DNA from: a virus
Length of the DNA: 60,069 nt
IMG/VR virus record: IMGVR_UViG_3300039037_000048
Coordinates: 1 to 60,069 of that record
Direction: 5' to 3' (one strand)
A program made the position numbers and the translations under genes. Positions 1 through 60,069 of this stretch are shown piece after piece. Every line of letters starts with the position of its first letter. Positions within the stretch are counted from its first letter, which is position 1. The notes beneath the pieces are model-generated. The model was not told where the DNA came from and did not search any database. It saw only the letters and a list, made by a program, of their open reading frames with translations.

Positions 1-37
1 TACTTGAGTAAAGGTTATCAAGTCTTGTAAGAGGCAT
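1..37 (-). CDS. Virion structural protein, N-terminus only (partial)
   Basis: Only the first 12 codons are inside the window (MPLTRLDNLYSS); the rest runs off the left edge. This opening resembles the N-terminus of a large virion structural protein common in cyanomyoviruses, and a consensus late promoter (TATAAATA at 74-81) lies about 37 bases upstream, fitting a late structural gene. Function beyond that is not visible here. Confidence 0.5.
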   Translation of the reverse strand, partial: MPLTRLDNLYSS

Positions 38-73
38 AATTAACCCAATCCTGCTGGACAATTTCTTCTGGAT

Positions 74-81
74 TATTTATA
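74..81 (-). promoter_or_regulatory. T4-type late promoter (TATAAATA)
   Basis: Exact TATAAATA on the minus strand, just past a terminator hairpin and about 37 bases before the ATG of the structural gene leaving the window. Confidence 0.7.
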
Positions 82-85
82 CAAT

Positions 86-111
86 AAAACCTCCCCTTGT
101 AGGGAGGTTTT
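86..111 (-). terminator. Perfect 10-bp terminator hairpin
   Basis: AAAACCTCCC pairs perfectly with GGGAGGTTTT across a 6-nt loop. On the minus strand it ends in a short T run, closing the tRNA-Asn transcription unit; the symmetric A/T flanks could work on both strands. Confidence 0.75.
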
Positions 112-150
112 ACAGCACACGGAAGGGTTCTGGTTTGGCAGTATCGCCAA

Positions 151-224
151 CTCCTCCACCTGGACTCGAACCAGGAACCTATTGATTAACAGTCAACCGC
201 TCTGCCTAATTGAGCTATAGAGGA
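151..224 (-). tRNA. tRNA-Asn (GUU)
   Basis: 74-nt cloverleaf. The TCCTCTA acceptor pairs with TGGAGGA, the T arm is GGTTCGAGTCC-like, and the anticodon is GTT. No encoded CCA. Last gene of the left tRNA group. Confidence 0.93.
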
Positions 225-234
225 AAGGGAATAT

Positions 235-254
235 CCCCTGCTCGTCAGCAGGGG
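235..254 (-). other. Strong hairpin in tRNA-Asn/tRNA-Ala spacer
   Basis: CCCCTGCT and AGCAGGGG form an 8-bp perfect stem with a 4-nt loop. The rest of the 126-base spacer between the two tRNAs (225-350) shows no convincing gene. The hairpin may mark processing of the tRNA precursor; there is no T run. Confidence 0.5.
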
Positions 255-350
255 AGGCACCAAGAGGGTTCCCACCTCTCTCCCACGCGGGTTGGATTCC
301 GATTCTTTTTTCTCTCGGAGACGTGAGCACGGATGTATTCCAGTCCGTTA

Positions 351-423
351 TGGAGAATAGGAGACTCGAACTCCTGACATCCTGCTTGCAAAGCAGGCGC
401 TCTACCAGCTGAGCTAATTCCCC
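351..423 (-). tRNA. tRNA-Ala (UGC)
   Basis: 73-nt cloverleaf with acceptor GGGGAAT/ATTCTCC, anticodon TGC and T-loop TTCGAGT. The upstream oxygenase gene ends inside it: its TAG stop is tRNA nucleotides 8-10. Confidence 0.95.
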
Positions 424-1004
424 GCAGGTACAAGTGGTTCATGATAGTTGAACCAACCTGTAATGATGTACTTATGCTCATTTGGAGCAACTTCTCCCCT
501 ATGAGTATAGGTCCAATCGCCTGGCCAGATCAAGGTTTTACCCTTTCTTGCCTGAACTGTGTGTTTCTGATGATAGAACTCGGTTCCACCACCTTCTTCC
601 ACATGATTAAGATAAGTCATCCAAACTAGATGCCTATCATTATATGGATGAATTGCATTACAACGTTCTGTATGCCAGTTGTAAAAACCTTCACCTGGTT
701 TATACCACTGGATATTGAATCCCTCGACTAATCCCCAAGGACCGTATTCGTTACAATAAGGAAACTTGCGAACATACTCGTCAGTACAGTCTCTCAACTG
801 TTCGACATAATTTGCTATAACAGGAAGGTTTTCCCATTCCGAGTTAAACATGGTAAGATCAGTAGATTTCTTACCTTCGTCAGGACCACCATATGTAATG
901 CCAGGACAACGATGTATTTTAGCAAACCTAGAGTTGTGAAAGAAATCAATGATTTCATCACAAATAGAGATGTCTCTGATGTAAGTTTCTAAAGTAAAAT
1001 CCAT
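414..1004 (-). CDS. 2OG-Fe(II) oxygenase family protein
   Basis: A 196-aa protein with the pattern of the prolyl-4-hydroxylase-like Fe(II)/2-oxoglutarate dioxygenases: a proximal metal motif at H111-T-E113 (HxE instead of the usual HxD), a GGGTEF strand about residue 138, and a distal His at H168 followed by a lysine/aromatic strand (HKYIITGWF). The family hydroxylates proteins, nucleic acids or small molecules; the substrate is unknown. The stop codon is embedded in tRNA-Ala, a 10-base overlap. Two further oxygenases of other subtypes lie at 26.9 and 40.1 kb. Confidence 0.82.
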   Translation of the reverse strand: MDFTLETYIRDISICDEIIDFFHNSRFAKIHRCPGITYGGPDEGKKSTDLTMFNSEWENLPVIANYVEQLRDCTDEYVRKFPYCNEYGPWGLVEGFNIQWYKPGEGFYNWHTERCNAIHPYNDRHLVWMTYLNHVEEGGGTEFYHQKHTVQARKGKTLIWPGDWTYTHRGEVAPNEHKYIITGWFNYHEPLVPAGN

Positions 1005-1015
1005 GTTATCCTGAA

Positions 1016-1097
1016 TGTCGGTGAGAGGACTTGAACCTCCACGTCATAAGACACTAGAACCTAAACCTAGCGCGTCTACCGATTCCGCCACACCGAC
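1016..1097 (-). tRNA. tRNA-Leu (UAG)
   Basis: 82-nt class II tRNA with long variable arm, acceptor GTCGGTG/CACCGAC, anticodon TAG in loop TTTAGGT, and GTTCAAGTC T loop. It lies 11 bases upstream of the oxygenase start. Confidence 0.94.
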
Positions 1098-1146
1098 GAA
1101 AAGGGGGCACTGCTTCTATACGCAGATCTTTTGTACTCCCCCAAAG

Positions 1147-1220
1147 AGCCACATGTCGGACTTGAACCGACGACCTACGGTTTACAAAACCGTTGCTCTA
1201 TCCAGCTGAGCTAAAGTGGC
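1147..1220 (-). tRNA. tRNA-Thr (UGU)
   Basis: 74-nt cloverleaf, anticodon TGT, acceptor GCCACTT paired with ATGTGGC (one mismatch), T loop TTCAAGT. Its nucleotides 8-10 (TAG) are the stop codon of cpeT. Only 49 bases separate it from tRNA-Leu(UAG). Confidence 0.94.
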
Positions 1221-1753
1221 ATCTTGGTAAATTCAAACTCCCCAAAGCGTCCGCCCCAGACTTGTTCTGTAGTTCCTACAAGGAATCCACGATCAACCAC
1301 ATTATAAAAGTCTACGCCAAGAGTTGCCTCATTTCTGACATAGGTCATTTGATCTGCCTTGTAGGGAACCAGACACTCACAACCGTCGATAGCACCATGA
1401 AATTGGTTTTTATCTGGGTCGTAAGTCATAATTGTATCACACTTTGCCTTGTGTGTCAACCCCTTGTCGTATTTGATTTGATCTAAATTTAAAGCACCCA
1501 AATAACGCCATTTCTCAAAGTCATAATTAAGGACTCTAATCTGCCCGTTAGGGTCTTCAACGGCTTCTACAATAAACTGCCTATATGGCGCATGTAGTTT
1601 GTAATTGTACGCCTGCTCACCATAAAACATAGAATCCGTGCCAGGGACTTTATGATGAGTTAGGCGCACCATAGCGAACCTAGAGGGGTTGGAAAATGCC
1701 TGAACTTTGTTCTCCCACGTTCCCTCAAACCATTCTATAAATTTATCAATCAT
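1211..1753 (-). CDS. cpeT: CpeT-like chromophore lyase
   Basis: A 180-aa protein resembling the CpeT/CpcT family that attaches phycoerythrobilin to phycoerythrin in cyanobacteria; it carries the family's early FSNPSRFAMVRL-type segment and a late RGFLVGTTEQVWGG segment. Cyanomyovirus copies presumably help maintain or remodel phycobilisomes during infection. An in-frame upstream extension exists, but the Met at 1753 begins the family-like sequence and overlaps the preceding gene by only 8 bases. The TAG stop lies inside tRNA-Thr. Confidence 0.82.
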   Translation of the reverse strand: MIDKFIEWFEGTWENKVQAFSNPSRFAMVRLTHHKVPGTDSMFYGEQAYNYKLHAPYRQFIVEAVEDPNGQIRVLNYDFEKWRYLGALNLDQIKYDKGLTHKAKCDTIMTYDPDKNQFHGAIDGCECLVPYKADQMTYVRNEATLGVDFYNVVDRGFLVGTTEQVWGGRFGEFEFTKMPL

Positions 1754-2012
1754 CTTTAGGTAATAGCTCTGGATTGTCAACAGTGAGTTCAAACATACAT
1801 GGATGACATTCCTCCGCCATGAGATATGAAGACCATTTATAGAGTTCTTCATCATCCCAGTCTCGTCCTTCCAACGCTTCTGTTTGAATCGCTGGATGAT
1901 CTTGGACAATCAGCGGAAGTTCGTCAAAGGTATATGGTATACCTTGAATGAAATACATCCGCACTACGTTTCCCATGTAGAAACAATATGCTTGGGTTAG
2001 TGTGTATTCCAT
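1746..2012 (-). CDS. Conserved-looking hypothetical protein
   Basis: An 88-aa acidic protein with no recognised domain. It follows a CTAAATA late promoter (2031-2037) by about 19 bases and overlaps the cpeT start by 8 bases, so the two are probably co-transcribed and translationally coupled. Confidence 0.7.
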   Translation of the reverse strand: MEYTLTQAYCFYMGNVVRMYFIQGIPYTFDELPLIVQDHPAIQTEALEGRDWDDEELYKWSSYLMAEECHPCMFELTVDNPELLPKDD

Positions 2013-2030
2013 AACATTTCCACTACATTT

Positions 2031-2037
2031 TATTTAG
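2031..2037 (-). promoter_or_regulatory. Late promoter (CTAAATA)
   Basis: CTAAATA on the minus strand, 19 bases before the 88-aa gene that heads the cpeT unit. Confidence 0.6.
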
Positions 2038-2045
2038 TAGCGGAA

Positions 2046-2130
2046 TAGGGCAAGCGAGACTTGAACTCGCACGAACTTTACGTTCAACAGATTTTAAGTC
2101 TGGTGTGTCTACCGATTCCACCACTGCCCC
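2046..2130 (-). tRNA. tRNA-Leu (UAA)
   Basis: 85-nt class II tRNA with long variable arm and anticodon TAA in loop CTTAAAA. Acceptor GGGGCAG pairs with TTGCCCT through two G.U pairs. It lies just downstream of a consensus sigma70 promoter (2144-2172). Confidence 0.93.
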
Positions 2131-2143
2131 TTGGGACCTCTGT

Positions 2144-2172
2144 ATTATATCACAGAAACATCCCTTTGTCAC
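2144..2172 (-). promoter_or_regulatory. Early sigma70 promoter for left tRNA group
   Basis: GTGACA, 17 bases, TATAAT on the minus strand. The start point would fall a few bases before tRNA-Leu(UAA). It overlaps the 3' end of the glutaredoxin-like gene. Confidence 0.7.
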
Positions 2173-2395
2173 TCATATAACGAAGTGCTTCCTTCATTCC
2201 ACCGATATGCTTGTCGCCAATGGCAATTTGTGGAAAAGTAGCATCTTCGCCAAATTCTTGCTGAAATGCATTCTGGGTAAAGTGCTTATCTAGACGATAT
2301 TCGAGATATTCGTCAATATTCTTCAAATCTTGGAGCAACATGCCCATGCGCTCACACTCTTGACTGCCGTTACTGTAGATTACTGCTGTGGTCAT
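2150..2395 (-). CDS. Glutaredoxin-like protein lacking the first active-site Cys
   Basis: An 81-aa thioredoxin-fold protein with the second half of a glutaredoxin clearly visible (FPQIAIGDKHIGG, the cis-Pro and glutathione-binding GG). The active-site pair is S11-x-x-C14 instead of C-x-x-C. It aligns throughout with the intact CRYC glutaredoxin at 33.2 kb, so it looks like a paralogue that lost the N-terminal cysteine. It may be non-redox or work through C14 alone. Confidence 0.75.
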   Translation of the reverse strand: MTTAVIYSNGSQECERMGMLLQDLKNIDEYLEYRLDKHFTQNAFQQEFGEDATFPQIAIGDKHIGGMKEALRYMSDKGMFL

Positions 2396-2507
2396 ATTCG
2401 ATGACGATTTTTTTGTGTTGAATTTTTTTGTCGCAACAGACGATATATTTTACTTCAGCGTCTAATAACTCGCCAACCTTCTCTAGGAGATTTTTGGCGA
2501 TATTCAT
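2370..2507 (-). CDS. Small hypothetical protein
   Basis: A 45-aa protein starting at the ATG directly after the stop of the 104-aa gene, and overlapping the glutaredoxin-like gene by 26 bases. It contains a CC pair and basic residues; no family recognised. A longer in-frame extension exists but would overlap the upstream gene. Confidence 0.5.
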   Translation of the reverse strand: MNIAKNLLEKVGELLDAEVKYIVCCDKKIQHKKIVIEYDHSSNLQ

Positions 2508-2508
2508 A

Positions 2509-2823
2509 TTAGTCACGCTGACGCCAGTCGTCTGGTTTGTCTCGTCCGAACCATTCGTTGATGTCATCTGCACCGTCAAATCCAGTTTTGTAGTTATTTG
2601 GGTCAGGATCGCCTAAACCCATTTTGTTCATAAAATCGTCCATGCTACCCTCTTGGATATCTTGAGCAGCTTGTCTTCGTGCCTTGTTTAACCAATCTCG
2701 GGCAGTAGTATGTCTCTTGGCGAGTTTCTCTGCCCAAATCATATCTTCGAGTTTTACCTCTTCCTTATTTGCAATCTTCTTGCAGATAAACTCCAGTCGG
2801 AGTCTATATTGAGTTGACAGCAT
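2509..2823 (-). CDS. Conserved hypothetical cyanophage-type protein
   Basis: A 104-aa charged protein: helical, Lys/Arg/Glu-rich N-terminal half and an Asp/Gly-rich C-terminal tail ending in RQRD. No recognised domain. It belongs to the early unit driven by the promoter at 3044-3072, 3 bases after the 64-aa gene. Confidence 0.72.
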   Translation of the reverse strand: MLSTQYRLRLEFICKKIANKEEVKLEDMIWAEKLAKRHTTARDWLNKARRQAAQDIQEGSMDDFMNKMGLGDPDPNNYKTGFDGADDINEWFGRDKPDDWRQRD

Positions 2824-2826
2824 AAA

Positions 2827-3021
2827 TCACTCGCGCAGTTTTAGCTCTAAATCTTCGAGTTTGTGATACTCTGCATGTGCCGCTTCTTGACGGTCACACA
2901 CAATATTTAGAATGTCATCCATGATAATGTCGTTATCGACATAATCGTCAAGGTACTTGTCGATTGCTTCTTTCAAATACCTATATCTATGCCACTCTGG
3001 TGAATATGGTTTGTAGTGCAT
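2827..3021 (-). CDS. Small hypothetical protein
   Basis: A 64-aa acidic, helix-rich protein, first gene after a perfect sigma70 promoter. No domain recognised. Confidence 0.7.
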   Translation of the reverse strand: MHYKPYSPEWHRYRYLKEAIDKYLDDYVDNDIIMDDILNIVCDRQEAAHAEYHKLEDLELKLRE

Positions 3022-3043
3022 GATAAAGCGAATTCATACAACG

Positions 3044-3072
3044 ATTATAGGGCAATGTCGCCGTTTTGTCAA
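3044..3072 (-). promoter_or_regulatory. Perfect-consensus early sigma70 promoter
   Basis: TTGACA, 17 bases, TATAAT on the minus strand, 23 bases before the 64-aa gene. It should use host sigma70-type RNA polymerase early in infection to express 3.0-2.15 kb. Confidence 0.85.
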
Positions 3073-3089
3073 CTCGACCTTTTGGACAA

Positions 3090-3139
3090 AAAATTGGTGG
3101 CGAATTTTTTTCGGAATTCTGGTAACCGAAAGTCGAATT
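3090..3139 (-). repeat. 3' intergenic element, copy 1
   Basis: About 50-75 bases immediately after a structural-gene stop codon, similar to 14885-14945 after gp54. Shared core GGAATTC[TA]GGTAA, A/T runs on one side and AATTTCAGTT across the stop codon. This copy contains a TTTCGG...CCGAAA hairpin (3109-3131). Confidence 0.6.
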
Positions 3140-4255
3140 TCAGTTGAGGAAGATCGACAGACCTTTGATGGTTAGTGTACCAGCTGGGTTCATGATGTCA
3201 AGGGTGCCTACCTTGTTAGTAACAACACTGTTACCTTTCATAGCAGTGATAGCAAACGCAGCACCAGACTTCATGAGGAATCCCATCTTATTGACACCTA
3301 GAGTCAAGGAATAGGTCTGTGTAGGTGGTTTCTTGTCAGTAATTGCTTTGAGACCAAAGATTTTCTCTTCCTTTGGACCATAGATTTTTTCAACTGACTT
3401 CTGCAAAACTTTGATGCCCAGACCACCAGTAGTTGACTGAATGTTGACGTTCTTCAAAGACCTCAAATTAAGGCGTCCACCCTGAACATCAACCTCATAA
3501 CTTCCCTGGATCTTATGTGTAACATCACCAGAGGTGTTAATAACATGAGTAGCACCAGGTTTAATCTGCTGGTCAACTACAACCTCACCAGTTCCTTTGG
3601 TGATCTTACGACCATCAATGTTCTCATTTAAAAATTCTGCGTCAAATGTGATGTCGCCTGCAAATACATTAAACTTGCCGCTACCATCACCAACCTCAAT
3701 GTTAACAACTTCTCCTGCTTTGAGTGTTAGAGTCTTGATAGCATGGATAAGTACGTTGTCTCCCTTGATGCCACAATCATCTCCCGATGCTTCAATAGCA
3801 ACACCTCCCTCTGCCATGACAGAATAGGCAGGGTCCTCTTTAGTTGCGCTTCCAGTTCCTGTTCTAGTAGACCCAACTCTCTCTGAATCCTTTGGACCCG
3901 TTGCTTGAATAGCAATAGTTCCAGATGCTTTCTGGATTTGATCACCTGTATTCAGAATTAGTTTGCCACCACAACCTGCTTGTCCTGGCACACCAGTAGA
4001 GAACGTCATGTTGCCGTTCTCATCAAAGAACATGGCACTTTGACCATTGGTGACCGTGTAACCGCCTGGTTGTCCGTCGTCACCCCTCCAACTCATGCAG
4101 GTCCAACCATCAGACACCCAGTGTACTGTTGGTTTGCCATTACAAAATGCATCATCAGATACGCTTGCTTTTCTACCACCAGCTGGTTCTGCTGCAGGTT
4201 GCCCTGAAGTAGAACCCTGGTGTGATTTATCGACGTTTGGTTTAGTATCAGACAT
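3140..4255 (-). CDS. Baseplate-associated virion structural protein
   Basis: A 371-aa protein rich in Gly, Thr and Val with repeated short beta segments, suggesting a beta-helical or needle-like structural protein. It directly follows gp5 with a one-base TAATG overlap, as a hub or spike accessory protein would. The ATG at 4255 is preferred over an upstream in-frame TTG. No catalytic motif is visible. Assignment rests on context and composition. Confidence 0.65.
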   Translation of the reverse strand: MSDTKPNVDKSHQGSTSGQPAAEPAGGRKASVSDDAFCNGKPTVHWVSDGWTCMSWRGDDGQPGGYTVTNGQSAMFFDENGNMTFSTGVPGQAGCGGKLILNTGDQIQKASGTIAIQATGPKDSERVGSTRTGTGSATKEDPAYSVMAEGGVAIEASGDDCGIKGDNVLIHAIKTLTLKAGEVVNIEVGDGSGKFNVFAGDITFDAEFLNENIDGRKITKGTGEVVVDQQIKPGATHVINTSGDVTHKIQGSYEVDVQGGRLNLRSLKNVNIQSTTGGLGIKVLQKSVEKIYGPKEEKIFGLKAITDKKPPTQTYSLTLGVNKMGFLMKSGAAFAITAMKGNSVVTNKVGTLDIMNPAGTLTIKGLSIFLN

Positions 4256-7200
4256 TATGGGCAATCAATATAACGACCAGTTCCAATCTTAACGAGTCCT
4301 CTGCTGTTGAGATCCTCGGAGGAGAGACAGATCATGTTTGGTAGAACAATAGCACCAGATCCTCCACCACCAATCAGTTTAACGACTGGTTTCTTATCAT
4401 TGTATGTCTTTGTTCTGTCCTTGATCTGGACACTCGTAACATATCCTCTTTCATCAATGATAGCAGTTGCCAAATTTGGATCTCCATTTATGTATACTTC
4501 GGGAGCAGACGTATATCTGATACCAGGAGAGATAAGAGTAAAGGAATCGATGATGCATTGTACATCATTATCTTTTGCTAGGTTACGTTTGTATCCTAGT
4601 CCACCTCTAGTAACTCTGATCTCCGACACAAATCCGTTGGTGTCAAGAAGAGCGATAGCAGTAGCACCATACCCTTCTCCAGAGATGATAACTTGAGGTG
4701 CTTCGGAGTATGACTCACCAGTATCATTGATAGGGATGCTAACAATAGATCCATCGGAACCAGTGATAGGATCACCCGCCGTTGGTTTGTTAGGAACGTA
4801 TTCAGGTACAGTATCCTTCTCGTCATCGTCGTTGACGCCATCACCATCTAGATCCTCAAACCCACCACTAGCAAAGATGGTTGCAGAAGCTGATGCAGAT
4901 GTTCCCATAATTCGGAACGTCAAGTTCTCTGCAGGTTCTATTCTTTCATCTTCCAAGATACCAACAATAACTCTTGCTTGGTTATCCTTGATCTTGAATT
5001 TACCAGTGATTGTACCACCAACAAAATCATTAGCGTCAACATCACCTAGAATAACCCAATCAAACTCTGTGTTGTCATCGACATTCACACTTGTGATAGA
5101 GAAGATGATGTCTTCACCCTCTATGTAAGCAGGTTTGTCAGTGGTAACAGAGATGCTAGATTCAACTCCTAATTCAGGATCAAGTGGCGAATCAGGGAAC
5201 AGAGATTCCTCATAGTCTGCTGCAATATCTGTGTCAGCAAAGGAACCTGTATCAAAATTTGCGTCAGCAAGTTCGGTGTTTCCTGGATCAAACAGAGTGA
5301 GTCTGAATGTTTGAATCCGACCCAACTCAATCTCTTCTTGCATAGTAAGAGTAATCGTGCCTCTACAACGTGGGATAGAGATTGTTTGTAGATCTCCTTC
5401 CTCGTCAAGGAATTCTTCTGTTAAAGTTTCATATTCAGATACCGTAACAGTTCCTGTGAGAGATGGATTAGCATCATCTATGTACTCTTCTACTATATCA
5501 CCAGTCAACTCATAAGTCAAGACAGCACCATGTGCTACGTTAGAAGTGTTGACCGTGAACGTTACGGTGTCACCACCAGCAACGATGGTCGGATCACCAA
5601 TGACAGAGTAAACCTTGCTGCCATCAAAGGTGACAGGCAGTGAGATGTCATCGTCATCATCGTCATCATCAGGACCACCAAAGATATCATCTGGGATGTC
5701 ATCATCATCTGGGAAGATATCATCATCAGGATCGTCATCAGGATCGTCATCAGGAATCACAGGACGATCAAACTCTGGTGTGTCGGGTCTACCAGGACCA
5801 GGTGGTTTTGGTGGACCAGGTGGTTCTGGGATTGGTTCTGCTGGGACACCACCAACAAAAATAACTCTAGTTCCTTTAGGATCTAGGTAGTCTTGACTCT
5901 CTTCACAGTAGAATCTCTCACCAGTATCACCCGCTTCGATATCATCGAGCATTTTGTCCAACCAGTCATCATCGTCTTCATCCTTGGAGCAATCAGTACA
6001 CTTAACAGTTTCCTTTGGACAGTTACTATCAGGACCACTACAAGAGATGCCTAGGAATGACATGACCTTTGAGATGGCACCACCAATCATGTTTAACGGT
6101 GATGCTATGATTGATAATATACTCTGTAAAGGTCCAAGTATACTACTTATCAAACCTTCAATAAGTTCTAGGATCTTATTGATGATACCTTCTACCAAGT
6201 TAATGACTGCACATGCTGCTGGAGAGAAGACATCCATGATAAAATTGAACAGCAAGTTCGTCAGGAACGCTGCAATTCTATCGGTGATATTCTCGATGGA
6301 ACAACCGAGTGCCTTTAGGATCTGCTCTAGTACCTTCTGAATTCCATCAAGCAAACGACCTTTCTTACCAACAGATTTGTGGTCCTGCTCTACATCTTTG
6401 GGTACTTTCTCTTTCTGTTGTTTGAATACTTCAATACCTAACAGACCGTTGATTAGATCTTGAATACCCTGACGTAGATTCCTAATGATTTCAGACTGGG
6501 TGCGACCTAACAAGCTACGGACAAGTCTAGTGACTCTACCGATATGATGTCTAGCAATCGCTACCTTGTCATACAAGAAACCATTAACCTTACTGACATA
6601 GAAGTTACCTAACTGACCACCAGACTGTTGATTAGCAGCGAGCATCTCACCAATGATGTTCTGCATCTGCTTACCGAAGTTGCTCTCCGTACCACACTTC
6701 GGGTTAGCAATAGTAACACAGTTCTGCGATCCAATAGGATTAGTCTCGCTATGCTTTGCACGTAGAGCAGCAATGATAGCAGGAGCACCCTTCTCCTCGT
6801 TAGAACGAGCAGCAGCTGGTTCACCACCATCTATGTTAGCACCAGTCTCGGGGTCGGTTCCGTTGGTGCTATCTTGAGACCTATCTATCTGTGGGATAAC
6901 ATCAGCAGCACGTTGCCTCTCCAGTCCTCGGGGACCATCGCCACCACCTTGACTGTCCTGATTGACAACAACAGTAGATGATTTAGTGTGACCAATAGAT
7001 CCCATGATGACAGGCTTCTGCTTGTCATTATCAAGGAAGAAACCAATGACCCAGTTGCCTGCACGAAGTTCTGCAGTAGCACTTGACTTACCATCACTGA
7101 ATGGTGTAGTCACAGGCATGACTACGTTTGCCCAAGGCAGTTGCTCTGTTGGTGTCTGCTGTCCCTCCTTTAGGTGTACACCAACGATACGCACACGATA

Positions 7201-7317
7201 TCTACCAGACTTCTTGGGGTCACTCTCTCTCCCCGTCTCAACCTGTCCAATCCACCAGTTGAAACCATCAGAACCTATTGAGTTTGTCTGTAATAATGAC
7301 GATAATACTGGATCCAT
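4255..7317 (-). CDS. 5: Baseplate hub subunit gp5 (no lysozyme domain)
   Basis: A 1020-aa protein. The N-terminus (FNWWIGQVE, then RYRVRIVGVH and NWVIGFFLDND) matches the gp5 OB-fold that sits on the hub in T4-type tails. A central helical segment (about 250-420) is followed by a Cys-containing stretch and a long Pro/Asp-rich linker (about 500-560, up to eight Asp in a row). Beta domains follow, one with a Calx-beta-like pattern (about 700-800), and Gly-rich C-terminal repeats. T4 gp5 carries a lysozyme domain after the OB fold; none is seen here. The lysozyme-like activity appears to sit in the gene at 8714-11203. Confidence 0.85.
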   Translation of the reverse strand: MDPVLSSLLQTNSIGSDGFNWWIGQVETGRESDPKKSGRYRVRIVGVHLKEGQQTPTEQLPWANVVMPVTTPFSDGKSSATAELRAGNWVIGFFLDNDKQKPVIMGSIGHTKSSTVVVNQDSQGGGDGPRGLERQRAADVIPQIDRSQDSTNGTDPETGANIDGGEPAAARSNEEKGAPAIIAALRAKHSETNPIGSQNCVTIANPKCGTESNFGKQMQNIIGEMLAANQQSGGQLGNFYVSKVNGFLYDKVAIARHHIGRVTRLVRSLLGRTQSEIIRNLRQGIQDLINGLLGIEVFKQQKEKVPKDVEQDHKSVGKKGRLLDGIQKVLEQILKALGCSIENITDRIAAFLTNLLFNFIMDVFSPAACAVINLVEGIINKILELIEGLISSILGPLQSILSIIASPLNMIGGAISKVMSFLGISCSGPDSNCPKETVKCTDCSKDEDDDDWLDKMLDDIEAGDTGERFYCEESQDYLDPKGTRVIFVGGVPAEPIPEPPGPPKPPGPGRPDTPEFDRPVIPDDDPDDDPDDDIFPDDDDIPDDIFGGPDDDDDDDDISLPVTFDGSKVYSVIGDPTIVAGGDTVTFTVNTSNVAHGAVLTYELTGDIVEEYIDDANPSLTGTVTVSEYETLTEEFLDEEGDLQTISIPRCRGTITLTMQEEIELGRIQTFRLTLFDPGNTELADANFDTGSFADTDIAADYEESLFPDSPLDPELGVESSISVTTDKPAYIEGEDIIFSITSVNVDDNTEFDWVILGDVDANDFVGGTITGKFKIKDNQARVIVGILEDERIEPAENLTFRIMGTSASASATIFASGGFEDLDGDGVNDDDEKDTVPEYVPNKPTAGDPITGSDGSIVSIPINDTGESYSEAPQVIISGEGYGATAIALLDTNGFVSEIRVTRGGLGYKRNLAKDNDVQCIIDSFTLISPGIRYTSAPEVYINGDPNLATAIIDERGYVTSVQIKDRTKTYNDKKPVVKLIGGGGSGAIVLPNMICLSSEDLNSRGLVKIGTGRYIDCP
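5644..5754. repeat. Low-complexity Asp-codon repeat in gp5
   Basis: Imperfect TCATCA/TCGTCA tandem units that encode the poly-Asp linker of gp5. They may vary in length between relatives through slippage or recombination. Confidence 0.75.
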
Positions 7318-7334
7318 ACCAATAAGGTTTATTT

Positions 7335-8714
7335 TTATTTAGTTGTGGTATTCGACTCTTCGTTAGGTCTACCGTAGGAGTCTCTAACTAGAGTCAAGTA
7401 TGTGTTTGCTCTTCTTGCTTTTGTTTCACATGCGTGATTAAGTTTAGCAACCAAGTAAACACCACTGTGCTCTGGATCATATAGGTCTGGTTGTCTATCT
7501 TGTGTTGGAATCTGGTTAGGTATTCTTATCTCAACAGTAGAACCAACTCTCAAGTCAAGTCTGATAGGAACTGTGATCAATACCTGCTGATTGTTCTGCG
7601 ACTCAAGTCTAGCGATGCTCTGTGCAACATAATTCTTCTGCCAGTCAGGAAACTCGGCAGTGTTTTGTTTACCACCGTCTGGTTTCTCTGGTGATGCTAC
7701 CTCGACACCATCAAACCAGGTCTCATGGTCAATCAACACAGACATGATTCTACTTGGAGTAGCCGCTAGATCTGCTTGTCCTTTAGCAAGACCTGACTGT
7801 GATCCAAGATGCTCCATGTCATCGAAAGAATCCTGTAGTTTATAGTTGTACTCCTCGTATGCACCTGTGCTGTAGTTGTAGAAACAGATGACATTAGAGA
7901 ACGTACCCATCCTCAACTTGGTAAGGATGTCAATCTCTTGCTGGAAGTCAATGCTTAAAATCTTTTGCTGCTTTGACGCACCAGCGACAGCATCAGTCTC
8001 TTGCGTGAATATTTCTACTGGAGGATTCTTATCGATAGAATTCAATCTATCAATAGAATTAAAGTAGTATCCGTCTACGTTCTGATAGAAATAATATCCT
8101 GCACTACCAGTTGACTTTGCAAACTCACCCGTGACACTGTTGCTTGAGTTGTTTACCTTACTGTCTTCAGCAACAGTCTTCATCCTCATCGACTCGATGA
8201 TAGAGAAAGGAGTCTTCTTACCAGGAAAGAATCTAACCTTAAACATTGCAGGATCTGTTTTAATCCTGTCACCAGCAACACCAAGTTCTTCTGTCAATAA
8301 TTTTCTGACGATACCATCTCCCTTTCCAGTAAGTATAGTACCAACTCTCTTGGATTCATTTAGCAATGCTTCTGCAGAGATCAACCCAAGAGAATACTTC
8401 TGGAATCTATCACCAGAGAATCTACTGTGGATTCTAAAGACCTTGAAGTTATATACCTGCTTCAGTTTACCATCATCGTCACCAATTTGTACCATAGTAA
8501 TCTTGATATCCTCATACCCCTGAATAGGTAGAGATGAAATCAAGTTGGCACCAGTGTCAACCAACTCCAAGTTTGCCTCGAATGTTGGGAGACTAATGTT
8601 CTCGAAGTAATCAAACCTGACGACTAGATCGGTAATGTTTTGCTTGTCACCATCAACTGAAGTAATAATACATTCTTCTAGTTGTAAGTCAGCAGCGTAT
8701 GATAACTCGGACAT
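7335..8714 (-). CDS. Baseplate hub structural protein (gp27-like by position)
   Basis: A 459-aa protein directly upstream of gp5. The N-terminus (LVVRFDYFENISLPTFEA) and the alternating beta/turn pattern fit the tail-hub fold shared by T4 gp27 and related hub proteins, where a trimer seats gp5 on the tail tube. It overlaps the preceding gene by one base (TAATG) and lies 17 bases before gp5. Naming it gp27 is inference; sequence identity with T4 gp27 would be low. Confidence 0.68.
   Translation of the reverse strand: MSELSYAADLQLEECIITSVDGDKQNITDLVVRFDYFENISLPTFEANLELVDTGANLISSLPIQGYEDIKITMVQIGDDDGKLKQVYNFKVFRIHSRFSGDRFQKYSLGLISAEALLNESKRVGTILTGKGDGIVRKLLTEELGVAGDRIKTDPAMFKVRFFPGKKTPFSIIESMRMKTVAEDSKVNNSSNSVTGEFAKSTGSAGYYFYQNVDGYYFNSIDRLNSIDKNPPVEIFTQETDAVAGASKQQKILSIDFQQEIDILTKLRMGTFSNVICFYNYSTGAYEEYNYKLQDSFDDMEHLGSQSGLAKGQADLAATPSRIMSVLIDHETWFDGVEVASPEKPDGGKQNTAEFPDWQKNYVAQSIARLESQNNQQVLITVPIRLDLRVGSTVEIRIPNQIPTQDRQPDLYDPEHSGVYLVAKLNHACETKARRANTYLTLVRDSYGRPNEESNTTTK
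7336..7342 (-). promoter_or_regulatory. Late promoter (CTAAATA) before gp5
   Basis: CTAAATA overlapping the last codons of the upstream hub gene and 19 bases before the gp5 ATG; spacing typical of the window's late promoters. Confidence 0.6.
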
Positions 8715-11203
8715 TATGCAACAGGATTAGGATTATAGTATGCCTCTAGACCAGATGATCTACCAGGTGAGATAGCAGTGTTCTGTGTAGTAGGAGGCGC
8801 GGATGTTTCACGCGACTGCTCTTGCCCCGCTGGAGTATTTAGAGCGATGATCTGACCCTGTGAGTTTCTAATAGGTTTATCAGGTTTCATAGCAGTCATA
8901 GTCTCTACTGGTTGTGAGGCAGGAGGATTGATTGCCTGGGGACCATTAGCAGGAAGCAGTTTCTTCTTCTTTAATCTTCTCTGGATCTCATTCTGCACAA
9001 CAGTAGGTGTACCAGTGAAGATGGTGGTGTTAGTCTCCTGATCAATCAGTCTATCGATAGGTGGTCCAAGACCGAAGAATCTTCTACCTCTCTGATAGGT
9101 AAGACCCAGTTCATCAATACTAAATGTACTGCGGTCACCTGATTTAGACTTGCTAATGAACTCGGCAAGGTTCGCTGCACCAGTTTCAGTGATCGTTGCT
9201 GGATCATTCTGCTGCACCTTGGCTTTCATAGCCCTAACATGCTTCAGTGTATCATCCCAAGATAGGTGTGCCTTATTATTTCCAACTCCAGCATAGTAAC
9301 TGCGACCACCAGCGTCAGCAGGCAGTGCTGCCCACTCCATGGAAAGATTACGCGCAAACTTTTCATCACTAATCTCACCAGCCAAGTATTCGTTCAGTCC
9401 ACGACGCACCAATAACATGTGATAGATTTGATCCTGCCCCTCTTTATTGAAGACAAACGAATCAGGATCCTGTCCATTATTTCTCAAAACTTCTCTAGCA
9501 GTTCTCATTTGAATCTGATACCTGCCCATAGCAAACTGTCCACCAAACTCATTGTTTAGTTGGTTGACTGTCTTCTCCATGATGCTGGTGTCTTCTCTAC
9601 CACCAACCAGTTTAGTGTAACTGTTGCCAGACTCTTTAGCACCAAGGAACTGTGCGAAGTCAGCACTACCTTGCTCATTATAGTCACCCTCTACTCCATC
9701 ACCTACTGGTGATGCGATGGGAGCAGCGCCGCCGCCACCAGTATCCTGTGGAGCTCTTCTACCTTGGTTGATAACATTCTGCAGATCTTTCAACAGACTG
9801 CTTCCTGTCTTCTCCGCAGGAATAGGGGGTGGTGCAGAAGGTGGTGCTGATGCCAGTGTAGCAGGCAACCCATAGATATCTGCTACAGGTCTTGCTTGTG
9901 CTGTGATTGCTGCCTGCAATCTAGGGTCTCTGCCACCAATCTCTTGTTGATACTGTTGTGTAGCAGACAGAACATGACCACCACTCACCATCATAGGCAA
10001 TGACATTGCCGTAACCAATGCTTTATTCATTTCAGGACTCGATTGTAACCCAGCTGTCCTGGGTTTGTCCGAGTATTTAGGAATTTTGAGTGGCGTAATA
10101 CCCATATTTCCACGTTCATACTTCGGTGGAGTTATGTCTGGTTGTTTCAGCGACCCCATTTCATACTGTGGTGTGGGTCTAGTTACACCATCAACAGCAC
10201 TCGGTTCTCCTTGAGTGTAATTATTATCAAGAGGCACAACCATCTCATCACCATGTAGTGTGACTTCATATCCACTATCAGGACCAGATACTATACCACC
10301 TTGCTCCAGCTGTGGATTGTTATCCTGCTGCATGTTATACATCTGCTGCATCTGGAACTCTATGTTCTGCTGATCTGTAGCACCTATCGTCTGACTTTCA
10401 TCTTTAACAGTAGAAGTATCGTCAGCTATCTCATTGAAGTCAGTATCAACCTGTTTCTCTAGACGTGCTTCTTGTCTGATGTTCTTCTGCTTCTCCTCAC
10501 TAGATTTAAGTGTTGCAGTCTGCTGATTGACAGCAGCAATTAACTTATCAAGTTTACCCTCAATGCTATCTGTTCTCTCACTAATCTGGGAGACAACATC
10601 GGTTCTCATTCCAGAAATACTGGTAGCAAGTGCAGTATTTTCTTGCGCTTGTCTGTTGATAGAACTAGCAGTCTTTTGTAGAGACTTGGCAATGTCTGAC
10701 ACAGCAGACAAGATATCTTCTCTAGATATTCTCTGCTTTGAACCAGATGCTGCTTGCGCTACCTTCTCTGTAGAACTGGGTTGCTGCCTAGGATATGCTG
10801 AACGAGGACGGAGTGCTGGATCATCAATCATGATGTCATTGAGACCCAGAGCATCACGGAATCTCTGTGTGCTACTCCTCTTCTTCCCCTTAAAATCTAG
10901 AAAAGTAAAAAAGTTTTTCCTTGGATTCTTTAGTAGTTTAGTTCTATCTTTTAAATTTTTGAACGCTTCTTTCTTGTCCTCAACCCAGTCACCACCGAAG
11001 GTATGAAACAATGCTGCCTTAAAGAAGTGTCCCTTTTCAATACCTGCTTCTTCTAAAGATGTTTGATTTCTTTCTGCTAATTCTTCTGCATTTTCACGCT
11101 CGCGTTCCGCCATTCTTCTGGCAGCCATGACCATACTGATGGCATCACCAATGTGATTCTTTCCACCATCTGTACTCTGATACGCTTCGGTAAATGCTGC
11201 CAT
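8714..11203 (-). CDS. Tail structural protein with lysozyme-like muramidase domain
   Basis: An 829-aa modular protein. Residues 1-130 are basic and helical; 160-260 form a coiled coil ending in a QEARLEKQVDTDFNEI-type segment also present in the next protein. A tail-type GG...LHGDEMVVP motif lies near residue 310. From about 510 to 660 there is a lysozyme-like domain: KESGN with candidate catalytic Glu524, then GRYQIQ and a final WAALP/GRSYYAG stretch. This could be the tail enzyme that cuts peptidoglycan at DNA entry, replacing the lysozyme missing from gp5. Expressed from CTAAATA at 11223. Confidence 0.75.
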   Translation of the reverse strand: MAAFTEAYQSTDGGKNHIGDAISMVMAARRMAERERENAEELAERNQTSLEEAGIEKGHFFKAALFHTFGGDWVEDKKEAFKNLKDRTKLLKNPRKNFFTFLDFKGKKRSSTQRFRDALGLNDIMIDDPALRPRSAYPRQQPSSTEKVAQAASGSKQRISREDILSAVSDIAKSLQKTASSINRQAQENTALATSISGMRTDVVSQISERTDSIEGKLDKLIAAVNQQTATLKSSEEKQKNIRQEARLEKQVDTDFNEIADDTSTVKDESQTIGATDQQNIEFQMQQMYNMQQDNNPQLEQGGIVSGPDSGYEVTLHGDEMVVPLDNNYTQGEPSAVDGVTRPTPQYEMGSLKQPDITPPKYERGNMGITPLKIPKYSDKPRTAGLQSSPEMNKALVTAMSLPMMVSGGHVLSATQQYQQEIGGRDPRLQAAITAQARPVADIYGLPATLASAPPSAPPPIPAEKTGSSLLKDLQNVINQGRRAPQDTGGGGAAPIASPVGDGVEGDYNEQGSADFAQFLGAKESGNSYTKLVGGREDTSIMEKTVNQLNNEFGGQFAMGRYQIQMRTAREVLRNNGQDPDSFVFNKEGQDQIYHMLLVRRGLNEYLAGEISDEKFARNLSMEWAALPADAGGRSYYAGVGNNKAHLSWDDTLKHVRAMKAKVQQNDPATITETGAANLAEFISKSKSGDRSTFSIDELGLTYQRGRRFFGLGPPIDRLIDQETNTTIFTGTPTVVQNEIQRRLKKKKLLPANGPQAINPPASQPVETMTAMKPDKPIRNSQGQIIALNTPAGQEQSRETSAPPTTQNTAISPGRSSGLEAYYNPNPVA

Positions 11204-11222
11204 TAGTTACGATCCCCCTTGA

Positions 11223-11229
11223 TATTTAG
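11223..11229 (-). promoter_or_regulatory. Late promoter (CTAAATA)
   Basis: CTAAATA on the minus strand, 20 bases before the lysozyme-bearing tail gene and overlapping the stop of the gene before it. Confidence 0.6.
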
Positions 11230-13952
11230 TACAACGATTGCAAAATCAAGGATCTAGATGCGCCATGCATCCTACCACCAGTAGCAATGCTTTGCATTGA
11301 CTCCTCACCACCACCAGCATTCACCACTGGTTGAGTCATGTTAATAATAAATGTAGTTTGTTGCTGCTCTTCCTCCTCATCATACATGAGAATATCAGGA
11401 GTAAACTTTGCATATGCAGAGACAACTTCTTTCTGGGTCTGTGCATCAGCAACAGCAAGCAAGTGATCTCTCGCTACACCTGTAGATTGTGCATGTGGAA
11501 TGACAATCTCTTCACCTTCCTCACCCATCAGTGCAACGTGTGGTTTATCATACGTTAGACCACCATTCTTGTATGCAATGTGAACATGATGATGGTGTGA
11601 GTCTGGATACTCACGATAAGATCCAGTGCCTCTGTAAGCAGGTGATCCATGCACTAGTTCCACTGGAGACACACCCTTTGACTTGTTCCACTTAATAATC
11701 TCACGAATGACAGGTGCCTGCTCATCAGCACCCGATGCACCTGGGTAGTCACCATTCTGTGGAGTAGAAGGAGAGTAACCGCCAATGTCTAGTGCTCTGC
11801 CACTATAGTGCATGGACATGGCACGATGTCCACTATTCTGCGACCAAGGTGGATGATCTGGATGCCTATGAATCTGTCCAGTAACAGGCAAAGTATTCCT
11901 CAATCCTTTTAGATGCGTTCCCAAGTCACCAGCAGTCTTGCTACCACCAGTAGGATCTCCATCCGAAAGACCATCTCTAGAATCCATAGCTCCTAGGTTG
12001 GTGAAGTCAGAGTTTACATCCTCACCTGACCTCATAGGAAACCCAAAGAACCTAGCAATCATACCCAGCATACCTTCCTTGTTTGCCTGTGGTTCTCCAT
12101 CCTCTCCCTCGGGACCACCAGCAGGACCATAATATGGTTTCTCCGCCTCTGCTTTCTTCTCATACTGATCCATGCGCGATCCCATACCAACAAAAGATCC
12201 ACCAGCACCACTGACAGCATTGACATGAGTGATGCCAAACTGTCTGGATAGTTTACCCGCTTCTCTATTGTATAGTGGTGCGATGTAAGATGCAGATGGT
12301 CCTGCCTGGCGCATGTATGCTGTTGTAGATCCTAAAATGCCAGAGATAATAGGAGAGTAGAGTGCTGTTGCTGGGTCAGCATTCTTATGTGTAATTAGTT
12401 CTGTTCCATGCAAGATTGCAGTGCCAGGTTTTGTAGCACCACCAGTTTCATACTGATCAGGTCCAATACCTAGAGCATCCATGAAGAATGCAGTGAAGTT
12501 TTCATCACTAGGCATGGGGAAGTTCGGTTCAATGTGCCTCTCGTATGCTGGGATGTCAATCTCCCTGAACAAATCAAGCATAGCAAAACCAACACCAGCA
12601 GCAGGTATTGCGCCACCAAATGATAAGAACATACCTTTCCAGTCACCCATCAAACCACGAGCAAGACCCTCAACAGCACCGTAGATAGTACCAACACCTG
12701 GCACCAATTTACTTGCCATTTTAGTAGTCAATTTTTCTGCTGCTTCTTGACCAAGTTTCTTTGACAATGCATTACGAACAGGTTTACTCATCAAAGCACG
12801 CTGAAGAACATTGCCACCACCTTCGATGACAGCTTTGTTCATAAGATTGGCGCTCGCTTGCCCACCAACTGCTCTAACCGCTTTCCTACCAACCTTTGGT
12901 AAAGCTTTTCCTGTCATTCTAGCAATAGATTCTGATGCCAAACTAGCAGCACCCTTACCCATCACCTTACCGACACGATTACGACTACTATATGTCGCAC
13001 CTTTGGCGATTGCCCTTTTAGTTTGCTCCTTGGTGACAGTAGATGTTGCTCTCTTTCCCGCAGCCTTCTTAATATATGAAGGGGCAAGTGCTTTTTTAGC
13101 AAGTTGAGCAGCAGTTAAAGTTTGTGTGCCCTTAACAAACCACGACGCTGCTCTCTTGGTTCCAATCTGGTCAATCAGACCAACACCTTTAACAAATAAA
13201 GGCAACACTCCTCTGGTTGCTCTGAACACAGCACCAGTAAGTCTACCACCATACTTGGTTCCAAGTTTAGTACCTATAGATCTACCAAAACCAACTGCAC
13301 CACTCTTGATAGCAAATCCTGCTATCTGTTTATAAAGTTTCTTACCAAGAGCATTAATTACTGCTTTCTTTCCAAATCTAGCAAGACCTTTAGCACCAAG
13401 ACCTAGTTTAGGTGCAACAACACCAGAGATTACTCTCGAAAGTCTTTGTAATGTCCTTCGTATTGCCTTTAGTGCAGGACTAACTACTCTACTCCCTCCA
13501 GTAGACTGTGGAAGTTCGACAAAATTATTATCAATCTGTCTCTCTAATGCTGCCTCTTGTCTTCTATCTTCAGCGAGGTCTGCCTGCTTTGCTAGGAGTT
13601 CATTCTGTGCCTCGTAAGCATCAGTCAATGCATCAATCTTTGAGGCAAGTAGACTGTCTTGTGCTTCAATAGCATTCAACAGTCCACCAGTCAGTTTGAG
13701 ATTGGATTGGATCAGCGCATTCTGCTGCGCTAATCTGTTGTCGATTGTAGTAAGTTGTCCTTGTACTTTCTGCAAGGACCCAGTAAGAACGCGAAGAATT
13801 CTGGTGTTAGTTACACCAGTGCTACCCTTCTTCTCGGGGACGGGGATGTTTCCACCCTTCTTATTGATGAACTCTGCCAAGGATCTCTTGACACTATCAG
13901 GCATGTCATCAATGACTGACGGATCTATTTGATTGTCAGTTTCCTCGTTCAC
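11226..13952 (-). CDS. Large tail protein with M15-like peptidase domain
   Basis: A 908-aa protein. A coiled coil (about 55-150) ends in QEAALERQIDNNFVEL, paralogous to the neighbouring lysozyme protein. A very basic Ala/Gly/Lys-rich region (150-430) and hydrophobic helices follow. The GG...AILHGTEL and GG...GEEGEEIVIP motifs are typical of tail tape-measure C-termini. Residues about 690-795 carry the zinc-peptidase signature of the M15 (VanY/endolysin) family: H715-x6-D722 and H789-x-H791. The likely role is tail structure with cell-wall peptide cleavage. It starts with GTG inside the ATGTGA end of the frameshifted gp26 product. Confidence 0.76.
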   Translation of the reverse strand: MNEETDNQIDPSVIDDMPDSVKRSLAEFINKKGGNIPVPEKKGSTGVTNTRILRVLTGSLQKVQGQLTTIDNRLAQQNALIQSNLKLTGGLLNAIEAQDSLLASKIDALTDAYEAQNELLAKQADLAEDRRQEAALERQIDNNFVELPQSTGGSRVVSPALKAIRRTLQRLSRVISGVVAPKLGLGAKGLARFGKKAVINALGKKLYKQIAGFAIKSGAVGFGRSIGTKLGTKYGGRLTGAVFRATRGVLPLFVKGVGLIDQIGTKRAASWFVKGTQTLTAAQLAKKALAPSYIKKAAGKRATSTVTKEQTKRAIAKGATYSSRNRVGKVMGKGAASLASESIARMTGKALPKVGRKAVRAVGGQASANLMNKAVIEGGGNVLQRALMSKPVRNALSKKLGQEAAEKLTTKMASKLVPGVGTIYGAVEGLARGLMGDWKGMFLSFGGAIPAAGVGFAMLDLFREIDIPAYERHIEPNFPMPSDENFTAFFMDALGIGPDQYETGGATKPGTAILHGTELITHKNADPATALYSPIISGILGSTTAYMRQAGPSASYIAPLYNREAGKLSRQFGITHVNAVSGAGGSFVGMGSRMDQYEKKAEAEKPYYGPAGGPEGEDGEPQANKEGMLGMIARFFGFPMRSGEDVNSDFTNLGAMDSRDGLSDGDPTGGSKTAGDLGTHLKGLRNTLPVTGQIHRHPDHPPWSQNSGHRAMSMHYSGRALDIGGYSPSTPQNGDYPGASGADEQAPVIREIIKWNKSKGVSPVELVHGSPAYRGTGSYREYPDSHHHHVHIAYKNGGLTYDKPHVALMGEEGEEIVIPHAQSTGVARDHLLAVADAQTQKEVVSAYAKFTPDILMYDEEEEQQQTTFIINMTQPVVNAGGGEESMQSIATGGRMHGASRSLILQSLY

Positions 13953-14143
13953 ATTGATGTCCTCGCTGCCTCTTGTTTCTTCTTCTCTTCTTGAATGTGT
14001 TGAATCAAGAGGGAGGTGTATACTTCACGCTCCCAAGGCATCATGTTTTCTATCTCTGTCAAGCTATATTTATGGTACTGCATCATAGCAAAGTTAGTCT
14101 TGTAATAGCCCTCCAAACTATTTTGGAAGACCGCTATGCGAAA
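13949..14143 (-). CDS. -1 frame extension of gp26 (probable frameshift product)
   Basis: Starting at the slippery site at the end of gp26, the -1 frame stays open for about 63 codons (ending AARTSM), adding a Tyr/Trp-containing helical tail with an MMPWERE segment. It could also be translated alone from an ATG pair at 14083-14086, where no good ribosome binding site is seen. Tail-assembly chaperones of many tailed phages (lambda G/GT) are made this way. The position between gp26 and the large tail proteins fits. The arrangement is seen; frameshifting itself is inferred. Confidence 0.7.
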   Translation of the reverse strand, partial: FRIAVFQNSLEGYYKTNFAMMQYHKYSLTEIENMMPWEREVYTSLLIQHIQEEKKKQEAARTSM

Positions 14144-14146
14144 AAA
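14108..14146 (-). promoter_or_regulatory. Programmed -1 frameshift signal
   Basis: Slippery heptamer T TTT TTC in the gp26 frame (14140-14146), an 8-base spacer, then a stem of about 10 bp: GTCTTCCAAA pairs with TTTGGAGGGC (two G.U pairs), loop ATAG. The gp26 TAG stop lies in the spacer. Heptamer, spacing and stem all match the classical bacterial/viral -1 frameshift layout. Confidence 0.75.
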
Positions 14147-14847
14147 GATTGCAGTCCCTCAATGGTGTAAGAACACTCGTTACCAGTGTTAGGATTGATC
14201 ACAGTAAATGTATGAGTCAAGCGTGGCATAGTCTCATAGAACTTTTGGATTGCCTCAAACTGTTTAGTTGTCAGACTCTCCACAAACTCACGGAACTCTT
14301 TCTTACTTGTAGTAGAAGAGTCATACACATCCTCACCTTGGAAGATCTGATCAATGTGATCAGCGATGAATGTGAATACCTCATCAGTAGTCACATTCTT
14401 ATCCAAGAACTGCGACTCAATAAATCTATCCATACTAGGATACCTCATCACAATACCAGACTCTTCGTCCAGCATGATCTTATTGGTATGACCCTCTGGT
14501 TTATCTACAATCACGTCATCGATATTGATGTTCGCAGTTGTAGTAGTTTCGTTGTCATCTGTACAGGTGACAGTAAGTTCAATGTCTTCACCCACAGCAG
14601 CACCCCTGATCTTGAGGAATAGATACTCCAGATCAAATGACGGTAGGTCATCTACTTTAAGTCTAGAGAGAATACAACTCTTTAGAATAGATTTTACCGC
14701 AGTAACAACTTCTTTCTCTACTCCAGACTCAAACGCTAGCAGGAGAACCTTCTCTTCTTTGACTAGGAATGGTCTGTATTTAATAGTCTTCCCAGTCGAA
14801 GGTAACTTCAGTTCGTAAGTAGGGACTCCAATCTTGGGTAATGCCAT
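14134..14847 (-). CDS. 26: Baseplate hub / tail assembly protein gp26
   Basis: A 237-aa protein matching the T4-type gp26 family (T4 baseplate protein family): N-terminus PTYELKLPSTGK and PFLVKEEKVLLLA, then a helical C-terminal half. T4 gp26 takes part in hub assembly; related proteins are regarded as tail-assembly chaperones. The ATG follows a late promoter (14872-14878) by 25 bases. The final codons contain the slippery T TTT TTC, so a fraction of ribosomes probably make a longer fusion protein. Confidence 0.85.
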   Translation of the reverse strand: MALPKIGVPTYELKLPSTGKTIKYRPFLVKEEKVLLLAFESGVEKEVVTAVKSILKSCILSRLKVDDLPSFDLEYLFLKIRGAAVGEDIELTVTCTDDNETTTTANINIDDVIVDKPEGHTNKIMLDEESGIVMRYPSMDRFIESQFLDKNVTTDEVFTFIADHIDQIFQGEDVYDSSTTSKKEFREFVESLTTKQFEAIQKFYETMPRLTHTFTVINPNTGNECSYTIEGLQSFFA

Positions 14848-14871
14848 GAAGATTAATTCAAATCGTGTATT

Positions 14872-14878
14872 TATTTAG
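14872..14878 (-). promoter_or_regulatory. Late promoter (CTAAATAAATA) before gp26
   Basis: CTAAATA continued by AATA, 25 bases before the gp26 ATG. A TTGACT element 17 bases upstream of TAAATA could also let sigma70 polymerase use the site. Confidence 0.65.
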
Positions 14879-14884
14879 CGCGAC

Positions 14885-14945
14885 TTTTTGAGTCAATTTT
14901 TGGCGGGAAAAATTTTTCGGAATTCAGGTAAACGGAATCCCAATT
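14885..14945 (-). repeat. 3' intergenic element, copy 2
   Basis: Partner of 3090-3139: TGGCGGGAAAAATTTTTCGG-type sequence and GGAATTCAGGTAA core, ending in AATTTCAGTT across the gp54 stop codon. Contains the palindrome GAAAAATTTTTC. Confidence 0.6.
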
Positions 14946-15680
14946 TCAGTTCATCTTTCGCACGTCGTTATATACTACAGTGTGCTTGCTGTAGTAGAAG
15001 TTAGCGGTGACCTTGGTGACCTGGGATGTGCCATAGGACATGGGCACCGCATCGATAGAGTATGGATAGATGTCCTCTAGGATGTACATCATACTACCGC
15101 GACCATTGGGTGCGAAGGAACTCTTCTCTGTCTTGGTGATCCTACAATTTGCTAGGTAAGTTTTTGGATAATTAAGTCTAATCGCTCTGTTAAGAGGCAA
15201 TGGTTGCTCGGTCTTCAGTTTCGCCAGAGGCACATTCTTTCCCGCGTTAACAATCTTGTCAAATGCAGGGTTAACACCACCAGCATAACCAAAGATAAAT
15301 GTATGCCATGCGGTGAGAAACTTGAGTGGTGTCATGTTGGCATCACACATCCACCCAAGCGATAGGTCAGTATAAAACTTTGCGTAAGGATATGACACCT
15401 GGTTCTCACCCAAGTATCTACCCTGCATTTGTCCAGTAGCAGTCTGAACGTTAGGCAATTGTGCCTCGTCACAGAGTAACTTAAACGTGCTGGTCTCTGG
15501 ACTGTAAGGTTCAATCAACTCCGATAATGTTTGCAACACCGTAGTCTTACCTGATTCACCCTCTCCCACATCCAAGGTGTTGATCCCAGAAAAATCAAAC
15601 TCAACGTCGTAATTATTTGACATTGACATGCCGCCATTGGCAGCAATAGTATTAATAAATGAACTGATAGATCTAGTCAT
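14946..15680 (-). CDS. 54: Baseplate tail-tube initiator gp54
   Basis: A 244-aa protein of the gp54 type: N-terminal helix (SISSFINTIAANGG), a middle with LCDEAQLPNV and GRYLGENQVSYPYA, and a beta-rich C-terminus, the fold shared with tail tube protein gp19. gp54 sits on the baseplate and starts tube polymerisation together with gp48, encoded divergently next door. The gene starts 32 bases from gp4 on the other strand. Confidence 0.8.
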   Translation of the reverse strand: MTRSISSFINTIAANGGMSMSNNYDVEFDFSGINTLDVGEGESGKTTVLQTLSELIEPYSPETSTFKLLCDEAQLPNVQTATGQMQGRYLGENQVSYPYAKFYTDLSLGWMCDANMTPLKFLTAWHTFIFGYAGGVNPAFDKIVNAGKNVPLAKLKTEQPLPLNRAIRLNYPKTYLANCRITKTEKSSFAPNGRGSMMYILEDIYPYSIDAVPMSYGTSQVTKVTANFYYSKHTVVYNDVRKMN

Positions 15681-15687
15681 CTAAATA
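15681..15687 (+). promoter_or_regulatory. Late promoter (CTAAATA) for gp4-gp53
   Basis: CTAAATA on the plus strand inside the near-palindrome ATCTAAATAGAT, 26 bases before the gp4 ATG and touching the divergent gp54 start codon. Confidence 0.65.
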
Positions 15688-15712
15688 GATACGGAAGGTG
15701 TGCGGAAACATT

Positions 15713-16174
15713 ATGCCTTACTCTGGAAAATATAAACCAGCCTACCCACGGAAGTACAAGGGCAATCCCACTAATATTATTTATCGCAGTTTGTGGGAGC
15801 GTAAGTTCATGGACTTCTGTGATCATAATGGAAGCATCATTGAGTGGGGTAGTGAGGAAGTAATCATTCCTTACAGATGTCCTACTGATGGGAGAGTCCA
15901 CAGATACTATCCCGACTTCTACATCAAAGTCAGATCAAAAGCTGGCGTGGTAGCGAAGTACCTTGTCGAAGTGAAACCAAAGAAACAGACACAAAAACCG
16001 AATGAGAAACCAAAACGAAAGACAGCTGCTTGGAAGAAAGAAGTTCTAACTTACCTTAAGAATCGCGCCAAATGGGAAGCGGCGGAGGACTTCTGTGAGG
16101 ACAGGCAGATGAAATTTATCATCCTCACCGAAGATCACCTAGGGATAAAGAACAATGGCAAGAAGAAGCACTAA
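15713..16174 (+). CDS. 4: Head completion protein gp4
   Basis: A 153-aa basic protein of the T4 gp4 (50/65) family: GNPTNIIYRSLWERKFM, then PYRCPTDGRVHRYYPDFYIK and YLVEVKPKKQ. These match a TnsA-like nuclease core (E...D-x-E/K) that gp4 proteins share. It finishes packaged heads before tail joining. The ATG at 15713 is preferred over an upstream in-frame alternative start because it begins the family sequence and follows the late promoter. Overlaps the next gene by 20 bases. Confidence 0.87.
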   Translation: MPYSGKYKPAYPRKYKGNPTNIIYRSLWERKFMDFCDHNGSIIEWGSEEVIIPYRCPTDGRVHRYYPDFYIKVRSKAGVVAKYLVEVKPKKQTQKPNEKPKRKTAAWKKEVLTYLKNRAKWEAAEDFCEDRQMKFIILTEDHLGIKNNGKKKH

Positions 16175-16820
16175 AGGATTCGGAACCAATAACTATACCA
16201 CTATCTTCGAGAAGGTTAGTGATGCTACAGGTGGAGAGAAGAAGTCTCTCTCGTGGTACAAGGGTAAAGTAAAACAACTAGCATCAACCTTCGTAGAGAC
16301 ACCAGAAAAACTAATCCGTCAAGAGAAAAGAGATGCGCGTGACCAGGTGCAGGATGAGAACTTACTTCGCATGAAAGTAAGAGAGGGTCACCTATACTTC
16401 TTTGAGTACAAAGCAATGTCAAAGTGGTTGCCTTACTACGACAGGTTTCCGCTAGTGTATGTTATCAAACAAGATGGTGAAGGATTCTACGGAGCAAACC
16501 TACACTACATCAAACCAAAGAGACGAGTCAAGATCATACAAAGACTAGAGAAAGGATTGATTGACATCCCTCGCACATTGGTGCATAAATATCTTTATAA
16601 TCACTGCGAAAGTAAGTTCCTAGATCTTGCCATAGATGAGTGGGAGACTTCTATCTTCTTACCTGTCGAAGACTTTATCATGACTAGAGGTACAGGCAAA
16701 CTACCATACGATAGAGAACTTGTATGGAAAGAGACTGAAACAAAATACAATGATCGTATCAAAGCAACACGTATCATTAAAGGTTATGGTAAACAATCAG
16801 ACAAGGAAATGGTAACGTAA
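16155..16820 (+). CDS. Conserved structural-operon protein, function unknown
   Basis: A 221-aa basic protein between gp4 and gp48. It has a distinctive aromatic stretch (KWLPYYDRFPLVYVI) followed by HYIKPKRRVKI, and no catalytic motif that I recognise. Overlapping gp4 (20 bases) and touching gp48 (TAATG), it is translationally coupled to both, so a role in head or baseplate assembly is likely. Confidence 0.75.
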   Translation: MARRSTKGFGTNNYTTIFEKVSDATGGEKKSLSWYKGKVKQLASTFVETPEKLIRQEKRDARDQVQDENLLRMKVREGHLYFFEYKAMSKWLPYYDRFPLVYVIKQDGEGFYGANLHYIKPKRRVKIIQRLEKGLIDIPRTLVHKYLYNHCESKFLDLAIDEWETSIFLPVEDFIMTRGTGKLPYDRELVWKETETKYNDRIKATRIIKGYGKQSDKEMVT

Positions 16821-18199
16821 TGCCAGCAAACGTACAAACATTAGGCAACATTCAAACTCCCAGCGATGGTTTAGCATCTGTTGGTGGAGAAGCTGTGTTT
16901 ACAAAGTACGGTGTAGTACAAGACCTTAATGCTAATGGTGGAGTTAATTCTCCACCAAAATACTATAGGGAATATGAAGATGACGTAGGAAATAAATCTT
17001 GGGTAGAAGTAACTGACCAAGATGATCTTAACTTCCTTAATACAAAAGCAAGTCAGCAAGGTCTAATCGTGTCACCCGACACAAATCAGGCACCAATTGT
17101 AGACAACGGAAATGCAACTGATGCATTCCGAACTGGTGCTAGTACAAACCATCCACTAATTACTCAAGCACCTGTAACAATTATACCAGACACTGATAAC
17201 CCCTTCGGATCTATAGGTACAAATGTTATCCGCCCTCAAGCCGCGGCAGTTGTTGGCGATGCTATGGCACTAAAGTATCCTGCAGAACTGGGTATCACAT
17301 CAGACAGTGACTACGTATCTTTCAGATTCTATGACTACTTACCTCCATTTAAACCAAGCGGAGGGAATAGAGGAACTCAAGGAACGACAGCGAATAGTAA
17401 TCTAGGTGTAAAATATACCGCATATTCACAGAGCATAGACCCTGTAAATATGAAACCAGCGAACGGTGATTACTATAAAAATATTATCATGTACATGCCA
17501 GAAGATCTGGGTGGACAGTATGCTGCAGACTGGACAGGCAAATCATTCAGCAACGCTGCAGTAGAAGTCTTAAGGACGATTGGTTCTAGTGGTGTTATTG
17601 ACAACGGAAGTTATGGTAGAGCAGCAGACACACTCACTAGTGCTCTAAAAGGTGCTGGTTATAACATGGCAGTTAAAGCCATCAATGAAGGTTTAGGACA
17701 AAACATTGAGTTGAATGATGCTATAGGTGGTGTCAGTGGAACTATCTTGAATCCAAACACCGAGATGATGTATCAGTCTAGTACAATGAGAGGATTCAGT
17801 TTGCGATTCAAGATGCAAGCAAGAAGTGAGTACGAAAACAAACAGATCAGACAAATCTGCACAACATTCAAGAGAGCAATGCTCCCTACCTATGGAGGCG
17901 AGGTTATTGGTAGAGGTATTGGACCTGGCACACCCACTGACAAGAAACCAGGCAACGGAGGATTCATTACTCTACCAAAGATTGTACAAGTTTCTTTCAT
18001 GACTGGTGCAACTCTAAATGAATACATAACACAGTACAAACCATGTGCTATCACTGCTGTCGATATCAATCACACACCTGATGGTGCTTGGGCAGCGTAT
18101 AAGGGTGGTGCTCCAGTTGCAACCGAACTCAAGATTACATTCAAAGAACTCAAACTTATCTTCTCCCAAGAGATTGCTAGCGAAGGAGCAAGCTTCTAA
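16820..18199 (+). CDS. 48: Baseplate tail-tube cap gp48
   Basis: A 459-aa protein with the layout of cyanophage gp48: a Gly/Asn-rich variable N-terminus, YVSFRFYDYLPP, a helical central part, then RGFSLRFKMQARSEYE and a beta-rich C-terminus (KITFKELKLIFSQE) typical of the tube-like fold. gp48 with gp54 forms the platform for tube and sheath polymerisation. One-base TAATG junctions on both sides. Confidence 0.85.
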   Translation: MPANVQTLGNIQTPSDGLASVGGEAVFTKYGVVQDLNANGGVNSPPKYYREYEDDVGNKSWVEVTDQDDLNFLNTKASQQGLIVSPDTNQAPIVDNGNATDAFRTGASTNHPLITQAPVTIIPDTDNPFGSIGTNVIRPQAAAVVGDAMALKYPAELGITSDSDYVSFRFYDYLPPFKPSGGNRGTQGTTANSNLGVKYTAYSQSIDPVNMKPANGDYYKNIIMYMPEDLGGQYAADWTGKSFSNAAVEVLRTIGSSGVIDNGSYGRAADTLTSALKGAGYNMAVKAINEGLGQNIELNDAIGGVSGTILNPNTEMMYQSSTMRGFSLRFKMQARSEYENKQIRQICTTFKRAMLPTYGGEVIGRGIGPGTPTDKKPGNGGFITLPKIVQVSFMTGATLNEYITQYKPCAITAVDINHTPDGAWAAYKGGAPVATELKITFKELKLIFSQEIASEGASF

Positions 18200-18882
18200 T
18201 GTATTTCAGATCAATCCCAGACATTCAATACGATACAAAGCCAGTAAACTATCCGTTTACTTCTTCAGACTTCATCGTAGCAAAGAATTTCTTCAGAAGA
18301 TTTCAGTTGAATCCTGATGTGTTTGACTTTGCATTGCTGTACGATCAGACTACCGTAGAGGATGGTGAGCGTCTAGATCAAGTAGCATACAGAATGCATG
18401 GCAAGGCAGAGTATGACTGGATCATTGTTCTAGTGAACAACCTTATCGATCCACAATTTAACTGGCCAATGTCAGATAATGTGTTGAGAAAATACGCTGA
18501 AGAAAAGTATGATGATCCATATTCGGAAATCTTATACTATGAAACACGGGAGATCAGAGTCAATCAAAAGATCAAGACTGACCTCTCATCTGTAGATAGA
18601 TTCGTAACTGTACTAGAACCAGGTCTGCGTGTCTCTAGTCAATTCTATAATGATTTTTTCACTTACTTCGACGGCACCAATACAGTATCAGTCCCAGGAT
18701 CCTCGGTGAGTAGAGCGATCACTGCCTTCGAGCATGAGCAAAGAGAGAATGATAACAGAAGAACCATCTATACATTAAGGAACGATCTGATCAGTAGATT
18801 TATCGAAGAGTTCCGAGGCAAGAATGCCTACGGTAAATCTTCTGACTACATCTCAAATAAGCTCAAAAAAACGGGGGTTTGA
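18199..18882 (+). CDS. 53: Baseplate wedge subunit gp53
   Basis: A 227-aa protein with the recognisable gp53 start YFRSIPDIQYDTKPVNYPF and a LysM-like YDWIIVLVNN/NWPMSDNVL segment. gp53 locks the six wedges around the hub in T4. It is the last gene of the plus-strand unit; the terminator of the opposite strand overlaps its end. Confidence 0.9.
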   Translation: MYFRSIPDIQYDTKPVNYPFTSSDFIVAKNFFRRFQLNPDVFDFALLYDQTTVEDGERLDQVAYRMHGKAEYDWIIVLVNNLIDPQFNWPMSDNVLRKYAEEKYDDPYSEILYYETREIRVNQKIKTDLSSVDRFVTVLEPGLRVSSQFYNDFFTYFDGTNTVSVPGSSVSRAITAFEHEQRENDNRRTIYTLRNDLISRFIEEFRGKNAYGKSSDYISNKLKKTGV

Positions 18883-18890
18883 CCCCCCGT
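18864..18890 (-). terminator. Intrinsic terminator of gp32 operon
   Basis: ACGGGGG/CCCCCGT 7-bp stem followed by seven T on the minus strand. It stops leftward transcription from gp32 before it runs into gp53, and it overlaps the last codons of gp53. Confidence 0.85.
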
Positions 18891-18931
18891 ATCTACTTGA
18901 AAAGTAGTGCATAATATGTTGCGATAACCAA

Positions 18932-18952
18932 GAGGGTCAAGCAGACCCTCTC
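18932..18952. terminator. 8-bp hairpin between gp53 and gp32
   Basis: AGAGGGTC/GACCCTCT perfect stem with a 5-nt loop, no strong T run on either strand. Possible mRNA 3'-end stabiliser or weak terminator at the convergence point. Confidence 0.5.
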
Positions 18953-18963
18953 ATAGTTCCACC

Positions 18964-19860
18964 TCATTCTTCAGCGAGTTTCTGAAAGTAGGAGAGGGCA
19001 TCGTCGTCGTCGGTCTCATTGGTAGAGACACTAGGTGCGGACGGGGTGATGTCAGGAGCGTTGAACCCACCAGTGGTAGGGATCGGATCCTCATCTTCCT
19101 CTTGCTGTGCCTGTTGGACAGGGCGAGAGGTGCCGAGCACAGCACCCATGCGGCTCTCGATCTCATCATAGGATTTGAATTGATCGGCAGCAGTGAATGC
19201 TTCCAGACTGTGTGCTTGCTTCCAGAGTTGTTCCATCTCGTCATCGTCTGCACTCAATGCAGTAGGTGCAGCGAACTCGGAAGCATCGTAGTTCCAGTAA
19301 CCAGCAACGGTGCGGATCTTCAGTTTGAAGTTAGCACCTTCCCACAGATCAAAAGGATTGACAGGGGTCTCATCATCGAACTCGGGTTGCATTGCAGCAA
19401 GGATCTTGTCATGGATCTTCTTGCCGTACTTGTACAGGAACACTTTGCCTTCGTTCTCTGGGTTAGCAGAGTCACGAACAACATAGATGTTGCTGTAGTA
19501 GGAGAGTTTACGCTTGCGTTGGCGGGCGACCTCCTTGTCGCTTTCGACACCGCTGTTCCACAGTTTGTTGTTTGCGGCACAGACAGGGCACTGCTCACCT
19601 TTAGTGGTGGGGCAGTTGTCGATCAACCAACCACCAGGACCTTGGAAGGCGTGGTTGTAGAGCTTTGCCCAGGGGAGAGACTCGTTCTCGGGAGCTGGCA
19701 GGAAACGGATGACTGCGTAACCGTTGCCAGAAGCGTCAAGTGCGGGCTTCCAGAGTCGTTCGTCGCCGCTGCTGTTTGCATTGGTGGACTTCTGAAGTTC
19801 CTTCTGAAGGAAATCAAAGTTGCTCTGGGACTTGCGCTTAAGTTCTGCGAAATTAGACAT
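18964..19860 (-). CDS. 32: Single-stranded DNA-binding protein gp32
   Basis: A 298-aa protein with gp32 architecture. The N-terminal basic helix (ELKRKSQSNFDFLQK) mediates cooperativity, the OB-fold core carries the zinc ligands H70, C83, C91 and C94, and the C-terminus is acidic (DETDDDDAL...). It coats ssDNA in replication and recombination and interacts with gp43, gp41/gp61 and UvsX, all encoded in this window. A consensus sigma70 promoter (19910-19938) and a hairpin in the 5' leader lie upstream. Confidence 0.93.
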   Translation of the reverse strand: MSNFAELKRKSQSNFDFLQKELQKSTNANSSGDERLWKPALDASGNGYAVIRFLPAPENESLPWAKLYNHAFQGPGGWLIDNCPTTKGEQCPVCAANNKLWNSGVESDKEVARQRKRKLSYYSNIYVVRDSANPENEGKVFLYKYGKKIHDKILAAMQPEFDDETPVNPFDLWEGANFKLKIRTVAGYWNYDASEFAAPTALSADDDEMEQLWKQAHSLEAFTAADQFKSYDEIESRMGAVLGTSRPVQQAQQEEDEDPIPTTGGFNAPDITPSAPSVSTNETDDDDALSYFQKLAEE

Positions 19861-19889
19861 GGATGTTTTGGATGTTGGATGTGGCTTGT

Positions 19890-19903
19890 GTGACCCCTGT
19901 CAC
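19890..19903 (-). promoter_or_regulatory. Hairpin in gp32 mRNA leader
   Basis: GTGAC/GTCAC 5-bp stem, 4-nt loop, between the promoter start point and the gp32 ATG. T4 gp32 represses its own translation through a leader RNA structure; whether this hairpin serves that purpose is inference. Confidence 0.4.
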
Positions 19904-19909
19904 GAACGA

Positions 19910-19938
19910 ATTATAACACAGGCAGAAGGCAGGGTCAA
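19910..19938 (-). promoter_or_regulatory. sigma70 promoter of gp32, -35 in a hairpin
   Basis: TTGACC, 17 bases, TATAAT. The -35 box lies in the loop of a GGCAGAAGG/CCTTCTGCC hairpin (19921-19950) at the end of the upstream gene. Confidence 0.8.
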
Positions 19939-20276
19939 GACCCTTCTGCCAGTAGTGTTTCCCTCATGACCTTGATCTTATCGACCAGATCATCGAACAC
20001 TACACCAGCGTCCTCATTTTCGGACGCCCCGAACATGACAGCAGCTTGTTTAATGCTTTCTGCCATGTCAGTTGCCTCGGGATCATCGGACAACTTCAGT
20101 CTAGTATAAAAGACTTTCTGTTTCTCGATCATCTCCTGTAACACATCGAAATATTCTAGCTTTCTCTCGGGAGACAGTGCAGGAAATGTCATCGCTGCCT
20201 TCATGCAATACTCTTGCAGTTTGGCAAGTTCTTGTAGGTCACCTCGGACCATCTCGGATTGAAAGAAATCACTCAT
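19935..20276 (-). CDS. DUF1825-like protein
   Basis: A 113-aa helical protein. The middle (MIEKQKVFYTRLKLSDDPEA) resembles DUF1825, a family of small proteins shared by cyanobacteria and their phages, function unknown. It starts in a 4-base ATGA overlap with gp33 and lies just before the gp32 promoter. Confidence 0.75.
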   Translation of the reverse strand: MSDFFQSEMVRGDLQELAKLQEYCMKAAMTFPALSPERKLEYFDVLQEMIEKQKVFYTRLKLSDDPEATDMAESIKQAAVMFGASENEDAGVVFDDLVDKIKVMRETLLAEGS

Positions 20277-20491
20277 ACCAATAGTAGTTTTGCTCGACTA
20301 GTTTTCTTAATGTAGTTCAGTTTCTGTGCATCGTACTTAAGTTTTTCCTTAAGTGGTTTGCTAATAAGTTTGGGGACCGATTCGATCTCGATCTCATGGG
20401 TTTCACAGTAAAAAACGATTGCATCAATGTAGTTCATTGAGTTATCAAAGGCAATCTTCTCAACTTCCTGCGAAAATTTCGCAGCGGTCAT
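20273..20491 (-). CDS. 33: Late transcription accessory protein gp33
   Basis: A 72-aa protein like cyanophage gp33: a MTAAKFSQEVEKIA start, NYIDAIVFYCE, then KLISKPLKEKLKYDAQKLN and SRAKL. In T4, gp33 bridges RNA polymerase and the sliding clamp gp45 to activate gp55-dependent late promoters, the CTAAATA/TATAAATA sites seen through this window. I chose the ATG at 20491 because GGAGG lies 8 bases upstream; a start 27 bases earlier is possible. Confidence 0.78.
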   Translation of the reverse strand: MTAAKFSQEVEKIAFDNSMNYIDAIVFYCETHEIEIESVPKLISKPLKEKLKYDAQKLNYIKKTSRAKLLLV

Positions 20492-20495
20492 AAAT

Positions 20496-21188
20496 TTATC
20501 CTCCAGTTTGTCTAGCATATTTTTCCTGGTATTCTCGGATGTACTCTTGTAACCTAATAAGATATTCTTTTTTAGGAGGCATCACTTTCACTTGAGTGTC
20601 ACCATTTTCACAAGCAACAATCGTGACCAACTTCTTTACCGACAAACCGTATACTTCCTGCAGCATACAAGCGTAGCCACATTCTTGTACAAAATAGTCG
20701 TAAAGATATTGCTCCTTCTTTGGTGCTTCTGCTGTCTTGAAATCAATGATGGCAAGTTCTCCTTCATACTCTGCAATGCAGTCCACTCGTCCTGCAATTT
20801 GTAAATAGTCAGAGTATAATGCTGCCTCTTGTAGGTATACCCTATTTATACGTTCAAGAATTTCACGAGAAGAATGGAACATCGTCCATGGTAGAGGCAT
20901 GTCCTTGTACTTCGTGGTATCAAGTTCGTTGTTGATGAAGTCCTCAACTAGTTTATGATACCGTGTGCCTCTACCTGCTGCACGAGTAGTCTTCGCTTGC
21001 GCTTTATCTTTACCTACCCGTGCTCTCCACTTGGCAAGACCTGCTTGCTTCTTTGCATTGTTACTAATCACTGTGGTGATAGAAGGATACTTCCCACCTG
21101 TAGGAGTGACATAGTATCTCTTCCCATCAATCATCTCTGCGTTCATTTCAATAGGCGAGATGTCACCCACATGATTAAAGATATGCAT
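20496..21188 (-). CDS. PD-(D/E)XK exonuclease
   Basis: A 230-aa RecB/lambda-exo-like nuclease. Around residues 70-80 there is AAGRGTRYHKLVE, then the catalytic core GRVDCIAEYEGELAIIDFKT (D, D-x-K) near 135-155 and a downstream Q/Y motif (ECGYACMLQEVYG). Likely involved in DNA recombination or host DNA degradation. It abuts phoH with a one-base junction. Confidence 0.8.
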   Translation of the reverse strand: MHIFNHVGDISPIEMNAEMIDGKRYYVTPTGGKYPSITTVISNNAKKQAGLAKWRARVGKDKAQAKTTRAAGRGTRYHKLVEDFINNELDTTKYKDMPLPWTMFHSSREILERINRVYLQEAALYSDYLQIAGRVDCIAEYEGELAIIDFKTAEAPKKEQYLYDYFVQECGYACMLQEVYGLSVKKLVTIVACENGDTQVKVMPPKKEYLIRLQEYIREYQEKYARQTGG

Positions 21189-21940
21189 TAAAGACCCAGG
21201 TTAATTTTGCTAATGAGATAAGATTTGACTAGACCAGAACGAACGATGTCCTCAATGTTGTATTCAACTAGAGAGAACTCACTCATGTCCTGCAAGATAC
21301 GTTGGAAGTCAACGATACCTGTGCGTTCATTACTCTTCTGCAAGTCAGACTGACGAGCGTCACCACAGAACATGATCTTTGTGTCCTGACCACAGCGTGT
21401 CATGATTGAATCAAGTTCGTGGAAGTTTAAATTCTGACACTCATCGATAATTACAATAGCATTATCAAGTGTGGTGCCACGCAAGAAAGATGTAGACCAG
21501 AATGATACAGTTTCCTGTGCCTTCAGATTTTCATACAGCATCTCAAAGCTGTTGTCATCAGGCATCTCGAACATGTATTTCACCATGTTTTTGTAAGGAA
21601 TCTGATACAGAGATGCTTTATCCTCATGGGTTCCTGGTAGAAACCCGATCTCCCTCGTTGCGACCAGGGATCTAACGATATAAACTTTATCATATGGACT
21701 GTTCTCATCTAGTACATCGCGCAATGCAAGGTACAATGCAACAAATGTTTTACCTGTACCAGCACACCCATAAGCATAGATGTTTTGCCCCTTACCATAC
21801 TCTTCAAACATAACCCGTTGGTTATCTGTGAGAGGTTCGATAGGGAGGAGGTAGGAAGAATTAATTGGTTTCTTCCTTTTCATTTGTTTTGTAGACATAC
21901 CATTAATGTCAGGTTGATTACGCTTTCTTGCTCTAGGCAT
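21188..21940 (-). CDS. phoH: PhoH-like P-loop ATPase
   Basis: A 250-aa protein with Walker A GCAGTGKT (residues 58-65), Walker B VIIDECQNL and a GDARQSDL sensor motif, all standard for the PhoH family. PhoH is common in marine phages; its role is unresolved, with phosphate-stress and RNA-related functions both suggested. A second Met 15 codons in is an alternative start. Confidence 0.9.
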   Translation of the reverse strand: MPRARKRNQPDINGMSTKQMKRKKPINSSYLLPIEPLTDNQRVMFEEYGKGQNIYAYGCAGTGKTFVALYLALRDVLDENSPYDKVYIVRSLVATREIGFLPGTHEDKASLYQIPYKNMVKYMFEMPDDNSFEMLYENLKAQETVSFWSTSFLRGTTLDNAIVIIDECQNLNFHELDSIMTRCGQDTKIMFCGDARQSDLQKSNERTGIVDFQRILQDMSEFSLVEYNIEDIVRSGLVKSYLISKINLGL

Positions 21941-21943
21941 ATT

Positions 21944-22183
21944 TTACCACTCAATAGTTGAACCAGGGACTTTAGATGCACGAGTCATGATGTCGTTCCA
22001 TCCAGGATGAGTCTTGCTCATCTTATTTTTCCAGTGACCAGCTTCACCGACACCAGCGACACCTGCTTGCCAATCTTTATCCCACTCGGGGTTGGCTTCC
22101 TTCCATTCACAATACTCTTTCATTGTCATGGAGAGTTCTTTCTTCTCCCCAGTCTCCTTATGAATTACTGGATACGTCGGCAT
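21944..22183 (-). CDS. Conserved hypothetical cyanophage-type protein
   Basis: A 79-aa protein beginning MPTYPVIHKETGEKKEL, with a Trp-rich middle (EYCEWKEANPEWDKDW). The Tyr-Pro-x-x-H start recalls small FmdB-like proteins but the zinc cysteines are absent. The ATG at 22183 has GGAG 8 bases upstream. Confidence 0.7.
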   Translation of the reverse strand: MPTYPVIHKETGEKKELSMTMKEYCEWKEANPEWDKDWQAGVAGVGEAGHWKNKMSKTHPGWNDIMTRASKVPGSTIEW

Positions 22184-22388
22184 CTTCTTTCTCCTTTTTA
22201 TTGAATCCAAATGGTCCTGTAAGTTTCTCTTCTAGTGCCACCTTCAAAGCAACCCCACCGATTGCTTCCATAACTTTGAGAACATCTTCTGCTCTCGCAT
22301 CTGAACCAAGTTCAGTGGCAACGTAACGATACTTCGGCCAGAAGTTTTCGCCTGCCTTTTCATAATCTTCAAGTGTAAGTAGTTTCAT
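22158..22388 (-). CDS. Small hypothetical protein
   Basis: A 76-aa protein starting MKLLTLEDYEKAGENF in an ATGA overlap with the thyX stop codon. Helical, Lys/Glu-rich; no recognised domain. Likely translated by coupling to thyX. Confidence 0.68.
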   Translation of the reverse strand: MKLLTLEDYEKAGENFWPKYRYVATELGSDARAEDVLKVMEAIGGVALKVALEEKLTGPFGFNKKEKEDADVSSNS

Positions 22389-23023
22389 AACCATCCAAGT
22401 GCTTCAGATACTGTAGGGAATTGTTCGATAAAGATTTTACGTGCGCCTTCTGCAATGTCCATGTGTTCTTTCTGTGTACCATGTGCCGAGCGAAGATCAA
22501 TGTAATGGATCCATGACCTACATGATCCTGTCATGTAGATTTTTGTGGGCACGGCGAGTGGGAGTACAAAACGAGCACACTCCTTTGCGATTGACGCATC
22601 GAGCATCTCTTTGTAGAGTTTCATACCAGCGGCAAAGTGCTGTTGCATTTTGATCTGGAACTCTTGCTTGGTGAAAGGATCAATGTCATCGATAGAGTTC
22701 TGTCGATTCTTTGTATCCTGACGACGCAATTCAGGTAGTGGGATTGTGTCACCTAGCAGAGATGAATCTGCATAGCGTTGGGAAAACTCTTGATATGTGA
22801 ACGAACGGTGACGCAGCACTTGAGCTGCCACACCGCGTGTTGTATTTATCTCAAGCGTCATGTATGCCTGCTCGAAGACAGACCAGTGCTGATGCTGTAC
22901 GCAATACTTAAGGAGTCCCGCTACCTTCGGGTTCTCCTGGTTCGCTGGATTGCTCACCCTCGCTACGTACCCCATCGTCTTCTCCGCTTCTGGAGTTACG
23001 CTTACGAGATTCACTGATGTCAT
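22385..23023 (-). CDS. thyX: Flavin-dependent thymidylate synthase ThyX
   Basis: A 212-aa protein with the ThyX signature RHRSFTYQEFSQRY (residues 71-84), which binds FAD and dUMP. It makes dTMP from dUMP with methylene-tetrahydrofolate and NADPH, feeding phage DNA synthesis with the ribonucleotide reductase at 41-44 kb. The ATG at 23023 is chosen over an upstream TTG; AAGGA lies about 9 bases upstream. The first 116 bases overlap the previous gene. Confidence 0.92.
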   Translation of the reverse strand: MTSVNLVSVTPEAEKTMGYVARVSNPANQENPKVAGLLKYCVQHQHWSVFEQAYMTLEINTTRGVAAQVLRHRSFTYQEFSQRYADSSLLGDTIPLPELRRQDTKNRQNSIDDIDPFTKQEFQIKMQQHFAAGMKLYKEMLDASIAKECARFVLPLAVPTKIYMTGSCRSWIHYIDLRSAHGTQKEHMDIAEGARKIFIEQFPTVSEALGWL

Positions 23024-23180
23024 ACCCAAATCCTTTCTGTTTTTGTGCGTTTTTAATTAGTGCTTCTTCAAGCATTGCATCATATAAATCACTGACTCCC
23101 GAATTGATTTCTTCAGGAGTCATTGTGTTGATGTTTTTCATCGCTTTCTTTAGTCGCCTGACTTTTGATAGCTTCCTCAT
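22908..23180 (-). CDS. Small basic protein overlapping thyX
   Basis: A 90-aa reading frame. The first 50 residues lie upstream of thyX (Lys/Arg-rich, then NTMTPEEINSGVSDLYDAM); the rest is a Ser/Glu/Gly-rich tail read in another frame over the start of thyX. The N-terminal part looks like a real helical protein. The long overlap is unusual, so the true 3' end is uncertain. No function recognised. Confidence 0.5.
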   Translation of the reverse strand: MRKLSKVRRLKKAMKNINTMTPEEINSGVSDLYDAMLEEALIKNAQKQKGFGYDISESRKRNSRSGEDDGVRSEGEQSSEPGEPEGSGTP

Positions 23181-23197
23181 ATTATATCATAGATTAG

Positions 23198-23359
23198 TTA
23201 GTCTGCATAGCCATCATCGTCGTCATCATACCTAGCGTAGGCAGCTGACACGTCTGGTTGTCTGGTGTATGCTTCGGGGTCTGAATAGATCTCTGCTTCC
23301 AGGGCGTTAAGCAAAGATTTAAGATTCTTGTGGATTAGTTTGAGTCTTTCTCTGTCCAT
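23198..23359 (-). CDS. Small hypothetical protein (53 aa)
   Basis: Begins MDRERLKLIHKNLKSLL and ends in an acidic DDDDDGYAD tail. GGGAGG lies 8 bases before the ATG, a very strong ribosome binding site. It directly follows a terminator and a possible promoter (-10 TACTAT). Confidence 0.72.
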   Translation of the reverse strand: MDRERLKLIHKNLKSLLNALEAEIYSDPEAYTRQPDVSAAYARYDDDDDGYAD

Positions 23360-23378
23360 AAAACCTCCCTTTAATTAT

Positions 23379-23412
23379 ATAGTAGCATAAAAAAAGGGGG
23401 TTTGCAACCCCC
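23379..23412 (-). terminator. Terminator with an embedded possible promoter
   Basis: GGGGGTT/AACCCCC 7-bp stem, 3-nt loop, seven T on the minus strand. TTGCAA in the loop is 17 bases from TACTAT (23379-23384), the terminator-promoter layout seen elsewhere in this window, though the boxes here are weak. Confidence 0.7.
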
Positions 23413-23418
23413 CCAGTC

Positions 23419-23592
23419 TTACATAAGAATACGTCTGCAGATTCTCTTACATTCTGTTTGATTGAGCGCGTCACATTCAATCAGGCATTCGTAGTAGTCA
23501 TCTAGTTTCTGGTTCTCTATTGCTAGATCATCCATTGTTTCTTCTAGATGTCTCCACTCATCCAACTGACTGCGTGACAGTAGTGTATGCAT
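23419..23592 (-). CDS. Small hypothetical protein (57 aa)
   Basis: A 57-aa protein starting MHTLLSRSQLDEW; coiled-coil-like middle and four cysteines near the C-terminus (YECLIECD, ECKRICRR). GGAGG lies 6 bases before this ATG, so it is preferred over one 27 bases upstream. Could bind metal or form disulfides; no family recognised. Confidence 0.65.
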   Translation of the reverse strand: MHTLLSRSQLDEWRHLEETMDDLAIENQKLDDYYECLIECDALNQTECKRICRRILM

Positions 23593-23644
23593 TTCCACCT
23601 CCAAGTCGATTGTACACATAATGTAGAGAGGGGGTTTGGTTCAT
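23558..23644 (-). CDS. Possible 28-aa leader peptide
   Basis: ATG with GGAGGTG 6 bases upstream opens a 28-codon frame that overlaps the start of the 57-aa gene in another frame. The strong ribosome binding site is the only support; it may couple translation to the 57-aa gene. Confidence 0.28.
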   Translation of the reverse strand: MNQTPSLHYVYNRLGGGNAYTTVTQSVG

Positions 23645-23718
23645 GTCACACCTCCATGTAATGCTGTACTATATAGAGAATTTGGTAGCAGATTTTACTA
23701 TAATCGATGTGTTAGCAC

Positions 23719-23746
23719 AAAAAAAGAGAGGTAACTTGACCTCCCT
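23719..23746 (-). terminator. Intrinsic terminator
   Basis: AGGGAGGT/ACCTCTCT stem (one G.U pair) and seven T on the minus strand, ending the tiny-gene series that begins near 24646. TTATAG/TATAGT-like -10 elements follow at about 23650-23705 and may restart transcription. Confidence 0.75.
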
Positions 23747-23766
23747 TCACACAAACGTATTGAGTT

Positions 23767-23925
23767 TTATTGCTTCACGTTCCAGCTGGACTTGCCTCGC
23801 GATTTTAGATAAACCATCTTGGCATATGATACACCACGATAAGTCAAAAATCTAAAGACTTTATCTGGATCGTGTTTGGCAGGGTCATAGTCTGGAAGAT
23901 CATATTCAAGTCTGATCTTCAGCAT
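23767..23925 (-). CDS. Small hypothetical protein (52 aa)
   Basis: Starts MLKIRLEYDLPDYDP and ends SRGKSSWNVKQ. Basic C-terminus and GGGGGAGAG directly before the ATG. Member of a compact run of genes of 31-66 codons; function unknown. Confidence 0.68.
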   Translation of the reverse strand: MLKIRLEYDLPDYDPAKHDPDKVFRFLTYRGVSYAKMVYLKSRGKSSWNVKQ

Positions 23926-23933
23926 CTCTCCCC

Positions 23934-24029
23934 CTACAGTTTTTGCAGGAGTAGGATCTCACCGTAAAGTAATGCGATGAATGCTGCACAACCTAGGGAT
24001 GTTACTCCAACTAATTGTAGTGCTTGCAT
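23934..24029 (-). CDS. 31-aa single-span membrane microprotein
   Basis: MQALQLVGVTSLGC followed by AAFIALLYGEILLLQKL: nearly the whole peptide is one hydrophobic helix. Size and composition resemble small thylakoid subunits (Psb/Pet type), but no specific family is recognised. Lies 8 bases upstream of the 52-aa gene; its own ribosome binding site is weak. Confidence 0.5.
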   Translation of the reverse strand: MQALQLVGVTSLGCAAFIALLYGEILLLQKL

Positions 24030-24034
24030 GACGA

Positions 24035-24202
24035 TCACTTAACGTAGGTGCGACCACGATAGCAGAATGTACCATGAGCTTCTTTGCTTTCTACGCAACG
24101 CTGATCATACTCGACACCACGATATGCGGTAGCGGTGATCTGTGCATCGTGCAGTGCAGCTGCCTTCTGGATCTGCTTCTTGATGAGAGTGAGGGTGTTC
24201 AT
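24035..24202 (-). CDS. DUF4278-like YRG-repeat protein
   Basis: A 55-aa protein with AYRGVEYDQ and CYRGRTYVK, the paired YRG-x-x-Y motif of the small cyanobacterial DUF4278 family. AGGAG lies 7 bases before the ATG at 24202. Function unknown; likely acquired from or shared with cyanobacteria. Confidence 0.68.
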   Translation of the reverse strand: MNTLTLIKKQIQKAAALHDAQITATAYRGVEYDQRCVESKEAHGTFCYRGRTYVK

Positions 24203-24242
24203 TGTAGGTCTCCTAAAAGAATGGGATTGTCGCCCCGTTCCT

Positions 24243-24410
24243 TCAGTCGTTTGCGCCCCAAACATCGAAACACTCTGGTACATAGTCCTTAACGGTATCT
24301 ACCAGTTCTATTCTAACCTCTGACTCCAGGTGCTTTTGCTTTTGGATCCGAAGGATTAAAGCATCGGCATCTGGACATGCCATCGATGAATACAAAAGTA
24401 ATTCAAACAT
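24243..24410 (-). CDS. Small hypothetical protein (55 aa)
   Basis: Starts MFELLLYSSMACPDADALIL and ends CFDVWGAND. Two cysteines; a predicted helix in the middle. The shape matches a small protein seen in several cyanomyoviruses as far as I recall; function unknown. Confidence 0.65.
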   Translation of the reverse strand: MFELLLYSSMACPDADALILRIQKQKHLESEVRIELVDTVKDYVPECFDVWGAND

Positions 24411-24445
24411 GGGGTGAACGCTCCGTTCCGCGACTTACTTGCGTC

Positions 24446-24646
24446 CTATGTATACAACCCGTCGCATTGACCTTCCACCTTTGTCTTGAGATATCCAATA
24501 ATATTCATCTTCGATCGAAGATCAAGATGAGGATCTAATTGAATCTCCACTCGACGTTGGAGGAACCTTTCACACGACATGTGCCACCCGTAGGGGTTGC
24601 CGTCATCATGATGGGCAAGGGTCAATGCCAGCAGGATGCTGAACAT
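24446..24646 (-). CDS. Small exported-looking protein (66 aa)
   Basis: A short hydrophobic N-terminus (MFSILLALTLAHH) and two cysteines (SCERF, GQCDG). Could be secreted and disulfide-bonded. First gene after a good sigma70 promoter (24665-24694). Confidence 0.68.
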   Translation of the reverse strand: MFSILLALTLAHHDDGNPYGWHMSCERFLQRRVEIQLDPHLDLRSKMNIIGYLKTKVEGQCDGLYT

Positions 24647-24664
24647 AAGATGAACGATTGCTAT

Positions 24665-24694
24665 AGTATAGCATTACTATATATCTTATGTCAA
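24665..24694 (-). promoter_or_regulatory. Early sigma70 promoter of tiny-gene cluster
   Basis: TTGACA, 18 bases, TATACT on the minus strand, about 20 bases before the 66-aa gene. Confidence 0.78.
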
Positions 24695-24715
24695 CTGTAA
24701 CATCCGCTACATTTA

Positions 24716-24979
24716 TTATTTCTTCTCTTTTGGTGCGTTAGGATCCACCCACAGCTTGGGATTTGCTCTGCCTTCAGTCTGTACCATTGTAACAAAGTCT
24801 TTACGATACATGTCCCAGTAGTGATCGAAGATGTCTACTCTCTTACTGGCAGTCACGATATCAAACTTGGTCATACCATCTTGCAAATACTCTACCATGT
24901 ATGCAGTGTATGGTAGAGAACGATCTTGACAAAGTGTGGGGTCACAATCTTTGTGGATGTATTTAATTCCTTTCCCCAT
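24716..24979 (-). CDS. Conserved hypothetical protein
   Basis: An 87-aa protein (MGKGIKYIHKDCDP...) with an aromatic centre; no domain recognised. Its ATG overlaps the TGA of the upstream gene by one base (TGATG), choosing this start over one 66 bases upstream. Confidence 0.7.
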   Translation of the reverse strand: MGKGIKYIHKDCDPTLCQDRSLPYTAYMVEYLQDGMTKFDIVTASKRVDIFDHYWDMYRKDFVTMVQTEGRANPKLWVDPNAPKEKK

Positions 24980-25413
24980 CAGGCGCGACTCCCCCACTGA
25001 ATTTGGGGGAACGCTTGTTCCACACATGCCTTGGTGATCTTCCAACGCTTACCAAGTTTCTTGTCTTTGATCAGAACCAGAACCTCTGCTTCTCCTTCAG
25101 TCAAACCCTCTAGCATTTGGATGAACAGTTCCTCTCGCTTGGACTGCTTAAGGGTGCTGCTACCGCCCTTGAAGAAGAGATAGAGCTTGCGGTACTCTTT
25201 CTCCAGAACTGTGTGCTCCGTCCCTTCAGGGGCATCGTTGGGGGTGTAGGGGACCTCTCCTGGTGGCAACAGACTGACGATGCTCTCGTCAAAGTTTGCA
25301 ATCAGAATCGAGCGAAGTGCATTGGTGTTGTACTCCTTCAGAAGTTTGACCTTCTCTGGTTTTGTCTTCGCGTTGCTCACTTTCTGGAGCACTTCATTGA
25401 TTAACAATTTCAT
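24979..25413 (-). CDS. DUF6433-like cyanophage protein
   Basis: A 144-aa protein with LLKEYNTNALRSILIANFD, VPYTPNDAPEG and EYRKLYLFFKGG, which I recognise as a family found widely in T4-type cyanophages (probably DUF6433), function unknown. ATGA overlap with RNase H, so co-translated with DNA replication genes. Confidence 0.75.
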   Translation of the reverse strand: MKLLINEVLQKVSNAKTKPEKVKLLKEYNTNALRSILIANFDESIVSLLPPGEVPYTPNDAPEGTEHTVLEKEYRKLYLFFKGGSSTLKQSKREELFIQMLEGLTEGEAEVLVLIKDKKLGKRWKITKACVEQAFPQIQWGSRA

Positions 25414-26273
25414 TTATCAAAGGGTGATGAACTACGAAAAAAGAATTCCTGCAACAAATCATTCAGTTGATGTTCCTTGAAGTATTCCAAGGGAACTTTC
25501 TTTCCACTGATATTTATGGAGTTGTATTCATCGAGAATTTTTTCCTCGATCTCTTCTGGAACATAATCAAAGTCAATCAAGTTTTGATTGCGATGATAGT
25601 TTGCCAGTTGCTGTGTGCTAGTACAGAACTCTGCTGGGTCCTGGTTGATCCACTTGGCAACTTTCTTTTGACTGATAGGTTTCTGTCGTACACCAACAAC
25701 AAACGTATCATCATCAGATAGAAAGTTAGGGATACCATCTGACTTGTCCCCACGCATCACATGCTCCTTGATATATTGCCAAGGATCATCATGAGACACA
25801 GGTCTCTTTGTGATTGGATTGTACTGCCTTACTCCTGGGTATTTCTGCAATTGAATGAAATCCTTATCCCCAGATAAAATAAGAATCCTGTCCTTCGGTC
25901 CCTTGTTCTTGCACAATGTAGAGATTACATCATCTGCTTCGGCACCGTGGACTTCTACTACCTTGTAAGGAAAGTATTCTCGAATCTCATCTCTAATTTT
26001 GTTTAGGACTTCAAAGATTGCTGTCCAGTTGTGAGATGATTCTGCTCTTGCTTTCTTTCTACTTGCTTTATAGAAAGGAAAGATGTCCTTACGCCAGTAG
26101 TGTCTGCTATCGTATGCTAAAACAACTTCACCATAGTCTTCGGCGTATTGTTTCTCGTATGAACGGAGACTGGTGAGCACCATATGTCTCACCAGTTTCT
26201 CATTCAATTCACTTTGTTTGATCTGTGCCATCAGGTTACTAATCATAACCTGATTCATATCAATAATAACCAT
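25410..26273 (-). CDS. rnh: RNase H / 5'-3' flap exonuclease
   Basis: A 287-aa protein of the T4 RNase H (FEN-1-like) family: MVIIDMNQVM, VVLAYDSRHYWRKDIFPFYKASRK, EADDVIS and SGDKDFIQLQ supply the acidic two-metal site and the basic bridge. It removes RNA primers from lagging-strand fragments behind gp43. Confidence 0.88.
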   Translation of the reverse strand: MVIIDMNQVMISNLMAQIKQSELNEKLVRHMVLTSLRSYEKQYAEDYGEVVLAYDSRHYWRKDIFPFYKASRKKARAESSHNWTAIFEVLNKIRDEIREYFPYKVVEVHGAEADDVISTLCKNKGPKDRILILSGDKDFIQLQKYPGVRQYNPITKRPVSHDDPWQYIKEHVMRGDKSDGIPNFLSDDDTFVVGVRQKPISQKKVAKWINQDPAEFCTSTQQLANYHRNQNLIDFDYVPEEIEEKILDEYNSINISGKKVPLEYFKEHQLNDLLQEFFFRSSSPFDK

Positions 26274-26493
26274 CCTCGTCGGAATCCTCCTCGTCTACGA
26301 AACGTACTGATAAGAGTTCTTCGTTGACGACCATACCTTCATCATCATACATTTCTGGATGTTGTGGAAGATTTGATCGTGTATTCATGTAAGCATAAAG
26401 AAAATCGTTTGCTGTCCATCCGATTAGACCGCCGACAATTCCAAACAGAAACATTAGGATTGTCGAAAAGGTTAGGATTACTGCAGTCGTCAT
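26260..26493 (-). CDS. Single-span membrane protein
   Basis: A 77-aa protein: N-terminal hydrophobic helix (about residues 4-28) then an acidic tail (EEDSDEDGYY). AGGAG lies 8 bases before this ATG. Overlaps RNase H by 14 bases. Function unknown. Confidence 0.7.
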   Translation of the reverse strand: MTTAVILTFSTILMFLFGIVGGLIGWTANDFLYAYMNTRSNLPQHPEMYDDEGMVVNEELLSVRFVDEEDSDEDGYY

Positions 26494-26506
26494 GGCTCTT
26501 CTCCTG

Positions 26507-26677
26507 TTAGGTAGTGCTCTCCTCCCTCCAGGTAAATTCAATCTTAAATTGAAATACTTTTTTTAGGAGAGCTAAACTGTGATTGATCTTGATTCCCCGC
26601 TCACTCGGCGGCGGGGGTGCTTTCGCCCTCCTACGAAGCATTAACTCCACACCTTTATTTATCTGGAGATCATCCAT
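26507..26677 (-). CDS. Small basic protein
   Basis: A 56-aa protein beginning MDDLQINKGVELMLRRR, with a Pro run and an aromatic C-terminus (VFQFKIEFTWRE). It overlaps the glutaredoxin stop by 8 bases. No domain recognised. Confidence 0.6.
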   Translation of the reverse strand: MDDLQINKGVELMLRRRAKAPPPPSERGIKINHSLALLKKVFQFKIEFTWREESTT

Positions 26678-26927
26678 TTTTCTTACGAGGGATAACAACA
26701 CCATGATCTAGTAGATACTTTGCTGTTTGGGCAAGACCTCCAACTGGTTCACCATCTATAATAACATACGGATACCCTTTTGCCAAGGGGTACTGCTTGA
26801 TCATGGTGTCCCTCGGGATGTCCTGCCCAACCACATAAGAACTGTACTCTAGGTTAGCACGTTTCATTAGGATCTTTACCTTGTCACAGTAAGTGCAACC
26901 AGGAATAGTATAGATGTCGATTTTCAT
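26670..26927 (-). CDS. Glutaredoxin
   Basis: An 85-aa protein with redox motif C11-T-Y-C14, cis-Pro segment GYPYVIIDGEPVGG and the usual C-terminal helix. It can supply electrons to the phage ribonucleotide reductase or reduce glutathionylated proteins. ATGA overlap with the oxygenase gene. Confidence 0.88.
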   Translation of the reverse strand: MKIDIYTIPGCTYCDKVKILMKRANLEYSSYVVGQDIPRDTMIKQYPLAKGYPYVIIDGEPVGGLAQTAKYLLDHGVVIPRKKNG

Positions 26928-27508
26928 TGAGGATTTTTAATTTTGAGATTGAATGAAATTGAGTAGCGTTCTTCTTCACTTTCATTTGGTTTCACCATGT
27001 GCAGAAGATGAGAGGGGAACATAACTAGTCTACCCTTCTCTGGTTGAATGAAGTGTACATTACTTCCATACCCATAGGTCTGATGCTCATGTGGGGATCG
27101 GAATACCAGGTCACCAGAATCTTCAGGAGCTTCAATCCATACCACACCAGAATAAAAACAATGAGGATGTGTATGAGTCACGTTCCAGTTTCCTGGTCCA
27201 TTTATATTGAACCACATGTTGTCAAGTTCCAATGATGTATTAGGAAACCCGTTGTGATAAAACTGTTCAGCAATCTCATCAGCACATGGTTTAATCATCT
27301 CCCAGAGTCTAGTGGCAAGAGGAATGAAGTCAATGTCCTGGTGAATGTCAGACACAGACTGATACCCACCCATGTTACTCACAGTTTCGGATGGATACTT
27401 GTCTCTATACTTCCGAAAGTATTCCATGAAGTCAGTGTTGTCAAACTCATCATCATATGCAGAAAGAATGTAGAGTGGGAACAACTCCATGGTATTGTAA
27501 TCAATCAT
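26924..27508 (-). CDS. 2OG-Fe(II) oxygenase family protein
   Basis: A 194-aa protein. Metal site THTHPH (H112, H114, H116), then CFYSGVVWI and a distal LLHMVKPN (H170) with EERYSISFNL after it. The layout matches the small phage/cyanobacterial oxygenase family with the HxHxH-type motif rather than the subtype at 0.4 kb. Substrate unknown. Starts in an ATGA overlap with the upstream 76-aa gene. Confidence 0.82.
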   Translation of the reverse strand: MIDYNTMELFPLYILSAYDDEFDNTDFMEYFRKYRDKYPSETVSNMGGYQSVSDIHQDIDFIPLATRLWEMIKPCADEIAEQFYHNGFPNTSLELDNMWFNINGPGNWNVTHTHPHCFYSGVVWIEAPEDSGDLVFRSPHEHQTYGYGSNVHFIQPEKGRLVMFPSHLLHMVKPNESEEERYSISFNLKIKNPQ

Positions 27509-27735
27509 GCAAAACCTCCCTTGCTTTTCTTCTTCGGTTTAACATCAACCACTTCCATATGTGATAGGAACTGACCAGGAGACTGGAACCATCGTGCGTG
27601 TGCTACCTGCCAGTCATCATAGATTTCTGTCTGACCATTGGTGAACACAATCCTATAGCGATGCCTATCGTATGGTTTGTCACAGGTCTGCGTGAAGTAT
27701 CTAGGATCGTTTGGTTTGATCAGATCGTAAGACAT
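27505..27735 (-). CDS. Conserved hypothetical protein
   Basis: A 76-aa basic protein with RHRYRIVFTNGQTEIYDDW, a likely beta-sheet core, and a Lys-rich tail. No recognised family. It starts directly after the psbD terminator, without a visible promoter of its own. Confidence 0.7.
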   Translation of the reverse strand: MSYDLIKPNDPRYFTQTCDKPYDRHRYRIVFTNGQTEIYDDWQVAHARWFQSPGQFLSHMEVVDVKPKKKSKGGFA

Positions 27736-27736
27736 T

Positions 27737-27759
27737 AAAAAAGGGGTCCGAAGACCCCT
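27737..27759 (-). terminator. Intrinsic terminator after psbD
   Basis: AGGGGTC/GACCCCT 7-bp stem with TTCG tetraloop and six T on the minus strand. The same hairpin is used at 31530-31552. Confidence 0.88.
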
Positions 27760-27765
27760 AGTATA

Positions 27766-28821
27766 TCACAGAGCATTGCCTCTTGGCAACACCTCTTCGG
27801 GAAATACAAACTGCTCATGCGGTTGATCCACTGGTGCCATCCAGGCACGTAGACCTTCGTTCAGCAGAATGTTCTTGGTGTAGAACGTCTCGAACTCGGG
27901 ATCTTCCGATGCTCTGATCTCTTGACTTACGAAATCATAAGCCCGAAGATTAAGAGCAAGACCAATAATGCCGATGCTACTTGTCCAAAGACCCATAACA
28001 GGAACAAAAAGCATAAAAAAGTGCAACCACCTCTTATTAGAAAAGGCAATGCCGAAGATCTGACTCCAGAAGCGGTTCGCTGTAACCATTGAATAAGTTT
28101 CTTCTTCTTGAGTCGAATCGAATGCCTTGAAAGTATTTGCTTGTTCGCCATCTTGGTAGAGTGTGTTCTCAACAGTGACACCATGGATTGCAGACAGTAA
28201 TGCTCCCCCTAGTATACCAGCAACACCCATCATATGGAAGGGGTTCAATGTCCAGTTGTGGAATCCCTGAAGGAAGAGGAGGAATCGGAAGATTGCTGCG
28301 ACCCCAAAAGATGGAGCGAAAAACCAACTCGATTGACCCAGAGGGTAGATGAGAAAGACACTAACGAAGACAGCAATAGGACCAGAGAAAGCAATCGCAT
28401 TGTACGGACGGATGCCAATTAACCTAGCAAGTTCAAACTGTCGAAGCATGAAACCAATGAGAGCAAAGGCTCCGTGGAGCGCCACAAAATTCCAGAGTCC
28501 CCCAAGCTGGAGCCAGCGTTGGAAATCGCCTTGAGATTCAGGACCCCAAAGTAGAAGAAGAGAATGACCCATAACATCAGCAGGCGTTGACACAGCCGCT
28601 GTAAGGAAGTTAGCACCCTCCAGGTAACTACTTGCAAGTCCGTGGGTGTACCAGCTTGTGACAAACGTAGTGCCAGTAAGCCAGCCACCAATTGCAAGAT
28701 AAGCAGTGGGAAAAAGAAGTAATCCAGACCAACCCACAAAGACAAAGCGATCCCGTTTAAGCCAGTCATCAAGGATGTCAAACCATTCCCTCCTTGGTTG
28801 TTGTAATGTTGATGTTACCAT
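27766..28821 (-). CDS. psbD: Photosystem II D2 protein
   Basis: A 351-aa, five-helix protein, full length and uninterrupted. Key parts: [10 protein letters not shown] start, Tyr159 in LIYPLGQSS (equivalent to Tyr D), [12 protein letters not shown] with the chlorophyll and iron/quinone His ligands, and [15 protein letters not shown]. With D1 it forms the reaction-centre core; phage copies replace damaged host protein so photophosphorylation continues during infection. It lies downstream of psbA, separated by a terminator. Confidence 0.96.
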
Positions 28822-28841
28822 TTATTTAACCTATGAAGACT

Positions 28842-28865
28842 AAAAAAGGGGGTCGGATGACCCCC
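28842..28865 (-). terminator. Intrinsic terminator between psbA and psbD
   Basis: GGGGGTC/GACCCCC 7-bp stem, 4-nt loop, six T on the minus strand. Only 20 bases separate it from the psbD ATG, so psbD expression may rely on read-through. Confidence 0.87.
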
Positions 28866-28887
28866 AATGTGTGTGTATACTAACCGA

Positions 28888-29967
28888 TCAACCAACAGTA
28901 GGTGCGGTGAGTGCAACAGGAGTAGACTCTGCAGCAGCAAGATCGAGAGGGAAGTTGTGAGCGTTACGCTCATGCATGACTTCCATACCCAGACCTGCAC
29001 GGTTCAGAACGTCTGCCCAGGTGTTCACAACACGACCTTGACTTTCAACAATGGATTGATTGAAGTTAAATCCGTTGAGGTTGAATGCCATGGTGCTGAC
29101 GCCGAGGGCGGTAAACCAGATGCCCACAACTGGCCATGCTGCGAGGAAGAAATGCAGCGAGCGAGAATTGTTGAAAGAAGCATACTGGAAGATCAGACGA
29201 CCGAAGTAACCGTGTGCAGCAACGATGTTGTAGGTTTCTTCTTCTTGACCGAACTTGTAACCATAGTTTTGCGATTCGGTTTCAGTAGTTTCACGGACCA
29301 GCGAAGAAGTAACCAGACTTCCATGCATAGCAGAGAAAAGAGATCCACCGAATACCCCAGCAACACCGAGCATGTGGAACGGATGCATAAGGATGTTGTG
29401 CTCTGCTTGGAACACAAGCATATAGTTAAAAGTACCAGAGATACCAAGAGGCATAGCATCGGAGAAAGATCCTTGACCGAAAGGATAGACGAGGAATACA
29501 GCAGATGCTGCAGCGACTGGAGCAGAATATGCTACGCAGATCCAGGGGCGCATACCCAGGCGGTAAGAGAGTTCCCACTCACGACCCATGTAAGCATAGA
29601 TGCCAATCAGGAAGTGGAAGATAACCAGTTGGAAGGGACCACCGTTGTACAGCCACTCGTCGAGAGATGCTGCTTCCCAGATGGGATAGAAGTGAAGACC
29701 AATAGCATTGGACGAGGGAACGACAGCACCAGAGATGATGTTGTTACCATAGAGAAGAGAACCAGCGACTGGTTCGCGGATGCCATCGATGTCCACAGGA
29801 GGAGCAGCGATAAAGGCGACGATGAAGCAGATGGTTGCAGCCAGCAGGGTGGGGATCATCAGGACACCAAACCAACCGACATACAGACGGTTGTTGGTAG
29901 AGGTGACCCATTCGCAGAAGGATTCCCAAGTGCTGACCGAACCTTTACGTGAAAGAGTTGCAGTCAT
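28888..29967 (-). CDS. psbA: Photosystem II D1 protein
   Basis: A 359-aa, full-length D1 without intron. TyrZ161, Asp170, His190 and His198 are present; residue 130 is Glu, as in the high-light D1 form of cyanobacteria. A QEEETYN stretch lies between helices D and E. The C-terminus ([12 protein letters not shown]...) retains the processing site after Ala344. Phage D1 is made during infection to keep photosystem II repaired and supplying energy. Expressed from a consensus sigma70 promoter that overlaps a late motif, with a structured leader. Confidence 0.97.
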
Positions 29968-29995
29968 AATAGTGCGTTTTGAACGTTAGTTATGC

Positions 29996-30036
29996 AAACA
30001 ATGTAACGACTCCTTAAAGGTCCTTTACATTTGTTT
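29996..30036 (-). promoter_or_regulatory. Stem-loop in psbA mRNA leader
   Basis: AAACAATGTAA pairs with TTACATTTGTTT (11 bp, one bulge) around an 18-nt loop holding an AAGGAG sequence that is too far (over 40 nt) from the ATG to be its binding site. Position and shape suggest a regulatory RNA, perhaps the PhotoRC-II type described upstream of cyanophage psbA; that match is from memory. Confidence 0.5.
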
Positions 30037-30039
30037 ACC

Positions 30040-30073
30040 TATTTATTATAGCGTAGGGTCGGTTTTCCGTCAA
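30040..30073 (-). promoter_or_regulatory. psbA: psbA promoter: sigma70 site fused to a late motif
   Basis: TTGACG, 17 bases, TATAAT (30045-30073); the -10 runs into TAATAAATA (30040-30048), which resembles the late motif. The gene could therefore be transcribed both early and late. Confidence 0.75.
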
Positions 30074-30100
30074 GCCTTTAAAGTAGAGTATTAATACTCA

Positions 30101-30226
30101 TTAGATAGGGTTGGTGGCGGGGATCATCATGCCCCCACCGTGGTCATCGTCATCGTCGATGCTACCACCCGTCAGGACAGCAGCAAAGATGAACCCTGCA
30201 AACATCGACAGTGCGAGGACTAACAT
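30101..30226 (-). CDS. Small membrane protein after hli (41 aa)
   Basis: One hydrophobic helix (MLVLALSMFAGFIFAAVL) then an acidic DDDDDH stretch and a GGGMMIP end. Its ATG overlaps the hli TGA by one base. It probably partners or follows Hli in the membrane; no known family. Confidence 0.7.
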   Translation of the reverse strand: MLVLALSMFAGFIFAAVLTGGSIDDDDDHGGGMMIPATNPI

Positions 30227-30345
30227 CACCATACTCCTGGGATGATCTGTCCAGTGGTCAGGTAAGAACCTACTGCTGCAACGAAACCAACCATTGCTGC
30301 ACGAGCGTTCAGAATTTCTGCTTCAGGTGTGAATCCAAATTTCAT
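30226..30345 (-). CDS. hli: High-light-inducible protein (Hli), 39 aa
   Basis: A one-helix protein with the Hli core AEILNARAAMVGFVAAVG and the TTGQIIPGVW end. Hli proteins bind chlorophyll and protect photosystem II or chlorophyll precursors under light stress. Overlaps the upstream 49-aa gene by 4 bases (ATGA). GGAGA lies about 8 bases upstream. Confidence 0.9.
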   Translation of the reverse strand: MKFGFTPEAEILNARAAMVGFVAAVGSYLTTGQIIPGVW

Positions 30346-30491
30346 TTTTTGTTCTCCAAAGTTTTGTTTGTGATAATAATCTTCTCTCCATCATGAGAGA
30401 ATTGTAGTTCGTCGTCTGGATGCCACAGAAGTTCTTCGTATAAATCGTCGAGCTTCTGAATGTCTTCCCAGAGTGCATTCGGATTAGGCAT
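30342..30491 (-). CDS. Small acidic protein (49 aa)
   Basis: Starts MPNPNALWEDIQKLDDLYEE; helical then beta (FSHDGEKIIITN). No recognised family. Sits between thioredoxin (8-base overlap) and hli (ATGA overlap), so it is coupled to both. Confidence 0.7.
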   Translation of the reverse strand: MPNPNALWEDIQKLDDLYEELLWHPDDELQFSHDGEKIIITNKTLENKK

Positions 30492-30774
30492 ATTGATTCA
30501 ACAAGGATCTAATGTTTTGTGTGATCTCCATACCTCCTGTTTTCTTTTCAAGCAACGTACCATTAGGTGATGCAATAACGAGAACAGGCGTAGCAGTTAC
30601 ACCATATAATTTAGCAATGTCGAGATTCTCTTGTGGAATTGGTTCATCACTAAAGTCTTCTAACTGAACCTCTTCAATTAGATCAAGGCGATCATCTTTG
30701 ATAGCATTCAAGTATCGCTTTACCAACCCACAAGGACCACACGAATCCTTGGTGAACATATAAAACTGGTTCAT
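30484..30774 (-). CDS. Thioredoxin
   Basis: A 96-aa thioredoxin with active site C12-G-P-C15, cis-Pro in VTATPVLVIA, and GG before the last helix. Candidate reductant for ribonucleotide reductase, and one of four thioredoxin-fold genes in the window. Confidence 0.85.
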   Translation of the reverse strand: MNQFYMFTKDSCGPCGLVKRYLNAIKDDRLDLIEEVQLEDFSDEPIPQENLDIAKLYGVTATPVLVIASPNGTLLEKKTGGMEITQNIRSLLNQYA

Positions 30775-30779
30775 GTATA

Positions 30780-30983
30780 TCAGAAGATACCAAAGAATAG
30801 TTTACCAGTAATCGCGTAAGAAATCAAGCCCGAAACGATTCCTCCCATTGCCCAACGTCCATTGTACATCTCCTTGTATTGCATAGGAGAGAACAGACCC
30901 TTGCGATTGTAGTCTTCGACTACCATCTGGGGTTCTCTAGCAAAGAGATTGTTTTGTCCGTATTCGTTTGTTGTTACGGTCAT
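30780..30983 (-). CDS. hli: High-light-inducible protein (Hli), 67 aa
   Basis: The C-terminal half holds the one-helix Hli domain (MYNGRWAMGGIVSGLISYAITG), with NGRWAM supplying the chlorophyll-binding Glu/Asn-Arg type motif. The N-terminal 35 residues are soluble. First gene of the unit driven by the promoter at 31010-31038. Confidence 0.88.
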   Translation of the reverse strand: MTVTTNEYGQNNLFAREPQMVVEDYNRKGLFSPMQYKEMYNGRWAMGGIVSGLISYAITGKLFFGIF

Positions 30984-31009
30984 TGTACTTATGTAAAGAA
31001 CTGTTACAT

Positions 31010-31046
31010 AGTATATAGCAAAAAAAGAGGGGCGTCAAGCCCCTCT
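31010..31046 (-). promoter_or_regulatory. Fused terminator-promoter upstream of hli/thioredoxin
   Basis: Terminator: AGAGGGGC/GCCCCTCT with loop TTGAC and seven T (31020-31046). The loop plus one stem base is a -35 box, TTGACG, 17 bases from TATACT (31010-31015). One element ends the upstream unit and starts the hli unit. Confidence 0.83.
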
Positions 31047-31053
31047 CTGATAA

Positions 31054-31410
31054 TTATTTCTGATCGATGACATTTTGTTTTCTTGCTTGACGGGACAACC
31101 AGAAGGCGATACCGATCAAAGCGAAGTAGAACAGGGTGTCATCTATCATGACTAGGAAGAACACAACTGAACCACCAATCTTATACATGGGAGGGATGGG
31201 GATCAGTTCTACCAGACGACGCACCTGCTTTTCAAATACAAAGAAGTATAGTAATGCAAGTGCAGTCATCACATACTCACTATAGGGTACAACGAAGTAC
31301 AGTGAGATGATAATAAAGATTGGAAAGTAGTGTCGTTCAGGGACCTTACTCAAGGTCGTAACACTTGCTCTCCAAAAATTCTTGATTAGTTTTGAGAAAC
31401 GCTGTGACAT
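31054..31410 (-). CDS. Membrane protein, unknown
   Basis: A 118-aa protein with three hydrophobic stretches (about 28-58, 78-92, 93-105) and basic ends. No family recognised. Overlaps the upstream 60-aa gene by 65 bases in another frame. Confidence 0.68.
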   Translation of the reverse strand: MSQRFSKLIKNFWRASVTTLSKVPERHYFPIFIIISLYFVVPYSEYVMTALALLYFFVFEKQVRRLVELIPIPPMYKIGGSVVFFLVMIDDTLFYFALIGIAFWLSRQARKQNVIDQK

Positions 31411-31528
31411 AACTATCTACATCTTGTTCCATAGTATGGTGTGCATGTGTATGCAGTGACTGTATGACTCCCAAAGATCCACAGATCAGTAGGTTCATCA
31501 CCGTGAGGGGGTGGAGAAGGTAGCGCAT
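31346..31528 (-). CDS. Small hypothetical protein (60 aa)
   Basis: A hydrophobic N-terminus (MRYLLHPLTVMNLLICGSLG), His-rich middle (HTHAHHT) and acidic end. Possibly exported or membrane-anchored and metal-binding. The ATG follows the terminator T run immediately, without a clear ribosome binding site; Met11 is an alternative. Confidence 0.55.
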   Translation of the reverse strand: MRYLLHPLTVMNLLICGSLGVIQSLHTHAHHTMEQDVDSYVTAFLKTNQEFLESKCYDLE

Positions 31529-31529
31529 T

Positions 31530-31552
31530 AAAAAAGGGGTCCGAAGACCCCT
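31530..31552 (-). terminator. Intrinsic terminator
   Basis: AGGGGTC/GACCCCT stem with TTCG loop and T run, the same as the hairpin after psbD; closes the exported barrel-like gene. Confidence 0.85.
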
Positions 31553-31571
31553 GTATTATAGCAGGTTTGGA

Positions 31572-31946
31572 TCAGAAGGACCAGGTAGCACCCAGTTTTG
31601 TTCCGTAACCACGATCAATGTCATCGTCGCCAGATCCCACGAAGGAGACCTCACCATATACGGAGAGAGACTCGGTGGCGGCGATGGATGCACCAGCCTT
31701 ACCAGAAGGAACGGTGTCAGCAGCAGCGCCATCAGGATTGACGTAGCTAGCTCCACCTTGGACGTACCAGTCAACCAGACCAGTGGATCCAGAGTAGCCT
31801 ACGTGAGCGTCTGTCGTGGTTCCAGTGTAGTCCGAGCCAGTGAAACCAGAGTTTGCCTCTACGTTAACGTAGGGTCCTGCCAGGGCAGCACCAGGAGCAG
31901 CGAAAGCGACGGCTGCAGCGGCAGCAGCGAAAGCAGTTTTGATCAT
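31572..31946 (-). CDS. Exported small outer-membrane-barrel-like protein
   Basis: A 124-aa protein with a clear signal peptide (Ala-rich, cleavage near ALA-GPY at residue 23). The mature part is Gly/Ser/Asp-rich with alternating aromatic residues, and it ends in GTKLGATWSF, the terminal aromatic signal of outer-membrane beta barrels. Possibly alters the host surface during infection. Isolated between a good promoter and a terminator, so expressed alone and probably early. Confidence 0.7.
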   Translation of the reverse strand: MIKTAFAAAAAAVAFAAPGAALAGPYVNVEANSGFTGSDYTGTTTDAHVGYSGSTGLVDWYVQGGASYVNPDGAAADTVPSGKAGASIAATESLSVYGEVSFVGSGDDDIDRGYGTKLGATWSF

Positions 31947-31977
31947 GTTTGTTTTCCTAAATTTGTTGGACAGTAGG

Positions 31978-32007
31978 TATATAGCACAGAAAAGTTACAA
32001 AAGTCAA
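31978..32007 (-). promoter_or_regulatory. sigma70 promoter of the exported protein gene
   Basis: TTGACT, 18 bases, TATATA on the minus strand, about 32 bases before the ATG. Confidence 0.7.
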
Positions 32008-32035
32008 CACCCTTGTGACACTTTTTCTGCACCAG

Positions 32036-32107
32036 AGCGGATGATCGGAATCGAACCGACGACATCTAACTTGGAAGGATAGCGTTCTACCGCTGAACTA
32101 CATCCGC
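32036..32107 (-). tRNA. tRNA-Gly (UCC)
   Basis: 72-nt cloverleaf, acceptor GCGGATG/CATCCGC, anticodon TCC in loop CTTCCAA, T loop TTCGATT. Upstream lies a structured 200-base non-coding stretch. Confidence 0.95.
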
Positions 32108-32312
32108 AGGGTGGGAGAGCGTTACTTCTCCCTAGGCTCGCCACTTGTTCTTTCACTGGAAACAAGAAACCAGGCGGCAACAATCACCCGCACCACTTGC
32201 TTTTGAGGAGAAGCAAGAAACCCGAGGGGTCTGGGACCCATCCCGACCAGGGCGCTTTTAGCGTCGTCCCGAGACGTGGGTCATAATGACTCCACCAGGG
32301 TAGGTTTAGAGT
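32108..32312 (-). ncRNA. Structured leader between tRNA-Gly and the 138-aa gene
   Basis: A 205-base region rich in hairpins: GGGAGA/TCTCCC, CTTGTT/AACAAG, CTTGCTT/AAGCAAG and GGGTC/GACCC. Two hairpins share the flanks GGTTTCTTG on one side and CAAGTGG on the other, so they look like a duplicated RNA element. A 39-codon frame (32122-32241) overlaps it but lacks a ribosome binding site. Probably an untranslated structured RNA; role unknown. Confidence 0.4.
32122..32241 (-). CDS. Possible 39-aa peptide
   Basis: ATG-started frame (MGPRPLGF...) with a hydrophobic VIVAAWFLVSS middle inside the structured leader. No Shine-Dalgarno sequence; listed because the region has no other gene. Confidence 0.25.
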   Translation of the reverse strand: MGPRPLGFLASPQKQVVRVIVAAWFLVSSERTSGEPREK

Positions 32313-32729
32313 CTATCCAAGACTAATGGTGTCGTTACCATCTTCATCATCCTTGACTTGATAAGGATCATTGAAGGTGATGGTATCCGTACCTTCTGCA
32401 CCAGAGATGACGGTATCACCACCAAAGTCTAGCACATCCTCACCGATACCACCGAAGGGAATGTTAACAGGACCAGCAGCTGCTGCACCAAAGGTTTCTA
32501 CATTAGTAGCATTCAGATAGTCAGACTGCAACTGGAAGTTGTAACTAGACTCATCGTAGGATGGGTACTCACTGGGAAAGTTAATAACCATACCAGTTTC
32601 CATAGGTGCCATGGAGCGCAGTTTATCATAGATCTCAAAGAGATCACGAACAGAGTCACCACTCTTGTTCTGCAGTGCTTCCAGCAGTTCCTGGCGCACT
32701 AGTTCTTTTGCTTCAGCGAGACGAGACAT
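32313..32729 (-). CDS. Hypothetical protein with Gly/Asp-rich C-terminus
   Basis: A 138-aa protein: N-terminal amphipathic helices (MSRLAEAKELVRQELLEAL), and a C-terminus with FGGDTVISGAEGTDTITF and DDEDGNDTISLG, resembling degenerate RTX-type calcium-binding nonapeptides. The internal ATG at 32729 is preferred, as the upstream extension would overlap the previous gene. Possibly structural; uncertain. Confidence 0.6.
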   Translation of the reverse strand: MSRLAEAKELVRQELLEALQNKSGDSVRDLFEIYDKLRSMAPMETGMVINFPSEYPSYDESSYNFQLQSDYLNATNVETFGAAAAGPVNIPFGGIGEDVLDFGGDTVISGAEGTDTITFNDPYQVKDDEDGNDTISLG

Positions 32730-32952
32730 TATCTTTGATGTAACAAGGGACAGTTTCGGGATCCAACCACTTCGTATACTCGAAGTCCTCCATGGCAATA
32801 GTCATTTGCATGGCATTGTCACAGAGGTACATGTCAGAGTACCGCTTGGTGTACTCGTGTGCTTTTTGAATACGAAAGTCGGGCATCCCGTTGGTTTCCA
32901 GTGTACCACACTCGACGTAGCGGTAGGGGAAACGCTCAAGAAGGATTTTCAT
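32713..32952 (-). CDS. Hypothetical protein
   Basis: A 79-aa protein rich in Tyr, Met and Cys, no domain recognised. Its ATG shares one base with the stop region of the Phd-like gene. As the gene directly after a Phd-like antitoxin it occupies a toxin's place, but I see no toxin motif. Confidence 0.65.
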   Translation of the reverse strand: MKILLERFPYRYVECGTLETNGMPDFRIQKAHEYTKRYSDMYLCDNAMQMTIAMEDFEYTKWLDPETVPCYIKDNVSSR

Positions 32953-33176
32953 TAGTAGGAGGGATCTCCAGGAACGTCATCATCATAGGGCAAGTCAGGC
33001 ATAATGTCAAGCAGTGGTTCGATCTCTTCTGTGATCGGTGCTGCGATGACTGCACTGCCATCAGGGCGACGTACTAGGAAGTGCTCGCCCTGATTCTCAA
33101 TCAGATCCATGTAGTTATCGAAGTTAGCTTGGAACTCTTCTTCGGTAACCTCACGCATTTCTTCTACTTGTTTCAT
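32952..33176 (-). CDS. Phd/YefM-like antitoxin
   Basis: A 74-aa protein. The N-terminal 45 residues (VTEEEFQANFDNYMDLIEN, then GEHFLVRRPDGSAVIAAP) follow the Phd/YefM DNA-binding antitoxin pattern: a short strand, two helices and a hairpin. The acidic C-terminus would be the toxin-binding tail. No RelE/Doc toxin is next to it. The ATG at 33176 forms an ATGA overlap with the glutaredoxin gene. Confidence 0.7.
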   Translation of the reverse strand: MKQVEEMREVTEEEFQANFDNYMDLIENQGEHFLVRRPDGSAVIAAPITEEIEPLLDIMPDLPYDDDVPGDPSY

Positions 33177-33418
33177 ACGTTGCAACAAATATTTTGTTCT
33201 TGAAGATACTTGATAGTATCTGTACATCCACCTAGGTGCTTCTTGTCCATAAGAACTTGTGGGAAAGTTGTTCCCTCCCCAAACAAACTATAGAAATCAG
33301 CACCAGTGAAGTCTCTACCTAAACGATACTCTACAAACTTGAACTCATTCAATTCAAAAAGCAATCTGATCTGCTCACAATAGCGGCAACCGTGCTTTGA
33401 ATAGATGGTGAATGTCAT
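33173..33418 (-). CDS. Glutaredoxin
   Basis: An 81-aa protein with C11-R-Y-C14 and TTFPQVLMDKKHLGG. Paralogue of the Cys-lacking protein at 2.15 kb. Starts with a 4-base overlap on talC; CTAAATA lies 32 bases upstream within talC. Confidence 0.87.
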   Translation of the reverse strand: MTFTIYSKHGCRYCEQIRLLFELNEFKFVEYRLGRDFTGADFYSLFGEGTTFPQVLMDKKHLGGCTDTIKYLQEQNICCNV

Positions 33419-34065
33419 TTAGAAAGTTGGGCGAAATCCTGTTCAAAAATATTTAGACCAGCGTCGGTCAGAACGTGGTTGTACATTTTATCAAACACTG
33501 ACACAGGTAGAGTGACTACGTGAGCACCGTACAAGAGACAGCGAGCAACGTGATGAACATCACGAAGAGAAGCAGCGAGAATCTGGGTCTTCTGTGCCTG
33601 TGTGCAGTAAAGACCAGAGATAGCACGAACCAGTTCGACGCCACTGCAACTATTATCGTTCATCCGACCCACAAATGGGGAGATGTATGTGGCACCTGAC
33701 AAAGCGGTCACCGCTGCTTGAGCAGCAGAGAAGCACAGGGTCACATTAGTCTTGACGCCACGACCAGAGAGTTCCTTGCAGGCAATCAGACCCTCTTTGT
33801 GAAGGGGAAGTTTGATAGTCACTGCTTCACCCAGACCGATGTAGTTCTCGGCATCCTCTAGGAGTTCTTCTGCTGTATGTCCATTGACTTCTGCTGATAC
33901 AGATTCAAACCCAAAGGACTCATCACACAACTGTGCAATAAGATCTCGGTAGGGCACACCTTGCTTACGAACAAGTGTAGGATTAGTTGTTACGCCTGCG
34001 ATGATACCAGTACGAGATCTCTCAAGAATGGCACCGAAGTCTGCTGTGTCTAGAAAAATTTTCAT
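33415..34065 (-). CDS. talC: Transaldolase (TalC type)
   Basis: A 216-aa short transaldolase: MKIFLDTADF, GVTTNPTLV, Schiff-base Lys85 in AVTIKLPLH, then NVTLCFSAAQA and ISPFVGR. It transfers dihydroxyacetone units between sugar phosphates, pushing host carbon through the pentose phosphate pathway to NADPH and ribose for nucleotides. The ATG at 34065 starts the family sequence; an upstream in-frame extension is not used. Confidence 0.94.
   Translation of the reverse strand: MKIFLDTADFGAILERSRTGIIAGVTTNPTLVRKQGVPYRDLIAQLCDESFGFESVSAEVNGHTAEELLEDAENYIGLGEAVTIKLPLHKEGLIACKELSGRGVKTNVTLCFSAAQAAVTALSGATYISPFVGRMNDNSCSGVELVRAISGLYCTQAQKTQILAASLRDVHHVARCLLYGAHVVTLPVSVFDKMYNHVLTDAGLNIFEQDFAQLSK
33450..33456 (-). 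promoter_or_regulatory. Late promoter (CTAAATA) within talC
   Basis: CTAAATA 32 bases before the glutaredoxin ATG; could give late expression of glutaredoxin and the antitoxin-like gene independently of talC. Confidence 0.5.
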
Positions 34066-34093
34066 TGTAATATTGTTGGTATAGATGTACCAA

Positions 34094-34167
34094 TCGGGGT
34101 GATAGGATTTGAACCTACGACCTCCCGCTCCCAAAGCGGGCGCTCTACCAAGCTAAGCTACACCCCG
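34094..34167 (-). tRNA. tRNA-Pro (UGG)
   Basis: 74-nt cloverleaf, acceptor CGGGGTG/CACCCCG, anticodon TGG, T loop TTCAAAT. It lies between the zinc-finger gene (9-base gap) and talC. Confidence 0.95.
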
Positions 34168-34176
34168 TTAGAGGAG

Positions 34177-34428
34177 TCAACGCTCCTCAAAGTCAATTCG
34201 TCGGACCTTGCGTTGTCGCCTCTCCTCCTGAAAAACCAAGTCTTGTGGTGATAGATTCGGAGTAGACTTGTGCTTCTGGGGACTCGTTAGAATCTCTACC
34301 AGAGACAGATCCTTCCCTGATATGTTGGTCCCACGGATGCTCGTAAGGTTCGGGCACCCGCAGCACCTGGTCTTGGAGGGATGACTCTCTAATACTTTCC
34401 CGCAATTCTTGCATCTGATACTTAACAT
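34177..34428 (-). CDS. Small zinc-ribbon protein
   Basis: An 83-aa protein. CKNCGK and CCGCPN form a four-Cys zinc ribbon in the first 26 residues; the C-terminus is basic (EERRQRKVRRIDFEER). Probably nucleic-acid binding. I recall similar small proteins in other cyanomyoviruses. The gene lies almost entirely inside the overlapping frame 34193-34525. Confidence 0.7.
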   Translation of the reverse strand: MLSIRCKNCGKVLESHPSKTRCCGCPNLTSIRGTNISGKDLSLVEILTSPQKHKSTPNLSPQDLVFQEERRQRKVRRIDFEER

Positions 34429-34525
34429 TGTCTAGCGCCACTCTAATTAGTGCTAACTCTTCGTGTATATCCTGATGGTGAAAGCGCAATGGTTTCTGCA
34501 AAAGTCTTTTAAGTTTCTTTTTCAT
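34193..34525 (-). CDS. Coiled-coil protein overlapping the zinc-ribbon gene
   Basis: A 110-aa frame. The first 45 residues (basic MKKKLKRLLQKPLRF then a heptad-like EELALIRVALDNVKYQM) look like a real coiled coil. The remaining 65 residues share 236 bases with the zinc-ribbon gene in another frame and are low in recognisable structure. Confidence 0.55.
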   Translation of the reverse strand: MKKKLKRLLQKPLRFHHQDIHEELALIRVALDNVKYQMQELRESIRESSLQDQVLRVPEPYEHPWDQHIREGSVSGRDSNESPEAQVYSESITTRLGFSGGEATTQGPTN

Positions 34526-34538
34526 GAGGATTTAACAC

Positions 34539-34612
<74 letters not shown>

Positions 34613-34616
34613 GAGG

Positions 34617-34690
34617 CGTCTTGGGCAGGACTCGAACCTGCGACCGACTGTTTAGAAGACAGTTGCTCTATCCAGCTGAGCTACCAAGAC
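34617..34690 (-). tRNA. tRNA-Arg (UCU)
   Basis: 74-nt cloverleaf, acceptor GTCTTGG/CCAAGAC, anticodon TCT, T loop TTCGAGT. Transcription would begin a few bases upstream at the promoter 34700-34728. Confidence 0.95.
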
Positions 34691-34699
34691 ATGAAAGAC

Positions 34700-34728
34700 A
34701 CTATAGCATAGTGTCGGAGGTTTGTCAA
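34700..34728 (-). promoter_or_regulatory. Early sigma70 promoter for tRNA-Arg/Val
   Basis: TTGACA, 17 bases, TATAGT on the minus strand, overlapping the stop of the 101-aa gene. Confidence 0.8.
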
Positions 34729-35030
34729 CCAGTGACTCTTTGGAATCCTGTACCAGACATCCAACCACCAGGACCAGATTGAATCTGTTCTGATCCACCA
34801 CCAAGTTGTGGCATGGGGTCTAGTTGAGTAGTAGTTTTACCACCACCAGTGGCAATCTGATACATTCTTTCGTGAATGTCAGAAGGAACACCAGTGGTTT
34901 CTTCTGCTAGCAGCAGTTCTTCTGCTACACAGAGATCGTGTTTTGCTTTTAGAATCTCCTGCTTCTCACTGTAGTAGGCAGGTCCGAACCAGGGATCGTC
35001 TTCTAGGTAAGAGGGAGCGGGATACGTCAT
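34725..35030 (-). CDS. Hypothetical protein
   Basis: A 101-aa protein, aromatic N-terminus (YLEDDPWFGPAYYSE), helix, then a Gly/Gln-rich C-terminus ending TGFQRVTG, typical of small virion proteins. A CATAAATA late motif lies 34 bases upstream. No family recognised. Confidence 0.65.
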   Translation of the reverse strand: MTYPAPSYLEDDPWFGPAYYSEKQEILKAKHDLCVAEELLLAEETTGVPSDIHERMYQIATGGGKTTTQLDPMPQLGGGSEQIQSGPGGWMSGTGFQRVTG

Positions 35031-35063
35031 GTGTGAAGCGATAACGAATTCATGTTACCAGAT

Positions 35064-35071
35064 TATTTATG
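35064..35071 (-). promoter_or_regulatory. Late promoter (CATAAATA)
   Basis: CATAAATA on the minus strand, 34 bases before the 101-aa gene. Confidence 0.55.
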
Positions 35072-35300
35072 CAGCGTCAAGGGTCTTTGGTGCATAATAT
35101 GCCTTGTAGTATGCCACAATGCCATCTGACCTCACGTTGCCTTGCGACACCCAGTCATGACAGCACTCCATGATACCTTTCTGACTATGAACAGGGGATC
35201 CATCTGGGTTGAGCTCGGATCCAAATTTCTTGAGCAGGATAGCATAGACCCTAGCACGGGCATCCATACGGTCATCACTGTAGCGCCAGTCTTCAGACAT
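35067..35300 (-). CDS. Hypothetical protein (77 aa)
   Basis: Starts MSEDWRYSDDRMDARARVY; contains a CC-H-x-W segment. The ATG at 35300 is chosen because the sigma70 promoter (35323-35351) would place the transcript start just upstream, excluding longer in-frame starts. Function unknown. Confidence 0.68.
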   Translation of the reverse strand: MSEDWRYSDDRMDARARVYAILLKKFGSELNPDGSPVHSQKGIMECCHDWVSQGNVRSDGIVAYYKAYYAPKTLDAA

Positions 35301-35322
35301 AGTTGAGTAGCAACTGGTCATA

Positions 35323-35351
35323 ATTGTATCACAACAGACATGAGCTGTCAA
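35323..35351 (-). promoter_or_regulatory. Early sigma70 promoter
   Basis: TTGACA, 17 bases, TACAAT on the minus strand, directly before the 77-aa gene and back to back with the plus-strand late promoter at 35353. Confidence 0.8.
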
Positions 35352-35352
35352 G

Positions 35353-35359
35353 CTAAATA
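35353..35359 (+). promoter_or_regulatory. Late promoter (CTAAATA) for exported-protein genes
   Basis: CTAAATA on the plus strand, 25 bases before the ATG at 35384. Confidence 0.65.
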
Positions 35360-35383
35360 GTTGAGTGGTAAAATTTAGATCAA

Positions 35384-35878
35384 ATGAAAAAAGCAATTGC
35401 AGCTTTTGGAATGCTTCTGATGACATCACCTGCTATGGCTGGTGGACTTGTTACTAAACACTCTTCTAGTGTTCAACTTAACGTAGACGCAGCGCGTTCT
35501 ACTGCCACGAGAATCGGTTCGAGCTTCAGTATCTCTGGCTCAAATATTGATACTACGGACGGTTCGACTGCAAACACAGTTTCTGCTGGTACTATCACCT
35601 CTGGTGTATATTCTCCAGGAACTATTGCAGCAACACAAGACACCGCTGGGGCAGCATTTAGTTTCAGTCAATCTTATACACAAGGTGATGCACTTCCAAC
35701 TAGTGCAGCTACTGTAGGTCAGATTCCTAACTTCGGTTCGGTTACTTCTTACACAGCTGGAACTGCTGGCGATCTTGCTGGTACTGTAACAAGTGCAGGT
35801 GTACTAACCGTAACTGCTGGTGGAGCTGGCACAAGTGCCGTGGGTCAATTTGTCTCCGAGGTCACTGTAATTGATTGA
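35384..35878 (+). CDS. Exported Ser/Thr/Gly-rich protein
   Basis: A 164-aa protein with a signal peptide (MKKAIAAFGMLLMTSPAMA, cleavage at AMA-GG). The mature part is Ser/Thr/Gly-rich with short repeated beta segments, like a curli- or fibre-type secreted protein. First of three plus-strand exported genes, all late. Function unknown. Confidence 0.72.
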   Translation: MKKAIAAFGMLLMTSPAMAGGLVTKHSSSVQLNVDAARSTATRIGSSFSISGSNIDTTDGSTANTVSAGTITSGVYSPGTIAATQDTAGAAFSFSQSYTQGDALPTSAATVGQIPNFGSVTSYTAGTAGDLAGTVTSAGVLTVTAGGAGTSAVGQFVSEVTVID

Positions 35879-35889
35879 GGACGTTCGTA

Positions 35890-36336
35890 ATGACGATTTC
35901 TGGATCGACCTATTGGAATATTGCGACGAGTGCGGTGGTAATCCTGCTTACAGGTGCCACCGCCCAGGCAGTCCCCGTTGTCCCAAACTTCACACAGGGC
36001 TCAATGACGAGCCACACAGAGACAACACAGACAATAACCGAGACGATTAATAGCATGGATTATAGTACAGGATATCAATATTCTGCTACTGGATCTGGCG
36101 TAACTGCTAGTGGAAATCTTTCCCCTGGCACTTCTAGTAATTCTGTATCAATTGAAGGAGTGAATTCAACATGGACTGGCGTGGGTTCAAAACCAACTTT
36201 CACACAAACAACACCAGGGGCAGCGTTCCAGTTTACGGAAACGTATTCAGGACCAGGACTCCAAAATCACACGATTATCCAAAGAACAACAGAGGTTACA
36301 AGCGTAACCGACACAACAAGTATTTTCTCCCAGTAA
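35890..36336 (+). CDS. Exported Thr-rich protein
   Basis: A 148-aa protein with signal-like N-terminus (SAVVILLTGATAQA-VP) and Thr/Ser-rich mature part. Parallels with the preceding protein (TGSG...SGN, GAAFQFTETYSG against GAAFSFSQSYTQ) suggest the two are related. Starts at an ATG with GAGG about 10 bases upstream. Confidence 0.7.
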   Translation: MTISGSTYWNIATSAVVILLTGATAQAVPVVPNFTQGSMTSHTETTQTITETINSMDYSTGYQYSATGSGVTASGNLSPGTSSNSVSIEGVNSTWTGVGSKPTFTQTTPGAAFQFTETYSGPGLQNHTIIQRTTEVTSVTDTTSIFSQ

Positions 36337-37109
36337 TCCTATGTCTAACTCAACTTGCAAGTGTAATCCCTGCTCGTGCAGAAACTGTGGGCGGTGTGAG
36401 TGCAACAGCATCTCCAATCGCTAATAGCTCTGGCTCGGTAACTAATCAGGCAATTCAAGTATTACAAGGTCCTTACATTACCAACACTTATGGTGGTGGT
36501 ATTCAATGTCAAGGACCCACCAGAAACTTTACTCCCTATGTAACAGGGACTGCATCAGCTTCCAAACCTTGGGAGCCATATTATGATGATCCTGTATATG
36601 ATATCAGTGATAACAATGGTGCCTTCGATGACGAAGGAAACGCAATTGGGGACGGAATTATTGATAATCCTGGCCGCATTCTTTTCCACAAAAAAACTAG
36701 AACTGGACAGAAAGATAACTACAGTTTAGGTCTTGGTTTCTCTATGACATGGAGTACACCAACAGATAAAAACCTACAGGATCTATGTAAGAAAGCAGCA
36801 GCAACACAGATCGAATTGAATCAACAACTCGCTGCTAATAAAAGATTAGATTTTGAGATCGCTAGGCTCAAAAATTGTGGACAGTTATTAAAGGAGGGAA
36901 TTCGCTTCGCTCCTGGTACTAGGTACGCCAAAGTGTGTGAGGATGTGCAAGTATCTGGTGTGAACTTCATGGTTCCACACGTACACAAGATCCCTTCTAC
37001 TTCTTCGTCTTCGCCTTCACAGCGCGAAGCTTTGCAATCGCTTGATTCCGATCCCGCTGCTCTTCTCGGCGCTCCTTTACAGACAAGATCTTCATTTGTT
37101 TCCCCCTGA
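36171..37109 (+). CDS. Exported protein with long basic signal region
   Basis: A 312-aa protein. Residues 1-50 are Arg/Lys/Asn-rich, then a hydrophobic FLPVILCLTQLASV ending in IPARA-ET, a signal-peptidase site. The mature part contains Cys pairs, a coiled coil (QIELNQQLAANKRLDFEIARL) and a Ser/Pro-rich tail. The first 166 bases overlap the previous gene in another frame; AAGGAG lies 10 bases before the ATG. The C-terminus overlaps a convergent gene by 113 bases. Confidence 0.68.
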   Translation: MDWRGFKTNFHTNNTRGSVPVYGNVFRTRTPKSHDYPKNNRGYKRNRHNKYFLPVILCLTQLASVIPARAETVGGVSATASPIANSSGSVTNQAIQVLQGPYITNTYGGGIQCQGPTRNFTPYVTGTASASKPWEPYYDDPVYDISDNNGAFDDEGNAIGDGIIDNPGRILFHKKTRTGQKDNYSLGLGFSMTWSTPTDKNLQDLCKKAAATQIELNQQLAANKRLDFEIARLKNCGQLLKEGIRFAPGTRYAKVCEDVQVSGVNFMVPHVHKIPSTSSSSPSQREALQSLDSDPAALLGAPLQTRSSFVSP

Positions 37110-37806
37110 TTGTAGCAACCTTCTTCAAGACTTTCTTCACTGTAGGTTTAATAACCTTCAGTAAGATGTCAGCAAATGGTTTAGCAATCAGTGCAGATGT
37201 AGTAGCAACTACAGCAATACCCCCAGTGGTGATTACGGTCCCCGCTGGGGGTAATCCATTTATGGCTTGTTCAATGATAGGTACATCACGTACCTCACGA
37301 ATACATTGATTGCCGACTAGTTTATATCCAGTAATTTCTTTCCTACCACTATCGAAGATGTGCCCGACAGGTTCTTCTGCCGCCTGTTTCTTTGTGGGAC
37401 ACTCTATCTTTGGTACTTCTTTATTTGTTTCTGGTGTCTTCTTTGGTGTCGCTGCTGGTTCTGGCGTCTTCTGCTCTGGAGGACTGCCAATAGGTGGCAC
37501 TGGAGTCTCACGCTCAAGCTTCAACTTGTTCTTATTATAATCCATAGGAGTGAACGATGGTGTGCCTGCATCACAGTACACCTTTACACCTTTCGGATCG
37601 TCAATCTCTAATTGATTGTTGTCATCACGTTCATGTGCCTCCACACAGCCAGGCATGTCCACGACAGGGACACCAATCATGTTAGTGACTGGATAGATAG
37701 GAGGAACACTAGGGATTCGTGCCTCTGGAGCAGTCCAAATGTTAATTGGACCGATGTCAAGGTCACGAATCCTAATGCTATCTGTTGTAATCTGTGGGAT
37801 ATCCAT
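36997..37806 (-). CDS. Membrane-anchored protein, unknown
   Basis: A 269-aa protein. The N-terminus is beta-rich, the middle Pro/Lys/Glu-rich (PEQKTPEPAATPKKTPE), then a hydrophobic segment (GTVITTGGIAVVATTSALIA, about 190-215), and a very basic C-terminus. Cys residues in both halves. Convergent 113-base overlap with the exported gene on the other strand. No family recognised. Confidence 0.68.
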   Translation of the reverse strand: MDIPQITTDSIRIRDLDIGPINIWTAPEARIPSVPPIYPVTNMIGVPVVDMPGCVEAHERDDNNQLEIDDPKGVKVYCDAGTPSFTPMDYNKNKLKLERETPVPPIGSPPEQKTPEPAATPKKTPETNKEVPKIECPTKKQAAEEPVGHIFDSGRKEITGYKLVGNQCIREVRDVPIIEQAINGLPPAGTVITTGGIAVVATTSALIAKPFADILLKVIKPTVKKVLKKVATIRGKQMKILSVKERREEQRDRNQAIAKLRAVKAKTKK

Positions 37807-38042
37807 CAGGGTAGAGGGATAGCACCACCTGTTGCACTTGGAAGTTTCTCTACTTCAGGCATTGCTTTGTCTACAATACCAGGCAGTGCTTTAGTCACTG
37901 CATCAGTCGCTGCCTTCGAGACTTTCTCAATGGCAGCTTCAGTAATCGAATCTCTATTCAAGTACACATAAGCAGTGGTTCCTACTAGCGTGAGGGATAC
38001 TAGTCCCGATAGTAGTGCCACTGCATCAATCACCTTTCGCAT
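37806..38042 (-). CDS. Small single-span membrane protein
   Basis: A 78-aa protein: MRKVIDAVALLSGLVSLTLV signal-anchor then an amphipathic Ala/Lys helix. The ATG at 38042 has GAGG 9 bases upstream; a GTG 15 bases earlier is possible. Overlaps the upstream holin-like gene by 17 bases. Confidence 0.68.
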   Translation of the reverse strand: MRKVIDAVALLSGLVSLTLVGTTAYVYLNRDSITEAAIEKVSKAATDAVTKALPGIVDKAMPEVEKLPSATGGAIPLP

Positions 38043-38313
38043 CTTTCTTTTCCTCACCTTTTTTATCTTTATCTTCGTCTTTCTTTTTAGACGCTTGGAC
38101 TCCGAACGTAGCTAAAGTCGTTGTGAAGACGCTGGCTATAAATGTCGGATCGATTTGTCGTTGTGGAATGCCAGGAACAGTTACATAATTAAGTGTAAGA
38201 ATTGCTGCTGACCACCCAAGAATAATAACACGCACCAATGCAGACAGACCTTCGTCTGCCCATTCAAACTTTTCCTTCTTCTCTGGCACTTCCTTTACAG
38301 GAGTTTCTGCCAT
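38026..38313 (-). CDS. Two-span membrane protein, holin-like
   Basis: A 95-aa protein with two hydrophobic segments (LVRVIILGWSAAILTLNYV and PTFIASVFTTTLATFGV) and a highly charged Lys/Asp C-terminal tail. Size and topology fit class II holins, though no homology to a known holin is evident. Lies next to an exported metallopeptidase-like gene and is expressed from a late promoter (38337-38343). Confidence 0.62.
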   Translation of the reverse strand: MAETPVKEVPEKKEKFEWADEGLSALVRVIILGWSAAILTLNYVTVPGIPQRQIDPTFIASVFTTTLATFGVQASKKKDEDKDKKGEEKKDAKGD

Positions 38314-38336
38314 GTCTGGAATAGTTGAGGCACTTT

Positions 38337-38343
38337 TATTTAG
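38337..38343 (-). promoter_or_regulatory. Late promoter (CTAAATA)
   Basis: CTAAATA on the minus strand, 24 bases before the holin-like gene. Confidence 0.62.
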
Positions 38344-39011
38344 TCTGCAAGGTAACCATTTTCTTTTAGCCATTGCCCTGTCAGTGGTGTGGGTGGATAC
38401 ACTTTCCACATCTCACCAGTAGCACAGGCATCCAATGCTTTAGCAGTCATACCTTCAGTGCGACCTGCCCAGGATGCTTCTGCTTCCCAAGGCACTGCAT
38501 TTTTAGGATAGGTACGTTCAGCAAGTGTGCGCCAGATCGTAGGAACTGCCTCTTCAGGTTTGATAATAGCGATCATACTATTCTTGATAGTACCCGCCAT
38601 GCAATCCTGTGCAGCGTGCCACCCTTCATGTCTAGTGACACTCATAAGTGTGCTTTGACGATGCATGAAAGCATCATTCAAGAAGAAGTTATTACCTACA
38701 GTATGATAGACACCTCGGTGTCCTGGTGGAAAGTATTTTGTATCTGCTAGAAAGACCTTAACTCCGACCCTATTAAAAGAGGCGATGATGTCATTAAACT
38801 CACGAGCAACAGCATCATAATCACTGTCGGGATAGCGATCGATAATATCTTGAATACTTGTGATTCGTTTAACATTGTCGGTACACTCTAGTAGCATCAT
38901 GCATCCCATAGAATCCATAGTGTGGTAACCCTTGGTGGGTTCCGCCGCTACAGGCACAGTCATACCATGTGCTGCTCCGAAGAGCAGACCTGACAAAATA
39001 TACTTAAACAT
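38340..39011 (-). CDS. Exported HExxH metallopeptidase-like protein
   Basis: A 223-aa protein with signal peptide (MFKYILSGLLFGAAHG..., cleavage near VAA-EP) and the zinc-peptidase signature HEGWH (HExxH) in SVTRHEGWHAAQD, about residue 128. Five or more Cys suggest disulfides outside the cytoplasm. Possible role in lysis or envelope protein cleavage. The ATG at 39011 has GAGG 7 bases upstream; a late motif lies at 39031. Confidence 0.7.
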   Translation of the reverse strand: MFKYILSGLLFGAAHGMTVPVAAEPTKGYHTMDSMGCMMLLECTDNVKRITSIQDIIDRYPDSDYDAVAREFNDIIASFNRVGVKVFLADTKYFPPGHRGVYHTVGNNFFLNDAFMHRQSTLMSVTRHEGWHAAQDCMAGTIKNSMIAIIKPEEAVPTIWRTLAERTYPKNAVPWEAEASWAGRTEGMTAKALDACATGEMWKVYPPTPLTGQWLKENGYLAD

Positions 39012-39029
39012 AATATACCTCAATGATTT

Positions 39030-39176
39030 TTATTTATCTTCGTTGTACCAGAAGTCTTCCCAGTCTTCTTCTGTCGCTTCGTAGATAGGGCAAGGTTCTT
39101 CCATAAGGATATCGACTTTTGCTCTTATCATTCTAGCACGAAGCTCTTTTTCTTGCTCTTCAGTTAGAATACTCAT
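39030..39176 (-). CDS. Small acidic protein (48 aa)
   Basis: Starts MSILTEEQEKELRARMIRAK and ends in an acidic-aromatic tail (EEDWEDFWYNEDK). Overlaps the previous gene by 17 bases. Function unknown. Confidence 0.68.
   Translation of the reverse strand: MSILTEEQEKELRARMIRAKVDILMEEPCPIYEATEEDWEDFWYNEDK
39031..39038 (-). promoter_or_regulatory. Late promoter (GATAAATA)
   Basis: GATAAATA on the minus strand, 20 bases before the metallopeptidase-like gene, overlapping the stop of the 48-aa gene. Confidence 0.5.
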
Positions 39177-39324
39177 TGAGGATGTCTAGCATACGGTTCA
39201 ACATGTGATCAGCACCTGAACGCCAATCATCATTCTTGTGGTCATACATACCATCTCCGATTTCTTTTTTTAATTTAAGAACACGAGACAGTGCATCAAC
39301 CTTGAGTAGTCTTCCTCTTGGCAT
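39160..39324 (-). CDS. Small conserved protein (54 aa)
   Basis: MPRGRLLKVDALSRVLKLKK start, then a His/Asp/Trp-containing middle and LNRMLDILNEYSN end. I recall very similar small proteins in other T4-type cyanophages; function unknown. Confidence 0.75.
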   Translation of the reverse strand: MPRGRLLKVDALSRVLKLKKEIGDGMYDHKNDDWRSGADHMLNRMLDILNEYSN

Positions 39325-39344
39325 AATTAAAAACCACAATGAAA

Positions 39345-39352
39345 TATTTATT
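39345..39352 (-). promoter_or_regulatory. Late promoter (AATAAATA)
   Basis: AATAAATA on the minus strand, 21 bases before the 54-aa gene. Confidence 0.45.
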
Positions 39353-39686
39353 TGTTGTTCTCGAACAGACCAATGAAATATTCAGCATCCACCACAATCA
39401 GTGGTTTCTTTCTGTTCTTCTTCATGACTACGATAGGTTCATAGTCACCAGAATTTTCACATGCCTGTTCGTATGCGTCCCAAACATTGAGACGCTCAAC
39501 GTTCTTACATTCTATCGAGTGAGGGAACTTTTGTCTAGCTGCTCGTGCCATGATAAGATCTTCACCACCAGCACCCATGCTACGAGACTCAATGTCCTCT
39601 GGGTGAACATCTAACATCTCAATGAGTTTCTGGCGAACCCACTTCTGTAGGTTCCTACCCTTTGCTTTGGCACTACTAGTTTTCAT
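39348..39686 (-). CDS. PD-(D/E)XK endonuclease-like protein
   Basis: A 112-aa small nuclease-like protein: KGRNLQKWVRQKL, then SRSMGAGGEDLIM (acidic residue) and SIECKNVERL (E-x-K) in the order of a PD-(D/E)XK core as in small Holliday-junction or VRR-NUC enzymes. It may resolve branched DNA before packaging. The ATG at 39686 overlaps the preceding gene's end by 11 bases. Confidence 0.75.
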   Translation of the reverse strand: MKTSSAKAKGRNLQKWVRQKLIEMLDVHPEDIESRSMGAGGEDLIMARAARQKFPHSIECKNVERLNVWDAYEQACENSGDYEPIVVMKKNRKKPLIVVDAEYFIGLFENNK

Positions 39687-39837
39687 AACCACGGATCTGG
39701 TATTTGTACCGCATTGCTTGTAGGAACCATGCGTCGGTCAGACACTTTGGTCCCTCCATTATGATCTTCGCTTGTTTTTCGTTCACGCTTGGATCCGATA
39801 GTGCTCTCCTTTTCCATTCGGGAAGTTCTTTTGTCAT
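39676..39837 (-). CDS. Small conserved protein (53 aa)
   Basis: MTKELPEWKRRALSDPS start and DAWFLQAMRYKYQIRGYEN end. AGGTGG lies 5 bases before the ATG. A longer competing frame (39683-39883) covers the same DNA but has poor composition. Function unknown. Confidence 0.72.
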   Translation of the reverse strand: MTKELPEWKRRALSDPSVNEKQAKIIMEGPKCLTDAWFLQAMRYKYQIRGYEN

Positions 39838-39858
39838 GTAACCACCTGTAGAATATGT

Positions 39859-40128
39859 TCATGTCTCTGATTGGTTCTCCCAATATCCAGGGATGTTCTC
39901 ACCACGCAAGAACTTACCCCAGTTGACAGTGTTGTAGTCAATACTATTGTCCCAGCAGAACTTCTGCATAACTTTCATTAGCTCCTCGTCATTCATCCTG
40001 GTCCACCAATAGATCGTATACTGTTCGTTACGATCAATTTGTTTCATGACTTCCAGATACTTCTGGACTGCCTTGGGTTGTTTTGGATCTGCCTGCATAG
40101 GTTTAGGCAGTGGAGTATCAGGATTCAT
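39859..40128 (-). CDS. Hypothetical protein (89 aa)
   Basis: Pro/Lys-rich N-terminus, then IYWWTRMNDEELMKVMQKFCW and a Trp-containing C-terminus. No domain recognised. ATGA overlap with the oxygenase gene. Confidence 0.7.
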   Translation of the reverse strand: MNPDTPLPKPMQADPKQPKAVQKYLEVMKQIDRNEQYTIYWWTRMNDEELMKVMQKFCWDNSIDYNTVNWGKFLRGENIPGYWENQSET

Positions 40129-40793
40129 AATTGTATAAGCGTATGGTCATCATCATCTGTAAAGATGTTAGCCAATTGTGTAAGATCAAAGGCAATAGTA
40201 ATTCTAGGACTATCCTGTTGATTAACTGTAGTATAGTGAGGAAGATAGTTAGGGAATAGTGTCAGTTTACCTGGCACATTCTCTGCCTCATAGTTCCTAC
40301 CAATGTTATCATATGGATGAGTGTAGATAGTCTTGGTGTCTACAGCGGCAACAGTTAGATGCCCTCCCAAGTATGTATGTGGGTGGACAGAGTGCCAATG
40401 TTGTTTGATCCTCTCTCCTTTCCTCAATACATTTGCCCAGCATCTAATGCGTACCTTGGGTGGAGCTTTGAATACACCGAACATACTTTGGTAGTATTGT
40501 CGGTGAAACTTTTTGATCTCCTGATGTAACTGATCTGTAGCAGGAAACCCCCAGGTCAAGACATTAAAATGCCTGAACCTAGAGGTAAGACTATTAGGAC
40601 CAAGACCAGTGTTCCCGTCACTACTGGCGGGAAACTGGGATTTGATCTCTTCTTCTTTCTGTAGAATAATTTTAGTTAGTTCTTCACAGTCAATATCAAT
40701 TTGCTTTTCGCCAATAGTAAAGTCCCACTGGGGTGCAAATGGTGACTGGGGCGGATCACTCTTGTGATGAACCGCGCACCATTCTTTTGTCAT
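40125..40793 (-). CDS. 2OG-Fe(II) oxygenase-like protein
   Basis: A 222-aa protein. ERIKQHWHSVHPHTYLGG holds the proximal His motif, and LTLFPNYLPHYTT with PRITIAFDL the distal His and Arg. Third oxygenase of the window, of the His-rich subtype also seen at 26.9 kb. Sits directly after nrdB with an ATGA overlap. Substrate unknown. Confidence 0.8.
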   Translation of the reverse strand: MTKEWCAVHHKSDPPQSPFAPQWDFTIGEKQIDIDCEELTKIILQKEEEIKSQFPASSDGNTGLGPNSLTSRFRHFNVLTWGFPATDQLHQEIKKFHRQYYQSMFGVFKAPPKVRIRCWANVLRKGERIKQHWHSVHPHTYLGGHLTVAAVDTKTIYTHPYDNIGRNYEAENVPGKLTLFPNYLPHYTTVNQQDSPRITIAFDLTQLANIFTDDDDHTLIQL

Positions 40794-41977
40794 AGTTTAA
40801 ATCCAGAGAATGTCTTTTCACCAACGTCTTGCTTGAGACCACCAATAACATAGGACTCAACCTCTGTCTCCTGTGGTGCCACCTGCATGGTCTTGGAGTT
40901 CAACCAGTGCTCTGTCCAAGGGAGAGGATTGTTAGAGATAGGTTGACTGAAGACAGGCTTCATGTTGATAGACTTCATGCGACGATTTGCAACCCACTCA
41001 ACATAATTCTTGAGTAGTTTGTCATTCAAACCAATCATGCTACCGTCTCTGAACAGATACTCTGCCCAGTTCTTCTCTTCCTCTACACAGTCACGGAACA
41101 TCTGGACAACGTTCTGCTCTTCTTCCTCAATGATCTTCAGCATGTCAGGGTCATCACCCTTCTGCCAGTTCTTGATCATGTTCATGGTGATGGTCATGTG
41201 CTGTGACTCATCACGAGCAATCAGACCGATGATCTTTGCATTGCCTTCCATGACTTTGAGTTCACCGAAAGCAAAGGAGCAAGCGAACGAAACATAGAAA
41301 CGAATACCCTCAAGGATGTACACGTTCATGACTGCACGATAGAGTCTACGCTTCAGGTCACGCAGTGTCCATTCAGCACTAGGAGAATCTTTCCAGTCTT
41401 CCTTCCACCAGTTACCAGTGCCATACTCCTGTGCAGCATTGATGAAGTCATCGTATGCCTTGGTGACACTAGCAGCACGTTCAATGATCTTCTCATCGTC
41501 GATGATAGTGTCAAGAACTTCTGTAGGATCTGGGTACACATTCTTAATGATGTATGTGTAGGAGCGACTATGAATCATCTCCATAGTCTGCCAGATGTTC
41601 ATGGCACCCTCAAGCTCGGGTAGTGAACAGTAAGGGCTAAAAGCCATCCCAGGACCACGCCCTTGTACAGAATCCAAGAGGATCTGGTACTTAAGATTGG
41701 AGGTGAAGATATGCTTCTGCTCTGGACGAAGCGTCTGGTAGTCAGCACGGTCCTTCTGAAGTGATACTTCTTCTGGTCTCCAGAAGTATCCCAGTTGCTG
41801 TTGAGTAAGTTTCTCAAAGATAGGATACTTGAATTGATCATAACGTTGTACTCCTAGAGGGGCACCAAAAAACATTGGTTGCTTCAATGCATTGACTGTA
41901 TTGGTATTGAATACAGTCATGCCGTCTACAGATTTCTTTGGCATGTCGTCGTTGACTCTAAATTTTGCAACTGTCAC
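40790..41977 (-). CDS. nrdB: Ribonucleotide reductase, class Ia beta subunit
   Basis: A 395-aa R2 protein with the di-iron ligand motifs (E in ELEGAMNIWQTMEMIHSRS, D/E-x-x-H in ARDESQHM) and the conserved C-terminal peptide that docks on NrdA (EKTFSGFKL). It generates the tyrosyl radical needed to make deoxynucleotides. The annotated start is a GTG within the nrdA end (GAGGAAGAAG upstream); internal Mets at 41944 or 41920 fit family length equally well. Confidence 0.92.
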   Translation of the reverse strand: MTVAKFRVNDDMPKKSVDGMTVFNTNTVNALKQPMFFGAPLGVQRYDQFKYPIFEKLTQQQLGYFWRPEEVSLQKDRADYQTLRPEQKHIFTSNLKYQILLDSVQGRGPGMAFSPYCSLPELEGAMNIWQTMEMIHSRSYTYIIKNVYPDPTEVLDTIIDDEKIIERAASVTKAYDDFINAAQEYGTGNWWKEDWKDSPSAEWTLRDLKRRLYRAVMNVYILEGIRFYVSFACSFAFGELKVMEGNAKIIGLIARDESQHMTITMNMIKNWQKGDDPDMLKIIEEEEQNVVQMFRDCVEEEKNWAEYLFRDGSMIGLNDKLLKNYVEWVANRRMKSINMKPVFSQPISNNPLPWTEHWLNSKTMQVAPQETEVESYVIGGLKQDVGEKTFSGFKL

Positions 41978-44264
41978 AATCTTCTTCCTCGGTTTCTAGA
42001 ATTTGGGTAAGCAGGTCTTCGATGCTCTGTTTCTTCTCTTCTTCTTTGTCGTCGTCTTCTTTTACATCATAGGTGTTTTGATAGTATGAAGTTTTCCAAC
42101 CGTACTTGTATGTAGTCAAGAAATCCTGTGCCATGACCGAAACTGGGATCTCATTGTTGGGGTAATTCAGTGGATTGTAGCTCCAGTTACCAGAAATTGC
42201 CTGGTCAAAGAACTTCTGCATCACAGCAACAATATTAATATACCCAGTGTTGTTAGGCATATCCCACAGAAGGGTATAATTGTTCTTAAGAGTCTGGTAT
42301 TGCGGTACGATCTGTTTAAGCGGTCCCTTCTTGCTCTTCTTAACGGACAGATACCCTCTAGGTGGCTCGATTCCATTTGTTGCGTTTGACACAACGGAAC
42401 TGCTCTCTGATGGCATTTGAGCAGACAGTGTTGAATGTCGTAATCCATGCTGTCTGATCGCTTCCCGTAGAGTTCCCCAATCAAGTGAAAGGTCATGTGG
42501 TACTAGTTCGTCAACGTCCTTTTTATATGTATCGATAGGAAGAATGCCATGAGAATACTTGGTACGATCAAAGTATCCACACGCACCTTTCTCTTTAGCA
42601 ATCTGGTTAGAAGACTTCAGAAGATAATACTGGAATGCTTCCGTCAGATCATGGACTGCTTTCACTGCTTCAGGAGAGTCGTAAGAGTGCCCCTGCTTCG
42701 CCAGGAAGTGCGCTAGACCGATGTATCCGATGCCCAGTGACCTACGATTGAGTGTGGACTCTCTCGCCGCTTTGACAGGGTACTCCTGGTAGTCGATCAG
42801 TTCTTCCAGACCACGAACAGCAAGATCACAAAGGGGTTCAATGTCATCCAGTGTCTTCAGTTTACCTACGTTGATAGCAGACAGAATACACAGAGCAATC
42901 TCACCCTCGCCATCGATATGCTGGATGGGGTCAGTTGGTAGAGTGATCTCCTGACACAGGTTAGACATGTTAACCTTGTCCAGGAAAGAACTATGACTGT
43001 TGCAGTGGTCAATGTTCATGAGGTAAACACGACCAGTCTCTGCTCGCTCCTTCAAGAGATCAAGAATAAGTTCTTGAGCACCGATAGTTTTGCGTGGAAT
43101 AGATCCATCAGATTCATAACTTGTATAGAGATCATCAAACCCAGGAGTACCAAAAGCATCATAAAGACCTGGTACATCGTGAGGTGAGAAGAGACTGATC
43201 TCTCCGTCTTGGATGAAACGTTCATAGAACAGTTTACTAATCTGGATACTGTAGTCTAGTTTACGAACACGATTGTCCTGCGTTCCTTTATTATTCTTTA
43301 GGACAATGATGTCTTCGATTTCTTGGTGCCAGATTGGGAAGTGGACAGTCGCGCTTCCACCTCGAATGCCATTTTGAGTGCAGCATCGGACAGTGCTCTC
43401 AAACTTTTTGAGGAATGGAATAACACCCGTGTGCGCGACTTCTCCACCTCGGATCTTACTGTTGACGCCACGGATTCTGCCTGCGTTGATACCGATGCCC
43501 GCCCTTTGTGCAACATATCTGCCGATAGCCATATCAGAACTAAAGATGCTATCGAGGGTGTCATCAGAATCAACAAGAACACAGCTAGCAAATTGTCGAA
43601 GTGGAGTTCGCACTCCTGCCATGATAGGTGTGGGAATGTTGATTTTGTGCTTGCTGATTGCGTCGTAGTATCTTCTGACATAATCGAGTCTAGTTGCTAA
43701 TGGATATTCAGCGAATAGAGTCAGTGCAATAAGCATGTACATGTATTGTGGAGTCTCATAGACTTCACCACTACTTCTATCTTGCACAAGGTACTTATCG
43801 GTGACCTGACGAAGACCAGCGTAAGTAAACAAGTAGTCACGATCATGATCAATCCAGGAATTGACCTTGATCCAATCTTCATCGCTATACTTATCTAGGA
43901 TTTCTTCGTCATATACTTTATTAACTGTAGCATTATAGGCAGCAACATCAAACACCGAAGGCATACCTTCCTTCCAGATGTTCTTATGGAATGCTTCCTT
44001 GCGTAGGGAGAACAGAAGCAAACGAGCAGCAACAAACTGATAGTTAGGATGATCCAGGTCGATCAAGTCACTAGCAGAACGCACAAGAATCTCTTGGATC
44101 TGTTCAGTGGTGATACCATCAAAGAACTGGATGCCAGAGTTCATCTCTACCTGACTAGCAGACACCCCACCGAGACCTTTACATGCCTCTTCCACCATCT
44201 TATGAATCTTCTCAAGGTTGAGGCTTTCAACCGATCCGTCTCGCTTCTTTACGTTGATGCTCAT
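41958..44264 (-). CDS. nrdA: Ribonucleotide reductase, class Ia alpha subunit
   Basis: A 768-aa R1 protein: N-terminal ATP-cone (VKKRDGSVESLNLEKIHKMV), RCCTQNGIRGGSATVHFPIW and later NATNGIEPPRGYLSV finger regions, and the redox tail CDSCKI that glutaredoxin or thioredoxin re-reduces. Makes dNTPs from host ribonucleotides. The ATG at 44264 forms an ATGA overlap with the primase gene and has GGAAGAAAG upstream. Confidence 0.94.
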   Translation of the reverse strand: MSINVKKRDGSVESLNLEKIHKMVEEACKGLGGVSASQVEMNSGIQFFDGITTEQIQEILVRSASDLIDLDHPNYQFVAARLLLFSLRKEAFHKNIWKEGMPSVFDVAAYNATVNKVYDEEILDKYSDEDWIKVNSWIDHDRDYLFTYAGLRQVTDKYLVQDRSSGEVYETPQYMYMLIALTLFAEYPLATRLDYVRRYYDAISKHKINIPTPIMAGVRTPLRQFASCVLVDSDDTLDSIFSSDMAIGRYVAQRAGIGINAGRIRGVNSKIRGGEVAHTGVIPFLKKFESTVRCCTQNGIRGGSATVHFPIWHQEIEDIIVLKNNKGTQDNRVRKLDYSIQISKLFYERFIQDGEISLFSPHDVPGLYDAFGTPGFDDLYTSYESDGSIPRKTIGAQELILDLLKERAETGRVYLMNIDHCNSHSSFLDKVNMSNLCQEITLPTDPIQHIDGEGEIALCILSAINVGKLKTLDDIEPLCDLAVRGLEELIDYQEYPVKAARESTLNRRSLGIGYIGLAHFLAKQGHSYDSPEAVKAVHDLTEAFQYYLLKSSNQIAKEKGACGYFDRTKYSHGILPIDTYKKDVDELVPHDLSLDWGTLREAIRQHGLRHSTLSAQMPSESSSVVSNATNGIEPPRGYLSVKKSKKGPLKQIVPQYQTLKNNYTLLWDMPNNTGYINIVAVMQKFFDQAISGNWSYNPLNYPNNEIPVSVMAQDFLTTYKYGWKTSYYQNTYDVKEDDDKEEEKKQSIEDLLTQILETEEEDCDSCKI

Positions 44265-45247
44265 ACTTTCTTCCATGTGTTCAGTTTAAGTTTCGCTTCT
44301 AATCCACGGTAGGTATTAGATTCTACCATAGTTTGCACGTCATGTCCAGCAAGGTACATGTCGTTAATGTCCTTTTGTTTAACAGTCGTTGGCCAGATAA
44401 CTACGGAGTCGCCTCTATCGATTGAATTGCTGATTCGCTGGACGATTTGTGGGTTGCGGGGTTCATTATCATAGACATAGCAGCAATCGTCAATAGTCCC
44501 ATCAGGGACATGAACGTCACTTCCACACATAGCAATCGAATTGCGAAGGAACGTGCTGTCAAAGGGTCCTTCTGTGATGTATACTCTTTCATTAAAATCA
44601 ATTCTATCAAGACCAAAGATTTTAGGTTGCGATTCGTCAAGTATGATAGTAATGTATCGCAACTTGGTTCTAGGTGAGAGTGACCTCCCTTGGAAACCAA
44701 ACATTACTTTATCTGCTGTGTACAATGGCAGAATAATACGTGGACCATCGCCTCTCATGTCATCAAATGTAGGCGTCTGTTCGTTAGTCCACTCCTTAAA
44801 TTTAGGTGCGTATAAGAAGTAATCGAGATCTTTAATTTTTCGTTGCTCTAGATATTGTCGCGCTGGGTGAGAGTTATTTAGCTCGGAAATCTTCTGTAAA
44901 CCAGTTGATGTTTTGAATACAGGTTTTTTGAAATCAAACTTTGGTTCTGGTGTCTGTGTACCCTTACCAGTAAGACCATCACGGTATCTCTCCATGAGAT
45001 ATTGACTGTGCAGACCAGGGTTCTGATCCTTCAGGAAGTTAGTAAACGTCCTACCCACACCACAGTTGTGGCACTTGTATACATAGTCATTCTTTACACG
45101 GAAGATGTACCCACGCGCTAGGTTCTTCTTCTTTTTACTGTCACCACAATAAGGACACCTGAAGTTATACAGGTGCTCCTTCTTCTTGGTAAATCTCTGG
45201 AGTTGAGGACTAACTAAACTGACGTACTTGCTGTCCAGGTAACTCAT
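44261..45247 (-). CDS. 61: DNA primase gp61
   Basis: A 328-aa protein with an N-terminal zinc ribbon (C31-P-Y-C34 and C59-H-N-C62) and a TOPRIM-type core with RVYITEGPFDS around residue 226. Primes lagging-strand synthesis with gp41 helicase. Overlaps the 153-aa gene by 38 bases. Confidence 0.9.
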   Translation of the reverse strand: MSYLDSKYVSLVSPQLQRFTKKKEHLYNFRCPYCGDSKKKKNLARGYIFRVKNDYVYKCHNCGVGRTFTNFLKDQNPGLHSQYLMERYRDGLTGKGTQTPEPKFDFKKPVFKTSTGLQKISELNNSHPARQYLEQRKIKDLDYFLYAPKFKEWTNEQTPTFDDMRGDGPRIILPLYTADKVMFGFQGRSLSPRTKLRYITIILDESQPKIFGLDRIDFNERVYITEGPFDSTFLRNSIAMCGSDVHVPDGTIDDCCYVYDNEPRNPQIVQRISNSIDRGDSVVIWPTTVKQKDINDMYLAGHDVQTMVESNTYRGLEAKLKLNTWKKV

Positions 45248-45671
45248 TCACCATACCAATTACTGTTGTACCCATTGTACCAGCATTGGCATCTGGAGTC
45301 AATAACTTGACCATTGGTGGGACCACCTGCATAACTGCCACAAGCGTTGCGAGCACAGCACCTGCACCCACAACAAACTTCTGGTTGGCATCAACTTTCT
45401 TTTGAATACGATCGATCCTATCATGCAGGATCTGATGATTCTTTTCTTCCTGTTGCTTTAACTCATCAATCATTTTGATGATGAGATCATCAGTTCTCTC
45501 ACTCTCGTCCAGTCTATTCTCATGGCGTTCGAGAATGATAGCGATCTTGTTACTATTGTCAGAGATAGTACCTACAGCTCTCTCAAGTTTATCCAACATT
45601 TCCTTGGATAAATCTTCGTAGATAGATAACTTTGACTCTAGGACAGCAAGCTTGCCCAGACCAAATGCCAT
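45210..45671 (-). CDS. Coiled-coil membrane protein
   Basis: A 153-aa protein: long coiled coil (about 20-95) followed by a hydrophobic segment (FVVGAGAVLATLVAVMQVV) and a short tail. A membrane-anchored coiled coil of this type is common in cyanophages, function unknown. Confidence 0.7.
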   Translation of the reverse strand: MAFGLGKLAVLESKLSIYEDLSKEMLDKLERAVGTISDNSNKIAIILERHENRLDESERTDDLIIKMIDELKQQEEKNHQILHDRIDRIQKKVDANQKFVVGAGAVLATLVAVMQVVPPMVKLLTPDANAGTMGTTVIGMVNELPGQQVRQFS

Positions 45672-45683
45672 GGTGTTTCCCTA

Positions 45684-46403
45684 TCAGACGTTGCGGATAG
45701 CAAAGTCAAGGGCAGACTGATAAGTAGCAGCATCTTTGTTCAGCATGTAGCGGAACTGGGTCTGTTGCTCATCAGGCAGCTGTGCATAACAAGCAGCGAT
45801 ACGCTTCGCTGAAAAATTGTCCAGGTTCTGTTCAGATCCATCACCAAATGTAATCTTGGCAAAGGATGCTTCGCCCGAAGGATTGAGTTCGGAGGTTGCA
45901 ACCTGTAGTGCAACGTCCAGGGCGTCCATTTGTGCAGCAGATTCAGTCATAATTTCTTTAGTCACTTCAGTTTCTTCTTTCTTAAGTTTCTTGGTCTGAT
46001 CAGATGCTTTCTTTTTGAAGTCAGACATACGTGCCTTCATCAAAACGTCCATTTCTTTCGTCTTGGACTGCATCTTTTTCTTCGCTTCGTCACGCTTCTT
46101 CTGTAGATCCTTGGCACGGTTCAGTTTTTTCATCTGACCGATTTGCTTCTGCGCTCTTTCTGTTTCGGAAGGAGCTGCTTCTACAATTTGTGCTTCTAGT
46201 TCTTCTTTCATTTTCTTGCGGGACTGTATACGAGAGAGCATTTGTTTTGCACCTTTAGTGCGACCGTCTACCTTGTCTTGATTTGCTTTCTTATATCTAC
46301 GGTGAGACTTTGGGTTAACAAAGACGAACGCAGGTGGCATTGACAAAGCAGCGCCATTACCTGCCATCATTTCATTCACAGTAGATTTAGATTCTTCAGA
46401 CAT
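45684..46403 (-). CDS. Lys/Glu-rich coiled-coil protein
   Basis: A 239-aa protein: a disordered N-terminus with SMPPAFVFVNPKSHRRYKK, a long Lys/Glu coiled coil (about 50-170), then a small C-terminal domain. The composition resembles scaffold or prohead-core proteins, but no family is recognised. Overlaps the previous gene by 28 bases. Confidence 0.68.
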   Translation of the reverse strand: MSEESKSTVNEMMAGNGAALSMPPAFVFVNPKSHRRYKKANQDKVDGRTKGAKQMLSRIQSRKKMKEELEAQIVEAAPSETERAQKQIGQMKKLNRAKDLQKKRDEAKKKMQSKTKEMDVLMKARMSDFKKKASDQTKKLKKEETEVTKEIMTESAAQMDALDVALQVATSELNPSGEASFAKITFGDGSEQNLDNFSAKRIAACYAQLPDEQQTQFRYMLNKDAATYQSALDFAIRNV

Positions 46404-46732
46404 TCTTGATCAACGTCGGTGTTGAGTGTTTCAGGTAAACGATTGAGGACCAACATGAATGCTTTCAATGTGGACCAGTGTTTCGCCTCTATCTTATAGA
46501 ACAATAGAGGCGTAGCAGCATCATCAAATACATTGTACATGACGATAATGTGGTTTAGGATGAGATGAACCTTCAACTCACCGTGCATTTCATAACGACG
46601 AAATAAACGTTTGACGCACTTAATCTTATTTAGATCTTTTTTGAAGTCGTCAAACGTAACAGAGTTCGGGTTATTATAATTACGTATAGCAAACATCAAC
46701 CAGTTATCCTGGTTCAACTCATCGAACTTCAT
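46376..46732 (-). CDS. Conserved hypothetical protein
   Basis: A 118-aa helical protein (FDDFKKDLNKIKCVKRLFRRY, HLILNHIIVMYNVF). I recall this family in many T4-type cyanophages; function unknown. Lies between the structural Ig-like gene and the coiled-coil gene. Confidence 0.73.
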   Translation of the reverse strand: MKFDELNQDNWLMFAIRNYNNPNSVTFDDFKKDLNKIKCVKRLFRRYEMHGELKVHLILNHIIVMYNVFDDAATPLLFYKIEAKHWSTLKAFMLVLNRLPETLNTDVDQECLKNLNLL

Positions 46733-46737
46733 CTATA

Positions 46738-47319
46738 TCATTCTGCAGTAGTTACTACAGCGGTAGCAGAGATGACTTCTGGAGCACCATTGGTAGAGGT
46801 GAGCTTGACTCTGTAAGAACCAGCATTCTCCACAGCATAAGGATCAACATCATAGGTGGGTTGATTAGCACCGATGTTTGCCCAGCGTCCTGCAGCAGAT
46901 AGTTTCTGCCACTGATACTGCATAGCAGAAGCATCACCAGGAGGTGTGGAGATAGCGGCAACCGACAGAGCAAGAGGATCACCAACAGCAACTGCTTGAG
47001 TAGCAGGTTGGGTATTGATGGTGATGAGTACAGCCTCGTCTGCTGCTACACTGTCATCAGATTGAGTCTCGCTAGAGTTCGCTTCAGGATCAGCGATAGT
47101 TACAAGCATTTCTGCCTTATGACGGGTGTTACCTTCACAGTCAGTATAGGTGTAGTAGGACCACCAACCAGGAGCATTCAGACCGCGAGCTTTGTTCTCC
47201 GCGAGTGCTGCTTCGGTGTCGTCAATAAAAATTGTTTGCTTTGCTTGCGATGATGCAGCGATGCCAATGCCTGCTTTAGCTTTGTTCGCATTGCTATCAT
47301 CCTTTCCGTATAAGGACAT
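46738..47319 (-). CDS. Virion structural protein with Ig-like domain
   Basis: A 193-aa protein. The first 80 residues hold a Trp/Tyr-rich segment (APGWWSYYTYTD); residues about 95-190 form an Ig-like domain (VAVGDPLALSV, YQWQKLSAAGRW, NAGSYRVKLTS). Ig-like domains decorate phage capsids and tails and may bind host surface carbohydrate. Expressed from a consensus late promoter. Confidence 0.78.
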   Translation of the reverse strand: MSLYGKDDSNANKAKAGIGIAASSQAKQTIFIDDTEAALAENKARGLNAPGWWSYYTYTDCEGNTRHKAEMLVTIADPEANSSETQSDDSVAADEAVLITINTQPATQAVAVGDPLALSVAAISTPPGDASAMQYQWQKLSAAGRWANIGANQPTYDVDPYAVENAGSYRVKLTSTNGAPEVISATAVVTTAE

Positions 47320-47348
47320 GAGAATACCAGGTCTATGTTTGTCTGAAT

Positions 47349-47356
47349 ATATTTAT
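47349..47356 (-). promoter_or_regulatory. Late promoter (TATAAATA)
   Basis: Exact T4 late consensus directly after the T run of a terminator, 30 bases before the Ig-like protein gene. Confidence 0.75.
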
Positions 47357-47386
47357 AAAAAAAGGGAGAGGCACACTGCCTCCCCC
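47356..47386 (-). terminator. Intrinsic terminator
   Basis: AGGGGGAGGCA/TGCCTCTCCCT, 11 bp with one G.U pair, 3-nt loop and seven T on the minus strand. Ends the 66-aa gene; its T tail merges with the next late promoter. Confidence 0.87.
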
Positions 47387-47395
47387 TAGTAATGA

Positions 47396-47596
47396 TCACT
47401 CTTCGCGAGCTTTAATTGCTGCGGTAACTGCTTCTAGAAGCTGATCATCCATGTCAGTCTTGGTTAGTTTGACTGCTTTACCTAGGATAACTAGGCAGAT
47501 ATCGATCAACTTTTCTCCGAGCTCTTCGTTGTCGGGAATCTTTGCGACAGCATCAGTGATAATCTTTGATGCTAATGGAAGTAAGAATGCTAGCAT
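47396..47596 (-). CDS. Small hydrophobic/amphipathic protein (66 aa)
   Basis: MLAFLLPLASKIITDAV start, then an amphipathic helical rest with Leu/Ile heptads. Possibly membrane-associated. Single-gene late unit between promoter 47623 and a terminator. Confidence 0.68.
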   Translation of the reverse strand: MLAFLLPLASKIITDAVAKIPDNEELGEKLIDICLVILGKAVKLTKTDMDDQLLEAVTAAIKAREE

Positions 47597-47622
47597 GATT
47601 TTAGGGGCATAGTATACCCAAA

Positions 47623-47629
47623 TATTTAG
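47623..47629 (-). promoter_or_regulatory. Late promoter (CTAAATA)
   Basis: CTAAATA overlapping the TAA stop of the frameshift extension, 27 bases before the 66-aa gene. A TATACT box lies a little further downstream. Confidence 0.62.
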
Positions 47630-47752
47630 TCTGCCTTACGCTGACTTTTCAATGCCTTAAGAATGTACTTCTTATTCTTCTTATTGTGCTCCTTGTCTTC
47701 AGCAGCGCCGTCTTTAATTTCAGGCATCACTTCGACGTGAGCACCCTTCACT
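47626..47752 (-). CDS. -1 frame extension of the 317-aa protein
   Basis: After the A AAA AAG site the -1 frame remains open for 41 codons (begins VKGAHVEVMPEIKDG, ends LKSQRKAD), a Lys-rich charged tail. It has the same composition as the main protein, as expected if both are one coding unit. Independent initiation at an internal ATG is possible but has no ribosome binding site. Confidence 0.7.
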
Positions 47753-47772
47753 TTTTTTCTTCTTCGATCTCC
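47723..47772 (-). promoter_or_regulatory. Programmed -1 frameshift cassette (dnaX-like)
   Basis: Upstream AAGGAG Shine-Dalgarno-like element 11 bases before the slippery heptamer A AAA AAG (47751-47757), TGA stop in the zero frame immediately after it, then a 5-base spacer to a stem GGTG(C)TCAC/GTGATGCC with loop GTCGAA (47723-47745). These are the parts of the E. coli dnaX frameshift site in the same order. Confidence 0.8.
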
Positions 47773-48701
47773 TTACGAAGTTCTGCCTGCTCCTTCATCT
47801 TCTTCTTGGTGTTGATGATCTTGGAGACCTTCTTGCGACGTGCTAGAAGATACTTGTCAGACTTATCGTGATCGCCATCGTTGTCGATGTCCTTGTCTTC
47901 CTTGCCTACGGGATCGAGTTTCTTCTCTTGAATCTCTTCTTCCTTGACACAGTTAGGAACAGACTTGCCACCTTTCATCTTGGTGCCCTTTGCCTTGTAA
48001 CCTTTCCAGCAGGTAGAAGCGCCGACATTCTTACGTGCCTGCTTCATGCTGCCTTCTTCGACTACTTCGACTTCTCTTTCAAAGATGAAAGTTTCGCCAT
48101 CGAGTTCAAACGATACCTCTTCCTTCTTTGCTGTTCTTGCGCTCTTCTTGAAAGCGTCCTTTGCAGGATAGTCTTCCGAACCTGGTTTTGCGGGTGCTTC
48201 GCCGCGCTTTCTCTTTGCATGGATGTTAGCGTATAGACCTCTCTTTGCTTCAGAAACAGCTTCTTCTTTCTTCATAGAAGCCTTATCTTCCTTCTGACAC
48301 TTGGAGCACCCTTTTCCTCCACAATAAGAGCAGGTTTCCTCGCGGGCAACCACCTTCGTGGTGTCTTTAATTTCCGCTCCGTGAGACTGTTTGACACCAC
48401 TGCCAGTACGTAGATCGGTAGCAGGATCAGGAGCACCTGCATTTGCTTTAGGGTCCTTCGTTGCAAAGTCATCCTCACCACCTTTCTTCTGAAGTTCGGG
48501 GATTGAAGTAGATGCATCAGCACCACCAGCAGGACCAGGAGCTCCTAGTTCTTTCTTCTCTGGTGCAGGGATAGCAGTTGCTTCCTCTAGTGTGGACTGT
48601 TGGAATCCTGCTCCACCCATCCACTTTGTATAGGAATCCATAAGTGCCTCTGAATAGGCATCATTATGCTGCACACTATTGACTGGTTTCTGTCTTTCCA
48701 T
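47748..48701 (-). CDS. Charged multi-motif protein, probable frameshifted gene
   Basis: A 317-aa protein: Pro/Gly/Ala-rich first third, then CSYCGGKGCSKC (a DnaJ-type zinc motif, about 122-133), KRGLYANIHAKRKR, a STCWKGYKAKGTK segment, and DIDNDGDHDKSDKYL, an EF-hand-like calcium loop, followed by a Lys/Glu helix. I recall these motifs in cyanophage virion or core proteins, but the function is unknown. It ends at a strong -1 frameshift site, so a longer form is likely. Late motif GATAAATA 28 bases upstream. Confidence 0.72.
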   Translation of the reverse strand: MERQKPVNSVQHNDAYSEALMDSYTKWMGGAGFQQSTLEEATAIPAPEKKELGAPGPAGGADASTSIPELQKKGGEDDFATKDPKANAGAPDPATDLRTGSGVKQSHGAEIKDTTKVVAREETCSYCGGKGCSKCQKEDKASMKKEEAVSEAKRGLYANIHAKRKRGEAPAKPGSEDYPAKDAFKKSARTAKKEEVSFELDGETFIFEREVEVVEEGSMKQARKNVGASTCWKGYKAKGTKMKGGKSVPNCVKEEEIQEKKLDPVGKEDKDIDNDGDHDKSDKYLLARRKKVSKIINTKKKMKEQAELRKEIEEEKK

Positions 48702-48951
48702 TGTTGAAGATACTACTTTTCCTTTCTTTATTTATCGTATCAACTACTTGCAAAGCACGGATGTCTTTCACCCACGCTCTAAACATCTCACCAGACTCGG
48801 TGATTGCGATGACATAGTTGACGCCTGATCTATGTATAACACCTTTCTGTCCAGTCAAAGCATTGAATATAACATCACCTTCAGCAAACGTATCCGTCTG
48901 TCTATGCTGCTGTCGGACTGCCTGCTCGCGTAACTTTTTGAAGTCTTTCAT
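48676..48951 (-). CDS. Small SH3/KOW-like hypothetical protein
   Basis: A 91-aa protein: basic helix then a beta-rich stretch (GDVIFNALTGQKGVIHRSG, NYVIAITESGEMF) resembling a small SH3-like or KOW fold. Overlaps both neighbours (26 and 4 bases). Function unknown. Confidence 0.68.
   Translation of the reverse strand: MKDFKKLREQAVRQQHRQTDTFAEGDVIFNALTGQKGVIHRSGVNYVIAITESGEMFRAWVKDIRALQVVDTINKERKSSIFNNGKTETSQ
48729..48736 (-). promoter_or_regulatory. Late promoter (GATAAATA)
   Basis: GATAAATA on the minus strand within the 91-aa gene, 28 bases before the 317-aa gene. Confidence 0.5.
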
Positions 48952-49511
48952 TTAAAATTAGCTGGTAGTGCTCCTTTGATTTCCATCATCATTGCTCTAC
49001 AATCACGGTCATTCAGTGCTCTGGGGATACCAGATCTAAATGTTTTGAAGTCACCAGCAAATGCTGCTCGTCGCATCTTCGTTCCTGAAATAGCAAAGGT
49101 ATCTCCATCAGCATCTCTGCTGCCTGAAGATTTGATCTCAATCTTACGAAAAGAAAATTCGGTTCCGTTGTATTTATGGAGGAACTGCATGGCGTTGACT
49201 CTATCAGAACCCACAAGGAACACTACCTCATTATACCCTGCCATCATAAGGTCCTGTAAGATCTCCACGGGTTGTTTAGGACCCGAAAAGATTTTACCCT
49301 TATGCTCTGGGAACATCTTTTCCATGTAGAATAATTTACGATCAGGTGAGAGGGGATTCTTTCCTTTAGCGTCGTGGGATTGAGAAATATAAATGCGATA
49401 ATCATGTCTTCCTGCGGCACGTTTCACTCCGTCAAAGTTATCTTTATGTCCTGTAGTAGGTGGTTGGAATCTGCCAAACGTGAAGTAGCAGGTCTTGCAG
49501 TTTAACGCCAT
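48948..49511 (-). CDS. NMNAT/cytidylyltransferase-like nucleotidyltransferase
   Basis: A 187-aa Rossmann-type nucleotidyltransferase: YFTFGRFQPPTTGHKDNF (the T/HxGH site), a central VVFLVGSDRVNAM strand, and ISGTKMRRAA (ISxTxxR) near residue 155. Enzymes of this superfamily transfer AMP or CMP, for example onto nicotinamide mononucleotide to make NAD. Substrate not determinable here. Neighbours are a ligase-like and a nuclease-like protein. Confidence 0.82.
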   Translation of the reverse strand: MALNCKTCYFTFGRFQPPTTGHKDNFDGVKRAAGRHDYRIYISQSHDAKGKNPLSPDRKLFYMEKMFPEHKGKIFSGPKQPVEILQDLMMAGYNEVVFLVGSDRVNAMQFLHKYNGTEFSFRKIEIKSSGSRDADGDTFAISGTKMRRAAFAGDFKTFRSGIPRALNDRDCRAMMMEIKGALPANFK

Positions 49512-50695
49512 TGCTTTTGTATCGTGAAGTTATTGAATGCAAACTCAAAGCGATTGACAAACTTAATCATGCTGCCATCTTTGTGCATAACATATCCTTC
49601 AGGTGTCGTCACCTTATATCCATTCTCTGTCTGGACATAGGTTCTGAACTCTTCCAGGTGGTCTAGTTTATCTATAACCATTTGCTTAAGAGTTTGAAGC
49701 TCTTTGTACAGAGCAATCATTGCCTTAAACTTGTAGACATTATCTAGGAGATAATTCTCACTCTTATACACCAACGCACACTTCTTGGTTCTGTTAGCAA
49801 CTGTCTTGATCTTTGCCAACTCCTTCTGCATCTTCTCATCGTAGAAGTTTACCAGGGCATTGACCGTTTCGTCCACGTTCGTAATCTGTGTCCCAGTTCT
49901 AACCTCGGAGTTGAAAAATTGTTTGATGTAGGTGGAGATGTGAAACTTCGCATCCCCAGTGCTACCCATATTGGAAACAAGATCGTCAAGAAAATCACCA
50001 GCAAGTGAACACATGCGTTCGATTTTTTGTACATGGTTGTCGAAGCGTTGTAATTCTTGCTGGGTAAATCCAACTCGATCCATTGGTGTATCATTCTTGA
50101 TTACCAATGCATCAGCAGAACCAGTAACATCAGCACCCGCTCTTGCCTGCATCTCCGACAAGATACTTCCAGTGTAATGTGTATGGAATACCACTCCTAT
50201 TTTAGCAGCTCTTGCTGCTCTGCCAATAGGATGATCAACAGGTATACCATATGTAATAGTATTTGGACGGAAAGTGTACAACCTTTCCCCCTCCACAGTT
50301 TCTGTTTTTAGATCACTAGTAAACAAAAGGTCTCCTTGCACGACACCCTTGATACCTAATTGACTAAAGTATTTTAAGGAGAACTTTAATTTCTCTGCCA
50401 GGTCACCAGAGTACAGCATGTCAATCTTTGCTTCTGATGCACAGATTTTTGGTTCTGTTTTGTTGAACACAGACTTGGTTCCAACAAAGAAGTACCCATG
50501 CTCTGGATGTGTACCACAAATGACAGATGGAGCACCATCCCACTTGGTTTGCATAAAACCTTGTGAGTCCTGATGACCTAACATCTTACGAAGTTCTTTC
50601 AGGAAGGACACTGCTGCCTTACATCCATCGACGCCGTAGTTCAGCATCTCATCTTCCAGGTGTTCTAGATGTTTGAGCTGTTTAATGTTAGACAT
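49502..50695 (-). CDS. Ligase-like nucleotidyltransferase (KxDG protein)
   Basis: A 397-aa protein with elements of the covalent nucleotidyltransferase (DNA/RNA ligase, capping enzyme) superfamily: K51-W-D-G (motif I), GVVQGDLLF about residue 120 (like motif III) and SADALVIKND (like motif IV). A long helical C-terminal half follows. I think it matches a phage family of unknown function (DUF6267). The ATG at 50695 is one base inside the stop of the upstream gene (TAATG). ATP-dependent adenylation is inferred. Confidence 0.68.
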   Translation of the reverse strand: MSNIKQLKHLEHLEDEMLNYGVDGCKAAVSFLKELRKMLGHQDSQGFMQTKWDGAPSVICGTHPEHGYFFVGTKSVFNKTEPKICASEAKIDMLYSGDLAEKLKFSLKYFSQLGIKGVVQGDLLFTSDLKTETVEGERLYTFRPNTITYGIPVDHPIGRAARAAKIGVVFHTHYTGSILSEMQARAGADVTGSADALVIKNDTPMDRVGFTQQELQRFDNHVQKIERMCSLAGDFLDDLVSNMGSTGDAKFHISTYIKQFFNSEVRTGTQITNVDETVNALVNFYDEKMQKELAKIKTVANRTKKCALVYKSENYLLDNVYKFKAMIALYKELQTLKQMVIDKLDHLEEFRTYVQTENGYKVTTPEGYVMHKDGSMIKFVNRFEFAFNNFTIQKQWR

Positions 50696-51714
50696 TACTC
50701 TGAATCTACTCCCTTGTCGATAGAACCTGGCCAAGGAGCAACACTCATCTTCAGTCCTGTTGCTAGTTGAGTACCAGAGAACTTAAATCTAATCTGAACA
50801 ATCTGTTTTTCACCTGCTTTTACACCAATAGTATAACCATCTTTACCACCTAGGTTCTCATACTTGAGTGGTTTATTTTTTCTTACCAGTGCATCAAACT
50901 TTGCATTGCCTAGTGGGTCATCTACCGTTGCTTGCACCACAGATAGTGTCTTGTCAGATCTACCAGTCACCTTAACGTACTTGGGTAACTTATCTGTATC
51001 CAGCAACTCGTCAAGGATATACATTTTGATGTCAATATCACCCATTCTGGTGAATGCATCCTTCAGAATGTCTCTACACCCACCAAGAATCTGTTTGGTA
51101 TACTTCTCATTGATGACCTTAAATTCAGGATCATCTTTCAATGCTTTTACTTTATCTTTATTCAGATACTTATTAGAGTAAGGTATGCCAGACTCCTTGT
51201 GTGCTGCACTGACACCCTCTTCCAGTAACTTTTGGAACACACCAGGTTGACCAATGAAGTCTTCAATCTTACCCATGCCTGGGTTCTTCACGGGTGCCTC
51301 TTGAGTCAGTGTTTTGAGCAAAGATTTAGCAGATAATCCTAGATAAGGGTCGTCATACTTGGTAGACGATCTGAACTTTACTAGAACATCAGTGGGGTTG
51401 TTCTTACTTTCCTCAACGTAAGTAGAAGTATACTTACCAGGCAAACTTCTGTAGTTGAACGAGGATTTAGCGGTCCAATATACCTTATCTACTCCTCTGT
51501 AACCATTCTTTCCTGCCCACTCTAGAAACTTCTCTGCCATGACTTCTGCCTGGGCAACACGAGCGTTCAGTTCATCAGGTTTTTTGGAAAGCTTTGCGTA
51601 TCGATCATCATAAACTGCCTTGTCTGTAGCATCCAGACCACCAGTCCACGACTTACCGTTAAGATACCAGGCACAGTGCAGTTCATTAACGTCAGCACTA
51701 ATATTTTCTGCCAT
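50695..51714 (-). CDS. PD-(D/E)XK-like protein, unknown
   Basis: A 339-aa protein. PTDVLVKFRSS...YLGLSAKSLL (about 105-130) has the D...[G/S]-x-K spacing of restriction-type endonuclease cores; the C-terminus ends in a beta-rich VQIRFKFSGTQLATGLKM stretch. No name can be given. GGGGAGG lies 7 bases before the ATG, within a hairpin that also contains a late promoter. Confidence 0.62.
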   Translation of the reverse strand: MAENISADVNELHCAWYLNGKSWTGGLDATDKAVYDDRYAKLSKKPDELNARVAQAEVMAEKFLEWAGKNGYRGVDKVYWTAKSSFNYRSLPGKYTSTYVEESKNNPTDVLVKFRSSTKYDDPYLGLSAKSLLKTLTQEAPVKNPGMGKIEDFIGQPGVFQKLLEEGVSAAHKESGIPYSNKYLNKDKVKALKDDPEFKVINEKYTKQILGGCRDILKDAFTRMGDIDIKMYILDELLDTDKLPKYVKVTGRSDKTLSVVQATVDDPLGNAKFDALVRKNKPLKYENLGGKDGYTIGVKAGEKQIVQIRFKFSGTQLATGLKMSVAPWPGSIDKGVDSE

Positions 51715-51719
51715 ACAAA

Positions 51720-51748
51720 ATACCTCCCCTAGTATTTAGAGGAGGTAT
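51720..51748 (-). promoter_or_regulatory. RBS-hiding hairpin containing a late promoter
   Basis: ATACCTCC/GGAGGTAT perfect 8-bp stem, 13-nt loop. The loop holds CTAAATA (51733-51739); the downstream arm is the Shine-Dalgarno sequence of the 339-aa gene. A transcript starting at the late promoter would lack the upstream arm and leave the binding site free; read-through RNA would hide it. Confidence 0.72.
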
Positions 51749-51753
51749 AAAAG

Positions 51754-51951
51754 TCAGGCAGCTTCTTTGCCAAGATATTCATTGTCAAGAGTGTAGTTGT
51801 GCTTGTGCTCTTTAGTGAGGAGGTAGTATCCAATGATATTACTACCATCATCACGCCACCCATACCCAATCAGTGCTTCTTTGATGCCATTCCAATCGGG
51901 TGTCTTGTCAGTGTGCAGATAGTGGTTGAACTTCTCATGCAGATTGATCAT
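51754..51951 (-). CDS. Small conserved protein (65 aa)
   Basis: Starts MINLHEKFNHYLHTDKTPDW and contains GYGWRDDGSNIIGYYLL. No domain recognised; compact globular pattern. Between mazG and the hairpin-controlled gene. Confidence 0.7.
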   Translation of the reverse strand: MINLHEKFNHYLHTDKTPDWNGIKEALIGYGWRDDGSNIIGYYLLTKEHKHNYTLDNEYLGKEAA

Positions 51952-52024
51952 AGGGTGGATGCGTCTGTATGTATTTTATCAGGAATCTCGCACAAAACCA
52001 GGTCTCTTTATAAATTCTTCAGGA

Positions 52025-52429
52025 TCAACGATCATCCGATGCGCGATTCTCTGAATAGAAGATGTCAAACTGTCCACCAGGATACCGTTTCTCCAGTTTC
52101 TTGACGTTGGTCTCGATCACTTCTTCAAAAGAAACACCAAGTGCTTGAGTTGCCTGTGCAACATACCACATCAGATCACCCAACTCAATAATCATGTGCT
52201 CTCGGTTGTCCTCGTTAAAGGGTTTACCTTGGAACACCATCTTCTTAACGATCTCCAAGAATTCACCACCTTCAGCATTGATCCCAACGCCAGCAGTAAG
52301 AAGACGCTCAATGTTGGCACCCTTTCGATCAAGTTCAACAAGGCGGTCAGCAAGGTCCACAAAATTTGTAGAAGCATCGGACGTAACTGCCGATACAAAC
52401 TCTTCATAGCGAGAGAATTCAATAGTCAT
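52025..52429 (-). CDS. mazG: MazG-like nucleotide pyrophosphohydrolase
   Basis: A 134-aa all-helical protein with the MazG core: E-x-x-E in NAEGGEFLEIVK and E-x-x-D in IIELGDLMWYV. MazG hydrolyses NTPs/dNTPs; the cyanophage enzyme was once thought to lower host (p)ppGpp, but later biochemistry pointed to dGTP/dCTP. Lies beside replication genes. Confidence 0.88.
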   Translation of the reverse strand: MTIEFSRYEEFVSAVTSDASTNFVDLADRLVELDRKGANIERLLTAGVGINAEGGEFLEIVKKMVFQGKPFNEDNREHMIIELGDLMWYVAQATQALGVSFEEVIETNVKKLEKRYPGGQFDIFYSENRASDDR

Positions 52430-52430
52430 G

Positions 52431-53828
52431 TTAGATTACGAATTGAGAAAATTTGTCTAGTCTAGATTGCCTGTCAGAGATGTCCTCCAGGCGGTCGAAG
52501 GTCTCCTCTTCAGGAGCATCGGAAGCGGTGAGTTCTCCTTCCGAGTCGTCAACATTATACAACTTCATCTTCGCCCTGTCAATCCCCACCGTGAAACGAC
52601 GGAAATACGTGAGATCATTATATCGATTTTTAAGTTGCTTAACCATGATGCGACCTGACTGCTCAAGCTCTTCAGTAGAAATAAGAGCAAGCATAAGGTC
52701 AGCAGTAGCGGGTAAACCAAAAGACTCACTAGTATCAGTGAGATCGACATCACTATTGCCGAAACCACTACGAGTGGTTTGAGTAGCAGATACAATAGGA
52801 AGGTCGTGCTCGACAGCAAGACCTCGTAACTCTTCTGCAATCGCTTTGACATAGGTATATGAATTGACAATGTGACCCTTGTAGCGAGATGAGGCACAGA
52901 TGTTCAGATAGTCAATGAAGATAATGTTGGGGCGAAAGTCTTTCTTGAGAGAAAGATCGCTCAACAATGCTTTGAAGTGACCAGAATGTGCTGACGCAGT
53001 GGGATACTCTTTGATGATGAGTTTACCCTGTGACTTTCTTCCAATCTCATTGACTCTATTCTCAAAGATTGTTTGGGGCATCTCCCCAATATCTTTGATG
53101 TTAACGTTCAACAGGTTAGCGTCAATACGTTCAGCGATCTTTTCTTCTGCCATCTCTAGAGTGATGTACAGAACGTTATACCCAATGGATAAACAGGATG
53201 CTGCCATGTGACACATGAACAAAGACTTACCTACGCCTGTGCCTGCGAGTGCAATGTTCAGTGTCTTGTTAGGAAGACCACCTTTAGTGATGGTATTCAA
53301 CTTCTCAATGTCAAATGGAATCTTATGTTCTTCCAGATGATAATAGTCGTATCGTTCTTTTACATTCTCAACGTAGTCGTGTCCGATGTGTTCATCAAAC
53401 GATACTGCGAGAGCCTGCTGTAGGATACTCGGGATCGCATCCTTTGATACTTTCTGTTCACCGCTTCCCTCTGCGATTTTGATAGATTCAAGGAGGGCGT
53501 TGTAGACTGCCCTCTCCTGACACCACTTCTCCGTCGCGTCAACCAACCACTTCGTCTCAATATATTCTTGAGAAAGTGAATTGAGTTGCGAAACACTCGC
53601 CTTAAAAGTCTCTTCAGTAAGGTCATTGCGTTGATTGAGGTTGATAATTAGGACTTCTTTAGTCGGATACTTATCATACTTGTTAGAAAAATCTTGAATC
53701 TCTTCAAAGAGGACTCGCTCTGATTGTTCTTGAAAGTATTCACCTTTGATGAAAGGGACTACCTTACGAAAATACTCCTCATTGCAAAGCAGGTTCCTCA
53801 AAATTGAGAGTTCAAGCTTCTCCGTCAT
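52431..53828 (-). CDS. 41: Replicative DNA helicase gp41
   Basis: A 465-aa DnaB-type helicase: N-terminal helical domain, Walker A GTGVGKS near residue 200, Walker B FIIFIDYLNIC, and a motif with SATQTTRSGF. Unwinds the fork 5'-3' with gp61 primase. The acidic C-terminus resembles other gp41 tails. Overlaps uvsX by 17 bases. Confidence 0.93.
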   Translation of the reverse strand: MTEKLELSILRNLLCNEEYFRKVVPFIKGEYFQEQSERVLFEEIQDFSNKYDKYPTKEVLIINLNQRNDLTEETFKASVSQLNSLSQEYIETKWLVDATEKWCQERAVYNALLESIKIAEGSGEQKVSKDAIPSILQQALAVSFDEHIGHDYVENVKERYDYYHLEEHKIPFDIEKLNTITKGGLPNKTLNIALAGTGVGKSLFMCHMAASCLSIGYNVLYITLEMAEEKIAERIDANLLNVNIKDIGEMPQTIFENRVNEIGRKSQGKLIIKEYPTASAHSGHFKALLSDLSLKKDFRPNIIFIDYLNICASSRYKGHIVNSYTYVKAIAEELRGLAVEHDLPIVSATQTTRSGFGNSDVDLTDTSESFGLPATADLMLALISTEELEQSGRIMVKQLKNRYNDLTYFRRFTVGIDRAKMKLYNVDDSEGELTASDAPEEETFDRLEDISDRQSRLDKFSQFVI

Positions 53829-54843
53829 CGTCTGCTCCGTACAAGAATGTCTTCTGTGCCTGTTTATCTAGTTCGGCAAGAACTTCGGGTGTGAAATACT
53901 GCTCGGGATCTTTCAGAATCTGTTTGGCATAGACTTTCTTGCCGCCGATTTCATATCGACCAGCAACATTCTTCCACAGACCTGCTGCCTCACCGAGCTC
54001 AAGCAATCCATAGTGTTGTTCCAGACCACGTTCATCAAAGAACAGTCTTGTTTCAATCTTGGAACCCTCTCGGGTCAGACGAGACTTTTTAGCCTCGCAT
54101 TTGATAATGTTTCCGATGAGTACCGTTCCATCTTTCTCCTTTTTCTTTCCGAGATAAACGATTGTAGAGGCGGAATATTTGAGACCACTTCCTCCTCCCA
54201 TTTCCTTTGTAGGAACGTAAGCGCCGACGACATCATAGGTGTGATTGGTAACCAACATAGGTATATTAGCCTTACCAAGCTTGAGTGTAAGGATTCTGAA
54301 GCAAGACTTAATAAGTTGCGCCTTGGTCATGTCGCGAACGTTCTTGTCGTTCGACGCATCCTCAACCTCTTTATTGGTGGCTAGCATACCAAGAGAGTCT
54401 AACACAAACATCAGGGGTTTGCGATCCTCTTTGGGCGTTTCCATATATTTGTCGATGATCCTGACTGCCTGGGTCCTGAACTCCTCCACTGTATTGACAG
54501 GGAAGATGACCATACGCTTGGCATCGATGCCACGACTCTCGATCATCTGCTTACTAATGGCAGACTCGGTTTCAAAATATAAGACGCCAGCGTCAGGGTC
54601 AGCATCAAGGAAAGAGCGAACGACAGAGAGGCAAAAGAAAGTCTTTCCCGTGCCTGATTCTCCTGCCAAGGCAGTGATTTTGTTGGAAGGAATACCTCCA
54701 AAAATCGAACCACTAACAAGGGCATTAAAGATATAACTACCAGTATCAACAAAAGTTTCAACATCACCAGCAGCGATGCCGTCAGATGCACGAGAAGCAA
54801 ACTCATTTTTAGTGTCCTTCAGGACGGATGATAAAAAATCCAT
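53812..54843 (-). CDS. uvsX: RecA-like recombinase UvsX
   Basis: A 343-aa protein: Walker A GESGTGKT (residues 61-68), Walker B MFVLDSLGML, and the DNA-binding loop region MGGGSGLKYSAS. Catalyses strand exchange for recombination-dependent replication. The ATG at 54843 (MDFLSSVLKDTKNEFA) matches the family start better than one 45 bases upstream, and sits 3 bases after the gp43 stop. Confidence 0.93.
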   Translation of the reverse strand: MDFLSSVLKDTKNEFASRASDGIAAGDVETFVDTGSYIFNALVSGSIFGGIPSNKITALAGESGTGKTFFCLSVVRSFLDADPDAGVLYFETESAISKQMIESRGIDAKRMVIFPVNTVEEFRTQAVRIIDKYMETPKEDRKPLMFVLDSLGMLATNKEVEDASNDKNVRDMTKAQLIKSCFRILTLKLGKANIPMLVTNHTYDVVGAYVPTKEMGGGSGLKYSASTIVYLGKKKEKDGTVLIGNIIKCEAKKSRLTREGSKIETRLFFDERGLEQHYGLLELGEAAGLWKNVAGRYEIGGKKVYAKQILKDPEQYFTPEVLAELDKQAQKTFLYGADDDGEA

Positions 54844-54845
54844 AA

Positions 54846-57338
54846 TCAAAAGAATGATAGTAGTGAAATAGTTTTCTCGGAGTCCCAACCGATACAGTTT
54901 AGCACGTTCTTGAGAGGTTCATAGAAAGACTTCTCGAACTGCAATTTGTGATCGATATACTTTTCAAGATTGAACTCTTCAGGTAATCGCCCAATGAAAG
55001 AGATAGTATTCTCCATGATGGGATTAGGTTCCTTGAGATACAAGAACTTGATCTTCTCTCCCTCTTGGATGCGAGCATGTTTGTGCTCTACCTTGTGCTT
55101 CTTCAAGTACCAATTATACAACAAAGCACCACGAACGTGAATGGGTGTACCCTTCTCATAGATGTTAGCACGAGAACTATACTTCTGGAGATTGTTCACA
55201 CCTCTAGGGAAAGCAATGTCTTGATAGTCTTGCTTCTTTGTCTCCTCTCTTACCTGGTCAATGAAGTCAATAACATCATCATTGGTGCCATTGATAATGA
55301 TGGTGTATGCCTTAAGAAGTTTGTCTCGGAAGAACGCAGGAGTAGATGAACGTGCCGTCTCCATACCACAGATTTTCATCTTGGGTTCAGAGTAACGCAC
55401 ACCCTCGCTGTCCCAGACATTGAGGATATAGCGTTTCTTGGCAGTCCAGATTCCTTTGGAAGCGATGTTCTCCCGCTTCATCTTCATCTTCTGCGCGTAT
55501 GCCCGAACATAAGTGGCGAGCTCTTGGTAAGAACCTTCAATAAACTTCTCAAATTCCACCTCACACACCTTGTTAAGGAACCCAACAATGACTTCATCAT
55601 CTGCCTCTCGTCCCTTGAATACCTCTTGCACCAGAGGACCCAAGTTAAGGTACATAGAATCGGTGTCGCAAGCAATAACGTAATCAATGTCATTTGTCTT
55701 CAGAATCTTGTTTAGATATGCATTGGTCTTGTCACTGATCCAACGGATAGACAACTGACCTGACGTTGTAATCGCTTCTGCAATCTCCAGACGATAGTAT
55801 CGGAAGTGTTCGTTACCGATAGCACCATAAGCGGAGTTGAGTTGGATCTTCCTTGCCATCTGGATGTTGTTACAGCGGGAGATTTCCTTCTGCAACGCGA
55901 CGGTAGGAGTCTTCTCATACTGCTGCTTGGCAGCAAGCATCTTCTTCTTATAGATGGTTCGTTCTTGATAGATCTTCTCCATCAGTTTGGGCAGGAAACC
56001 CTGCTCTCTAGTGTCATACATGGTGCCGTTAGCACACAGTGTGACCCCCTCCAGGGCGCTTGTATCGACCTCTTGGGCAAGTAGTCTCTCGACGTTTGCG
56101 TTGGGGTGACGACGGGGTAGGAGGGTCTCTGGAGACAGGTTGTACTGCATAATCAGGTGAGGATACAGTGAGTTAAGGTCAAAGCTGACCACCCAGTCAT
56201 AGATGCCTGGCACTGGTTCCTTCACGTATGCACCAGCATACTTATTATCTTTGTGCGACTGACGTTTAGGTGGGATAGCAATGTTCTGACGTGCAAGATA
56301 CACGTAGATGATGTTATCCCACATACGAACCTGTGAGTACACATCCTCAAAGTTCACTTTGGCATCGTATGCCATGGTGATAGCAAGTTCTAGGAGTTTC
56401 ATCTTGTCATCCAACCTGTCAACCAGGCGAACGTCAATGATGTTGTACTCTACAAACTTCTGCCAATCATTTGTATAGAACTCTCGGAAGGTATCGTACT
56501 CACTGTGGTCTAGTTTCTTCTGACCTAGTTCTACGAATGCAATATGATCTAGACGATAAGACTCTTGGTTGGTGTAAGTAAACTTACGATACAACTCAAG
56601 ATAGTCTAGTGTTGCTACACCAGTGATGTCATAAGCAAGTTGCTCACGACCCTTGATAAAGATCCTACGTGGATAAATGTTCTTCCATGGCGAGAGAAGC
56701 TTTGCTTCTTTCTCACCAAGGATACGCTCTATACGGCGAACAATATACGGCATATCGAACAGCTGTACGTTCCATCCAGTGATCACGTCAGGGCAGTCAG
56801 AGTGCCAGTCGTGAATGAATGCTTTCAGCAGACCTTCTTCGGTCTGGAACTGTAGGTATTGCACGTCCTTCTCTGTGTTCATGAAGGGACGTGAACCATA
56901 CACTGTGATCTTGCCCGTTGTGGAGTCTTTGATGCTGATCAGAAGGATTTCTTGGTCAGCAGACTCAATGTCAGGGAAACCGTTCTCGGCACCCGTCTCA
57001 ATGTCAAGGGTGAAGATACGAAGCTGGTTCATGTCCCACTTCATATCTTCATCTGGATACGTATCGAAGATATACTGGTTCAGAAAGCGAGTCTGACCAC
57101 AGACTTCATAGTCAGGCAGTTCTTTATGCGTCTCAATGAACTGCTTTGCGTCATTGATAGTGCCCTGCTTAACAGGGCGGACGTTCCTACCGTCTAGAGT
57201 TTTCCAACTCTCCTTCTTCTGGGAAGGGAGGAACAGTGTAGGATTGAACTTGACTCGATCTTCAAAACGTTGTCCGTGATCGTAACCACGGACTAGGATA
57301 GTGTTGCCCGTTTGTTCAACACTGGTGTAGAACTTCAT
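54846..57338 (-). CDS. 43: DNA polymerase gp43 (family B)
   Basis: An 830-aa polymerase. Exonuclease motif I RIFTLDIETGAENG near residue 108, Exo II around VITGWNVQLFDMPY, polymerase motif A DLNSLYPHLI near 387 and motif C ACDTDSMYLNL near 555. High-fidelity replication of the phage genome with 3'-5' proofreading. ATGA overlap with the upstream SH3-like gene. Confidence 0.96.
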   Translation of the reverse strand: MKFYTSVEQTGNTILVRGYDHGQRFEDRVKFNPTLFLPSQKKESWKTLDGRNVRPVKQGTINDAKQFIETHKELPDYEVCGQTRFLNQYIFDTYPDEDMKWDMNQLRIFTLDIETGAENGFPDIESADQEILLISIKDSTTGKITVYGSRPFMNTEKDVQYLQFQTEEGLLKAFIHDWHSDCPDVITGWNVQLFDMPYIVRRIERILGEKEAKLLSPWKNIYPRRIFIKGREQLAYDITGVATLDYLELYRKFTYTNQESYRLDHIAFVELGQKKLDHSEYDTFREFYTNDWQKFVEYNIIDVRLVDRLDDKMKLLELAITMAYDAKVNFEDVYSQVRMWDNIIYVYLARQNIAIPPKRQSHKDNKYAGAYVKEPVPGIYDWVVSFDLNSLYPHLIMQYNLSPETLLPRRHPNANVERLLAQEVDTSALEGVTLCANGTMYDTREQGFLPKLMEKIYQERTIYKKKMLAAKQQYEKTPTVALQKEISRCNNIQMARKIQLNSAYGAIGNEHFRYYRLEIAEAITTSGQLSIRWISDKTNAYLNKILKTNDIDYVIACDTDSMYLNLGPLVQEVFKGREADDEVIVGFLNKVCEVEFEKFIEGSYQELATYVRAYAQKMKMKRENIASKGIWTAKKRYILNVWDSEGVRYSEPKMKICGMETARSSTPAFFRDKLLKAYTIIINGTNDDVIDFIDQVREETKKQDYQDIAFPRGVNNLQKYSSRANIYEKGTPIHVRGALLYNWYLKKHKVEHKHARIQEGEKIKFLYLKEPNPIMENTISFIGRLPEEFNLEKYIDHKLQFEKSFYEPLKNVLNCIGWDSEKTISLLSFF

Positions 57339-57580
57339 TCAGATTTCATTTCGTAGTAAAGCGATGCGGTTTTGCCATCAGGTTCAGCAATCAGAGTGAT
57401 GTCTGAAGACCTGACCGCCAACTCACGGTCATCGGAAAAGGGTGGGAAGGACGTGAGACCGTCCTCCTTCACCTCACAGGGGTATTTTAGCACACAATCA
57501 GGATCCCCGAACTCAACGCCAGGGATCTCTTCAACTTCACTGATCAACCAGTGACCATCAAACCGAAGCAGTTTCAGCAT
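57335..57580 (-). CDS. SH3/Sm-like small protein A
   Basis: An 81-aa beta-rich protein (WLISEVEEIPG, GDPDCVLKYP, FPPFSDDRELAVRSSDITLI). It aligns with the next protein over its whole length, as if the two arose by duplication. The pattern resembles small Sm/SH3-like folds; RNA or DNA binding is possible. Coupled to gp43. Confidence 0.72.
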   Translation of the reverse strand: MLKLLRFDGHWLISEVEEIPGVEFGDPDCVLKYPCEVKEDGLTSFPPFSDDRELAVRSSDITLIAEPDGKTASLYYEMKSE

Positions 57581-57968
57581 CAGGCACCTCCTCGGAAGGA
57601 ACGAAACCAGTCTCTGCTGCTGCAGCGGCAGATGCTTCTACTTGTGCTTGTTCTGCAGCAACTGCTTGAGCAACGGTCTGCACATATGCATCTTCGAGAC
57701 CAGGGTCTACTTGACCAACGCAGGTCAGAGCAGAGAATGGGATCTTGAACTGGGTGTCAGTAGAGTATGGAAGCCACTTATTGAAACGAACCTGAACTTC
57801 CTGACCACCTGGGGCACTAGGATCAGCTGGTTCCAGTTGCAAAGTATAAGGACGAATCATGATGAGACAAATGGGCTTGCCATCTTCCTTGTCTCCTTCA
57901 CGCACTTCCTGAAGGTCGGTGATGACACGCTCACCAGTGCCTGCCAATACAACAATAGCGTTTGCCAT
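57558..57968 (-). CDS. SH3/Sm-like small protein B with Ala/Glu tail
   Basis: A 136-aa protein. Residues 1-90 repeat the pattern of its neighbour (VITDLQEVREG, GKPICLIMIRPYTL, PYSTDTQFKIPFSALTCV); the rest is an Ala/Glu/Val-rich flexible tail. Driven by the promoter at 57993-58021. Confidence 0.72.
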   Translation of the reverse strand: MANAIVVLAGTGERVITDLQEVREGDKEDGKPICLIMIRPYTLQLEPADPSAPGGQEVQVRFNKWLPYSTDTQFKIPFSALTCVGQVDPGLEDAYVQTVAQAVAAEQAQVEASAAAAAETGFVPSEEVPDAETASV

Positions 57969-57992
57969 AATAGAAAAATATTGAACGACTTA

Positions 57993-58043
57993 ATTTTACC
58001 ACAAAAAAATGGGGGCGTCAACTGGATTTTGCCAGTTGCCCCC
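57993..58043 (-). promoter_or_regulatory. Fused terminator-promoter upstream of the gp43 operon
   Basis: Terminator: GGGGG and CAACTGG pair with CCAGTTG and CCCCC (12 bp, 3-nt bulge) and run into seven T (58003-58043). TTGACG at the bulge is a -35 box 17 bases from TAAAAT (57993-57998). Likely main promoter of SH3-like proteins, gp43, uvsX, gp41 and mazG. Confidence 0.78.
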
Positions 58044-58063
58044 GTGCGGCGACGATATGAAAT

Positions 58064-58071
58064 TATTTATG
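58064..58071 (-). promoter_or_regulatory. Possible late promoter (CATAAATA)
   Basis: CATAAATA on the minus strand at the stop of the Pro-rich gene. A terminator follows, so its usefulness is doubtful. Confidence 0.35.
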
Positions 58072-58168
58072 TAGGTGGGGGTCCTGGCGTACCTGGCGTT
58101 TCAGGGGGCGGTGCCTGTGGATTCTCGGGTGTTTGCACTGGTGCTGGTGGAGCAGGTGTTAAATTCAT
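58067..58168 (-). CDS. Pro-rich microprotein (33 aa)
   Basis: MNLTPAPPAPVQTPENPQ start and GTPGPPPT end; nearly half the residues are proline. ATG lies 6 bases after the hsp20 stop, with only a weak ribosome binding site. It may be a flexible interaction peptide or coincidental. Confidence 0.5.
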   Translation of the reverse strand: MNLTPAPPAPVQTPENPQAPPPETPGTPGPPPT

Positions 58169-58174
58169 AGGTCT

Positions 58175-58609
58175 TTATTCTAGTAACAACTCTTTTGTGC
58201 CAGAGATATCATAAACAATCTTTCGCTGGTGTTCTGGGATATATTTGTTTAACTCAACTACCAACAACCCATCTACGAACGAAACACTTTTGACCTCAAG
58301 ATCGTCCGAGAGCTGCCACGTATTACTAAAGGATCGTTTCGATACTCCACGGTGGAGATACTGGACATCAGGATCTCTCTTTGCATCTTTTGTGGCAACT
58401 TTGAGAATGTTTGATTCTGTAGAGACTTCAATCTCCTCTGGTTTAAATCCTGCCAGAGCAATTTCAATAGTAAACTTACTGTTGTCATGCTTGATTAGAT
58501 TGTAGGGCGGGTAGTTAGTATTGTGGGAGGACATACTATCTAGGCGATGAAAGATTTCATCGAGCCCAACAAAGTGAGGGGAATATACATCCCATGCGTA
58601 CTTGTTCAT
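58175..58609 (-). CDS. hsp20: Small heat-shock protein (Hsp20)
   Basis: A 144-aa alpha-crystallin-domain protein: PPYNLIKHDNSKFTIEIALAGF, EIEVSTESNILKVA, SFSNTWQLSDDLEVKSVSF and DGLLVVELNKYIPEHQR. Holds unfolding proteins, typical of T4-type cyanophages. AGGAG lies 8 bases before the ATG but within a small hairpin. Confidence 0.94.
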   Translation of the reverse strand: MNKYAWDVYSPHFVGLDEIFHRLDSMSSHNTNYPPYNLIKHDNSKFTIEIALAGFKPEEIEVSTESNILKVATKDAKRDPDVQYLHRGVSKRSFSNTWQLSDDLEVKSVSFVDGLLVVELNKYIPEHQRKIVYDISGTKELLLE

Positions 58610-58612
58610 GAG

Positions 58613-58692
58613 TAACTCCTATAGTTAGCGAGTGTTTTTGTGTGGACCCCGAAGGCATCCTTTGGCGTAAAAGGGGGACCGTAGTCCCACAC
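58613..58692 (-). promoter_or_regulatory. Structured hsp20 mRNA leader, possible thermosensor
   Basis: TAACT/AGTTA hairpin (58613-58627) encloses the Shine-Dalgarno AGGAG. Upstream, GTGTGG/CCACAC (58640-58692) encloses GGGAC/GTCCC and a CCTTCGG/CCAAAGG-type hairpin, giving a branched structure. A TATAAT-like -10 lies at 58707-58712 without a good -35. Weak hairpins over the binding site are known thermosensors of cyanobacterial hsp17; this one is untested. Confidence 0.5.
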
Positions 58693-58721
58693 CTTCTACA
58701 CTACTAATTATAAGAGCACAT

Positions 58722-58750
58722 AAAAAAAGTGGGGTGTTGAAAACCCCACT
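58722..58750 (-). terminator. Intrinsic terminator after the ParB-like gene
   Basis: AGTGGGGT/ACCCCACT 8-bp stem, 8-nt loop and seven T on the minus strand, directly after the stop of the 355-aa gene. Confidence 0.85.
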
Positions 58751-58754
58751 ATCT

Positions 58755-59822
58755 TCACAGATCAACACGAATTGCTTCAGTCTCACCTTCAATTTGAGGA
58801 ATCCAGTAGAGTTCCAAAGGCAGTTTTGCAAGTTCAACTCTGGGGAGTTTAAGACCAAGACCTTTGAACAAATCCTCGGCGTAAGAAATATACCAGTTGA
58901 TAGTGTTATCAAGGATGTCCTTAATAGTATCAATCATTTCTTGACGTTCTGCTTCAATCTGATGTTCACAGAGTGCAAAACTGGATGCACAAACACGGAC
59001 GATGGTTCCAGTGGTAAATGCTTTCCAAGTCCAACGAAGGATATCGTTAGCATATCGATAATAGAATCCTTCATCGAGAACCTTGTGATAGCAAATCACA
59101 CCATCAGCAGCTGCTTTGTTCTTTGCAAACATAACATTTGCTGCAATCCATTCCCTTACTTCTTCTTTTGAAGTATTGAAGACTCGCAAAGACTTCACCT
59201 TTGTTTCGGTGATTGCGTTTCGGATACCACCAATAGTGCTTTTGTGTCCACCTTTTGGGAAACGCTGATGTACACCAGAAGCATCGAGAAGAATGTTTAC
59301 GTTCTTCTTGGTAATAGGAATACCATCATCTTCCATCAATCGTCGAAGGATATGGAAGTCTTTAGCTCCCGCATTCTCACTATTGTCTGTAGCATTAGCA
59401 CGAAGTCCCATGAGAGACATGGCACTGTCATCAGACAACTGATCGAGAACTTCGTCACCAGTGACTTTGCGCTCATACAGTGCTACTGGCGCATAAATCC
59501 AACCGTTTTGAAGCATCGCTCGAAGCAGATGTCGATGGTCAAACTGGAATTCATTCCCAGCACTATCAACAAAAATACTAATCGGCCAACCAAATATCAT
59601 CCACATGAAGTTGGCAGTAGATGCCAGCAGCATCTCCAACTTACTCTGAATTAACTCACTTTTTCGTGGGTAGTTTGCAGTGGTTGCCTTGATCTCATTA
59701 GTAGGGCGAGATGCAAACCCTTTGAATTCAAATAACGGATAGTCAGGTCCGTCTGTAGCATCGACTTTCAAGATCTCAATAGGAAACTCTCGATCTTGAG
59801 GTACTTTTTTCTTTTTGTACAT
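58755..59822 (-). CDS. ParB-like-domain protein, unknown
   Basis: A 355-aa protein. Residues about 80-115 (SIFVDSAGNEFQFDHRHLL then AMLQNGWIYAPVALY) resemble the core of ParB/Srx-type domains, where a D-x-R-H-R motif binds nucleotide; here it reads DHRHL. The central and C-terminal parts are helical with no recognised domain. Stands alone between a promoter/terminator and a terminator, so expressed as a single early gene. Confidence 0.6.
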   Translation of the reverse strand: MYKKKKVPQDREFPIEILKVDATDGPDYPLFEFKGFASRPTNEIKATTANYPRKSELIQSKLEMLLASTANFMWMIFGWPISIFVDSAGNEFQFDHRHLLRAMLQNGWIYAPVALYERKVTGDEVLDQLSDDSAMSLMGLRANATDNSENAGAKDFHILRRLMEDDGIPITKKNVNILLDASGVHQRFPKGGHKSTIGGIRNAITETKVKSLRVFNTSKEEVREWIAANVMFAKNKAAADGVICYHKVLDEGFYYRYANDILRWTWKAFTTGTIVRVCASSFALCEHQIEAERQEMIDTIKDILDNTINWYISYAEDLFKGLGLKLPRVELAKLPLELYWIPQIEGETEAIRVDL

Positions 59823-59875
59823 ACTCTGAATGGCATGGAGGTTAGTGTGTCCAGACTACTGCTGTTCACCTCCAT

Positions 59876-59909
59876 ATTATAGCACAAAAAAAGGGGGCGT
59901 CAAGCCCCC
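59876..59909 (-). promoter_or_regulatory. Fused terminator-promoter
   Basis: Terminator GGGGGC/GCCCCC with loop TTGAC and seven T (59886-59909); TTGACG from the loop is 16 bases from TATAAT (59876-59881). Ends the gene entering from the right edge and starts the ParB-like gene. Confidence 0.85.
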
Positions 59910-59914
59910 CTGTG

Positions 59915-60069
59915 TCATACTTCGGTTTTTTTACGACCAATGTTATACTTGGACTCAAGAATCCACTCGTCTTTATCTTTAAACGAGAGAACTTTAATCT
60001 GATTGAGAGGAGCAATATCTTCGATACGTTCTGCCTCTACAATAGAGACCAGACCCCAGTCAGATAACA
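59915..60069 (-). CDS. C-terminal part of an unknown protein (partial)
   Basis: About 50 codons (LSDWGLVSIVEAERIEDIA to NIGRKKTEV) enter from the right edge and end with TGA just before the terminator. Mixed alpha/beta composition; no family recognised from this fragment. Confidence 0.65.
   Translation of the reverse strand, partial: LSDWGLVSIVEAERIEDIAPLNQIKVLSFKDKDEWILESKYNIGRKKTEV

Follow-up and report, generated by a model that had tools for sequence, protein, structure and literature searches.

The described systems closest to the locus studied here are the frameshift sites of E. coli dnaX (tau/gamma), of the IS3 and IS1 insertion sequence families and of several phage tail and capsid genes. 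In E. coli the heptamer A AAA AAG is more shift-prone than the other heptamers tested, and one lysine tRNA reads both of its codons (PMC5009743). When stimulators are present, it ranks in the top three heptamers by efficiency (PMC4066793). The end of the gene described below, here called gene A, resembles dnaX in this heptamer, in an upstream SD-like sequence, in a stem-loop a few nucleotides downstream and in the single tRNA-Lys(UUU) found in Synechococcus RCC307. The two genes are unrelated. A first-pass annotation of this DNA had compared the site to the dnaX signal; the order of heptamer, SD-like site and stem is indeed shared, but the layout is reversed, as gene A yields the short form by normal decoding and would yield the long one by the shift, whereas the dnaX shift leads to the short form. 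Unlike in E. coli dnaX, the zero-frame stop of gene A directly follows the heptamer, an arrangement that the dnaX genes of a few other bacteria reportedly share (PMC5009743).

The orfA-orfAB junctions of the IS3 and IS1 families share with gene A a motif of the A AAA AAG type late in the first ORF, a downstream structure and a fusion product. However, gene A encodes a phage protein and no transposase, and the extension that its tail provides is short and Lys-rich. Minor products extended at the C-terminus are also known from the phage tail-chaperone G/GT and the capsid/Ig-domain frameshifts (lambda, T3, A2), but gene A belongs to another protein family and the lambda motif is different. The G-T shift is widespread in long-tailed phages except T4 (PMC5009743); in the T4-like relative studied here the predicted shift lies in another gene than G-T. 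The first-pass annotation knew of no such site in this cyanophage gene, and no earlier description was found in the literature on cyanophage frameshifting, in cyanophage ribosome profiling or, for cyanobacteria and cyanophages, in the PRFect paper. While the mechanism is known from the dnaX and IS types, this gene family and this virus group are apparently new for it, and so is the alternation with an overlapping ATG.

The window, which is the whole stretch of 60,069 bases of a virus record, contains psbA- and psbD-type genes and is therefore assigned to a cyanophage. All features of the locus are on the minus strand, which had been omitted before. Gene A (48701-47748; phrog_4359) encodes 317 aa in the zero frame and ends with GAA GAA GAA AAA AAG TGA, corresponding to the C-terminus EEEKK; sequence and coordinates of this gene end had been given correctly. 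The slippery heptamer A AAA AAG occupies 47757-47751 and the stop TGA, replaced by TAA or TAG in some relatives, follows immediately at 47750-47748. The upstream AAGGAG, an SD-like candidate stimulator, was located as claimed 11 nt 5' of the heptamer (47774-47769). The -1 frame is open for the proposed 41 codons and encodes a tail of 41 aa, VKGAHVEVMPEIKDG...QRKAD (47751-47626 including the stop TAA; phrog_11250), so that the predicted frameshift product comprises 317+41 = 358 aa. A stem-loop, GGGUG(C)UCAC / GUGA-UGCCU with the loop GUCGAA, lies 3' of the heptamer at 47722-47746 and is weak in the window. The next gene (47596-47396, 66 aa, T4-GC 424 / phrog_402) is a conserved neighbour. Within the window, the end of gene A is the sole place where an in-frame A AAA AAG is directly followed by a stop and by a long -1 frame. 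A second in-frame A AAA AAG, at position 311 of the window (minus strand), has a 39-codon -1 frame in a short ORF amid tRNA genes and is probably due to chance.

Judged from sequence, ribosomes are very probably programmed to shift to the -1 frame at the end of gene A. The majority would terminate at the TGA just past A AAA AAG and release the 317-aa form. A fraction would be slowed by pairing of AAGGAG with 16S rRNA and by the stem-loop about 6 nt downstream, and two tRNA-Lys(UUU) would re-pair from AAA-AAG to AAA-AAA (tandem slippage). These ribosomes would bypass the stop and produce the 358-aa form with the tail that begins VKGAHVEVMPEIKDG. In the genome of the marine strain Synechococcus RCC307, 41 tRNA matches include a single Lys tRNA, UUU, which fits the expectation of this mechanism. 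None of the nine tRNAs encoded in the window is a tRNA-Lys.

Relatives were gathered with baits that are independent of the heptamer, namely the 66-aa neighbour protein, gene A alignments, AAR-degenerate Lys patterns and annotated phage genomes, and the junctions were scored without requiring any frame or heptamer. A VEVMP-type tail was found in the -1 frame at 112 of 112 junctions, which are mutually related sequences, so that these and the following counts are not numbers of independent events. A AAA AAG stands directly at the stop in 74 of them and one codon earlier in one (L169, A AAA AAG CAG TAA), and the remaining 37 have an ATG that overlaps the stop (33 ATGA and 4 TAATG). None of the 112 VEVMP-tailed junctions had neither heptamer nor overlapping ATG. 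Homologues lacking the heptamer, which had been named as evidence against a frameshift, do exist, yet they do not contradict it because an ATG overlaps their stop instead. The tails of this ATG group start with M-K-x-F-K-Q-x-R-E-E-C-G-C followed by VEVMP, while those of the heptamer group start with V-K-x-A-x-VEVMP, V-K-K-P-V-VEVMP or V-N-E-A-C-G-C-D-D-K-P...VEIMP. The stop-start overlap (ATGA, sometimes TAATG) together with the extra N-terminus MKxFKQxREECGC was seen in the related group L009-L012, L116-L174.

Heptamer and open -1 frame are kept in 78 distinct junctions, in three Prochlorococcus phages and in four contigs, which supports the dnaX-like frameshift reading of the first-pass annotation, whose proposed check was conservation in homologues. 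At the junctions of the heptamer group A AAA AAG is invariant, and the codon before AAA AAG always ends in A (GAA, TCA, GCA, GGA). The last 50 codons of gene A, with the final three excluded, encode Lys by AAG 546 times and by AAA 151 times, and only 26 of 193 internal Lys-Lys pairs in the relatives are AAA-AAG. No other in-frame A AAA AAG was present in the last 150 nt of gene A in 64 sequences. A tree of the gene A protein was dropped as evidence on account of poor support, the modularity of the protein and the 5-7 changes that the labels frameshift and ATG need on it. A tblastn search with a 32-aa tail gave no match, for which the shortness and low complexity of the query are the probable reason.

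The segment after the stop evolves, to judge from its codon differences, as coding sequence of the -1 frame. Synonymous and non-synonymous differences number 1342 and 1550 in the -1 frame, compared to 413/2409 and 25/2534 in the other two frames. The motif VEV/VEI/VQI is encoded by 16 distinct nucleotide versions, and the residues 5' of the annotated tail ATG are under coding constraint as well. The annotated starts of the small gene (an internal GTG or the ATG of MPE) trim conserved residues in L003-L008, L013, L014 and similar phage records, and in Sf-CH3 (L007) no gene is annotated at the tail.

SD-like stretches of at least 4 nt were found in 61 of 64 relatives, in agreement with the conservation proposed for the upstream site; most of them read AAGGAG with a spacing of 11 nt or AAGGAGG with one of 7 nt, and the other three relatives have none. 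The stem proposed for the window was only partly borne out. GGTG(C)TCAC does pair with GTGATGCC and the stem starts 5 nt past the heptamer, but with -11.4 kcal/mol it is no stabler than shuffled sequence (z 0.04). This particular stem is average and therefore not strong evidence on its own; the evidence for a stem is found in the relatives, where differing stems that covary occur at the same spacing. In S1, the largest group (26 aligned), a long hairpin has 90.5% of cells paired, far above every slid register, and shows 22 double-change cells vs 8.9 +/- 2.4 in shuffles. S2 has a stem of other sequence in the same place, AGGCUUG/CAAGCCU vs GGAGCACC/GGUGCUCC and GGAGUGUCC/GGACACUCC, with compensatory changes in five of nine pairs, a number reached by none of 500 shuffles. 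The stems of S1, S2, L117, L118 and L173 start about 6 nt past the heptamer. Mean MFE z values are -2.7 for S1, -2.4 for S2, -1.4 for the VKKPV group and about -0.8 for the ATG group, while control stretches have means of about +0.5 to -1.4. Against synonymous recoding the mean z is about -2.5 for S1, about -2.1 for S2 and -0.8 for the VKKPV group, whose structure is weak. Taken together, the alignments establish that heptamer, -1 frame, coding character of the tail and downstream structure are conserved in relatives; the occurrence and efficiency of the shift and the roles of the two proteins are what we infer.

In the Prochlorococcus phages P-HM1 and MED4-213 the gene ends with GAAAAAAAG TAG, and in P-HM2 with GAAAAAAAG CAA TAG, where the heptamer is kept though the stop moved one codon downstream. 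The same A AAA AAG cassette was seen in the T4-GC 534 fusion gene of these phages (L484 P-HM2, L488 P-HM1, L489 MED4-213), around position 1800. MED4-213 carries no annotation for the tail, and the annotated tail starts of P-HM1 and P-HM2 differ. In L117, L118, L173 and L493, the last of which is a single-cell amplified virus, A AAA AAG TAG truncates gene A, and the -1 frame continues for a further 131-167 aa. In these four, the -1 frame segment past the slip site includes the CWKGY module, which is located upstream of that site elsewhere; modules have therefore been exchanged across the frameshift site. We tentatively suggest that the site acts as a hinge for recoding, conserved in a protein built of modules, a reading we hold possible rather than probable: the pair of short and long form would be kept across Kyanoviridae and Eurybiavirus, while modules are swapped on both sides and the hinge itself is interchanged with an ATGA overlap.

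Public annotations assume that the tail is a separate small gene, translated by termination and reinitiation at GTGA or from a GTG or ATG soon after. The window does contain GTGA, as its TGA stop also forms an overlapping GTG, the ATG group clearly uses ATGA or TAATG overlaps, and several phage records annotate a small gene from a GTG or the ATG of MPE. However, the stop is TGA in only 44 of the 78 distinct heptamer junctions. It is TAA in 34, which abolishes the GTG, so that reinitiation at GTGA cannot serve TAA/TAG members, and 13 of the TAA junctions lack any ATG, GTG or TTG ahead of the conserved tail. Such a start-codon-free -1 frame is true of a subset of the TAA/TAG members; the window is not among them. 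A start at the annotated ATG is at odds with the coding constraint upstream of it, and in L173 the earliest possible start, codon 35, lies beyond the conserved CWKGY motif. Reinitiation also leaves unexplained A AAA AAG itself, its retention where the stop is displaced, and the downstream stem-loops. We consider it improbable as the explanation of the locus, although in TGA members, the window included, some of the tail may be made by reinitiation at GTGA.

The fusion could also arise by standard decoding if some mRNAs carried an extra A on the A-run. Most members have seven As (GAAAAAAAG), and an added A would give the same protein as a ribosomal shift. Such transcriptional slippage is nevertheless rated very unlikely. 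The A-run is no longer than six in several members (TCA, GCA or GGA AAA AAG), and what is conserved is A AAA AAG with its final G and its phase. The bacterial examples of such slippage, moreover, have runs of about 9 As or Ts (PMC5009743), and covarying stems at ribosome spacing together with SD-like sites suit ribosomes better. A homopolymer run is likewise a typical site of sequencing errors, by which one ORF, or a decayed gene, would appear as two frames. This can practically be dismissed, since many independent genomes share the junction: it recurs in isolates from different laboratories (S-PM2, Syn1, S-CAM1, S-CAM3, S-RIM44, S-RIM32, S-H9-2, P-HM1) and in many independent metagenomic contigs.

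Programmed frameshifting at the end of gene A would thus add a well-supported example of recoding by phages that are among the most abundant virus groups in the ocean. Current annotation splits, mis-starts or misses the second product of the gene. Among close relatives, the same segment is reached through a frameshift in some and through an overlapping start in others, which provides a natural experiment on why a virus would favour a fused protein at a fixed ratio. In Pfam, neither gene A nor the tail of the window has a match that indicates a function. The neighbouring T4-GC 537 is annotated as a virion structural protein, and the neighbour T4-GC190 was detected in the S-SM1 virion (PMC3037559); by this gene neighbourhood the products of gene A may be related to the virion or its assembly. 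The tail of one relative (L013:1767-2030) matches DUF3008 in Pfam, and C-terminal modules are interchangeable in the -1 frame tails.

What the first reader, a model, noticed from the sequence alone, without database searches (positions are those of the whole stretch)
48676..51714. Uncharacterised four-gene module: SH3-like, NMNAT-like, ligase-like and nuclease-like proteins
Tightly overlapping genes encode a TxGH/ISxTxxR nucleotidyltransferase, a KxDG ligase-type protein and a protein with PD-(D/E)XK-like spacing. Coupled translation (4-, 10- and 1-base overlaps) suggests a joint function: nucleic acid cutting and resealing, RNA repair, end modification, or NAD-linked chemistry against host defence. 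None has an assigned role that I know of, and expression may be late.
Basis: inference. Interest (0 to 1): 0.7.

Follow-up and report, generated by a model that had tools for sequence, protein, structure and literature searches.

The report
Swappable nuclease beside conserved phage ligase
Marine viruses of bacteria carry a cassette in which an ever-changing DNA-cutting-type protein sits directly before a conserved sealing-type enzyme and a nucleotide-joining enzyme, and relatives of these proteins carry the tag that loads proteins into the virus head, so the set may be injected into the host at infection.

Summary
The four genes, their coordinates and their 1-, 10- and 4-base overlaps are real, in a T4-like cyanophage (Kyanoviridae) contig. 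A fifth gene (47748-48701) belongs to the set. The KWDG protein is Pfam DUF6267: its ligase motifs are invariant in 45 relatives and its model (pLDDT 85) best resembles RNA and DNA ligases, but it ends right after motif V and has a helical insert. The first gene is one of at least 11 BLAST-unrelated families that replace one another at this exact place; nearly all keep a D...S-x-K signature, and one family matches a Type II restriction-enzyme model. In the window's clade the junction is a 1-base overlap in 80 of 82 loci. The NMNAT-like protein is T4-GC190, already found in virions. Outside the window's clade, T4-type capsid-targeting N-termini occur on 34 of 93 ligases, 29 of 64 NMNATs and 10 of 75 slot proteins, against 34 of 1471 background ORFs. 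Best reading: a head-cargo cassette delivering an exchangeable nuclease, a ligase-type enzyme and an NMNAT. In the window's own clade no enzyme carries the tag, so packaging there is unproven. Target and substrate are unknown.

The parts
50695..51714 (-). Slot gene ('up339'): 339-aa PD-(D/E)XK-like protein, signature E11, N106-P-T-D109, S128-A-K130-S131
   Evidence: ORF. No match in 50,697 phage records at E 0.01; 17 IMG/VR loci; a 35%-identical relative and 47 further IMG/VR loci. Signature residues invariant in 33 distinct sequences. Model pLDDT 59, no useful PDB match.
49502..50695 (-). DUF6267: ligase-type nucleotidyltransferase, 397 aa; K51-x-D53-G54 (motif I), Q120-G-D122 (motif III region), E366-G367 (motif IV), K378 (motif V); helical insert about 212-345; ends 19 residues after K378
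   Evidence: Pfam PF19782 8e-130; invariant residues in 45 relatives; model pLDDT 85; VIA-align led by ATP-dependent RNA/DNA ligases.
48948..49511 (-). NMNAT-like nucleotidyltransferase, 187 aa (T4-GC190), TxGH and ISxTxxR
   Evidence: Pfam PF01467 20.6 bits, just under its cut-off of 21; phrog_3041 2.4e-69, phrog_395 1.9e-35; matches in 523 of 50,697 phage records.
48676..48951 (-). SH3-like small domain, 91 aa; in other phages the C-terminal domain of the NMNAT protein
   Evidence: phrog_4808 4e-49, phrog_395 positions 208-274; S-SM1 NMNAT residues 281-343 match the separate gene in S-CAM1, S-CAM3 and Syn1.
47748..48701 (-). Lys/Glu-rich, apparently disordered 317-aa protein with a DIDNDGD block; probable head-core protein
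   Evidence: phrog_4359 8e-119 and phrog_22379; shares a 29-aa block with S-CREM2 gp160 (E 5e-7), which was detected in virions. Disorder judged by eye.
51733..51739 (-). CTAAATA, resembling T4-type late promoter, 19 bases before the slot gene
   Evidence: 15 copies in the window, 6.65 expected, 0 of 100 shuffles reach 15; the likeness to late promoters is recalled.
51720..51748 (-). 12-pair hairpin over the promoter-like word and the ribosome-binding region
   Evidence: Terminator-like scan: 8 sites found in the region, 2.9 expected; function unknown.

Best explanation
The genes form a head-cargo cassette of T4-like marine phages. Slot 1 encodes an exchangeable PD-(D/E)XK-like endonuclease, slot 2 a ligase-type covalent nucleotidyltransferase (DUF6267), slot 3 an NMNAT/PPAT-type nucleotidyltransferase with its SH3-like domain (fused or split), and the last gene a disordered head-core protein. 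In many relatives the enzymes carry a T4-type capsid-targeting peptide, so they are loaded into the prohead, trimmed by the prohead protease and injected with the genome. Inside the cell the nuclease would act first, on host or rival nucleic acid, while the ligase-type enzyme and the NMNAT act as general partners. Shown by sequence: identities, slot exchange, coupling, targeting peptides in relatives. Shown by others: NMNAT in virions of three relatives. Inferred: nuclease and ligase activity, packaging in the window's own clade, target.
For: Order and 1-base junction kept whatever the slot family: 80 of 82 clade loci. 11 slot families, 128 distinct proteins, D and K invariant and S in at least 90% of the 76 aligned; column-shuffle test; strict P..D..SxK in 69 of 114 slot proteins against 23 of 269 other ORFs; REase_II match in 14 of 76. 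Ligase motifs and fold. Fused PHROG profiles. Capsid-targeting N-termini outside the clade: ligase 34 of 93, NMNAT 29 of 64, slot 10 of 75, background 34 of 1471. The three NMNATs with published virion detection that I read (S-SM1, S-CREM2, S-SCSM1) all have it (papers). T4 rule for this peptide: PMC9026906.
Against: In the window's clade 0 of 90 ligases and 0 of 86 NMNATs have the peptide, so packaging there is unproven; the slot protein has none either. The slot motif has S where PD-(D/E)XK enzymes have D or E, and the 339-aa model found no nuclease in the PDB. The ligase-type protein lacks an OB domain. The authors of the two virion papers say that carry-over of abundant proteins is possible. 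Solo short DUF6267 genes without a nuclease neighbour exist (S-SSM7, P-SSM5, Bellamy).
Confidence: 0.45

Rival explanations
1. The cassette is an intracellular nucleic-acid processing or RNA-repair unit, not cargo: the nuclease-like protein trims ends and the Rnl2-like ligase reseals, with the NMNAT supplying NAD or a nucleotide. The head peptides of relatives are a lineage-specific addition.
For: Nearest folds are nick-sealing RNA ligases (Naegleria RNA ligase Z 8.2, T4 Rnl2 Z 6.4). No head peptide in the window's clade. Genes lie among replication genes (gp43, UvsX, gp41 and gp61).
Against: NMNAT relatives are in virions; head peptides occur on ligases of several phage groups; a fast-replaced nuclease does not look like housekeeping repair.
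Confidence: 0.27
2. The slot gene is a sequence-specific restriction nuclease used against rival phages or host DNA, and the phage protects itself by having purged that site from its genome.
For: REase_II match of one family. Whole short sites are missing from these genomes: CTNAG 4 seen, 282 expected, and CCGG 0 seen, 49 expected, in the window; GTAC 0 of 574 in Syn1.
Against: The missing site follows the phage lineage, not the slot family: 87 of 87 pairs with 88-95% identical DUF6267 but different slot families share it, while pairs of the same slot family with 80-88% identical DUF6267 share it in 25 of 87. Five unrelated slot families would all have to cut CTNAG.
Confidence: 0.12
3. NAD-linked counter-defence: the NMNAT restores NAD+ that host defences deplete, and DUF6267 is an NAD- or ATP-consuming AMP-transferase on protein or RNA; the slot protein is a separate weapon.
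For: Published virion NMNATs and the authors' NAD proposal; TxGH/ISxTxxR motifs.
Against: No substrate evidence; PF01467 score just below cut-off; no nicotinamide phosphoribosyltransferase was looked for.
Confidence: 0.12
4. All are plain structural head proteins, with degenerate enzyme folds.
For: The next genes are a Hoc-like head protein (46738-47319, phrog_613) and NMNAT is in particles.
Against: Catalytic residues are the invariant ones in both the ligase and the slot protein.
Confidence: 0.04

Closest known systems
T4 internal head proteins (Alt, IPI, IPII, IPIII) with capsid-targeting sequence
   Same: N-terminal peptide with hydrophobic residues at the spacing of T4 CTS positions 4, 7, 8 and Glu at 10, followed by the cargo; enzymes delivered with DNA (rule read in PMC9026906).
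   Different: Cargo here is nuclease-like, ligase-like and NMNAT-like; the window's own clade has no such peptide.
ATP-dependent RNA ligases (Naegleria RNA ligase, T4 Rnl2) and DNA ligases
   Same: Motifs I, III, IV, V and overall catalytic fold.
   Different: Helical insert between motifs III and IV, no C-terminal OB or other domain after motif V, N-terminal HLEHxED helix.
Type II restriction endonucleases of the PD-(D/E)XK superfamily
   Same: P..D...x-K core; one slot family matches PADLOC REase_II at 1.7e-12.
   Different: S in place of D/E; tied to a ligase-type gene; the slot does not follow the purged sites.
Cyanophage virion NMNAT / cytidylyltransferase (T4-GC190)
   Same: The window's 187-aa protein is a member.
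   Different: Its N-terminal extension and the SH3 domain are absent or split off.

Membership tests
PD-(D/E)XK nuclease superfamily (slot protein) | (D/E)-x-K catalytic dyad | tested here: not met
   S128-A-K130 in the window; S in at least 90% of 76 slot proteins; E-L-K in the L056/L072 family. Filed as PD-(D/E)XK-like only.
PD-(D/E)XK nuclease superfamily (slot protein) | Conserved D on one strand, then x-K on the next, and an N-terminal acidic helix residue | tested here: met
   E11, D109, S128, K130 invariant in 33 sequences; D and K invariant in 76 of 76.
PD-(D/E)XK nuclease superfamily (slot protein) | alpha-beta-beta-beta-alpha-beta fold | tested here: inconclusive
   Model pLDDT 59; order H-E-H-E-E-H in residues 46-139 fits, but no PDB match.
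Type II restriction endonuclease | Match to a restriction-enzyme profile | tested here: inconclusive
   14 of 76 slot proteins match REase_II; every one I scanned singly that matched is of family 3; the window's protein does not match.
Covalent nucleotidyltransferase (ligase / capping enzyme) superfamily | Motif I K-x-D-G with later motifs III, IV, V | tested here: met
   K51, D53, G54, Q120-G-D122, E366-G367, K378 invariant in 45 sequences.
Covalent nucleotidyltransferase (ligase / capping enzyme) superfamily | Nucleotidyltransferase fold | tested here: met
   VIA-align: 6vt8 Z 8.2, rmsd 3.9, 178 aligned; T4 Rnl2 Z 6.4; most of the 50 rows are ligases, first unrelated row Z 5.8. Foldseek alone was weak, E 0.3-0.5.
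DNA ligase | OB-fold domain with motif VI after motif V | tested here: not met
   Protein ends 19 residues after K378. Not filed as a DNA ligase.
HxGH nucleotidyltransferases (Pfam PF01467) | Score over Pfam cut-off | tested here: not met
   20.6 bits against 21; PHROG cytidyltransferase profiles match strongly.
T4-type internal head protein | N-terminal capsid-targeting peptide | tested here: not met
   Absent in the window's enzymes and in 90 clade ligases and 86 clade NMNATs; present on relatives outside the clade.
T4-type internal head protein | Presence in purified particles | not testable with these tools
   Published for NMNAT relatives (PMC3037559, PMC10665884, PMC9602691); none for the window's phage.
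Restriction-modification system | Cognate methyltransferase | not tested
   None seen among the module genes; the genome was not searched.

The most novel reading that the evidence does not exclude
T4-like marine phages carry in their heads, or inherited from ancestors that did, a modular cut-and-seal weapon: a conserved ligase-type enzyme and NMNAT form a fixed chassis, and a position in front of the ligase accepts any of a dozen or more unrelated PD-(D/E)XK-like nucleases by clean gene exchange at a 1-base junction, so that each phage delivers its own cutter at the first moment of infection.
Probability: 0.3. Interest if true: 0.85.

Novelty: new variant of a known kind. Interest (0 to 1): 0.7.

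Why it matters
T4-GC190 has been listed as a virion protein without a known role since 2010. The work here gives it partners (a ligase-type enzyme and a swappable nuclease-like protein) and a likely way into the particle, which makes its role testable by one mass-spectrometry and one enzyme experiment. A gene position that exchanges unrelated nucleases while the next gene stays conserved is an unusual signature of an arms race. The head-targeting peptide rule also predicts other injected proteins in marine phages, including a Cas9-like protein, a kinase and a SAM hydrolase of S-CREM2.

Tried and rejected
Structure of the slot protein: a model from 10 close relatives reached only pLDDT 59; Foldseek and VIA-align gave no nuclease. 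hhalign between slot families found no similarity; Pfam and NCBIfam gave nothing usable for them. Profile searches of PDB sequences for the ligase, the REase-like family and the NMNAT gave no relative.

Site-purge test of the slot nuclease: at first family 4 and the window's family seemed to lack CTNAG, but the trait is shared across slot families and follows lineage, so I rejected the link.

SH3 start read as a head peptide: rejected, since it aligns with the start of the SH3 domain in fused proteins.

Loose D..[SE]xK pattern: matches 114 of 114 slot proteins but also 228 of 269 others, so it proves nothing; only the strict form, the column test and the alignment are used. In the column test 10 of 11 families had the pattern; family 4 did not, and for families 2 and 7 shuffles reach it often (0.42, 0.07).

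Rows dropped: alignment A4 used 76 of 128 distinct slot proteins (families 0 and 1 thinned to the distant ones, families 2 and 4 one each, 6 contig-end fragments left out). In one search loci with identical ligase DNA were merged. The S-CREM2 count (6 of 51 virion proteins, 0 of 98 others) used 149 of 219 genes; one search shows one further match, the ORF at 38380-38604, which is gp71, a gene not in the published virion list. The letter sets of the peptide pattern were chosen after seeing some N-termini; the S-SCSM1 protein was read afterwards.

Recalled, from no call: the T4 IPIII peptide, Alt as cargo enzyme, late-promoter likeness, motif names of ligases.
Full report
WHERE IT IS. The window is an IMG/VR virus record from a T4-like cyanophage: its DNA is 86% identical to Synechococcus phage S-CAM1 over 86% of 46000-54000. 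The genes lie between gp41/MazG and a Hoc-like head protein, followed by gp61 primase, as in S-CAM1 and Syn1.

Coordinates, strands and the 1-, 10- and 4-base overlaps are as stated. A fifth gene, 47748-48701, overlaps the SH3-like gene by 26 bases. A CTAAATA word, over-represented in the window (15 seen, 6.65 expected), lies 19 bases before the first gene.

THE PROTEINS. DUF6267 (49502-50695): K51-x-D-G, Q120-G-D122, E366-G and K378 are among the invariant residues in 45 relatives down to 37% identity, the order expected of ligase motifs I, III, IV and V (motif names recalled). The AlphaFold model (pLDDT 85.4) gave only weak Foldseek hits, but VIA-align put Naegleria RNA ligase first (Z 8.2, rmsd 3.9, 178 residues), then T4 RNA ligase 2, archaeal RNA ligases and DNA ligases, the first unrelated row standing at Z 5.8. 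The tool warns that Z near 8 can be chance; the motifs make it convincing. It lacks any domain after motif V and has a helical insert. The 187-aa protein is NMNAT/cytidyltransferase-like. The 91-aa protein is the C-terminal domain of longer NMNAT proteins, separate in this clade. PHROG profiles join ligase to NMNAT, NMNAT to SH3, and SH3 to the 317-aa protein, so the five genes are linked by fusion as well as by order.

THE SLOT. The first gene has no match in 50,697 phage records, yet S-CAM1, S-CAM3 and Syn1 have another, unrelated gene at the same point. Collecting the gene before DUF6267 from IMG/VR loci and isolates gave 11 families without BLAST similarity, 159 loci, 128 distinct proteins; hhalign among six of them found none either. 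In the window's clade (DUF6267 at least 50% identical) 80 of 82 loci keep the same 1-base overlap. Aligning 76 of these proteins left as invariant columns only the first Met, one Asp and one Lys, with a Ser two before the Lys in at least 90%. In separate alignments 10 of 11 families show a conserved D-hydrophobic...S/E-x-K block; in six of them shuffled columns reach it in at most 0.2% of trials, in two others in 0.35% and 1.3%, in two it is not informative (0.42, 0.07), and family 4 misses the strict form. The strict P..D..SxK form is in 69 of 114 slot proteins and 23 of 269 other ORFs. One family (14 of the 76) accounts for the matches to PADLOC's Type II restriction enzyme (best 1.7e-12). 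For the window's own family, relatives down to 35% identity keep E11, N106-P-T-D109 and S128-A-K130 (33 sequences), and 31 of 43 such distant loci with enough room are again followed by DUF6267. So the slot protein is most likely a nuclease of PD-(D/E)XK type with Ser in place of the acidic residue; activity is not shown.

CARGO. PMC3037559 (sections 14 and 26 read) reports T4-GC190 as a core gene of 16 cyanophages detected in S-SM1 virions. PMC10665884 (sections 18, 19 and passages) lists S-CREM2 cytidylyltransferase gp154, and PMC9602691 (passages) the S-SCSM1 NMNAT, as virion proteins; both caution about carry-over. The N-termini of all three match the T4 capsid-targeting rule: hydrophobic residues at 4, 7 and 8, Glu at 10, cleavage after L/I-x-E (PMC9026906, passages and section 10). 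In S-CREM2 the same peptide sits on SAM hydrolase gp6, Cas9-like gp12, gp13, kinase gp14, gp136 and gp154, all virion proteins. In 183 distinct ligase loci the window's clade has it on 0 of 90 ligases and 0 of 86 NMNATs; the other 93 loci have it on 34 of 93 ligases, 29 of 64 NMNATs and 10 of 75 slot ORFs, against 34 of 1471 background ORFs. In loci such as Melnitz-1 (L184), L266, L269, L274 and L276 both slot protein and ligase have it. Four NMNAT-neighbour proteins of S-CREM2 were also in its particles (gp155, gp156, gp160 and gp154 itself), and gp160 shares a 29-residue block with the window's 317-aa protein.

READING. The cassette is best explained as head cargo in most of its range, with an exchangeable cutter. 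For the window's clade two options remain: cargo carried in without its own peptide, or a return to work inside the cell. I found no substrate. A test of self-protection by site loss failed: lineages do lose one 4-5-base site entirely, but the lost site does not follow the slot family.

PRIOR ART. No paper in the held library contains 'DUF6267'. Searches for capsid targeting with cyanophages and with nuclease, ligase and injected listed no paper that, from titles and abstracts, describes such a cassette; I read only the papers named above.

Noticed in passing
window 1-60069: The window nearly lacks certain short sites: CTNAG 4 seen, 282 expected; CCGG 0 seen, 49 expected; GGCC 8 seen, 54 expected. 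Across 159 loci 101 lack one 4-5-base palindrome (CTNAG, GTAC, GANTC, GATC, CATG, TCGA and others), by lineage. Host restriction or another phage nuclease may be the cause.
   Followed up: partly
L188 3837-13331 (S-CREM2): SAM hydrolase gp6, a Cas9-like protein gp12, gp13 and a kinase gp14, all virion proteins, carry the same head-targeting peptide, so a Cas9-like protein may be injected by this phage.
   Followed up: partly
L004 4992-6771 (S-PM2): In S-PM2 the DUF6267 frame is broken and its second half is annotated as part of the cytidyltransferase gene; another S-PM2 record (LN828717) gives one unbroken match. Either a real frameshift or a sequence error.
   Followed up: no
L258 8001-9170: A DUF6267 gene lies on a 188-kb contig of an isolate assembly, Nonlabens xiamenensis 1Q3, behind a slot protein with D...ELK; probably a co-sequenced phage.
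   Followed up: no
window 51720-51748: A 12-pair hairpin overlaps the promoter-like word and the ribosome-binding region of the slot gene; it could be a terminator or a translation control.
   Followed up: no
L001-L003, L007-L096: Annotations of the 91-aa gene as 'ribonucleotide reductase alpha subunit' or 'NrdB' appear to be wrong: it is the SH3-like domain of the NMNAT protein.
   Followed up: yes
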